NCBI GenBank assembly: GCA_021325215.1
Contig: JAJPHO010000191.1
Coordinates: 1-35,097, forward strand
Length of the DNA: 35,097 nucleotides
Direction of reading: 5' to 3'
From: Alphaproteobacteria bacterium
Lineage (GTDB): Bacteria; Pseudomonadota; Alphaproteobacteria; Rhodospirillales; Magnetospirillaceae
Position 1 is the stretch's first letter; each line of letters starts with the position of its first letter. Made by a program: the position numbers and the translations under genes. The notes under the pieces are model-generated. The model had not been told where the DNA came from and made no database searches. It saw only the letters and a program-made list of their open reading frames with translations. Below are positions 1 through 35,097 of this stretch, in pieces.

Positions 1-894
1 CAGATGGTCTATTTCACCTATTCCGAAGGCTTCCGCCCGGGCGCCTTCAGCCGCTCGGCCAAGACCGGCCTGCAGGACGGCGCCGGCCAGCCGCAGTTCA
101 TCGCGCCACTGGGCTATGCCCCCGATTATCTGACCAATTATGAAATCGGCACCAAGAGCGAGTTCTTCGACAAGCGCCTGCAGTTCAACGCGTCCGCCTA
201 TTACATGCAGTGGACCAACGTTCAGCAGTTCCTCTACAACCCGACCTACGGCCTGAACAACACCGTCGGCATCAACGGCGCGGATTACGACATCAAGGGC
301 ATCGAGACCCAGATCGTCGCCAAGCCGCTGGAAGGCTGGACCTTCAACAGCGCGGCGTCCTGGAACCTCAACACCCAGGCCTCCTCGCCCTGCTTGACCA
401 ACGACAATCCGCTGACCGCCACCGACGGCAACACCATCGGCGCCAAGCCCGGCCAGTGCATCACCCAGGCCAAGTTCAACGGCGGCATCAACCCGGTGCC
501 GAACGTGCTCGGCCAGATCGGCTCGATCGCCCCGTTCTCGCCGCGCTGGCAGGGCAGCGCCCATCTGCGCTACGACACCAAGATCGCCGACTACAAGGCC
601 TATGGCTCGTTCGGCGTCAGCTACATCGGCGCCATGAACAGCCAGCCCGCCAACTACACGTCGGGCGACGGCGTGCTGGTTCCCAACACCACCTTCCTGC
701 TGTATCGCCAGCCGTCCTACTACACCCTGGACGCCAATTTCGGCGTGATGAAGGACAATTGGAGCATCGGCCTGTTCGGCTCCAACCTCAACAACAGCCA
801 TGCCAGCATGTTCACCTCTTCGGCCCAGTTCATCAAAGCCGAGGTTCCGGTGCGGCCGGCGGTGGTCGGTCTGAAGATCGGCGCGACCTTCTGA
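1..894 (+). CDS. TonB-dependent receptor, C-terminal part (5' cut by window edge)
   Basis: This is the C-terminal ~297 residues of an outer-membrane TonB-dependent receptor. The reading frame is open from base 1, so the plug domain and first strands lie outside the window. Visible hallmarks are the strand-type segment around YFTYSEGFRPGAFSR, a receptor phrase found in many sphingomonad/caulobacter-type receptors. Further signs are alternating aromatic and polar strands (YEIGTKSEFFDKRLQFNASAY, WTFNSAASWNLN) and a last strand VGLKIGATF ending in the phenylalanine needed for BAM-dependent insertion. Two cysteines flank a long extracellular-type loop (SSPCLTND...GQCIT). The substrate cannot be read from this part. 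A perfect GC-rich hairpin follows the stop, so it closes its own transcript and the sulfotransferase downstream is probably separate. Confidence 0.9.
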   Translation, partial: QMVYFTYSEGFRPGAFSRSAKTGLQDGAGQPQFIAPLGYAPDYLTNYEIGTKSEFFDKRLQFNASAYYMQWTNVQQFLYNPTYGLNNTVGINGADYDIKGIETQIVAKPLEGWTFNSAASWNLNTQASSPCLTNDNPLTATDGNTIGAKPGQCITQAKFNGGINPVPNVLGQIGSIAPFSPRWQGSAHLRYDTKIADYKAYGSFGVSYIGAMNSQPANYTSGDGVLVPNTTFLLYRQPSYYTLDANFGVMKDNWSIGLFGSNLNNSHASMFTSSAQFIKAEVPVRPAVVGLKIGATF

Positions 895-918
895 GCCTCT
901 CCTCAGCAGGATCGCCGA

Positions 919-950
919 CGGGCGGGCCTTGTGCCCGCCCGCTTTATTTG
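919..950 (+). terminator. Rho-independent terminator after TonB receptor
   Basis: A perfect 9-bp stem (CGGGCGGGC, 919-927, with GCCCGCCCG, 933-941) with loop CTTGT is followed by CTTTATTTG. It lies 24 bases after the receptor stop. It also argues against the upstream GTG (931) as the start of the next gene, because that start falls inside the hairpin. Confidence 0.85.
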
Positions 951-963
951 TATCGTGGGGATC

Positions 964-2946
964 ATGGAAGCTGACGTCATCAGGCTGCGCGAGTGGCAAC
1001 ATCAGGGCCGGCACGAGCAGGTGCTGGCGGAAACCACCGTCCATCTTCAGGCTTTTCCGGAAAACCGCGATCTGCTGCTGCTGGCCGCGACCAGCCTGCG
1101 CCATCTGAAACGGCTCGACGAAGCCTATGCCCGCCTCGACCAGCTGGAAGCGCTTCACCCCCGCCTCAGCCTGCTGCATCAGGAACGCGGCATGTGCCAT
1201 GTCCAGCGCCGCGACGCGCCGGCGGCGATCGAGGCGCTGCTGTGGGCGGTCAACATCAATTCCGCTCTGCCCGCCAGCCGGAGCATGCTGGAAGGGCTGT
1301 ACCGCCTGACCGGCGACAGCGAGAACGCCGCCACCGCCGCCGCCCATGTCGCCAAGCTGAGATCGCTGCCGCCGGTGGTGGTGCAGGCCTATGCCCTGTT
1401 CCATGACGGCGAGCTCGCCTTGGCCGAACCGATGATTCGCGACTTCCTGCTGCGGCATGGCGACCATCCGGAGGCGATGCGCCTGCTGGCCAAGATCGGC
1501 CTGGCCCACGACGTTCTCGACGATGCCGAACTGCTGCTGGCCGCCGTGCTGCGCCTGGCCCCGGATTTCCGCGCCGCCCGCCACGATTACGCCGAGACCC
1601 TGGTTCGCCGCCACAAATACCGCGAAGCCGCCATCGAGACCGCCCGCCTGCTGGAACTCGATCCCGGCAATCCGGAATTCCTCATGCTGGCCGCCACCAC
1701 GGCGATCAGCTCGGGCGACAATGACCGCGCCCTGGCGATCTATCGCGGCATGATCGTCGGCGTCCCCGATGCGCCGGACACCTATCTGTGGCACGGCCAC
1801 GCGCTCAAGACCGTGGGCGATGCCGAAAAGGGCGTGACCGCCTATCGCCGCGCCGCCTTCCTCCGCCCGGATTTCGGCGACGCCTATTGGAGCCTCGCCA
1901 ATCTCAAGCGCTATCGCTTCACCGATGACGAGATCGCCCGGATGGGCGCGGCGGAGACCTTGCCCAAGATCGCGGTGCCCGACCGTTATCACCTCAGCTT
2001 CGCCTTGGGCAAAGCCCATGAAGACCGCGGCGATTATGCCGAATCCTGGCGCTATTATGCCCAGGGCAACGCGCTGAAGCGCGCGGAGAGCCGCTATCGG
2101 CCGGAAATCATCGAGACCAATACCCGCCTGCAGAAGGCGGTGATGACCCCGGACTTCCTGGCCGCCCGCCGGGGTTGGGGACATGACGCGCCCGATCCGA
2201 TCTTCATCGTCGGCCTGCCGCGCGCCGGCTCGACCCTGCTCGAACAGATCCTCGCCTCACATTCCCAGGTGGAAGGCACGCAGGAACTGGCCGAGATCCA
2301 GCGCAACGTGGTCGAGCTGAACGGCCGTGACGCCGATCTCGACAACCCGCCTTATCCCGGCGTGCTGGCCGATCTGAAGCCCGAGGATTTCGTCCGGCTG
2401 GGCGAGGCTTTCATACGCGACACCCGCATCCATCGCGGCGACAAGCCCTTCTTCATCGACAAAATGCCGAACAATTTCCGCCATATCGGGCTGATCCACC
2501 TGATGCTGCCCAACGCCAAGATCATCGATGCGCGCCGCGAGCCGATGTCCTGCTGCTTCTCCAACCTCAAGCAGCTGTTCGCCAAGGGCCAGGAATTCAC
2601 CTACAGCGCCGAGGACATCGCGCGTTATTACCGCACCTATCTCGACATCATGGCGCATTGGGACGCGGTCCTGCCCGGCAAGGTGCTGCGCGTCCATCAC
2701 GAGGATGTGGTCGACGATCTGGAAGGCAGCGTGCGGCGCATCCTCGCTTATTGCGGCCTGTCCTTCGAACAGGCCTGCGTCGAGTTCCACAAGACCGAGC
2801 GCAGCGTCCGCACGCCCAGCTCGGAGCAGGTGCGCCAGCCGATCTTCCGCGACGGGCTGGAGCAGTGGAAAAACTTCGAACCCTGGCTGGAGCCCCTGCG
2901 CCTGGCACTGGGCGACGCTCTGATCCGCTATCGCGCCCAGCCATGA
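964..2946 (+). CDS. TPR-repeat sulfotransferase
   Basis: A 660-residue protein with an N-terminal tetratricopeptide region (about residues 10-370, repeated A-x2-Y-x-R and LDPGNPEFL-type helices) and a C-terminal PAPS-dependent sulfotransferase domain. The 5'-phosphosulfate loop is FIVGLPRAGSTLLEQILASH at about residues 413-432. The 3'-phosphate-binding region is around AKIIDARREPMSCCFSNLKQ near residue 520, followed by HHEDVVDD. This two-part architecture is common in alphaproteobacteria, often near TonB receptors; substrates are mostly unknown. It is probably cytosolic, since no signal peptide is seen. I chose ATG 964 because the in-frame GTG 33 bases upstream lies inside the terminator. The ribosome site (GGGG, 957-960) is rather close. 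The stop overlaps the next start as ATGA, so the deaminase-like gene is probably translationally coupled. Confidence 0.88.
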   Translation: MEADVIRLREWQHQGRHEQVLAETTVHLQAFPENRDLLLLAATSLRHLKRLDEAYARLDQLEALHPRLSLLHQERGMCHVQRRDAPAAIEALLWAVNINSALPASRSMLEGLYRLTGDSENAATAAAHVAKLRSLPPVVVQAYALFHDGELALAEPMIRDFLLRHGDHPEAMRLLAKIGLAHDVLDDAELLLAAVLRLAPDFRAARHDYAETLVRRHKYREAAIETARLLELDPGNPEFLMLAATTAISSGDNDRALAIYRGMIVGVPDAPDTYLWHGHALKTVGDAEKGVTAYRRAAFLRPDFGDAYWSLANLKRYRFTDDEIARMGAAETLPKIAVPDRYHLSFALGKAHEDRGDYAESWRYYAQGNALKRAESRYRPEIIETNTRLQKAVMTPDFLAARRGWGHDAPDPIFIVGLPRAGSTLLEQILASHSQVEGTQELAEIQRNVVELNGRDADLDNPPYPGVLADLKPEDFVRLGEAFIRDTRIHRGDKPFFIDKMPNNFRHIGLIHLMLPNAKIIDARREPMSCCFSNLKQLFAKGQEFTYSAEDIARYYRTYLDIMAHWDAVLPGKVLRVHHEDVVDDLEGSVRRILAYCGLSFEQACVEFHKTERSVRTPSSEQVRQPIFRDGLEQWKNFEPWLEPLRLALGDALIRYRAQP

Positions 2947-4247
2947 AGCCGATCGGGCGGCGGGCCGTCCTTCGTCAGATCCTGCCCGCCGCCGCGGTGC
3001 CGCTGCTTGGCGGCATCGCCCTGCCCGCTTGCGCCCAGACCGCGAAGATCGCCGACGCGGACCGGGCTGTCGGCGCGGCGTTGCGGCAGGCGATGATCGC
3101 GGCGGATATGAAGACGTTCCCGGTGGGCGGCGTCCTGCTGCACAACGCAACGGGCGCGGTGCTGCACGCCATCCCCAACCGGGTCATGGGAAGATTGCCC
3201 GACGGCAAGACCGCCACCCGCGATCCGACGGCGCACGGCGAGCGGCAGCTGGTCTCCTGGTATTACGAGAACAAGCGGCGGCTCGACCTGCCCGAACCGG
3301 GCGAGCTGACGGTGATCACCTCGCTCGATCCCTGCATCATGTGCGCCGGCGCTTTGCTGGCCGCCGGCTTTCATGTCGGCGTGGGCGCGTTCGACAGCTG
3401 GGTGGGCGTCAATTACCGACAGGATTGCCAGTTCCAAACCCTGCCGCCCACTCTGGCGGAGCGCGCCAGGAACCGGTTCGGCTATTACCAGGCGGGCGAC
3501 AGCCGCGCCGATCCGCCGCTCTATGTGCGGCCCTATCAGGGCACGCCGACGCTTCCCTTCCACGACAGCCGGATCAGCCCCGAAACCTATATGGGCTGCG
3601 GCGCCCTCTTCACCGCCGGCCTCTCGGCGGTGAACGCAGCCAAGGGCAATGACGGCGGCCCGCCCGACACGCTGTCCGATCCCTATTACCTGCCGGAGAA
3701 TTCGCGGATAAAGACGATCTACCGCGAGATCTATCCCGACGCTTTCACGCTGAAGGTTCCCGGCTGGCGGCAGACCCGCACGCCGGATCGGGCCGTGCTG
3801 CAAGCGCTCGACCGCGTGGGCGGTTCCAACGCCGTCGCCTTCATCGATCCGTTCGGCAATGTCGTGCTGTGCCTGGGCGAGGAGGACGGCATCGACACCG
3901 CCTTGCTGCGTGTCACCCGCGCCTATGCCGAACGCCGCTTCTCTCTGCGCGAACAGGACCGCGATTACCCGCCGGACCAATGGTCGACGCGCTATCTCAC
4001 CCAGCCGGGCTATGGCGCCTTCGTCTATCGCGACGCGCCCGACCCACAGGATGCGCGCACCATCCTGTCGTTCGGCGCCTATGGCTCGACCATGGCCGGG
4101 CCGATCCCGGCAGGCTATGAGCGGAATTTCCTCTATTACCGCCTGCGCGGCGGCGTTAGTCAGGCCGATATCGACAAAACCATCGCCGCGCTGCCGCCCT
4201 TCTACACCCAGACGGTCAAGATGGAATTAGTCCACATATCCAGCTGA
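2943..4247 (+). CDS. Exported cytidine-deaminase-fold protein (Tat-type signal)
   Basis: A 434-residue protein whose first half is a zinc deaminase of the CDA/TadA superfamily. H98-G-E100 supplies the zinc histidine and proton-shuttle glutamate, and P130-C131-I-M-C134-A-G supplies the two zinc cysteines, preceded by TVITSLD as in nucleoside and tRNA deaminases. The N-terminus reads as an export signal: RR at residues 6-7, then a hydrophobic segment to ALPACAQ near residue 28, resembling a Tat signal. The ~260-residue C-terminal half, rich in aromatic residues, is not recognised. The reading frame stays open upstream inside the sulfotransferase gene. ATG 2943 is preferred because it overlaps that gene's stop (ATGA) and begins the signal peptide. 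Most deaminases of this fold are cytosolic, so an exported one is unusual. The substrate is unknown. Confidence 0.8.
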   Translation: MKPIGRRAVLRQILPAAAVPLLGGIALPACAQTAKIADADRAVGAALRQAMIAADMKTFPVGGVLLHNATGAVLHAIPNRVMGRLPDGKTATRDPTAHGERQLVSWYYENKRRLDLPEPGELTVITSLDPCIMCAGALLAAGFHVGVGAFDSWVGVNYRQDCQFQTLPPTLAERARNRFGYYQAGDSRADPPLYVRPYQGTPTLPFHDSRISPETYMGCGALFTAGLSAVNAAKGNDGGPPDTLSDPYYLPENSRIKTIYREIYPDAFTLKVPGWRQTRTPDRAVLQALDRVGGSNAVAFIDPFGNVVLCLGEEDGIDTALLRVTRAYAERRFSLREQDRDYPPDQWSTRYLTQPGYGAFVYRDAPDPQDARTILSFGAYGSTMAGPIPAGYERNFLYYRLRGGVSQADIDKTIAALPPFYTQTVKMELVHISS

Positions 4248-4338
4248 CTAATCACCCATTTAAATCCACTATTTTTGTAGATGAATAGTTCCTATCCATC
4301 CCAGACAGGGTTGTTCTCCCCAACCCGTCCCGTCTTCG

Positions 4339-4371
4339 AGCCGTGCTTCCGTCCAGGAGCACGGCTTTTTT
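4339..4371 (+). terminator. Rho-independent terminator after deaminase-like gene
   Basis: A perfect 9-bp stem AGCCGTGCT (4339-4347) / AGCACGGCT (4358-4366), with a 10-base loop, leads into TTTTT. It is oriented for the plus strand only, since no A-run precedes it. A smaller hairpin, GGGTTG/CAACCC, lies at 4308-4326. Confidence 0.9.
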
Positions 4372-4379
4372 AGTCGGCA

Positions 4380-4988
4380 TCACTTGGACAGAAGAGCGGT
4401 GATTTCCTTCTGGCGGGCCTTATCCAGCATAGAGTTCTGCTTCATCATCGCCAGCGGGGTCTCGCCATAGGAATTGCGCAGACTCTTGTCGGCGCCATGG
4501 TCGAGCAACAGGCGGATCGCCCCGAGATAGCCCCGATAGGCGGCCCAATGCAGAGCGGTCAGCTTCAATTCGTCCGTGGCGGCATTCACATCGGCGCCGC
4601 TGTCGAGCAGCAGTTTGACGGCCGCCAATTGGCCATCGGACTGCTCGACATTTCCGCCATGGCCCGCCGCGAGGATAAGCGGCGAATTTCCGTTGGTGTC
4701 GCGAAGATTGACCTGGGCGCCATGACTCAACAACCAGCGCATGGTCTCGATCTGCTGCGTGTCGTTGTAGCCGAGGATCTGCATCAGCAGGAAGGTGATG
4801 ACCGTATCCCCGCTGTGATTGCGGGCATTCGGGTCGGCGCCATGCGCCACCAGGGTCTTGACGGTTTCGAGCTCGCCGGTCGAAGCGGCCTCGATCAGCT
4901 GCTCATTCCTGTCCGCGGCCGAGGCGGCGCTGAAGAATGCGATCAATCCCAGGACTGGAAACAGCCTGCTGGCCATCCGAAACATCAT
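4380..4988 (-). CDS. Periplasmic ankyrin-repeat protein
   Basis: A 202-residue protein with a cleavable signal peptide (MMFRMASRLFPVLGLIAFFS, then AASAA, processing near residue 25) and four to five ankyrin repeats. Typical repeat phrases are LVAHGADPNARNHSGDTV, LLSHGAQVNLRDTNGNSPL, LLDSGADVNAATDELKLTAL and LLDHGADKSLRNSYGETPL. Ankyrin repeats bind other proteins, and exported small ankyrin proteins of this kind occur in many proteobacteria. The partner cannot be inferred. A GGGGG ribosome site lies 3 bases before the first ATG and 6 before the second (4985), so the second Met may be the true start. The gene is transcribed away from the transposon-like island, whose left edge lies about 75 bases upstream and may have displaced its original promoter. 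Confidence 0.88.
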   Translation of the reverse strand: MMFRMASRLFPVLGLIAFFSAASAADRNEQLIEAASTGELETVKTLVAHGADPNARNHSGDTVITFLLMQILGYNDTQQIETMRWLLSHGAQVNLRDTNGNSPLILAAGHGGNVEQSDGQLAAVKLLLDSGADVNAATDELKLTALHWAAYRGYLGAIRLLLDHGADKSLRNSYGETPLAMMKQNSMLDKARQKEITALLSK

Positions 4989-5057
4989 TTTCCCCCGCCA
5001 TATCGAAGCGCCCGTATTGGTAGCACGAACAGGCGATAATCGCCGACAAGCTTTACG

Positions 5058-5062
5058 GCGAC
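5058..5062. repeat. Left copy of 5-bp target duplication (GCGAC)
   Basis: GCGAC here matches GCGAC at 7957-7961. A 5-bp duplication is the known product of Tn7, Mu and Tn5053-family insertion. Alone, five matching bases are weak; the equal 18-base distance from each copy to the first end motif makes it credible. Confidence 0.5.
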
Positions 5063-5190
5063 CGCAGGCTAGCGCTTTAAGTGAGCAATTCCGGTGCTCC
5101 GCATGAAAGCGTCACACCGATAGATGAGCAATCGAGACAGCTATAGATGGGCATAAGTCGCATATTTACAGCTTTAAATGAGCGCGTATT
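5063..5190. repeat. Left-end array of transposase-binding-like motifs
   Basis: Four copies read on the plus strand toward the element interior: CTTTAAGTGAGCAATT (5075-5090), GATAGATGAGCAAT (5119-5132), ACAGCTATAGATGGGCAT (5137-5154) and ACAGCTTTAAATGAGC (5168-5183). Core-to-core spacings are 43, 23 and 31 bases. The same motif occurs inverted at the right end. No gene is seen between 4989 and 5333; the rest of that stretch is AT-rich leader to the gene at 5334. Confidence 0.65.
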
Positions 5191-5333
5191 TGTTGAAATT
5201 CTATATTTATCAATAAGATGACATTAACATCTTACAAGATTTTTCGCCCGTTAAATAAGGCGCACCCCAGCTCAGACGGGAAGATCTCGGCCGTCAAGCC
5301 TATAAGTACAATGCAAGGAAAAGGCGGGATGAA

Positions 5334-5663
5334 ATGACCCCCAGTGAATATGCGATCCTCAATACGTTATTTATCGGATTAGCCCTACTCCTATTCTTCA
5401 TAGTCATGATACCTTACAGAGCGCTTCAACCAAAAGGATACGGGCTGCTGTTCTACGCCCTGTTGCTTACACTCTGCGCCTGCTTGACCTATGGACTCTA
5501 TAATGACGAATTGCAGGTGCTCGCAGATTCGATTGCCTCTTCGTCGGTTACTGCGAAACTCGCAAGCAATTTACGCATCTTGGTATTCGTTGTGCCCGGG
5601 CTGATGTTGGGGGTGGCTGCGAACTTGATCACCGCCTACTTGCAAGCGCCGAAAATCAAGTGA
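5334..5663 (+). CDS. Small membrane protein, unknown function (cargo)
   Basis: A 109-residue protein with three predicted membrane segments: about residues 8-29 (ILNTLFIGLALLLFFIVMI), 37-54 (GLLFYALLLTLCACLTYG) and 82-101 (LRILVFVVPGLMLGVAANLI). A loop of about 27 residues follows the second segment. The start is supported by a purine-rich AAGGAAAAGGCGGG stretch just upstream. I do not recognise a family. It lies inside the transposon-like island, directly inboard of the left end, so it is probably cargo. The last codons and stop (TCAAGTGAG) are repeated 19 bases further on as TCAAGTGAG, a small tandem duplication over the 3' end. Superinfection-immunity or toxin-type membrane proteins are possible, but nothing specific supports either. 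Confidence 0.6.
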   Translation: MTPSEYAILNTLFIGLALLLFFIVMIPYRALQPKGYGLLFYALLLTLCACLTYGLYNDELQVLADSIASSSVTAKLASNLRILVFVVPGLMLGVAANLITAYLQAPKIK

Positions 5664-6284
5664 GCCCCCCCCCTTCAAGTGAGGCCCCTAGCCATCGGTC
5701 ACGTTCCGTTCTTCGGCAAGCCGGATAACTCTCGCAATCATGCATGGTCTTTGAGAAACGCGCTCAAATCGAGTATGCTAAGGCTATGCAAATCGCGCCG
5801 CTCATATCCAGGGCTACCGAAGTTGCGGCTCTAATAGCCGCGATGGCGCTTAGTTTGCGTGAGCTTACGCGCCTTCTATCCGCTTGGAACTCTTGCATGA
5901 ATGTCGTGCATATTAAAAAAACCTAATTTTTGCACACATTTGCACAACCACAGACACTTTCCCTCCGCTGAAAAACTCTTTTTGGGCGCAATGATTTTGC
6001 ACCTGGAGCCTCCCTGCTTCCCACGAAGCCAACAGCGCAATACTCCCGATTTAGGTGTATTTTAGTTTTAGCCACCCCGCAGGCATCTATCTGCGTCCCG
6101 ATTGAAATACCCTCTATATCCCTTACCTTCCTGCCTTTAGGCACTTAAGCAGGGAATGCAGGCTCTCGATTTTGCAAACAACCCATGGTAGTTTTCGCCA
6201 TGGGAGAAGGTGAGTGAATTCTAAAGAAAAAATAGGCCGAGTGCCGGCGGCACTGATGGTTGCTCCAGCTACTCGGGCGAATCA
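5664..6284. other. 620-bp cargo stretch without a convincing gene
   Basis: Low-GC DNA inside the island. Short open frames exist (60 residues at 5744-5926 plus; 73 residues at 5923-6144 minus, GTG start), but neither has a recognisable domain or a clear ribosome site. Visible structure includes a near repeat TTTGCACACA/TTTGCACAAC at 5936-5956, a hairpin CCCATGG/CCATGGG at 6182-6204, and AGTGCC/GGCACT near 6239-6254 just before the next gene fragment. It probably holds eroded remains of lost cargo. Confidence 0.5.
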
Positions 6285-6521
6285 GTGCCACTAATCAACA
6301 AACTGGGGCTCGCCCTCATCGCTGACGTGATGGATTGGAGCACGGACGAAGCCACGCGTGAATATGCCTGGCTGCGACTGATGGCATCCGTGAAATATGA
6401 TGGCTACTCCGATTTCCGTGCCGGAGTGCGGTTTCTCGAAAATCTAGCCACCTGGCTTCGGCAGTTCCAAAAGGAAGATCGCACCACCGCATACACCTTC
6501 GTAAAGGAGCGGATGAGCTAT
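6285..6521 (+). pseudogene. Truncated phosphoribosyltransferase-like conflict protein, N-terminal fragment
   Basis: About 78 residues from a GTG start (VPLINKLGLALIADVMDWST...) continuing through YAWLRLMASVKYDGY, RFLENLATWLRQF and AYTFVKERM. From memory this resembles the helical N-terminal part of large bacterial proteins annotated as phosphoribosyltransferase-like (PRTase-CE), which are associated with defence or conflict loci. The resemblance stops at about 6515. Beyond this the frame only shadows the antisense 3' end of the NADAR gene and runs on to 6728 without meaning. The catalytic domain is therefore missing: a deletion or recombination joined this fragment tail-to-tail with the NADAR gene, whose stop codon overlaps it. 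No good ribosome site is seen before the GTG, so the 5' end may also be damaged. Confidence 0.45.
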
Positions 6522-7015
6522 TCGGCAGCAGCAAGAGAGGTAGCTTTAGCGCCGCCCAATTCAGATCGCAGCTTGGTGCGAAGCTCCATTAGGAGTACGC
6601 CCAACATGTTGCGCCCTACACCGTTGACTTCACCCCACAACCGGTTGACCTCGTTGTCGACGGTTGCGGTCTCGACCAGGCGGGCCTCGCCGGTCGAAAG
6701 CAGTAATTCCTTCAGATCGCTATGCTGAGTAAATTTTGCGTAGAGTACGGCGCGCATGCGATCGAATTTGCTCGTCGACCATCCGGGCGCCACGTCCCAA
6801 TAATAAAGACCGTGCGCTGCCATGGCCAGCAATGCTGGTGAGGGTGCTTCCATGAGCCACTTCTTCACGGCGGGCTTGCGGGCTTTACCGGCCTGATACG
6901 CGTGTTCGCTGGTCGCGAACGCCTCATCCTCGAACACGATCTCGCGGCGGTAGAGATTGCTGAAGGCGCCATAAGGCTTTTCGCTGGCCCGGTAGAAGCG
7001 GATCTCGTCGCCCAT
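6518..7015 (-). CDS. NADAR-domain protein (YbiA-like)
   Basis: A 165-residue protein with the full NADAR signature. It shows IRFYRASEKPYGAFSNLY (residues 5-22), T35-S-E-H-A-Y-Q-A-G-K44, KFDRMRAVLYAKFTQH, LLLSTGEARLVE, WGE and GRNMLGVLLMELR. NADAR proteins act on N-glycosidic ADP-ribose or riboside bonds. YbiA-type members are linked to riboflavin-pathway intermediates, and others remove ADP-ribose from guanine bases and serve as antitoxins to DarT1-like DNA ADP-ribosyltransferases. I chose ATG 7015 because AAGGAG sits six bases upstream; the longer frame to 7078 would run through the operator-like palindrome. No DarT-like toxin is visible nearby, so this is either a lone protective enzyme or the survivor of a broken pair. 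It is divergent from the HTH gene at 7050. Confidence 0.85.
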   Translation of the reverse strand: MGDEIRFYRASEKPYGAFSNLYRREIVFEDEAFATSEHAYQAGKARKPAVKKWLMEAPSPALLAMAAHGLYYWDVAPGWSTSKFDRMRAVLYAKFTQHSDLKELLLSTGEARLVETATVDNEVNRLWGEVNGVGRNMLGVLLMELRTKLRSELGGAKATSLAAAE

Positions 7016-7025
7016 CGTCTGCTCC

Positions 7026-7039
7026 TTGCAAATTTGCAA
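7026..7039. promoter_or_regulatory. Perfect 14-bp palindrome, candidate operator
   Basis: TTGCAAATTTGCAA is perfectly self-complementary and lies in the 34-bp gap between the NADAR start and the divergent HTH gene. A second, imperfect palindrome (ATGCTAATTCGCAT, 7050-7063) overlaps the HTH start. The position suits autoregulation by the HTH protein with co-control of NADAR. Confidence 0.55.
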
Positions 7040-7049
7040 TATATAAATA

Positions 7050-7457
7050 ATGCTAATTCGCATGAAGCCGACAAGCAAGCAGTTAGACGATCTGAAGGCC
7101 TCGATTGCGGCCGCGAAGGGAGAAAAAGGGCTCTCGAATGCGGAAATCGCGCGAATTTCAGACGTTCACCCCAGCCAGGTAGGGCGAATCTGCGAAGGCG
7201 GCTTCAGAACGTTCAGCTTCAATGTTGTGCGAATCTGCAAAGCGCTCGACGTCACCGTGCCGCACCTCGAGGCGAACCGCGGCAAGATGGACCCCGCGCT
7301 AGCGCAAGCTTACTCGAATGTGCGCAGACTCTGGGAGGAGACACCGGAAAGTGCGGCGGCGATCACACGAATCCTCAATTTGATCCTCGATCTGCAAAAT
7401 CCGCGCAAGCGCAAGGACCGCACTCCCACTCCCCAAACAGGGGAACAGAAGGTCTAA
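7050..7457 (+). CDS. HTH (XRE-like) DNA-binding protein
   Basis: A 135-residue protein. Residues about 20-70 form a helix-turn-helix: LSNAEIARISDVHPSQVGRI is the HTH core, and FNVVRICKALDVTVPHL is the stabilising helix of lambda-repressor-like domains. The C-terminal half has a helical stretch (AQAYSNVRRLWEETPESAAAITRILNLILDL) and a charged tail; no peptidase or ligand domain is seen. It starts divergently from the NADAR gene across a 14-bp palindrome and probably represses both. ATG 7050 or ATG 7062 could be used; neither has a ribosome site, so leaderless translation is possible. It belongs to the cargo of the island. Confidence 0.75.
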   Translation: MLIRMKPTSKQLDDLKASIAAAKGEKGLSNAEIARISDVHPSQVGRICEGGFRTFSFNVVRICKALDVTVPHLEANRGKMDPALAQAYSNVRRLWEETPESAAAITRILNLILDLQNPRKRKDRTPTPQTGEQKV

Positions 7458-7499
7458 GGACATACCCCCCCTAAATCTAAGCGATCGACCATAACCCAC

Positions 7500-7640
7500 C
7501 TATAAAGGATCGGGCGGCAATAGATCCGTAGGGGAAACTCCAAGCGCTTGAGCCAACTCGTAGACCGTAACTACGGTCGGATTGCGGCGGCCATTTTCCA
7601 AGCTGCTCACATAGTGCTGCGCAAACCCTGGCCATCGCCA
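7500..7640 (-). pseudogene. C-terminal remnant of an XRE-family regulator
   Basis: In one minus-strand frame, about 46 codons end in TAG at 7502-7500 and read FAQHYVSSLENGRRNPT, then VYELAQALGVSPTDLL. This is the second half of a canonical XRE helix-turn-helix (recognition helix, SLENG, LAxALGVSP). The first half is missing: upstream of about 7640 the DNA instead encodes the TniQ start in another frame. It differs from the intact HTH gene next door. Confidence 0.7.
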
Positions 7641-7713
7641 CACGGGCGAACCATGAAGAGAAAGTCTCGTCTCGCAGAGGCCGCGGGCGGCCTAGCCAAA
7701 GCTGATCGGGCAT
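7636..7713 (-). pseudogene. tniQ: tniQ N-terminal remnant
   Basis: ATG at 7713 opens a frame reading MPDQLWLGRPRPLRDETFSS, then WFARVAMA. This matches the start of TniQ/TnsD-family target-selection proteins, which begin with a Pro-rich stretch followed by a (G/D)E-x-x-SSW-x-x-R-x-A motif. After about 26 residues the match ends and the DNA continues as an XRE remnant in a different frame, so the gene is cut by a recombination junction near 7640. It points inward from the right end of the element. TniQ normally recruits the transposition machinery to its target site. Its presence is the main protein-level evidence that the island is a Tn7-like/Tn5053-like transposon. Confidence 0.6.
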
Positions 7714-7886
7714 ACTAGCCCCGCCGGCAAGTTGAACGCAGCGGGCTTCTACCCGGAAAAGTACAACTTATAGTTAATATTTTTCCGATCCAGAGAAGAG
7801 CTGGGCTCTCTCGCTCAACAAAACGCTGAAGCTCGTTTGCTGTTGGAAGCGATGCCAATCCATTGATATTCAAATGGATGGACAAA

Positions 7887-7956
7887 CACCTGTTCATCTA
7901 TGGACGGAAATTGCTCATTTATAGCTGTGATTGCTCATCTATAGATGTTTCCGACA
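7887..7956. repeat. Right-end array of transposase-binding-like motifs
   Basis: Read on the minus strand from the tip: TCTATAGATGAGCAAT (7946-7931), ACAGCTATAAATGAGCAAT (7929-7911 region) and CCATAGATGAACAGG (7903-7889). Core spacings are 20 and 21 bases, about two helical turns, so proteins would line one face of the DNA. A weaker fourth candidate (CTATAAGTTGTAC) lies at 7775-7763. The tip ends in ...CCGACA. Dense packing here against sparse packing on the left mirrors Tn7's right/left asymmetry. Confidence 0.65.
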
Positions 7957-7961
7957 GCGAC
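7957..7961. repeat. Right copy of 5-bp target duplication (GCGAC)
   Basis: Matches 5058-5062. It directly follows the ACA tip and lies 26 bases from the encoded 3' CCA end of the tRNA-Gln gene. Confidence 0.5.
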
Positions 7962-7987
7962 GGAATGGATCAGCTTGTCTGGAAGGC

Positions 7988-8062
7988 TGGCTGGGGCGCC
8001 AGGGATCGAACCTGGGAATGGCGGTACCAAAAACCGCTGCCTTACCGCTTGGCTACGCCCCA
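7988..8062 (-). tRNA. tRNA-Gln (anticodon TTG)
   Basis: A 75-base cloverleaf on the minus strand. The acceptor stem is TGGGGCG/CGCCCCA, the D-arm region is TAGCCAAGCGGTAAGGCA, and the anticodon stem GCGGT/ACCGC surrounds loop TTTTGGT (anticodon TTG). The T-arm contains GGTTCGATCC. Discriminator G and an encoded CCA (revcomp of 7988-7990) complete it. It reads CAA and CAG codons for glutamine. The transposon-like island begins 26 bases past its 3' end. Confidence 0.97.
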
Positions 8063-8078
8063 TCAGGGAAGGTGCGGC

Positions 8079-8107
8079 ACCATAAATTAACCGCCGCGCG
8101 GATGCAA
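8079..8107 (-). promoter_or_regulatory. Sigma-70-type promoter for tRNA-Gln
   Basis: On the minus strand, TTGCAT (8107-8102) and TATGGT (8084-8079) are separated by 17 bases, and the tRNA begins 16 bases further on. Upstream of the -35, three CTGCAA copies (plus strand, starting at 8123, 8134 and 8144) are spaced by about one helical turn. Confidence 0.65.
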
Positions 8108-8244
8108 CCCGTCGCTTTGCCCCTGCAACAAAGCTGCAATCCACTGCAATACACTGACATCCGGCGGCAAAGCCCGCTTGGCATTCTTCCCCCTCGGCGA
8201 CGGGCCCTATGGCCGTCGCCGCCGTTCGCTCAAAGGGGAACAAA

Positions 8245-8406
8245 ATGCGCAATGAGGAAAGAAAGCTGAGCCGCGAGCTCGGCTGGATCGTCGGGCTCGG
8301 ACTGCTCGGGGTGATCGCCGCCTATCTGATCGATCCCGGTCCGTGCGAAGAGGCGGAACAGGATCAGGCCGGATATTTTCTCGATCCGGCGATCAGGACA
8401 AGATAG
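8245..8406 (+). CDS. Small single-span membrane protein, unknown
   Basis: A 53-residue protein, MRNEERKLSRELGWIVGLGL..., with one hydrophobic segment (about residues 13-30, GWIVGLGLLGVIAAYLI). A charged N-terminus precedes it and an acidic tail (CEEAEQDQ) follows. I chose ATG 8245 because AAAGGGGAA lies just upstream; an in-frame start at 8209 has no such site. It converges on ispE and overlaps its 3' end by 14 bases. The family is not recognised. The good ribosome site and plausible membrane topology support it as real. Confidence 0.6.
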   Translation: MRNEERKLSRELGWIVGLGLLGVIAAYLIDPGPCEEAEQDQAGYFLDPAIRTR

Positions 8407-9271
8407 GCGCCGGGGAAACCCACCAATCCGGATAGGCTTCGGCCAAAGCGTCGGCGGCCGCGTCGGCGGCTTCCTCGTCGGCATAGAGGCCGAAGCAGGT
8501 CGCGCCGCTGCCGGACATGCGGGCCAGCAGGCAATTCTCCGTCTCGCCGATAGCGTCGAGCATGGTCTTGACCGCCGGCTCCAGCATCATGGCCGGCTTG
8601 GCCAGGTCGTTGCGGCGGCCGACCAGAGCATCGGCCAGGGCACGCGCATCGACAGGAACCTCGGTCAGGGGCGCTGCCGGGGTGAAATCTCCGGCGCGGG
8701 CGCGGAACACCGCCGGGGTCGACAAGGCCAGGCGCGGATTGACCAGCACCAGCCAGGCGGCCGGCAATTGAATGGCGGGAACCAGGGTCTCGCCGATGCC
8801 CGACATCTGGGTCGGACGGCCGGCCAGACAGACCGGCAGATCGGCGCCCAGGCTGAGGCCGATCCCGGCCAGGGTTTCGTCGTCGAGCTCGGCATCCCAC
8901 AGCGCCATCAATCCGCGCAGCGTGGCCGCCGCATCCGCCGAACCGCCGCCGATGCCCGAGGCGACCGGCAGGTTCTTTTCCAGCGTGATGGCGGCCTGGG
9001 CCGGACGGTTCAGCGCCTTGGCCAGCGCATGGGCGGCCTTCAGCACGATATTGTCGTCATCGGCGGCCAGGGCTTCCGCGCCCGGGCCCTCGATGGTCAG
9101 GCTCAGCGTCTCGGACGGGGAGAAGCGCAGCGTGTCGCCGGTGCCGGCGAACACCACCAGGCTGTCCAGCAGGTGATAGCCATCGGCGCGCTTGCCGGTG
9201 ACATGCAGATAGAGATTGACCTTGGCGGGGGCGAAAAGTTCGACCGCGGCGCGGTCGAGGAGCGACGTCAT
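8393..9271 (-). CDS. ispE: 4-diphosphocytidyl-2-C-methyl-D-erythritol kinase
   Basis: IspE phosphorylates the 2-hydroxyl of CDP-methylerythritol with ATP, the fourth step of the MEP isoprenoid pathway, in the cytosol. The 292-residue length is normal for the family. The GHMP-kinase layout is clear: FAPAKVNLYLHVTGKRADGYH at residues 13-33 (lysine and histidine contacts for substrate), the glycine-rich ATP loop LPVASGIGGGSADAAATLR near residues 105-123, and the C-terminal motif ARMSGSGATCFGLY near residues 249-262. It lies 18 bases behind the TPR lipoprotein gene on the same strand and is probably cotranscribed with it. Confidence 0.95.
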   Translation of the reverse strand: MTSLLDRAAVELFAPAKVNLYLHVTGKRADGYHLLDSLVVFAGTGDTLRFSPSETLSLTIEGPGAEALAADDDNIVLKAAHALAKALNRPAQAAITLEKNLPVASGIGGGSADAAATLRGLMALWDAELDDETLAGIGLSLGADLPVCLAGRPTQMSGIGETLVPAIQLPAAWLVLVNPRLALSTPAVFRARAGDFTPAAPLTEVPVDARALADALVGRRNDLAKPAMMLEPAVKTMLDAIGETENCLLARMSGSGATCFGLYADEEAADAAADALAEAYPDWWVSPAPILS

Positions 9272-9289
9272 GGGGTGTCCTTACCCTGT

Positions 9290-10987
9290 CTATTGCTTCA
9301 ATTTGGCGTCGAGCTGAGCGCGCAGCTCGGGATCGGGATCGGAGAGCAGCGCGTGCTGCCACTGGAACCGCGCCTCCTCCTGCCGGCCGGCGCGCCACAG
9401 CGCGTCGCCCAGATGATCGTTGATGGTGGCGTCGCCCGGCACCAGGGTCACCGCCCGCTGCAGCATCTCGACCGCGCGGCCATATTGGCCGCTGCGATAG
9501 AAGGCCCAACCCAGGCTGTCGACGATGAAGCCATCGGACGGACGCATCAGCACCGCCCGCTCGATCATCTGCGTGGCGCGCGGCAGATTGGTGCCCTGTT
9601 CGACCCAGCTATAGCCGAGGTAATTCAGCACCTGCGGCTCGTTCGGCTGCAATTCGAGGGCATGCAGCAGGTCGGCCTCGGCGCGCGTCCATTGATTGGC
9701 GCGCTCCAGCGCGACGCCGCGGGCATAAAAGACCGGCCATTCGCCCGGCGTGCCCTGCAGCAGGGGCAGGGCACGGTCGTAAGCCTTGACCGCGTCGGTC
9801 CAGCGATGCTCGCGGCGATAGAGATCCCCCAGCGCCAGCAGCGCGTCGGCGGGATCGATCTTGCGGGAAATCAGGCCTTCGAGCTGGTGCGCCGCGCCAT
9901 CGACGTCGCCCAGATCCTCGTCATTATGGGCGATACGCAGCTGCACCATGGCGTAGAGCGGCGAGCTCGGCGGCACATGCGCGTAAGCCTCGTTGCTGGC
10001 GCGGAACTGATTCAGCGAGGACAGCACGTCGCCGGCCATCAGGCGGGCCAGGTCGAAGTCCGGCTGGAGGTCGATGGCGAACTGGCTGAACAGCAGAGCG
10101 AGATCCGGCGCATTGCCCTGGCGCATGGTGCCGGCGGCGCCGAAAAAGGCCTCGGCCAGCCCATCGGACGGTCCGGCCACGGTCCTGCGCCCGCCGAACG
10201 TCACCTGCGGTAGATCGGGATGCTCCTGGTGCAGATTTTCCACCAATTGCCGCGCCTCTTCGGCCCGGCCGTTGCGGACCAGGAAATCGCCGATCACCTC
10301 GATGGTGCGCAAACTATGGCCGGACGGCGCGGTCAAGGTCGCACGGTAAGCCGCCTCGGCCGCGTCATTGCGGCCGGCCAGGTCATTGACCAGCCCGACA
10401 TTGAAATCGCGCAGGACGCCGAGTCCGGCCTTGGGATCGAGCCCGGCCAGCGCCTCGAGCGCGCCATCGGTATCGCCCTGGCCCTGCTTGGCCCAGGCGC
10501 GCACCAGCGGCGTCAGGTAATTATTGAGACCGCGCGGGGGCAGATGCTCGACCGCCTCTTCGACGCCGTGCCAATCGCCCTGCTTGGCTTTGCGCTCGGC
10601 CAGCAGCAGGGCCGGAATGGTGGATTCCTCATCGAAGCTGCCGAGCCGCGCCGCCACCGCCTCGGCCTCGTCCAGCCGCCCTTCGAGGGCCAGCGCGATG
10701 GTAGCGCGCTGCAGCAGCTCGACATTTTCGGGGTCGTTGTTGAGGGCCCGCAGCAGATAGAGCGACGCCAGCGACAGATCGTGCCGGCTCTGCGCATCGC
10801 GGCCGGCCAGATAAGCTCCGGAGCTGCTCTCGCCGAAGGCCGGCGCCGCCGCGGCCGGCGGAACAATGGCCGGAGCCGCCGGCGGAGGGGCGTCGGGCAT
10901 GGCACAGGCCGCCAGCAGCAGCGTCAGCCCCGCTGCCGTCGAGCGCAACATTATCCGGCGCGATGAACCGCGCAGGCTGAACTCCAT
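9290..10987 (-). CDS. TPR-repeat lipoprotein
   Basis: A 565-residue protein with a lipoprotein signal (RSTAAGLTLLLAACAMPD; lipobox L-A-A-C28) followed by a proline/alanine linker and many tetratricopeptide repeats. Examples are GAYLAGRDAQSRHDLSLASL, LGDLYRREHRWTDAVKAYDR, VLNYLGYSWVEQGTNLPRAT and DHLGDALWRAGRQEEARFQW. Lipidated TPR proteins of this type sit in the envelope as assembly scaffolds. The gene is regularly found beside ispE in alphaproteobacteria, but a specific role is not known. The frame remains open to 11047. I chose ATG 10987 because AAGGGG lies upstream and the lipoprotein signal begins there. The ETF-QO gene ends 28 bases upstream, so the three genes may be one operon. Confidence 0.85.
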   Translation of the reverse strand: MEFSLRGSSRRIMLRSTAAGLTLLLAACAMPDAPPPAAPAIVPPAAAAPAFGESSSGAYLAGRDAQSRHDLSLASLYLLRALNNDPENVELLQRATIALALEGRLDEAEAVAARLGSFDEESTIPALLLAERKAKQGDWHGVEEAVEHLPPRGLNNYLTPLVRAWAKQGQGDTDGALEALAGLDPKAGLGVLRDFNVGLVNDLAGRNDAAEAAYRATLTAPSGHSLRTIEVIGDFLVRNGRAEEARQLVENLHQEHPDLPQVTFGGRRTVAGPSDGLAEAFFGAAGTMRQGNAPDLALLFSQFAIDLQPDFDLARLMAGDVLSSLNQFRASNEAYAHVPPSSPLYAMVQLRIAHNDEDLGDVDGAAHQLEGLISRKIDPADALLALGDLYRREHRWTDAVKAYDRALPLLQGTPGEWPVFYARGVALERANQWTRAEADLLHALELQPNEPQVLNYLGYSWVEQGTNLPRATQMIERAVLMRPSDGFIVDSLGWAFYRSGQYGRAVEMLQRAVTLVPGDATINDHLGDALWRAGRQEEARFQWQHALLSDPDPELRAQLDAKLKQ

Positions 10988-11015
10988 GCTCTCACACCCC
11001 TTCGTGCGTCTTCTC

Positions 11016-12668
11016 TTACATATTGGGATAATTCGGCCCGCCGCCACCTTCGGGAACGACCCAATTGATATTTTGTGTCGGGTCCTTGATATCGCAGGTC
11101 TTGCAGTGCACGCAGTTCTGCGCGTTGATCTGCAGGCGCGGCGTTCCTTCCGTCACGATCTCATAAACACCGGCCGGGCAATAGCGCTGCTCGGGCGCGT
11201 CATAGACCGCCAGATTGACGTCGATCGGCACCGAGGCGTTCTTCAGCTGCAGATGGACCGGCTGGTTTTCCTCGTGATTGGTGTTCGAGATGAACACCGA
11301 GGACAGGCGGTCGAAGCTGATCTTGCCGTCCGGCTTGGGATAGGCGATCCGCTGGCTTTCCGCGGCCGGGCGCAGCGTTTCATTGTCCGGCTTGCCATGC
11401 TTCAGCGTGTAGGGAACCAGGAAACCGAGACCCAAGGATTCCAGCCACATCACCAGACCGCCATGCAGCGTGCCCAGCTTCATGCCCCATTTCAGGCCCG
11501 GCTTGACGTTGCGGACCTTGCGCAGATCCTCGTAAGCCCACGAGGCGCGGAAGGCGGCCGGATAGTCGGTCAGCTCGTCATGGCCTTCGCGGCCGGCGGA
11601 CAGCGCCTTGGCGACGGCCTCGGCGGCCAGCATGCCGCTCTTCATCGCATTATGGATGCCCTTGATGCGCGGCACGTTGAGGAAACCGGCCTCGCAGCCG
11701 ATCAGCGCGCCGCCCGGAAACACCAGCTTGGGGATCGATTGCAGACCGCCCTCATTGATGGCGCGGGCGCCATAGGCGATGCGCTTGCCGCCCTCGAAGG
11801 TGGCACGCACCGAGGGATGGGTCTTGAAGCGCTGGAATTCCTCGAAGGGCGACAGGAAGGGGTTCTTGTAATTGAGGTGCACGACGAAGCCGACCGCCAC
11901 CTGATTGTCTTCCAGGTGATACAGAAAGGAACCGCCGCCGGTCTCGCTGTCCAGCGGCCAGCCCTGGCTGTGGATCACGGTGCCGGGCTTATGTTTGGCC
12001 GGGTCGATCTGCCACAGCTCCTTGATGCCGATGCCGTATTTCTGTGGTTCGACGCCCTCGCGCAGTTGGAAGCGCTCCATCAGGCTCTTGCCGAGCGAGC
12101 CGCGCACGCCTTCGGCGAACAGGGTGTATTTGGCATGCAGCTCCATGCCCGGCGTGTAATTGCCGGTATGCTCGCCATCGCGGCCCACGCCCATATCGCC
12201 GGTCGCCACGCCCTTGACGCTGCCATCCTCGTGATAGAGCACCTCGGCGGCGGCAAAGCCGGGATAGATCTCGACGCCAAGGGCCTCGGCCTGCTGAGCC
12301 AGCCAGCGGCAGACATTACCCAAGCTGACGATATACATGCCGTGGTTCGACAGCAGCGGCGGCATCAGCAATTGCGGCATTTCCGAATGGCCGGTCTCGG
12401 TCAGGGTCAGGAAATGGTCTTCCTTGACCGGGGTGTTGAGCGGCGCGCCCTTTTCCTTCCAGTCGGGAAACAGTTCGTTCAACGCCTTGGGGTCCATCAC
12501 CGCGCCCGACAGGATGTGGGCGCCGATTTCCGAACCCTTCTCGATAACGCAAACCGAGATGTCTTTGCCGGTTTCGGCAGCCAGTTGACGTATACGGATG
12601 GCCGCAGACAGCCCGGATGGGCCGCCGCCGACCACGACGACATCAAACTCCATCGATTCGCGTTCCAT
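11016..12668 (-). CDS. etfD: Electron transfer flavoprotein-ubiquinone oxidoreductase
   Basis: ETF-QO passes electrons from reduced electron-transfer flavoprotein (fed by acyl-CoA and other dehydrogenases) to ubiquinone at the inner membrane. It contains FAD and a 4Fe-4S cluster. This 550-residue protein opens with the FAD Rossmann motif FDVVVVGGGPSGLSAAIRIR. Central parts are typical (GAVMDPKALNELFPDWKEKG, GLQSIPKLVFPGGALIGCEA). It ends with the ferredoxin segment NAQNCVHCKTCDIKDPTQNI (CxxCxxC, with a further cysteine in RYCPAGVYE) and the family's GGGGPNYPNM C-terminus. ATG 12668 follows GAAGGGGAAG. An upstream in-frame start at 12719 lacks support. It is divergent from the uracil-DNA glycosylase gene. 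It may also be named etfQO or fixC-like. Confidence 0.95.
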   Translation of the reverse strand: MERESMEFDVVVVGGGPSGLSAAIRIRQLAAETGKDISVCVIEKGSEIGAHILSGAVMDPKALNELFPDWKEKGAPLNTPVKEDHFLTLTETGHSEMPQLLMPPLLSNHGMYIVSLGNVCRWLAQQAEALGVEIYPGFAAAEVLYHEDGSVKGVATGDMGVGRDGEHTGNYTPGMELHAKYTLFAEGVRGSLGKSLMERFQLREGVEPQKYGIGIKELWQIDPAKHKPGTVIHSQGWPLDSETGGGSFLYHLEDNQVAVGFVVHLNYKNPFLSPFEEFQRFKTHPSVRATFEGGKRIAYGARAINEGGLQSIPKLVFPGGALIGCEAGFLNVPRIKGIHNAMKSGMLAAEAVAKALSAGREGHDELTDYPAAFRASWAYEDLRKVRNVKPGLKWGMKLGTLHGGLVMWLESLGLGFLVPYTLKHGKPDNETLRPAAESQRIAYPKPDGKISFDRLSSVFISNTNHEENQPVHLQLKNASVPIDVNLAVYDAPEQRYCPAGVYEIVTEGTPRLQINAQNCVHCKTCDIKDPTQNINWVVPEGGGGPNYPNM

Positions 12669-12788
12669 TTCTTCCCCTTCCTTCCTCCGCCTCGCGGGTG
12701 CGGGATATTGGCCTTGCATTCCTTCCTATAGCATAGTCAGTTTCTAAGGCTAGACCACAACCTTGCGCCCCCTTTGGCGATGTAACCG

Positions 12789-13562
12789 ATGCACACCTCA
12801 CCCCTCTCTCCCGCCGACGCGCTCCGCTGGTACATCGCTGCCGGCGTCGATGAGGCCATCGGCGAGCAGCCGGTCGACCGCTATGCCCTGTCCGCCAAGC
12901 CGGCGGCCAAAGCTCACGCCGCGCAGGGAGGCGTGCCCGCCGCCCCACAGCAGCCGGAACCGGCCAGTTCGGCCCATCTGGCGATGGCCGCGACCAATCT
13001 GGCCGAGCTGAAGACGGCGATGGAGGCTTACGAGGGCTGCAATCTCAAGCGCACCTGCCAGCAGACCGTGTTCGCCGACGGCGATCCCTCGGCGCGGCTG
13101 ATGATCGTCGGCGAAGCGCCCGGCGCCGACGAGGACCGTCTCGGCCTGCCCTTCGTCGGCGCCAGCGGCAAGCTGCTCGACCGCATGCTGGCGTCGATCG
13201 GGCTGGACCGGACCCAGGCCTATATAACGAACGTCGTGCCCTGGCGCCCGCCGGGCAACCGCAAGCCGGAGCCGGCCGAGGTCGAGCTGTGCCTGCCCTT
13301 CATCACCCGCCATATCGAGCTGGTCGATCCGGCCGTCCTGCTGCTGCTGGGCGGCGCCTCGGTGTCGGCGCTGCTGGCGCGCACCGACAGCATCACCCGT
13401 CTGCGCGGCGGCTTCATCGATTATTCCTCGCCGCGCCTGTCGCGGCCGATCCCGGCCATGCCGACCTTCCACCCCGCTTACCTGCTGCGGACTCCCCTCG
13501 CCAAACGCGACGTCTGGCGCGATCTGCTGCTCGTGCGGCAGAAGCTCGATTCGGCTCCCTGA
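12789..13562 (+). CDS. Uracil-DNA glycosylase, family 4 type
   Basis: A 257-residue protein that removes uracil from DNA as the first step of base-excision repair. The catalytic motif region is IVGEAPGADEDRLGLPFVGASGKLLDRML near residues 111-139. The mid motif YITNVVPWRPPGNRKPEP contains the conserved Asn, and the C-terminal FHPAYLLRTP supplies the His motif. Cysteines in EGCNLKRTC and VELCLPF are candidates for 4Fe-4S ligation, but the exact four-Cys pattern of thermophilic members is not obvious, as often seen in alphaproteobacteria. A ~65-residue, Ala/Pro-rich N-terminal extension precedes the domain. The ribosome site before ATG 12789 is weak. Its neighbours (ETF-QO divergent, slt downstream) match the conserved alphaproteobacterial order. 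Confidence 0.88.
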   Translation: MHTSPLSPADALRWYIAAGVDEAIGEQPVDRYALSAKPAAKAHAAQGGVPAAPQQPEPASSAHLAMAATNLAELKTAMEAYEGCNLKRTCQQTVFADGDPSARLMIVGEAPGADEDRLGLPFVGASGKLLDRMLASIGLDRTQAYITNVVPWRPPGNRKPEPAEVELCLPFITRHIELVDPAVLLLLGGASVSALLARTDSITRLRGGFIDYSSPRLSRPIPAMPTFHPAYLLRTPLAKRDVWRDLLLVRQKLDSAP

Positions 13563-13583
13563 TCCTGACGTTTGTCACAAAAC

Positions 13584-13612
13584 TTGAATCTTTCGCCCGA
13601 TCGATTTATAAA
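13584..13612 (+). promoter_or_regulatory. Sigma-70-type promoter for the lytic transglycosylase operon
   Basis: TTGAAT (13584-13589), a 17-base spacer and TATAAA (13607-13612) form a near-consensus promoter. It sits 69 bases before the transglycosylase start, which has a GGAGAGGAAAG ribosome site. Confidence 0.7.
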
Positions 13613-13681
13613 CCTGAAGACAAACATCGGAAAAACCGATCACCTGGCTTCTTTTGAGTATCTTGGGGGAGAGGAAAGACG

Positions 13682-15502
13682 ATGCTGCAAGGCAGGCTTA
13701 AGCCCGCCCTGACGGTTGTCGCCGTTCTTTTGGGCGTCCTTCAGTCAGCACCAGCGTCGGCCGACATGGCCGCCACCGAGCTCGCCGCCATCGGCAGCGC
13801 GGCCGGCAGGGCTGCGCGCCCCGCGTCGCTGCCCGCGATCCTGTCCGACGCCGACCTCGCGACCTATCGCCAGGCGCTCGATCACCAGAAGCAGGGCCAG
13901 TGGTCCGCCGCCGACCGCGACATCTCCCATCTCGAAAATCCGATCCTGGTCGGCCACCTCCTGGCCCAGCGCTATCTGACGCCGGGCTATCATGCTTCGG
14001 GCGAGGAGCTGGCCGGCTGGATGGCGCAATATGCCGACCTGCCCCAGGCGCAGCAGATCTATGCCATGGCCAAGACCCGTCTCGGCAACCGCAGCACCGC
14101 GCTGAAGCCGCCGTCCCGCCCGACCGCGGCCTCGGCCCCCTCGCTGCCCTCCTATCTCGACGAGCTGGGCCAGTGGGACGAAGGCCTGGTCGAGCCGCCG
14201 CATGGGATGGCCGCCGCCGACCGCCGCAAATGGCAGGTCCTGCGCGACCGCGTGCGCTGGTCCATCCATCACGACCGCCAGGACCAGGCCGCCGCGATGA
14301 TCGACAGCGACGACGCCAAGCGCCTGCTGTCGGCCATCGACATCGATCACCTCAAAACCAATCTGGCGATGTCCTATTTCGCCAACGGCCAGGTCGAACA
14401 GGCCCGCCGCATCGCCGAGGAAGCCTGCGACCGCTCGGGTGACAAGCTGGCCGAAGCCCATTGGGTGGCCGGCCTGGCCGAATGGCGCGCCGGCGACCGC
14501 GCCGCCTCGGCTCATCATTTCGAAGTGGTGGCCAACGCGCCCGGCAAGTCGAGCTGGACCGTCGCCGCCGGCGCCTTCTGGGCGGCGCGCGCCAATCTCG
14601 CCGCGCACAAGCCCGAGGTGGTCAATCACTGGCTGCAGCAGGCCGCCTCCTATCCGCGCACCTTCTACGGCCTGCTGGCCCGCCGCTCGCTCGGCCAGGA
14701 CATCGAATATTCCTGGGAATCGCACCCCTTCACCGAGGCCGACGCCGAAGTGCTGCGCAAGGTGCCGGCGGCCCAGCGCGCTTTGGCGCTGATCCAGCTC
14801 GGCGACCGCGAAACCGCCGAGGACGAGTTGCACCAGATCCTGCCCTCCGCCGGCCCGGCCCTGGCCCGTTCGCTGCTGGCCGTCGCCAATGACGGCAACC
14901 TGCCCGGCCTCGCCGTACAGGCCAGCGGCGTGCTGGCCGAGCGCGACGGCAAGCTGCGCGACACCGGCGATTATCCGCTGCCCGATTGGAAGCCGCATTC
15001 CGGCTGGTCGATCGACCGCGCTTTGATGCTGGCCATCGCCAAGCAGGAGAGCGGTTTCAACCCGCATGCCCGCAACCCGTCGGGCGCGCTCGGCCTGATG
15101 CAGCTGATGCCCGCGACGGTGCGTACCCTGGGTCCGGCCGGCCGTCTGACCGATCCGCAGGTCAATCTCGATCTCGGCCAGAAATATGTGCGCCGCCTGC
15201 TCGATGCCGATGGCGTGAAGGGCAACATGCTGGCCCTGGCCGCCGCCTATAATGTCGGCCCCGGCACCGTGTCGCGCTGGATGCAGGCGATCAAGCCGGG
15301 CGACGACGCCCTGCTGTTCCTGGAAAGCATGCCTTTCCGCGAAACCCGCTCGCTGGTCGAGCATGTGATGACCAATTTCTGGGCTTATCGCAATCGGTTC
15401 GGTCAATCCTCCCCTTCGCTCGACGCAGTCGCCGCCGGCCGCTGGCCGATGTATGATGCGCCCGAATCGAAAGCCCGGATGACCCCTGATGCCAAAAATT
15501 GA
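13682..15502 (+). CDS. slt: Soluble lytic murein transglycosylase, SLT family
   Basis: Cleaves the MurNAc-GlcNAc bond of peptidoglycan, leaving 1,6-anhydro ends, in the periplasm. The 606-residue protein has a Sec signal peptide (to about residue 28, VLQSAPASA). A long alpha-superhelical region rich in tetratricopeptide-like helices follows. The C-terminal SLT domain begins near residue 440: [20 protein letters not shown] with catalytic E456, then [18 protein letters not shown] and [16 protein letters not shown]. Length and layout match E. coli Slt70-type enzymes. Its 3' end overlaps moaB by 14 bases, so the two are cotranscribed. Confidence 0.92.
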
Positions 15503-16034
15503 CGACCGTTTTCCTTTTCTGCCCGTCAACATCGCCGTTCTGACCGTTTCCGATACCCGCACCGCCGAGAACGACACGTCGGGCGACACGCTGGCGCAAC
15601 GCATCGTGGAAGCCGGCCACAAGGTGGCCGCCCGCACCATTCTCCCCGACGACAAGGACAAGCTGGTCGCCCAGCTCAATGCCTGGATCGACAATCCGGA
15701 AATCGACGTGGTGATCTCGACCGGCGGCACCGGCGTTACCGGCCGTGACGTCACGCCGGAAGCGTTCCACGCGGTCTATGACAAGGAAATCGTCGGCTTC
15801 GGCGAACTGTTCCGCCAACTCTCCTACGCCAAGATCGGCACCTCGACGATCCAGAGCCGCGCCACCGCCGGCGTCGCCCGCGGCACCTATCTGTTCGCCC
15901 TGCCCGGCTCGACCTCGGCCTGCCGCGAAGCCTGGGACGACATCATCGTCTGGCAGCTCGACAGCCGCCACAAGCCTTGCAATCTGGTCGAGTTGATGCC
16001 GCGTTTGATGGAACACGTCAAATCGACGGAATGA
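15489..16034 (+). CDS. moaB: Molybdenum cofactor biosynthesis protein B
   Basis: MoaB/MogA-fold enzyme (181 residues) that adenylylates molybdopterin before molybdate insertion. Visible motifs are [20 protein letters not shown] at residues 15-34, [17 protein letters not shown] near residue 77 (the GGTG molybdopterin-binding loop), and [15 protein letters not shown] near the C-terminus. It overlaps the end of slt by 14 bases. Its stop codon lies inside the perfect 11-bp inverted repeat that begins the hairpin cluster at 16028. Confidence 0.93.
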
Positions 16035-16158
16035 TTTTCCTTAAAATCATTCCGCGCTGCGACTGCAGCGCCGCGAAGCGAAGCCCAGGGCGCCTTGGCG
16101 CCCGCCCGGCGTTTGAGGGGCTAACAGAGTCTCATTGACTCTGTTCCTTGTTTGTTCT
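16028..16158. repeat. Cluster of four hairpins after moaB
   Basis: Four inverted repeats in tandem: GGAATGATTTT/AAAATCATTCC (16028-16053, loop CCTT, covering the moaB stop), GCGCTGC/GCAGCGC (16054-16071), GGGCGCC/GGCGCCC (about 16088-16103) and AACAGAGTC/GACTCTGTT (16123-16145, loop TCATT). The last is followed by the T-rich CCTTGTTTGTTCTC and may terminate moaB transcription. Confidence 0.6.
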
Positions 16159-16169
16159 CATTATAGGGC

Positions 16170-17264
16170 ATGCAAAAGCCTGCCCTACAGCCTCGGGGCG
16201 CCCTGACCAATCCGGAGGGGCGCTTCGAAACCTATACCACCCGCACCGAGGATGATGGCTGGTGGCGCGAGGAGGATTTGCCTCCGCTGCGCACCACGGT
16301 GAGCGAGGATTCCACGCGGACCATCATCGCCCGCAACGACTCCCCCGATATCGGCTTCGACCGGTCGATCAATCCCTATCGCGGCTGCGAGCATGGCTGC
16401 ATCTATTGCTATGCGCGGCCCAGCCACAATTTCCTCGGCCTGTCCGCCGGCGCCGATTTCGAGACCAAGCTGTTCGCCAAGCCCCAAGCCGGCAAGCTGC
16501 TCGAAGCGGAATTGCGTCGAAAGGGCTATGCGCCGGCGCCGATCGGCCTGGGCACCAACACCGATCCCTACCAGCCGGTCGAGCGCAAGCTGGGCATCAT
16601 GCGCCAGATCCTCGAGGTGCTGTCGGCCTTCAACCATCCGCTGACCATCGTCACCAAATCGGCGCTGATCCTGCGCGATCTCGACATATTGGCGCCGATG
16701 GCGGCCAAGGGGCTGGTCAATGTCGGCATCTCGGTGACCACGCTGGATTCCGACCTGGCCCGCCGGCTGGAGCCGCGCGCCAGCGTGCCGGCCAAGCGCC
16801 TGGCCGCGATCGAGGCCCTGGCCGATGCCCGCATTCCGGTGCGGGTGATGGTATCGCCGCTGATTCCGGCCTTGACCGATCACGAGCTGGAATCGATTCT
16901 GTCGGCCGCGGCGGAAAGGGGCGCGACCAAGGCGTCCTGGATACTTCTGCGCCTGCCCTACGACATCAAGGACCTGTTCGAGCAATGGCTGGAGCATCAC
17001 CGACCGGAGCGCGCCGCGCATATCCTCAGCCTGATCAGGCAGGCGCGCGGCGGCAAGCTCAACGATCCGGAATTCGGCAAGCGCTTCCGCGGCGAAGGGC
17101 CCTATGTCGAGATGATCGGCAAGCGCTTCGCCGTGGCCTGCAAGAAGCTCGGCCTCAATCAGGCGCGGTACGGGTTCGACATGACGCCGTTGCGCATCGA
17201 TCTGTTCAAGCCGCCCCCGAAAGCCGGCGATCAGCTGGGGCTGTTTGATGGCGGGGCGTCCTGA
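16170..17264 (+). CDS. PA0069-family radical SAM protein
   Basis: A 364-residue radical-SAM enzyme with the cluster motif C73-x3-C77-x2-C80 (GCEHGCIYCYARPSHNFLG). SAM-binding elements follow in the SPL-like pattern (GLGTNTDPYQPVERK; LTIVTKSALILRDLDIL; VMVSPLIPALTDHE). This family (PA0069, related to spore photoproduct lyase-like proteins) has no settled substrate; DNA or tRNA repair has been suggested from its relatives. Its place between moaB and rnhB is conserved in alphaproteobacteria. It overlaps rnhB by about 17 bases. Confidence 0.88.
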   Translation: MQKPALQPRGALTNPEGRFETYTTRTEDDGWWREEDLPPLRTTVSEDSTRTIIARNDSPDIGFDRSINPYRGCEHGCIYCYARPSHNFLGLSAGADFETKLFAKPQAGKLLEAELRRKGYAPAPIGLGTNTDPYQPVERKLGIMRQILEVLSAFNHPLTIVTKSALILRDLDILAPMAAKGLVNVGISVTTLDSDLARRLEPRASVPAKRLAAIEALADARIPVRVMVSPLIPALTDHELESILSAAAERGATKASWILLRLPYDIKDLFEQWLEHHRPERAAHILSLIRQARGGKLNDPEFGKRFRGEGPYVEMIGKRFAVACKKLGLNQARYGFDMTPLRIDLFKPPPKAGDQLGLFDGGAS

Positions 17265-17877
17265 CTTCTCCTTCGAAAAGGCGCTGACCGGCATCGTCTG
17301 CGGCGTCGACGAGGTCGGCCGCGGTCCACTGGCCGGGCCGGTGGTGGCCAGCGCCGTGGTCCTGCCGCGCCGGCTGCCCAAGACGCTGAAGGATCATCTC
17401 AACGATTCCAAGAAAGTCGCGGCGAAACGGCGCGAGGAATTGTTCGGCATCATCCTCGATTGCGCCGAGGTCGGCATCGGCCGCGCCGACGTGGCCGAGA
17501 TCGACAGCGTCAACATCCTGCAGGCGACCTTCCTGGCCATGTCCCGCGCCCTGGACGGCGTGCGGGCCGATCACGCCTTGGTCGACGGCAACCGTCCGCC
17601 GCCGCTGTCCTGCCCGGTCACCTGCATCGTCGAGGGCGACAGCAAATCCTTCTCGATCGCCGCCGCCTCGATCGTCGCCAAGGTCACCCGCGACCGCGAG
17701 ATGGAGCAATTGGCCCTGGCCCATCCCGGTTATGGCTGGGAACGCAATGCCGGCTATGGCACGGCCGAGCATCTGGCCGCCCTGCGCAGCCTCGGCGTCA
17801 CGCCGCACCATCGGCGTTCTTTCGCGCCGGTTACCAAGCTTCTTGTCGAAGAGCGGCCTCCCTTCGTCGAAACCTGA
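17248..17877 (+). CDS. rnhB: Ribonuclease HII
   Basis: Degrades the RNA strand of RNA-DNA hybrids and removes single misincorporated ribonucleotides. The 209-residue protein shows the RNase H2 core: GIVCGVDEVGRGPLAGPVVA (catalytic D21 and E22), LNDSKKV, HALVDGN with the third Asp, VEGDSKSFSIAAASIVAKVTRD with the fourth acidic residue, and HPGYGWERNAGYGT. ATG 17248 was chosen; an in-frame TTG directly before it (17245) is possible. It overlaps the radical-SAM gene, which implies cotranscription. Confidence 0.95.
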   Translation: MAGRPDFSFEKALTGIVCGVDEVGRGPLAGPVVASAVVLPRRLPKTLKDHLNDSKKVAAKRREELFGIILDCAEVGIGRADVAEIDSVNILQATFLAMSRALDGVRADHALVDGNRPPPLSCPVTCIVEGDSKSFSIAAASIVAKVTRDREMEQLALAHPGYGWERNAGYGTAEHLAALRSLGVTPHHRRSFAPVTKLLVEERPPFVET

Positions 17878-17914
17878 TCGGGCGCAGCAACATCCTCATG
17901 GGAAAAGCAATCTC

Positions 17915-18190
17915 ATGAGTTCACGCATTGCCTACATGCTCGATATCAACGGCCGGCGCCGCATCGTCGACGTCGAAGGCACCACCCCCCTGCTGTGGGT
18001 GATGACCGAGGAACCCGGCCTGTCCTGCATGCCCTTCGCCTGTTCCGCCGGCCTGTGCGGCGCCTGCACCATCGAGGTCGACGGCGTGACGGTGCGGGCC
18101 TGCAGCTTTCCGGTCGAGGAGGCGGTGGGCCGCCGCATCGTCAGCCCCGGCGGGTTGAATGAGACCTATCGTGTCGACGGACAGGGGTGA
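17915..18190 (+). CDS. Single-domain 2Fe-2S protein (xanthine-dehydrogenase/IorA-type)
   Basis: A 91-residue protein holding only the N-terminal plant-type ferredoxin domain of molybdenum-hydroxylase small subunits. It shows TTPLLWVMTEEPGLSCMPFA, then C-S-A-G-L-C-G-A-C, and a final cysteine in VTVRACSFPVEEAVG. Relatives such as IorA or CoxS are ~150 residues and carry a second, four-helix 2Fe-2S domain, which is absent here. No large molybdopterin subunit lies nearby, so this may act as a free electron carrier. The ribosome site is weak (GGGAAAAG). Its 3' end overlaps the convergent gene at 18166 by 25 bases. The frame extends upstream antisense-like through rnhB, but the ferredoxin fold starts at ATG 17915. 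Confidence 0.75.
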   Translation: MSSRIAYMLDINGRRRIVDVEGTTPLLWVMTEEPGLSCMPFACSAGLCGACTIEVDGVTVRACSFPVEEAVGRRIVSPGGLNETYRVDGQG

Positions 18191-18741
18191 GTCCGCTCAC
18201 GCGGATCGCACACTGTCACCTTGCCCATGAAGGCCAGCCATTCGTCGCTGGTCTGGGCCGGCAGCGGGATCTTGTCCTTGGGATAGGCCGGGCCGCTCCA
18301 CAGACGTGAAATGACATAGGTGCGGTCCTTGCCCAGCACCACTTTCAGCAATCCGATCTCGCCGCGCCCGGCGCGCTTGGTCTTTGGACAGGCGACGGCG
18401 CGCAAGCCGGCGTCATAGCCGTTCTCGACAGCCAGCTGGGCCGAGCCGGCGCCGACATCCTCGCAATCCTCCTGCACCGCCTTGATCAGGCTGTTCAGCA
18501 CGGTCTGCACATCGCCGAGCGGCTTGCCCTGGATCAGTTCGACTTTCAGCTTGTCGGTCCAGTTCTGCACCGTCTGACCGTTCGGGGCCAGTTCGGTCAC
18601 CTCGGTGGTGTTCTTCACGTCATGCGAGACGACACCCCAACCGGTCGGCGGCATCAGGAACAATTGCTCTCCGCCCTGTTGCTGCGCCTGGGCGGAAACC
18701 GCGGCCAGCAGCAGAAGTCCCGTCGCGATCAGCTTGCGCAT
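18166..18741 (-). CDS. Periplasmic protein of unknown function
   Basis: A 191-residue protein with a signal peptide, MRKLIATGLLLLAAVSAQA. The mature domain starts QQQGGEQLFLMPPTGWGVVS and has cysteines in EDCEDVG, AVACPKTKR and VTVCDPRER, of which two probably pair. No family is recognised with certainty; short secreted proteins with a 'PPTGWxVV...' opening and mixed alpha/beta pattern are common in alphaproteobacteria. It directly follows mutY: ATG 18747 would overlap the mutY stop as ATGA, and ATG 18741 begins the signal peptide proper. Either way it is coupled to mutY. Its 3' end overlaps the ferredoxin gene tail-to-tail. Confidence 0.7.
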   Translation of the reverse strand: MRKLIATGLLLLAAVSAQAQQQGGEQLFLMPPTGWGVVSHDVKNTTEVTELAPNGQTVQNWTDKLKVELIQGKPLGDVQTVLNSLIKAVQEDCEDVGAGSAQLAVENGYDAGLRAVACPKTKRAGRGEIGLLKVVLGKDRTYVISRLWSGPAYPKDKIPLPAQTSDEWLAFMGKVTVCDPRERTHPCPSTR

Positions 18742-18743
18742 GG

Positions 18744-19802
18744 TCATTTCCATCCCGTCATGGCGTGGCGGACAATCTTCTTCATCACGGTGGGCAGAGC
18801 CTGGCCGCCGAAGTCGGACGGCAGCACCCAAAGACCGGTCGGACGGCGGTCGCGCGTCCGGCCCACCGCCACCGCGATCTGCAGGTGGAAGTGGGTGAAA
18901 GTGTGCGAGACCAGATCGGGCAGCAGCCGCCAATCGGCCGAAGCCGGCACGAACGGCTTGGCTTCGGCGAAGCTCCAGGGCTCGCCGCGCCATTCGGTCG
19001 AGGGAATTTCCATCATGCCGCCCAGCAGCCCCTTTTCCGGGCGGCGGCGCAACAGGACGGCGCCATCGTCATTGACGGTCCAGAACGCCACCGCATGACG
19101 CACCGGTCGCTCGGCCTTGGGCATTTTGCGCGGCAGGGTCTCGGCTATGCCGAGAGACTGCGCCCGGCACTGCGGCCGCCAGGGACAGAGTCCGCAAGCG
19201 GGCTTGCGCGGACTGCACAGACTGGCGCCGAGATCCATCATCGCCTGGGCGAAATCGCCGGGCCGCTTGTGCGGCGTGATCTGCGCCACCATCGCCTTCA
19301 GGGCCGGCTTGGCGGCGGGCAGCGGTTCCTCATGGGCGAACAGCCGCGAAACCACCCGCTCGATATTGCCGTCCATCACCGCCGCCGGCCGGTCGAAGGC
19401 GATCGCCGCCACCGCCGCGGCGGTATAGGCGCCGATGCCCGGCAGATCGAGCAAGCCTTCCTCGGTATCGGGAAAGACGCCGTCATGCCGCTCGACCACC
19501 GCTTTCGCGCATTTGTGCAGATTGCGGGCGCGGGCGTAGTAGCCGAGACCCGCCCAGGCGACCAGAACCTCGTCCAGCTCGGCGGCGGCGAGATCGCGCA
19601 CACTCGGCCATTTGCCGAGGAATTTCGCGAAATAGGGCCCGACCGTCGCCACGGTGGTCTGCTGCAGCATCACCTCGGACAGCCAGACATGATAGGGATC
19701 GGGACGCTGGCCGCCTTTCTTGCGCCAGGGAAGATCGCGGGAATGGCGGTCGTACCAGGCCAATAATTGCTCGGCCAGCGGAGCGGTAGAACTATCGAAC
19801 AT
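18744..19802 (-). CDS. mutY: A/G-specific adenine glycosylase
   Basis: Removes adenine mispaired with 8-oxoguanine. The 352-residue protein carries the helix-hairpin-helix glycosylase core: WLSEVMLQQTTVATVGPYF (catalytic E43), DLPGIGAYTAAAVAAIAFDR, and VMDGNIERVVSRLF with D144. The 4Fe-4S loop is C196-x6-C203-x2-C206-x5-C212. The C-terminal NUDIX-like domain that reads 8-oxoG is present (AVLLRRRPEKGLLGGMMEIP). Length is typical. It is divergent from the DUF721 gene across only 27 bases. Confidence 0.96.
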   Translation of the reverse strand: MFDSSTAPLAEQLLAWYDRHSRDLPWRKKGGQRPDPYHVWLSEVMLQQTTVATVGPYFAKFLGKWPSVRDLAAAELDEVLVAWAGLGYYARARNLHKCAKAVVERHDGVFPDTEEGLLDLPGIGAYTAAAVAAIAFDRPAAVMDGNIERVVSRLFAHEEPLPAAKPALKAMVAQITPHKRPGDFAQAMMDLGASLCSPRKPACGLCPWRPQCRAQSLGIAETLPRKMPKAERPVRHAVAFWTVNDDGAVLLRRRPEKGLLGGMMEIPSTEWRGEPWSFAEAKPFVPASADWRLLPDLVSHTFTHFHLQIAVAVGRTRDRRPTGLWVLPSDFGGQALPTVMKKIVRHAMTGWK

Positions 19803-19829
19803 TCGGTCACTCTAGCATAAGATTGGCAT

Positions 19830-20312
19830 ATGCAAGACCGCACCCTGCCCGGCCCGAAAGCCATCGCCGAATTCAGCCGCAAGCTGGCCAAGGACCATCT
19901 TGGCAAGCGCGGTTTCGCCGAGGCGTCGCTGATCACCAACTGGGCCGAGATCGTCGGCGCCGCCCAGGCGCTCGGCAGCATGCCGCTGAAGATCGCCTTC
20001 CCGCGCGAGGAGCGCAGCGGCGGCGTGCTGCATGTGCGGGTCTCGACCGGCGGCCTGGCCACCGAATTCCAATATCGCAAGGAACTGATCGTCGCCCGGG
20101 TCAACAGCCATTTCGGCTATGGCGCGGTGGCCGATCTGCGCATCACCCAGGGCCACGTCACCCCGCGCCCCCCCAAGCCCGCGCCCAAGCCCACCCCCGT
20201 CCTAGCGCCCGATGACGAGCGAAGCCTGCAGGACTGCCTGGCGGTGGTCGAGGACGAGGAGATCCGCGAAGCGCTCGCCCGGCTCGGGCGACGGCTTGCG
20301 GCCCGGCGCTGA
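19830..20312 (+). CDS. DUF721/DciA-like protein
   Basis: A 160-residue protein with the DUF721 domain (about residues 10-110: ITNWAEIVGAAQALGSMPLK, LHVRVSTGGLATEFQYRKEL and NSHFGYGAVADLRITQG). A proline-rich linker and a short acidic helix end it. DUF721 includes DciA, a loader or operator of the replicative helicase DnaB in bacteria lacking DnaC. Whether alphaproteobacterial members next to mutY do this is likely but unproven. The mutY / DUF721 / DsbA-like / smc order is a conserved alphaproteobacterial cluster. Confidence 0.82.
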   Translation: MQDRTLPGPKAIAEFSRKLAKDHLGKRGFAEASLITNWAEIVGAAQALGSMPLKIAFPREERSGGVLHVRVSTGGLATEFQYRKELIVARVNSHFGYGAVADLRITQGHVTPRPPKPAPKPTPVLAPDDERSLQDCLAVVEDEEIREALARLGRRLAARR

Positions 20313-20355
20313 GCCGGCCTAATATCCATCCCTTATTTTTTCTGGAGGTTGTGTC

Positions 20356-20946
20356 GTGCGGAAGTTCCTGTCGTCGCTGGCCGTTGCCGCCCTGATGCTG
20401 TCGGGGGGCACCGCTTTCGCCGCCACCGATAAGTCCTGGGGCATCGACGAAGTGCTGGGCAAGGCAAACGCCCCCATCACCGTCATTGAATATTCGTCGC
20501 TGACCTGCCCGCATTGCGCCAAGTTCCACTCCGACACCTTGCCCCAGGTGAAGAAAGACTGGATCGATACCGGCAAGGTCAAATACATCGTCCGCGACTT
20601 CCCGCTGGACGGCCTGGCCCAGGCGGCGGCAATGATCTCGCATTGCTCGGGCGACCGCTATTTCGCCTTCGTCGACACCTTCTTCCACAGCCAGGCCAAC
20701 TGGGAGCACGCCGCCAACCCGGTCGACGCGCTGAAGGGCATCGCCCGCCTGGGCGACATGCCGGCCGACGAGGTCGACAAGTGCCTGCAGGACCGTCAGC
20801 TGCTCAACGAGATCGAGGCCCGCAAGGAAGATGGCGAAAAGGTCTATTCGATCGATTCGACCCCGACCTTCGTGATCAACGGCAAAGCGGTCTCCGGCGA
20901 CAAGCCCTATGAGGAATTCGCCAAGCTTCTGAAGGACGCTCACTAA
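20356..20946 (+). CDS. DsbA-family thiol oxidoreductase, periplasmic
   Basis: A 196-residue protein with a signal peptide (MRKFLSSLAVAALMLSGGTAFA) and a thioredoxin fold containing a DsbA helical insert. The active site is C51-P-H-C54 in SSLTCPHCAKFH, and the cis-proline loop is DSTPTFVINGKAVSG. It probably introduces or edits disulfides in the periplasm. The start is GTG 20356, supported by GGAGG eight bases upstream. The smc start lies 3 bases after its stop. An alternative use as a DsbC/DsbG-like partner is possible, but no dimerisation domain is present. Confidence 0.9.
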   Translation: MRKFLSSLAVAALMLSGGTAFAATDKSWGIDEVLGKANAPITVIEYSSLTCPHCAKFHSDTLPQVKKDWIDTGKVKYIVRDFPLDGLAQAAAMISHCSGDRYFAFVDTFFHSQANWEHAANPVDALKGIARLGDMPADEVDKCLQDRQLLNEIEARKEDGEKVYSIDSTPTFVINGKAVSGDKPYEEFAKLLKDAH

Positions 20947-20949
20947 GCT

Positions 20950-23900
20950 TTGATCCACTTCAGGCTGCTCCGTCTTTCCGGGTTCAAGTCCTTCGTCGAC
21001 CAGACGGAGATGGCGATCGAACCCGGAATGACGGGGATCGTCGGCCCCAATGGCTGCGGCAAATCCAACCTGGTCGAAGGACTGCGTTGGGTGATGGGGG
21101 AAACCTCGGCCCGCCAGATGCGCGGCGGCGAGATGGACGACGTCATTTTCGGTGGCACCGCCAGCCGGCCCGCACGCAATCTGTGCGAGGTCTCGCTGAT
21201 GCTCGACAATGGCTCGCGTCAGGCTCCCTCGCAATTCAACGACCATGACGAGCTGGAAGTCATGCGCCGCATCGACCGCGGCCAGGGCTCTCTCTACAAG
21301 GTCAACGGCAAGGAGACGCGCGCCAAGGACGTGCAGATCCTGTTCGCCGACGCTGCGACCGGCGCGCGCTCGACCGCCATCGTCAGCCAGGGCCGCATCG
21401 GCGCGCTGATCTCGGCCAAGCCGGCCGACCGCCGCACCCTGCTGGAGGAAGCCGCCGGCATCGGCGGCCTGCATTCCCGCCGCCACGAAGCCGAGCTGCG
21501 GCTGAAGGCGGCCGAAGCCAATCTTGCCCGCCTGGAAGACGTGCTGGGCGCCCTGGACGGCCAGTTGCAGGGTTTGCGCCGCCAGGCTCGCCAGGCGGCC
21601 AAATACCGGTCTTTGTCCGAGCAGATCCGCCACACCGAGGCGCAATTGCTGGCGGTGTCGTGGATGCTGGCCCACCGCGCCATTCGCGAAGCCCAGGATT
21701 CCTCCGACCAGATCGAACGCCAGGTCGCCACCCTGACCGACCTCGCCGCCGAAGCCGCGGCCCGCCAGGTCGAAACCGCAGCCCGGCTGCCGGGCCTGCG
21801 TGACGCGGAAAGCCAGGCCGCCGCGCAATTGCACCGCCTGACCGTCGCCCGCGAACAACTCGATTCCGAGGAAAGCCGCCTGGCCACCGCCCGCCAGGAC
21901 ATGGCCCTGCGCGTCGAGCAGGCCAATGCCGATCAGGCCCGCGAAGCCGCCCGGTCCGAGGATGCCCGCGCCGCCCTGGCCCGCCTGGAGGAGGAAGCCG
22001 AACAGCTGGCCTCGGCCGGTGAAGAGGAACCGGCGCAGGAAGAGGAAGCCCAGGCCCGCGTCGATCAGGAAACCGAAAAGGCCCAAGCGGCGGAAGCCGA
22101 GCTCGGCCGCCTGATGGAAGAGGTCGCCGCCGCCGATGCCGAGCGCGCCGCCGCCATCCGCGCCTTCGCCGAGGCCGAGAGCCGCCGCGAAAAGCTGCTA
22201 GCGCGCCGGGAAGACATGGAGATGCAGGTCGCCCGCGCCGAGGAGGAGCTGGTCGATCAGTCCGAGCTGACCGGCGCCGAGATGGATCTCGAAGAAGCGG
22301 CCGAATATCTGGAAAGCTGCCGCGAAGCGGTGGAAAGCGCCGAGCATCGCCGCGCCGCCGCGCAGAATTCCCGTGAACGGGCGCGCGACCAGCAGCAGAC
22401 CCTGTCCGCCGCCCGCGCCCGTCTGGCCGCCGAGGCCGACGCGCTGCGCCATCTGATGAAGGAAGCGGCCGGCAGCGCCGAAAATCCGGTGCTCGATCAG
22501 GTCACCGCAGCGTCCGGCTATGAAGCGGCGCTGGGCGCGGCGCTGGGCGACGATCTGTCCGCTCCGGTCGAGGCGCCGGAAGCGCCGTTCCGCTGGGACC
22601 GTCTGCCGCCGCTGGAAAATCCGCCCGCTTTGCCCGACGGCGTCGAGCCGCTGTCGCGCTTCGTCACCGCCCCCGCCGCTCTGGCCCGCCGCCTGTCGCA
22701 GATCGGCGTGGTCGAGGATGGCGAGCCCTTGCGCGCCGACCTGCGCCCCGGCCAGCGCCTGGTCAATCGCGACGGCGCGGTGTGGCGCTGGGACGGATTC
22801 GCCATCCGCGCCGGCGCGCCGAATGCCGCCGCCTTGCGCCTGCGCCAACGCAACCGCCTGCGGGAGCTGGAGGCCCAGCTCGACGATGCCGAGATCGGTC
22901 TCGAACAGGCGGCCGAACAGGTAGAACTCGCCACCGCCCAGGTCGAGAAGGAAACCGCCGCCGAGCGCCAGGCGCGCGATCAGGGCAAGGCTGCCGAAGC
23001 CGAACTGGCCAAGATCCGCGACGAGCACGCCAAATTGGCCCAGCGCGCCGCCATCGCCGACCAGAAGCGGGCCGCTCTGGTCGAACAGGCCAAGGCGCTG
23101 ACCGCCGACATCGAGGAAGCCGGCGCCACATTGGAGTCGGCCCGGGCCCGCTCCGCCGCGTTCGACGCCGATGACGGCCGCCGCGAATCGCTGAACCAGG
23201 CGCGCGCCGCCCTGGCCGAACAGCGCCTGGTGCTGGTCGAGGCGCAAAGCGCGCTGGACCGTTTGCGCCGCGAATCCGGCGACCGCCGCCGCCGTCTGGA
23301 ACTGATCACCCGTGAGCGCGACTCCTGGACCGAGCGCATGGCCAATGCCGAGCGCCACCGCCAGGAATTGGAGGAACGCCGCCAGGCCGCTCTGGAAGAG
23401 CTGGAACGCCTGACCGCCCTGCCCCTGGAGATCGCCGAGAAGCGCCAGGAGCTGATGGATCAGCTGGCCGCCGCCGAAGAATCCCGCCGCCTCGCCGCCG
23501 CCACCCTGGCCGATGGCGAGCAGGCGCTGGCCGCCGCCGACCGCATCGTCAAGGAAGCCGAGCAGAGCCTGGCCCAGGCACGCGAGGAACGGGTGCGCCG
23601 CCAGGCCGCCGTCGCGGCAGCCGCTCAGGCTGGGCAGGGCTTGGCCGAGCGCATCCGCGAGCGCTTGCAGATTTCGCCCGAACAGCTGGCCGAGGAGGTC
23701 GGCGAGGTCGATCCGGGCCAGGCCGAGACGCTGCAGCGCCAGTTCGACAAGCTGAGCGCGGAACGCGAGGCGCTGGGCCCGGTCAATCTGCGCGCCGAGG
23801 AAGAGGTCGCCGAGCTGGAAGCGCAGATGGAGGTGCTGAAGACCGAACGCGACGATCTGGTCGCCGCCATCGCCAAGCTTCGCCAGGCCATCGCCGAGAT

Positions 23901-24396
23901 CAACCGCGAGGGACGGCAACGTCTGCTCGCGTCGTTCGAGGCCGTCGACCAGCATTTCCGCGAATTGTTCGTGCGCCTGTTCGGCGGCGGACGCGCCCAT
24001 CTAACCCTGACCGAAAGCAACGACCCGCTGCAGGCCGGCCTGGAAATCATGGCCAGCCCGCCCGGCAAGCGCCTGCGGATCCTGTCGCTGCTATCGGGCG
24101 GCGAACAGGCGCTGACCGCCCTCTCGCTGCTGTTCGCCGTGTTCATGACCAACCCGGCGCCGATCTGCGTGCTCGACGAAGTCGACGCGCCGCTCGACGA
24201 CGCCAATGTCGACCGCTTCTGCAGCCTGGTCGCCGAAATCGCCGAAGCCTCGAAGACCCGCTTCCTGGTCGTCACCCATCACCGCATGACCATGGCCCGC
24301 ATGGACCGCCTCTACGGCGTCACCATGGCCGAACGCGGCGTCTCCACCCTGGTATCGGTGGATTTGAAGACGGCGGAGAAGCTCCGGGACGCTTAA
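20950..24396 (+). CDS. smc: Chromosome segregation ATPase SMC
   Basis: A 1148-residue SMC protein that, with ScpA and ScpB, extrudes and organises chromosomal DNA. The Walker A loop is G32-PNGCGKS. A long coiled coil, rich in Ala, Glu and Arg, runs to about residue 510. A compact hinge lies at about 513-620 (NPVLDQVTAASGYEAALGAA ... RPGQRLVNRDGAVWRWDG). The second coiled coil leads to the C-terminal head with signature LSGGEQ (from L1048) and Walker B VLDEVDAPLDDANV (D1076, E1077). The start is TTG 20950, 3 bases after the DsbA-like stop, and the protein begins as family members do (IHFRLLRLSGFKSF). Extreme bias creates long open frames on the opposite strand, which are not genes. Confidence 0.97.
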   Translation: MIHFRLLRLSGFKSFVDQTEMAIEPGMTGIVGPNGCGKSNLVEGLRWVMGETSARQMRGGEMDDVIFGGTASRPARNLCEVSLMLDNGSRQAPSQFNDHDELEVMRRIDRGQGSLYKVNGKETRAKDVQILFADAATGARSTAIVSQGRIGALISAKPADRRTLLEEAAGIGGLHSRRHEAELRLKAAEANLARLEDVLGALDGQLQGLRRQARQAAKYRSLSEQIRHTEAQLLAVSWMLAHRAIREAQDSSDQIERQVATLTDLAAEAAARQVETAARLPGLRDAESQAAAQLHRLTVAREQLDSEESRLATARQDMALRVEQANADQAREAARSEDARAALARLEEEAEQLASAGEEEPAQEEEAQARVDQETEKAQAAEAELGRLMEEVAAADAERAAAIRAFAEAESRREKLLARREDMEMQVARAEEELVDQSELTGAEMDLEEAAEYLESCREAVESAEHRRAAAQNSRERARDQQQTLSAARARLAAEADALRHLMKEAAGSAENPVLDQVTAASGYEAALGAALGDDLSAPVEAPEAPFRWDRLPPLENPPALPDGVEPLSRFVTAPAALARRLSQIGVVEDGEPLRADLRPGQRLVNRDGAVWRWDGFAIRAGAPNAAALRLRQRNRLRELEAQLDDAEIGLEQAAEQVELATAQVEKETAAERQARDQGKAAEAELAKIRDEHAKLAQRAAIADQKRAALVEQAKALTADIEEAGATLESARARSAAFDADDGRRESLNQARAALAEQRLVLVEAQSALDRLRRESGDRRRRLELITRERDSWTERMANAERHRQELEERRQAALEELERLTALPLEIAEKRQELMDQLAAAEESRRLAAATLADGEQALAAADRIVKEAEQSLAQAREERVRRQAAVAAAAQAGQGLAERIRERLQISPEQLAEEVGEVDPGQAETLQRQFDKLSAEREALGPVNLRAEEEVAELEAQMEVLKTERDDLVAAIAKLRQAIAEINREGRQRLLASFEAVDQHFRELFVRLFGGGRAHLTLTESNDPLQAGLEIMASPPGKRLRILSLLSGGEQALTALSLLFAVFMTNPAPICVLDEVDAPLDDANVDRFCSLVAEIAEASKTRFLVVTHHRMTMARMDRLYGVTMAERGVSTLVSVDLKTAEKLRDA

Positions 24397-24410
24397 CTAC
24401 AGGGGGTGAG

Positions 24411-25427
24411 ATGTCTTTCCAGCCGCGCTTGAGCCTTTCGTTGCTGTTCCTCGTCGCTCTGCCGGCCTTGGCGCACCCCCCTCAACCCGCTCCGCCCGAC
24501 CCGGAGGAGCAGGAAGTCGCCCGTCTGATCAATGAGGGCGCCAATCTCGCCCGGACCGGTCATGCGGCCGACGCCCTGACCCAGGACCTCGACCCGGCGG
24601 TGGCGAAAGCCGACGCGAAGATCGCGGCGCAACACCGCACGGTCTATGCGGCAAGAACACCGACGGAAGTGCTTTTCTATATGGCGAAGGCCGCCACCGA
24701 GAAGCAGGAGGCCGTGGCGCTGCCTGCAACCTGGAGCATGGCCTATTTCTTCAAGGGCTATCTGCTGAACGATCTGGGGCGCCCCGCCGAGGCGCGCGCC
24801 TTCATCCGGCGGGCCTTGGACATGTCGCCGATGAACGCCCAGTATCTGGACGAGATGGGCAATCTCGAAATCAAGGACAAGAACTGGGACGCCGCGCTCG
24901 CCCTGTTCATCAAGGGCGAGGAAGCCGCCAATTCCGTTTCACCGGACGTGGTGAAAAATAGCGATCTGGGCCGGTCGCTGCGCGGCGAGGGATTTGTCTA
25001 TGTCGAGCAGCATAAGCTCGATCAGGCGGAAGCCGCCTATCGCCGGGCACTGTCCATCGATCCGAACGATCAGCGCTCCGCTAAGGAACTGAAGTTCGTC
25101 ATATCCCTGAAGGGGCAGCCGGCACCGCCAGTCGCGACCATCCCTCCGGGTGGCGATCCTCGGATCAAAGCCATCTTCCTGTTCGGCCGGGCCAACTTTT
25201 TCCACGCCGCCGTCGCCGCGCGCAACTGCGCGGCGCTCGACCCGGCGAAGGTTTTCGCCATCAATCAGCGGTTCGACGCCGCGCGTGCCCGCCTGGCCGC
25301 CAAATATGGCGACACGGCTCTCCCGTCCAGCCAGATGGACGTCAAAAACGAACCTTGCGATCCGATGACCTTGGAGTCCTATTCGAACCACGTCGCCGAG
25401 GTCGAAGCCGCGCTGGCCGCCAATTAG
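24411..25427 (+). CDS. Exported TPR-repeat protein
   Basis: A 338-residue protein with a signal peptide (MSFQPRLSLSLLFLVALPALA) and a central tetratricopeptide block at about residues 100-225 (AYFFKGYLLNDLGRPAEARA; YLDEMGNLEIKDKNWDAALA; GEGFVYVEQHKLDQAEAAYR). The C-terminal ~100 residues contain two cysteines (ARNCAALD and NEPCDPM) and no named domain. It starts 14 bases after smc with a strong AGGGGGTG ribosome site, and so may be read from the same transcript. The role is unknown; it would be periplasmic. Confidence 0.8.
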   Translation: MSFQPRLSLSLLFLVALPALAHPPQPAPPDPEEQEVARLINEGANLARTGHAADALTQDLDPAVAKADAKIAAQHRTVYAARTPTEVLFYMAKAATEKQEAVALPATWSMAYFFKGYLLNDLGRPAEARAFIRRALDMSPMNAQYLDEMGNLEIKDKNWDAALALFIKGEEAANSVSPDVVKNSDLGRSLRGEGFVYVEQHKLDQAEAAYRRALSIDPNDQRSAKELKFVISLKGQPAPPVATIPPGGDPRIKAIFLFGRANFFHAAVAARNCAALDPAKVFAINQRFDAARARLAAKYGDTALPSSQMDVKNEPCDPMTLESYSNHVAEVEAALAAN

Positions 25428-25428
25428 G

Positions 25429-27492
25429 TCAAGCCTCCCGCACCTCGTCCAAGAACCCGGCCACGTCGGCCTTCAGACGCTCGGCCTGTTCGGTCATCGT
25501 GGCGGCGGCGCGGCTGAGGTCGTCGGCGACGGAGCGGGATTGTTCCACCGCGGCGCGGACATCCTCGATGCTGGCGCTGATTTCGTGAGTCGAGGCGGCG
25601 ACTTCGTTGACATTGCGGGCGATCTCGCCGGTGGCGGCGCCCTGTTCCTCGACCGCCGAGGCGATGCCGGTGGTGATGCCGCCCATGGTGTCGATCACGT
25701 CGGAAATGCCCTGCACGCCGCGCACCGCCGTGTCGGTCATGCCCTGGATTTCCGCGATCTGGCGGGAAATTTCCTCGGTCGCTTTGGCGGTCTGGCTGGC
25801 CAGGGTCTTGACCTCGCCCGCCACCACCGCGAAGCCCTTGCCCGCCTCGCCGGCCCGCGCCGCTTCGATGGTGGCGTTGAGGGCGAGAAGGTTGGTCTGG
25901 CTGGCGATGTCGGAGATCAGGGTGACGATCTCGCCGATGCGGGCGCCGGCCCGGGCCAGTTCGCCGATCGCCTGGCCGGTTTCGCGCGCCTTGGCGACCG
26001 CCTGATCGGAGATCTCCGTCGATTGCGCCATCTGGCGGCTGATCTCGGAGATCGAGCTGGACAGCTGCTCGGCCGCGGCGGCCACCGTGTTGATGCCGGA
26101 GGACGCATCGCGCGCCGCATTGGCGACCGTCGCCGCCTGCACGCTGGAGCGGGCCGCCATGTCGGTCATCGCCGCCGAGGTCGAGACCAGATGGCCCGCA
26201 GCCGCCTCCATGCCGTCCAGCCCGGCCGCGGCCTGGCCGTCGAAACGGCGGCAGGAGCGGTCGAGGGCGGCGGCGCGATCCAGTTCGGCCTGGCGCGCGG
26301 CGGCGGCTTCACGCTCGGTCTCGCGGGCGGTGCGGGCCTTGTCGCGCAGCACGGTCAGCGCCGCGGCCATCGCGCCGATCTCGTCGCGCACGCGGGGTGC
26401 CGCGATCGACACGTCGAGATCGCCGTCGGCGAGACGGGTGACCGTACCGGTCAGCTCTTCGAGCGGACGGGTGACGCGGCGGCGCAGCACCAGCGCGACC
26501 AGAATTGTGATGCCGCCGACCACCACCAGCACCAGCAGGCACACACCCAGATGCCAGCGCGCCTGGGCCAACGCATCGTTATTCAGGCGGCGGGCGGCTT
26601 CGATAGCGCGGTCGCGCATGACCAGCGCATTGTTCAGCATCGGCGTCGTCCAGGCCCGCCAGGTCGCATTGTCGATCGGCGACGGCATGCCGCTGCGGGC
26701 GGCTTCGAGCACCGCCTGATAGCGCGGCTCGCCTTCGGCCATGAAACTGCGTTCGACCGAGGCCAGCGCCTCGGACAGATCGGGCGGGCTGCCGAGATTG
26801 GCCACGGCCTGGGTCTGCATCCGCCACAGGGTGGCGACCTGGCCGGTCATCTCGGTGGCCGAGGCCAGGCGTTTGGGGTCGAGCTGCTGGCCGAACACGA
26901 ACAGGCTGAGAGTGGCCGACCGCACCCCGGCGACCGCGCGCAGCTCCTGTGCCAGTCCGGCGATCTCGAGCGGAACGGTCAGGGTGCCGTCGGCGACCGC
27001 GGTCTGGCGGAAGGCATGGTCGCCCGCCAGTTTCACCTGGGTTCCGGCGGAATTGATCGCGTCCTGCATGCGGGCCGCGCCGTCGGCGGAACGGTTCGCT
27101 TTGGTCAGCTGAAGAGCGCTGGCGGCGGCAGTGCGCATGTCGGACAGTTGCGCATCCGCTTTGGCGAGCGGCGCGCTATCGAGACCGGCGGCAGCCATCG
27201 AAGCCTTGGCGGCGGCCATGGCCGACGCGGTCGCCTGCTTCGCCTTGTCCACCGGCGAGCCCGCACTGAGATCGGCGGGCGCATCGAGGCTGAAGGCCGA
27301 GTTCCAGGCGCTCCGCTCGGAAGCCAGCAGGGCACCCAGGTTCAACGTGTCGTCATAGGCGGCCAGCCCGTGACCCGCTTCGATCTCCGCCGTCAATTGG
27401 CGGGCAGCGAACAGCGCTGTGACGCCGGCCAGCAGAATGGCGAGCAGCGCCAAGGCGCCGAGACCGGACAATATGGTTTTGCTGATGCTCAT
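25429..27492 (-). CDS. Methyl-accepting chemotaxis protein
   Basis: A 687-residue chemoreceptor. A first membrane helix lies at about residues 8-29 ([19 protein letters not shown]), a periplasmic all-helical sensor of about 280 residues follows, and a second membrane helix near 312-333 ([20 protein letters not shown]). Then come a HAMP domain ([20 protein letters not shown]) and the cytoplasmic signalling domain. Its hairpin tip, about residues 519-562, holds the conserved [20 protein letters not shown] and [17 protein letters not shown]. No CheR/CheB-tethering pentapeptide is visible at the C-terminus. The sensor resembles nitrate/nitrite-sensor-like helical bundles, but the ligand is unknown. 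ATG 27492 is used, with GGAAGTG upstream, rather than the longer frame to 27555. It converges tail-to-tail with the TPR gene and follows the ROK gene on the same strand. Confidence 0.93.
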
Positions 27493-27576
27493 ATGAACGC
27501 ACTTCCATAGAACTGGCCGAGCGGACAACAGAGTACGCGCCGGCCTCCGGCGCAAAGGAAACTTCCCTTACAATCG

Positions 27577-28800
27577 TCACACCGCGACGGCGATCGCCGT
27601 GCTTCTGCTCCACGGATTGCGATAGAGCCCCTGCAGCACGAGCGCCGCGGCGCCGCGCGCGAGCACTTCGTCGGACCAGTCGTGGAAGACGATCTCGCAC
27701 TTGCCGCGCAGCGCCTTGACCGAATAGGCCTCGACCGTCTGGCGGACGGCGGGAGCGATCAGGTCGGCGGTGCGCACGCCGCCGCCGGTGATGATCACTT
27801 TGCCGGGATCGATCACGTTGATCAGGTTGGCGATGCCCAGGCCCAGCGTTTCGCCGGCATCGCGGAAAATCTTCAGCAGGCGGGCATCGCCGGCGCGGGC
27901 GCGCTTGGCGACTTCGTGGGCGGTGCGCTCGATCGACACTTCGTCGGTGGTCGGCGGCAGGTCGATCACCTTGCGCGCCTCGCGCACGATGGCGTAATAG
28001 CCGGCATAGGCCTCCAGGCAGCCATGCTGGCCGCAGCGGCACAGCGGCCCGTTCAGATCCATCTTCATATGACCGAACTCGGCGGCCATGCCGTGCTGGC
28101 CCGAGAACAGGTCGCCATGGATGAACAACCCCATGCCGATGCCGCCCTCGATGGTGACCAGGATGAAATTGTCGGTGTCCTGGCCGTGACCGAACCATCG
28201 TTCGGCAAGAGCGGCCATGTTGGCGTCGTTCTCGATCACCACCGGGGTGCCCATCTGCTTTTGCAGCATTTCGGCGAAACCGATCGGCTCGGCGCCCAGC
28301 GCCGGGCTCCAATGCGAGATGCCGTGCGCCGCGTCGATGAAGCCGGGGATGCCGACGCCGACCCCGGCGATCTGCGACAGATTGAGGTTGGCCTGGTCGA
28401 CCGCCGCTTTGATGCCGTCTTCCAGCATATAGGCCACCGTCTCGGCCGGATGGCGGGTGGTGCGGATCGGGATATTGACCGAGGCCAACGGATCGGCGCG
28501 CAGATTGGTGACGACGATCGACAGCTGGTGCACGGCGACCAGGGCGCCGATCACGAAGGCGGCGTCGGGATTGATCTGCAGCTTCTCGACCGGACGGCCA
28601 CGGCCGCGCGCGCTTCCCTCGGGGGCATTGCCGACCACGCCCTCTTCCGACAGAGCGGTGATGATGTCGGTGACGGTGGTGCGGCCCAGTCCGGTCTGCT
28701 TGCAGATGTCGGCCCGGGACAGAGGTGCAAAACGCCGTATCGCGTCCAAAACGCGATAGCGGTTGATCGCCCGCAGCAATTCGGTGTCGACGGGTTGCAT
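27577..28800 (-). CDS. ROK-family sugar-responsive transcriptional regulator
   Basis: A 407-residue protein of the NagC/Mlc/XylR type. The N-terminal winged helix-turn-helix is at residues about 10-65 (NRYRVLDAIRRFAPLSRADI, GLGRTTVTDIITALSEEGVV). It is followed by the ROK sugar-kinase fold with the zinc motif C254-R-C256-G-x3-C261 preceded by GHMKMDLNGPL. The site IENDANMAALAE carries the usual catalytic-type Asp, so sugar binding seems intact. ROK regulators usually repress uptake genes until a sugar or phosphosugar binds. It is divergent from the TonB receptor / MFS / GH13 / glk run across 324 bases, so it is probably their local regulator. The AGGGGAAA ribosome site supports ATG 28800. Confidence 0.9.
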   Translation of the reverse strand: MQPVDTELLRAINRYRVLDAIRRFAPLSRADICKQTGLGRTTVTDIITALSEEGVVGNAPEGSARGRGRPVEKLQINPDAAFVIGALVAVHQLSIVVTNLRADPLASVNIPIRTTRHPAETVAYMLEDGIKAAVDQANLNLSQIAGVGVGIPGFIDAAHGISHWSPALGAEPIGFAEMLQKQMGTPVVIENDANMAALAERWFGHGQDTDNFILVTIEGGIGMGLFIHGDLFSGQHGMAAEFGHMKMDLNGPLCRCGQHGCLEAYAGYYAIVREARKVIDLPPTTDEVSIERTAHEVAKRARAGDARLLKIFRDAGETLGLGIANLINVIDPGKVIITGGGVRTADLIAPAVRQTVEAYSVKALRGKCEIVFHDWSDEVLARGAAALVLQGLYRNPWSRSTAIAVAV

Positions 28801-29124
28801 TCGTTTCCCCTGAGCCGGCCTCAGCTTATTCTATATTGGCTGACCGGTACGCAAAAATATTGCCGCCTTCGCAGGGCAAGCGCCAGTTTTTTCGCAGGGC
28901 TATGTGGTTTTTATAGCACAACCCCCCGGAAATAGTGTGTCCACCCTGCATGCTGTATCTTGACATCCGAGCTCATTCGCGGATTTATAACCGGGTCGTA
29001 ACCATAAATCGGCGATAAAATCGCACAAAAAACTGGGGGAGGAGACGACGACGTCCGGCCGCAAGAGCGCATAAGCGCCTCGGCATCCCCCGCGCAGCGT
29101 GTTTTCGCCGGGAGGAATACAGAA
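28801..29124. promoter_or_regulatory. Divergent control region between ROK regulator and TonB receptor
   Basis: No gene lies in these 324 bases. On the plus strand, TTGACA (28960-28965) is followed 18-20 bases on by TTTATAAC (28984-28991), a good promoter for the receptor. The receptor leader would be about 125 bases long and ends in GGGAGGA before the ATG. A 10-bp direct repeat TTCGCAGGGC occurs at 28868-28877 and 28891-28900 (23 bases apart), a candidate regulator site. Toward the ROK gene, a TAGAAT-type -10 lies near 28833 on the minus strand. Confidence 0.6.
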
Positions 29125-31605
29125 ATGCTGTACCGCAACAAGTTGCTCCTCGCCGCTTCCGCCGGCGTGATGTTCGCCATGACGGCCGACATCGCCAAAG
29201 CCGCGGAACCGAACGAACTCGACGAGATCGTCGTCACCGGCGTCGCCAGCGCCAAGGGCCAGCGCAAGCAGGACGCCCCGTTCGCCATCACCACCGCCAC
29301 CGAAGAAGCCATGAGGGATGCGGCGCCGTCGAGCACCGCCGACCTGTCCAAGCTGGTTCCCGGCCTGTTCGCCGAAGTGACCGGCGGCCAGTCCGGTCCG
29401 AACATCGAAGTGCGCGGCTTCCCCACCGCCGGTGACGCGCCCTATGTGACCTTCCAGCTCGACGGTCTGCCGATCTATCCGGTCGCCAGCCTGTCGTTCC
29501 TCGACACTTCGACCCAGATCCGCACCGACGACAGCGTCAACCGCCTCGAAGGCACCATCGGCGGCCCCGCCGTGCTGTGGGGCGCCGCCCAGCCCGGCGC
29601 CACCATGAACCTGACCCAGAAGAACGGCCTGGATAACCCCGAAGGCGTGCTGCGCGTCACCACCGGCACCGGCGCCGAAGCGCGCGTCGACGGCTATTAC
29701 GGCGGCAAGGTGGCCGATGGCTGGTATTTCAGCGTCGGCGGCTTCTACACCACCGAACAGGGTGTGCGTAACACGCAATATCCGAGCGACGAGGGCTATC
29801 AGTTCGAAGGCACCGTCACCCACACCATCGACGACGGCAAGCTGCAGCTCTACGGCCGCGTGACCAACACCAACACCCAGTTTTTCACGCCGATTCCGCT
29901 GCTGTCGACCGGCACGGGCACCAACACCAAGATCTCGGCCTATCCGGGCTTCAACCCGCTGACCGCGACCTTCTTCGGCAACGCCAACCGCAACGTCACC
30001 ATCGACACCGCCCCCGGCCAGAGCCTGACCATGGACACGTCGCGCGGCCGCGGCGTCGATACCCATCTGGTCGGCTTCGATTTCGACAAGTCCTGGAAGG
30101 GCTTCGACTTCACCAACAAGCTGTCCTATTACGAAGGCACCACCTACTCGGTCACCCAGTTCACCGGCAACCTGCCGGAGACCCTGGGCCAGTTCATCAC
30201 CGACTCGATCAATGGCGGCGGCGTCAACAGCCTGCCGGGCGCCAACAAGACGGTGCCGATCACGGCCACCGGCGCCCTGGCGACCTCGGGCACCGCGACC
30301 TTCGCCGGTTCGGGCCAGGCCATCACCAACCTGAACCAGCAAGTGATCGGCGTCGGCGACTGGTACGTCACCAAGGACATCACCGCCTTCCAGGACGAAG
30401 GCCGCGCCTCGCGCGATCTGTTCGAGGGCAACCGCCTGACCGCGGGCTTCTACTTCGCCCACTATACCTCGCACGACACCTGGTATCTGGGTAACCAGCA
30501 GCTGCTGACGCTGCAGAACAACGCCCAGCCGATCGCCGTCACCCTGAACAACGGCGTCAAGGTGACCAGCGCCGGCGGCACCTTCAGCCCGGTCTCCTAC
30601 GCGGTGAACAATGATTATACCGGCGAGAACGAAGCCGGCATCATCGCCGACGACTGGCAGATCACCGACAAGCTGAAGGTCAATGCGGGCTTCCGCCTGG
30701 AGCATGAATCCATCAATGCCACGATGGAAAACCGCACCACCGGCAATGCCAGCACCAACCCGCTCGCGCTCTATGACTACAACGCCAGCGAGCTGACCGG
30801 CACCTATCAGGGCTATGACCATGGCTGGTGGGCGCACGCCTTCAGCGTCGGCGCCGATTACGAGGTCATGAAGAACCTCAACGCCTTCGTGTCGTACAAT
30901 CAGGGCTATGTGATGCCCACCTTCGACGACGTGCGGAACAATAATGGCTCGCCCTACGAGGCGATCACCCACGTCAAGCAGGTCCAGGGCGGCTTCAAGA
31001 CCTCGTCCGACATGTACAGCCTGTACCTGACCGGCTTCTACACCACCTTCTCCGGCCAGCCGGCCAGCCAGATCCTGACCGACGGCACGATCATCAACTA
31101 TACCCTGGCCTCCGACTCGAAGGGCGTCGAGTTCGAGACCGCCCTGCATCCGTTCCGCGGCCAGGGCCAGTACATCCAGGGCCTGGAGCTGTCCTTCACC
31201 GGCGACTACCAGAAGGGCACCTACACCGCCGGCGGCCCGGGCATCACCGGCAGCGAAGTGGCCCGTCAGCCGGACTTCCAGTTCCGCCTGACCCCCAGCT
31301 ACTCGCTCGACACGCCCTACGGCGCGGTCAGGCTGTGGGCCACCACCACCTATGTCGACTCCCGCTGGGGCGACCAGTTCGACACCCAGTTCCTGCCGGC
31401 CTACGTGACCGAGGACATCGGCGCTTCGCTGCAGATGGACAACGGGCTGGAGGTCCGCTTCACCGGCACCAACATCACCAACACCCTGGCGATCACCGAA
31501 GGCAATTCGCGTGTGGTGGGCGCCGGAACCGGTGCCGGCGGCGTGTTCCTGGGACGTCCGCTGTTCGGGGCTTCCTACGAAGGCAGTGTCGCGATCCACT
31601 TCTGA
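29125..31605 (+). CDS. TonB-dependent outer-membrane receptor (sugar uptake)
   Basis: An 826-residue receptor. The signal peptide is MLYRNKLLLAASAGVMFAMT, then ADIAKA. The TonB box is LDEIVVTG (about residues 32-39), the plug domain follows (SSTADLSKLVPGLFAEVTGG, PNIEVRGFPTAGDAPYVTFQ), then a 22-strand barrel ending GASYEGSVAIHF with terminal Phe. Receptors of this type import siderophores, cobalamin or, in sphingomonads and caulobacters, oligosaccharides. Location upstream of an MFS transporter, an alpha-glucosidase and glucokinase argues for an alpha-glucoside such as a malto-oligosaccharide. GGGAGGA is a strong ribosome site. Confidence 0.92.
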   Translation: MLYRNKLLLAASAGVMFAMTADIAKAAEPNELDEIVVTGVASAKGQRKQDAPFAITTATEEAMRDAAPSSTADLSKLVPGLFAEVTGGQSGPNIEVRGFPTAGDAPYVTFQLDGLPIYPVASLSFLDTSTQIRTDDSVNRLEGTIGGPAVLWGAAQPGATMNLTQKNGLDNPEGVLRVTTGTGAEARVDGYYGGKVADGWYFSVGGFYTTEQGVRNTQYPSDEGYQFEGTVTHTIDDGKLQLYGRVTNTNTQFFTPIPLLSTGTGTNTKISAYPGFNPLTATFFGNANRNVTIDTAPGQSLTMDTSRGRGVDTHLVGFDFDKSWKGFDFTNKLSYYEGTTYSVTQFTGNLPETLGQFITDSINGGGVNSLPGANKTVPITATGALATSGTATFAGSGQAITNLNQQVIGVGDWYVTKDITAFQDEGRASRDLFEGNRLTAGFYFAHYTSHDTWYLGNQQLLTLQNNAQPIAVTLNNGVKVTSAGGTFSPVSYAVNNDYTGENEAGIIADDWQITDKLKVNAGFRLEHESINATMENRTTGNASTNPLALYDYNASELTGTYQGYDHGWWAHAFSVGADYEVMKNLNAFVSYNQGYVMPTFDDVRNNNGSPYEAITHVKQVQGGFKTSSDMYSLYLTGFYTTFSGQPASQILTDGTIINYTLASDSKGVEFETALHPFRGQGQYIQGLELSFTGDYQKGTYTAGGPGITGSEVARQPDFQFRLTPSYSLDTPYGAVRLWATTTYVDSRWGDQFDTQFLPAYVTEDIGASLQMDNGLEVRFTGTNITNTLAITEGNSRVVGAGTGAGGVFLGRPLFGASYEGSVAIHF

Positions 31606-31637
31606 CCGGATCTCGGCCGAAAAAGCACTATCATGGG

Positions 31638-31667
31638 GGCCCTTCTTCCAGGCATGGAGGAAGGGCC
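31638..31667 (+). promoter_or_regulatory. Hairpin covering the ribosome site of the MFS gene
   Basis: GGCCCTTCTTCC (31638-31649) pairs with GGAGGAAGGGCC (31656-31667) over 12 bp with one wobble and a 6-base loop. The right arm is the GGAGGAAGGG ribosome site of ATG 31671. It could attenuate expression between receptor and transporter, act as a partial terminator, or protect the receptor message. Confidence 0.6.
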
Positions 31668-31670
31668 TTC

Positions 31671-32999
31671 ATGTTTAATCAACAACGAACAAAGCCAGGG
31701 AACGGACCGATCGTGAACAGAACCTCCCCGTCGCAGCCTCTCGGCGACCTGCCGATCAAGCTGGCCCTGCTGCTGGTCTATATGGTCTTCGCCATCCTGC
31801 TGAACAGCGTCGGCACGGTGATCCAGCAATCGATCAATTCCCTCGGCGCCACCGCGCGCTCGGCGGCCTATCTCGACAGTTTCAAGGATCTGCCGGTCGC
31901 CGTCGTTTCCTTCCTGGCCGCCGCCATGCTGCCGCGCTTCGGCTATCGGCGCGGCATGATGATGGCGCTGGCCGCCGTCGGCGCCATGTGTATCGCCGCC
32001 CCCCTGATTCCCAGCTTCTGGACCATGAAGCTGCTGTTCGCCATGGTCGGCGCCTCCTTCGCCATCGGCAAGGTGGCGGTCTATTCGACCATCGGCCTGT
32101 TGACCACGGACCAGCGCAGCCATGGCAGCCTGACCACCCTGATCGAGGCGATGTTCCAGATCGGCGTGTTCGCCGGCGCCTGGCTGTTCTCGGCCTTCAT
32201 CGATAATAACGATCCGCAGTCGCTGGCCTGGTTCCATGTCTATTGGATCATCGCCGCCATCATCGGCGTGATCATCCTGCTGCTGGCCGTCTCGGACCTC
32301 GACGAGAGCGCCGCGCAGTCCGAGCGCGAAAGCCCGGCCCAGGATTTTATCGCCATGCTGAAGCTGGTGCCGAAACAGCTGGTGCTGGTCTTCATCGCCT
32401 CGGCCTTCCTCTATGTGCTGATCGAACAGGGAATCAGCACCTGGCTGCCGACCTTCAACAACAAGGTGATGCATCTGCCGGCGGCGATGAGCGTGCAGGC
32501 GGCCTCGATCTTCTTCGGCAGCCTGGCGGTCGGGCGCCTGCTGGCCTCGGCCATGCTGCGCCGCCTGGGCTGGTACGTGCTGTTGAATGTCAGCCTGGTG
32601 GCGATGGCCGGCCTGGTGGCACTGTCGCTGCCGCTGGCCGAAGGCCTGACCATCGGCGCCGACACCACCTGGTTCAACGCGCCCCTGGCCGCCTTCCTGT
32701 TCCCCTTGATCGGCCTGTTCATGGGCCCAATCTACCCGGTCATGTGTTCGACCCTGCTGTCCGCTTTGCCGAAATCCGACCATGCGCCGATGATGGGGCT
32801 GATCGTGGTGTTTTCGGCGCTGGGCGGCACCACCGGCTCGTTCGTCACCGGGCGCGTCTTCGCCGCCTTCGATGGTGCCCTGGCCTTTTATCTGCTACTG
32901 GTGCCGATGGGCATCCTGACCCTGTCCCTCTTCCTGTTCCGCCGCACTGTCGCCGTGACGGAACCCTCCCCCTCCCTGGAGCCGAATCTTGTCCATTAA
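31671..32999 (+). CDS. MFS sugar transporter
   Basis: A 442-residue inner-membrane carrier with about 12 hydrophobic segments, beginning at ALLLVYMVFAILLNSVGTVI after a hydrophilic N-terminus. The cytoplasmic loop between helices 2 and 3 (PRFGYRRGMMMALA) is the MFS signature region, and the second half mirrors it. It resembles FucP-like sugar:H+ symporters, including acidic-loop breaks and GPIYPVMCSTLLSALP in the C-terminal half. The neighbours indicate a glucoside or maltose-type substrate. ATG 31671 has a strong but hairpin-bound ribosome site. GTG 31713, preceded by GGGAACGG, is a credible alternative start that would escape the hairpin. It overlaps the GH13 gene by 11 bases. Confidence 0.88.
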   Translation: MFNQQRTKPGNGPIVNRTSPSQPLGDLPIKLALLLVYMVFAILLNSVGTVIQQSINSLGATARSAAYLDSFKDLPVAVVSFLAAAMLPRFGYRRGMMMALAAVGAMCIAAPLIPSFWTMKLLFAMVGASFAIGKVAVYSTIGLLTTDQRSHGSLTTLIEAMFQIGVFAGAWLFSAFIDNNDPQSLAWFHVYWIIAAIIGVIILLLAVSDLDESAAQSERESPAQDFIAMLKLVPKQLVLVFIASAFLYVLIEQGISTWLPTFNNKVMHLPAAMSVQAASIFFGSLAVGRLLASAMLRRLGWYVLLNVSLVAMAGLVALSLPLAEGLTIGADTTWFNAPLAAFLFPLIGLFMGPIYPVMCSTLLSALPKSDHAPMMGLIVVFSALGGTTGSFVTGRVFAAFDGALAFYLLLVPMGILTLSLFLFRRTVAVTEPSPSLEPNLVH

Positions 33000-34623
33000 G
33001 AGTGCGTCGAACGAATGGTGGCGTGGCGCCGTCATTTACCAGATCTATCCCCGTTCCTTCTTCGATGCCGACGGTAATGGCATCGGCGACCTGCCCGGCA
33101 TCACCGCCAAACTGGACGAGATCGCCTCCCTGGGTGTCGACGCCCTGTGGATCTCCCCCTTCTTCAAATCGCCGATGGCCGATTTCGGCTATGACGTCGA
33201 GGATTACCAGGATGTCGATCCGCTGTTCGGGTCGCTGGACAATTTCAAGCTGCTGCTGGCCGAGGCCCATAAGCGCGATTTGAAAATCCTGATCGACCTG
33301 GTGATGAGCCATACCTCGGAGAAGCACGCCTGGTTCCAGGAAAGCAAGCAGAGCCGCGACAACCCCAAGGCCGACTGGTATGTCTGGGCCGACGCCAACC
33401 CGACCGGCAACCCGCCCAACAATTGGCTGTCGATGTTCGGCGGCTCGGCCTGGGAATGGGACACCACCCGGCGCCAGTACTTCCTGCACAATTTCCTGAA
33501 GGTGCAGCCCGACCTCAATTTCCATAATCCCGAGGTGCAGGATGCGGTGCTCGACACCGCCAAATTCTGGCTCGACCTCGGCGTCGACGGGTTCCGCCTC
33601 GACGTGGTGAATTACTATTTCCACGACGCCCGCTTACGCGACAATCCGCCGGTGCCCAAGGGCGTCACCATGAACACCGTGCCGCCGAGCAATCCCTACG
33701 GCTATCAGGACCATCTCTACGACAAGCAGCAGCCCGAGAATCTGGTGTTCCTCGAACGCTTCCGCGCTTTGCTGGACCAATATCCGGGCGCGATGGCGGT
33801 GGGCGAGCTGGGCATCGACAAGGATGTCGGCCTGATCACCGAAGACTATACCGTCGCCGGCAAGCGCCTGCAGATGGTCTACAGCTTCCAGCTGATGGCC
33901 GAGAAGATCTCCGCCAAATATGTCCGCGACGTGGTCGGCGCCATGGATGGCGACGTCACCTCCGGCTGGGTGTGCTGGGCCGTGTCGAATCATGATTTCC
34001 CGCGCGTCGTATCGCGCTGGGGCTATGGCGACGTGGCGGACAAGGCGGCGCCCATGCTGATGGCGATGCTGGCCAGCCTCAAGGGTTCGCCCTGCTTCTA
34101 TCAGGGCGAGGAACTCGGCCTGACCGAGGCCGACGTGCCGTTCGAGAAGCTGCAGGACCCCTATGGCAAGGCCTTCTGGCCCGCCTTCAAGGGCCGCGAC
34201 GGCTGCCGCACGCCTTATCCGTGGAACGAGACCGCGCCGAATGGCGGTTTCTCGCTGGCCGAACCCTGGCTGCCGATGTCGGACGATCATCTGCCGCGCG
34301 CCTTCGACGTGCAGGCGGCCGACGAGCATTCGACGCTGAACCGGGTCCGCCATTTCCTGTCCTGGCGCCGCACGCAGGACACGCTCTATACCGGCTCGAT
34401 CCGCTTCATCGAGACGCCCGAGCCGGTGCTGGCCCTGCTGCGCGAGACCGGTGACGAGACGCTGCTGTGCCTGTTCAATCTCGGGCGCGACACGGTCACC
34501 GTCCATCTGCCGGGCATCACCTCGGCCGAGCTTCTGCCCGACAGCGGCTTCACCGCCGAGATCGCCGGCGGGACGGCGACCCTGCCGCCGCTCGGCGCCG
34601 CCTTCGCGCGGGTGTCGCGATGA
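32989..34623 (+). CDS. Alpha-glucosidase, glycoside hydrolase family 13
   Basis: A 544-residue GH13 enzyme, closest in pattern to the bacterial alpha-glucosidases of subfamily 23. The TIM-barrel motifs are WWRGAVIYQIYPRSFFDADG at residues 10-29, region I DLVMSHTSEKHAWF, region II DGFRLDVVNYYFHD with nucleophile D205, region III GELG with acid/base E273, and region IV SNHDFPR with transition-state D336. The small C-terminal beta domain ends PPLGAAFARVSR. It has no signal peptide, so it hydrolyses imported oligosaccharide in the cytosol. The start is TTG 32989 with GGAG eight bases upstream, overlapping the MFS gene. The family also covers oligo-1,6-glucosidase and sucrose-active enzymes, so exact specificity is open. 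Confidence 0.93.
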   Translation: MSIKSASNEWWRGAVIYQIYPRSFFDADGNGIGDLPGITAKLDEIASLGVDALWISPFFKSPMADFGYDVEDYQDVDPLFGSLDNFKLLLAEAHKRDLKILIDLVMSHTSEKHAWFQESKQSRDNPKADWYVWADANPTGNPPNNWLSMFGGSAWEWDTTRRQYFLHNFLKVQPDLNFHNPEVQDAVLDTAKFWLDLGVDGFRLDVVNYYFHDARLRDNPPVPKGVTMNTVPPSNPYGYQDHLYDKQQPENLVFLERFRALLDQYPGAMAVGELGIDKDVGLITEDYTVAGKRLQMVYSFQLMAEKISAKYVRDVVGAMDGDVTSGWVCWAVSNHDFPRVVSRWGYGDVADKAAPMLMAMLASLKGSPCFYQGEELGLTEADVPFEKLQDPYGKAFWPAFKGRDGCRTPYPWNETAPNGGFSLAEPWLPMSDDHLPRAFDVQAADEHSTLNRVRHFLSWRRTQDTLYTGSIRFIETPEPVLALLRETGDETLLCLFNLGRDTVTVHLPGITSAELLPDSGFTAEIAGGTATLPPLGAAFARVSR

Positions 34624-34753
34624 CGCCCGATCATCGGACTCCCGGCGTGCAAGTGCACGCCCGCGCTGCCGACAGCCGTGGTCACACAGGCGGTATAGCT
34701 TGGCGCGATAGCCCAGGCCACGGAGTGGCCGCCCGGCGCCTGAGGGCTGTCAT

Positions 34754-35097
34754 ATGACTCTTTATCCCGCACTGGTCGCCGATATCGGCGGCACCAATGC
34801 CCGTTTCGCCCTGATCGACGAGCCGGGCATGAAGCTGCGGGACATCGTGCATCTCAAGACCGGCGATTATCCCGGCCTGGCGGAGGCGATGGGCGCCTAT
34901 GGCGAACAGACCGGCGAGAAGCCGCGCGCCGCCTGTGTCGCGGTGGCCGGGCCCGTGATGAGCGACCATATCAGCTTTCCCAATCAGGCCTTCGCCTTCT
35001 CGATCTCGGATACGCGCCGCCGCACCGGCCTGCCGCTCGACGTCATCAATGACTGCGCCGCCTTCGCCTATTCCCTGCCGCATCTGCCGGCCGAGGA
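34754..35097 (+). CDS. glk: Glucokinase, N-terminal part (3' cut by window edge)
   Basis: The first 114 residues of an ATP-dependent glucokinase, which makes glucose 6-phosphate from free glucose. MTLYPALVADIGGTNARFAL carries the phosphate-binding DIGGTNARFAL motif at residues 9-19. D100 in VINDCAAFAY is the catalytic aspartate (LINDF in E. coli, so Phe is replaced by Cys here). The start is ATG 34754 with GAGGG seven bases upstream. It follows the alpha-glucosidase by 130 bases that contain two short hairpins (GGCGTGC/GCACGCC near 34645; GGCCAC/GTGGCC near 34717) and no gene. It uses the glucose released by the GH13 enzyme. Confidence 0.95.
   Translation, partial: MTLYPALVADIGGTNARFALIDEPGMKLRDIVHLKTGDYPGLAEAMGAYGEQTGEKPRAACVAVAGPVMSDHISFPNQAFAFSISDTRRRTGLPLDVINDCAAFAYSLPHLPAE

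Follow-up and report, generated by a model that had tools for sequence, protein, structure and literature searches.

The element beside the tRNA-Gln gene

We have analyzed a window of 35,097 nucleotides (the whole stretch of DNA presented above), in which ARAGORN detected one tRNA, a tRNA-Gln(TTG). Beside it lies a relic that spans positions 5063-7956, i.e., 2,894 bp, and is bounded on either side by GCGAC, as expected for a 5-bp target duplication (Table 1). The GC content of the element is 52.4% vs. 65.8% in the remainder of the window. The 26 bp described in the initial annotation between the encoded CCA and the GCGAC of the tRNA side were confirmed.

Table 1. Features of the relic and of the adjacent tRNA gene (window coordinates).
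Feature	Position	Strand	Remarks
Left copy of target duplication GCGAC	5058..5062	.	
Left (sparse) end	5063..5190	.	four repeated sites, starts 5075, 5118, 5141, 5172; terminus CGCAGG
Cargo ORF, 109 aa	5334..5663	+	hydrophobic by eye; without Pfam match
Cargo NADAR-domain protein	6518..7078	-	PF08719, E 3.3e-25
Cargo helix-turn-helix (HTH_3) protein	7050..7457	+	
Frame resembling C-terminal part of XRE regulator	7500..7628	-	named by eye; out of frame with tniQ remnant
tniQ remnant, first 28 codons only	7630..7713	-	runs into XRE-like frame
Right (dense) end	7890..7956	.	TGTCGG read inwards; three repeated sites, 12, 32, 53 bases in from 7956
Right copy of target duplication GCGAC	7957..7961	.	
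Spacer, 26 bp, duplication to encoded CCA	7962..7987	.	
tRNA-Gln(TTG), proposed attachment gene	7988..8062	-	ARAGORN; CCA encoded at 7990-7988

Both ends carry repeated sites of the type CTATAGATGAGC, at offsets of 12, 55, 78 and 109 in the left end and, more tightly, at those given in Table 1 in the right one, which read inward from 7956 is TGTCGGAAAC. The denser spacing identifies the right end as the dense end, and it is this end that faces the 3' end of the tRNA, as had been proposed (the comparison of dense and sparse ends concerns the window copy only). The first site is found at offset 12 from either terminus, providing independent support for both proposed boundaries. The right end, with TGTCGG and its sites, agrees with a Tn7-like element; in the left one the sites are at the expected offset, but the terminus departs from the expected TGT at two of its three bases.

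The NADAR protein also matched a NADAR anti-phage family, far under its cut-off. Its ORF and the helix-turn-helix ORF are divergent and overlapping, and the pair may represent cargo with a defence or toxin-antitoxin-like function. The initial annotation took tniQ as the sole recognisable transposition gene left. A remnant is indeed present, but it amounts to 28 codons and its match to the Pfam TniQ model is weak (17.2 bits, cut-off 27). Over 21 aa it shares 71% identity with the intact TniQ of a relative (G006; genomes are given by our own numbers). In tblastx its identity was 61-78% (21-28 aa) with one set of TniQs and 47-52% (31-40 aa) with six others, which belong to the tRNA-Gln(CTG) group of the family. 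No transposase was found in the element. A whole-genome search of this organism gave no match to TniQ elsewhere, and neither did a single-protein search for TnsB, carried out without a positive control within it. Having these 28 codons in place of a TnsA/TnsB/TnsC/TniQ set, the element is classed as a relic and not as a working Tn7-like member. We infer that this copy can no longer move by itself, its transposition genes being lost and its left terminus altered.

An 8-bp inverted repeat had also been pointed out around the target, as a possible tRNA terminator or target feature. It does exist, although with a loop of 20 bases and not ~23. Perfect 8-bp inverted repeats with loops of 3-30 were present in 1,564 of the 35,030 stretches of 67 nt in the window, and with 4.5% of them as good the repeat is not significant. 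Its arm GACAAGCT appeared in 0 of 11 spacers of the accepted elements described below. Both roles were discarded, and the repeat is probably due to chance.

Similar ends at tRNA-Gln genes of relatives

We searched 55 genomes from the taxonomic family of the window for the neighbourhood of tRNA-Gln(TTG), with matches in 52 (30 loci were read), and for that of tRNA-Gln(CTG), with matches in 54 (30 loci were used in the motif-position count). Ends of the same kind were found beside tRNA-Gln, or beside its 3' part, in at least 15 of the 55 family genomes. Including genomes outside the family there were 18 tRNA-Gln sites, with the end located 27-35 nt past the CCA (duplication included), a spread of 9 bp. 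The distance was 27 nt in G023, G028 and G036; 28 in G009, G038 and G049; 29 in G031, G040, G042, G045 and G046; 30 in G016 and G027; 31 in the window genome and 33 in G006. Outside the family it was 28 nt in Azospirillum brasilense MTCC4039 (counted from a 3' tRNA fragment), 34 in G180 (at tRNA-Gln(CTG), counted by hand, terminus TGTCAT) and 35 in A. brasilense 2020WEIHUA_K. In G036, G038, G040, G049 and MTCC4039 the flanking copy was the 3' part of tRNA-Gln only. A common spacer is shared by G040, G042 and G045, so the 18 sites are not all independent events.

At each of the 18 sites the TGTC terminus and the repeats were on the tRNA side. The short and nearly fixed distance past the gene is the one expected of tRNA homing. 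Regarding the tRNA-directed insertion suggested in the initial annotation, the orientation of other copies to tRNA-Gln was constant, while the distance falls in a narrow band and is not a single value. Copies placed at random with respect to tRNA genes, which would have spoken against such insertion, were sought but did not turn up.

We then used a pattern open to any tRNA, consisting of a T-arm and an encoded CCA followed after 25-36 nt by TGTCRG, over the 55 genomes. It matched 14 times, 12 of them at tRNA-Gln, against 0 for the reversed control. Repeat arrays of the transposase type (judged by eye) were present in 11 of the 12 tRNA-Gln matches and in neither of the two others. As a background, tRNA-Gln accounted for 11 of the 139 T-arm plus CCA ends in four complete genomes (~8%), giving a binomial P of 4.7e-12 for the excess under the assumption that matches are independent. 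The pattern missed the window, G016 and G028, because their T-arm reads GGTTCGATCCC. Matches without repeats were not counted as elements: G010 (tRNA-Gln, TGTCGG at 28 nt), G036:C43 (another tRNA) and G048. Over 57 tRNA-Gln ends and 300 nt downstream, TGTC[AG]G occurred 11 times at 20-39 nt past the CCA compared with 8 times in the remaining 280 nt; the motifs used as controls, reversed or complementary, occurred 2 and 13 times.

At the level of the class, the strict combination of tRNA-Gln and TGTCRG matched in only 5 of 385 genomes. None of the five loci contained TniQ or showed a clear array of repeats, and these matches were judged chance. Two of the five genomes (G347, locus L106, and G158, locus L109) have TGTCRG ~30 nt past tRNA-Gln without repeats and encode a TniQ of the group described below on another contig, so that their matches could be old footprints. 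Viral contigs gave 26 pattern matches with no relative among them, and scanning genome contigs with a single protein, the TniQ of G006, returned only G006 TniQ itself.

Intact relatives

Complete TniQ-TnsA-TnsB-TnsC sets were found beside tRNA-Gln in G006, G045 and A. brasilense 2020WEIHUA_K (by Pfam in G006 and A. brasilense, by tblastn in G045 and others; several other copies are partial). TnsB of the relatives is a Mu-type transposase and TnsC belongs to the TniB/TnsC type. With all four genes, the set at tRNA-Gln is Tn7-like. Together with the 12 of 14 matches at tRNA-Gln, the presence of these genes in intact relatives supports tRNA-directed insertion. A 5-bp duplication could be matched at both ends, with a GACA terminus, in three relatives: G009 (6,871 bp, duplication GGGCT), G042 (3,953 bp, CTCAC) and A. 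brasilense 2020WEIHUA_K (13,548 bp, ACTTC); with the window copy this makes four elements. What the sequences themselves show is the location of the elements, their spacing and orientation, the duplication and the gene set.

In G006 the tniQ-tnsABC operon has the opposite orientation to the others and more than 9 kb separate tniQ from the tRNA-side end. No far end of this element was found, and the contig starts nearby. By its tRNA-proximal end (locus L042, 12427-13675) there is a CapH/CapP-like pair (PADLOC capH E 2.4e-23, capP E 9.7e-65). Pairs of this type regulate CBASS-type defence. A left-end candidate of G016 at 19.3 kb ended in ACA only and was dropped as chance.

G038 carries two tandem Tn7-like elements behind a tRNA-Gln 3' fragment (locus L084, 6053-17194), apparently inserted 1 bp apart. 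They are joined by CCGACACTTCTGTCGG, and CTTCT precedes the nearer end on the tRNA side. From these junctions the first insertion would have taken place 27 nt past the CCA and the second at 28 nt, between the tRNA and the first. Between this tandem and the intact tRNA, ~16 kb away, there is a stretch resembling an integrase island.

Tn7-like elements that find tRNA genes through an RNA guide have to be considered here. According to PMC11406308, tRNA genes are frequent targets of V-K CASTs, reached by means of truncated guides, and the elements could be CAST-like, with a spacer against tRNA-Gln and TniQ as a mere adaptor. However, none of the 10 ORFs (≥150 aa) scanned in the one complete element of A. 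brasilense had a Cas domain, which a CRISPR-associated transposon should carry. Besides, the TniQs found here, with ~450 aa and an additional module at the C-terminus, differ from the small adaptor TniQ that PMC10293859 describes for CASTs, and the CAST insertions treated in PMC8649781 are mostly predicted 50-60 bp from the target. We consider guidance by RNA highly improbable.

Partial tRNA copies and genomic islands

In G033, G036, G038, G040, G043 and G049 we have found 45-nt 3' parts of tRNA-Gln(CTG) that start just before the anticodon and are kilobases from the full gene or on a different contig. They are likely the footprints of integrase islands with crossover in the anticodon loop. 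Seven Azospirillum strains have tRNA-Gln(TTG) on a large secondary replicon, and in two of them the Tn7-like element is near it. The other five have different DNA past the tRNA, with no TniQ/Tns match in the stretch read; the sequence differs in all five and a clean empty site was found in none.

That tRNA-Gln is a hot spot, with partial copies in several genomes, would fit an integrase-type genomic island using this gene as att site, the adjacency being a hot spot effect. The five Azospirillum replicons with other DNA can be taken in the same sense, as can the sequence that follows the intact tRNA of G038, which by eye resembles an integrase gene. However, the duplication of the window element lies outside an intact tRNA, its left end, when read, showed no copy of the tRNA 3' part, and no integrase domain was detected in the five ORFs of the element that we scanned. 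Islands of that kind would account neither for the asymmetric repeat arrays at the ends nor for the TnsA/B/C/TniQ encoded by the relatives. In G036, G038 and MTCC4039 the Tn7-like end is found beyond the tRNA fragment, as expected if an island entered later. An integrase island as the origin of the window element is thus extremely improbable.

The TniQ group and its C-terminal module

We identified a group of 15 TniQ genes, 14 of full length plus the broken one of G009. Ten are at tRNA-Gln or its 3' part and one in tandem behind such a site (G038). Two are at tRNA-Ser(GGA), at 28 nt in G347 and 65 nt in G263, and that of G027 and the tRNA are on different contigs. For the remaining one (G158) there was no tRNA within the 19.9 kb read. 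The tree of these proteins has long open branches and is compatible with a single origin of tRNA-Ser use as well as with several.

All 14 full-length proteins have a C-terminal module of the general form RYWKLDG.SPEV..AAR..A...GE.V..W....LR, with one RHWKLQG variant and differences at other positions too. From this sequence pattern we take it to be ribbon-helix-helix-like. Its matches to families of small DNA-binding proteins were sub-threshold (PF07704, E 0.01 and 0.068; PF17538, 0.14), and those to NF041551 (7e-5 and 6e-4) were under its cut-off. Structure prediction of G006 TniQ without alignment was unusable (pLDDT 40), and in the comparison with solved TnsD/TniQ chains the best stretches span profile positions 10-194 only, with the C-terminus outside. 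The module is absent from all three TniQs of 335 aa. Since it is found in the tRNA-associated proteins and is missing in the shorter ones located elsewhere, the module is the likely reader.

Two of the three 335-aa proteins (G046, locus L092, and G049, locus L093) are found with TnsABC just upstream of a metallo-beta-lactamase-fold gene. This suggests that the latter is a second att site, used by the 335-aa branch. The wider family has therefore other sites, as it should if Tn7-like elements inserted widely and only the copies beside tRNA genes, a harmless spot, survived. Still, survival would not be expected to prefer tRNA-Gln over other tRNAs (12 of 14), nor to fix the orientation or a spacing of 27-35 nt, and two successive insertions that would be 1 bp apart in G038 argue for active targeting. 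We hold this explanation to be very unlikely.

A model for tRNA-Gln homing

Our reading is instead that 5063-7956 holds the decayed, non-autonomous remains of a Tn7-like element whose relatives (tniQ-tnsA-tnsB-tnsC) home to tRNA-Gln via TniQ, and we consider it very probable. The window copy lacks the reader domain of TniQ, so its targeting is argued from the relatives. In these, TniQ would bind the 3' part of the tRNA gene, probably through its ribbon-helix-helix-like C-terminal module, and would recruit the TniB/TnsC ATPase. Recruitment of the ATPase by the target-selector protein is established for Tn7. TnsA and TnsB would then insert the element ~27-35 bp past the CCA, 5-bp duplication included, with the TGTC terminus towards the tRNA, which would be spared and remain intact. 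We infer TniQ as the tRNA reader, the bases read and the role of the module.

The wider proposal is more tentative, and we put it forward as a possibility that falls somewhat short of even chances. A compact TniQ of ~450 aa with a ribbon-helix-helix-like C-terminus would read the 3' half of the tRNA alone and measure ~30 bp, and the reader would have switched among tRNA-Gln(TTG), tRNA-Gln(CTG) and tRNA-Ser(GGA), probably via shared T-arm and acceptor bases. The result would be a protein-guided, CRISPR-free family of transposons that home to tRNA genes in Alphaproteobacteria.

Relation to known systems

Tn7 inserts with its right end towards the gene, ~25 bp past glmS, generates a 5-bp duplication and has multiple binding sites at its ends, dense at the right. 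The elements described here resemble Tn7 (TnsABC+D, attTn7 at glmS) in the type of gene set, the right end facing the target, the short distance past a conserved gene, the 5-bp duplication, the multiple sites at the ends and, in the window copy, the denser right end, but differ in the target gene and in the C-terminal part of TniQ, and the machinery is missing from the window copy. With Tn5053/Tn402 (TniA, TniB, TniQ) they share TniQ and a TniB-type ATPase, although the relatives add TnsA and are found at a tRNA gene, vs. the plasmid resolution sites that PMC11406308 mentions for those transposons.

The closest parallel is found in CAST I-B2 (PmcCAST) and I-D (CyCAST), for which TnsD homing to tRNA genes is reported in PMC10293859 and PMC11406308, around 30-33 nt downstream of tRNA-Leu for CyCAST (PMC10293859). 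Tn7-like elements downstream of tRNAs also appear in a survey (PMC8649781). I-B2 and I-D resemble the elements found here in having a selector of the TnsD/TniQ family and a tRNA gene as att site. They differ in their fused TnsA-TnsB, as PMC11406308 presents it, and in their CRISPR effectors, whereas G006 and A. brasilense encode TnsA and TnsB in an ORF each, and the targets here are tRNA-Gln and tRNA-Ser, in Alphaproteobacteria. As tRNA homing by TnsD/TniQ was already known for I-B2 and I-D, the kind is known, and the members and targets appear to be new. A literature search for Tn7-like elements at glutamine tRNA found nothing relevant, but it does not suffice to call the tRNA-Gln target novel.

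With the elements described here, tRNA-Gln and tRNA-Ser(GGA) join the tRNA genes apparently recognised by a protein of Tn7-like elements, and a complete TniQ-TnsABC set is available in a named strain, A. brasilense 2020WEIHUA_K. Given that the probable reader is a single small module at the C-terminus, and that natural relatives without the module sit elsewhere, the way in which TniQ proteins gain new targets becomes directly testable.
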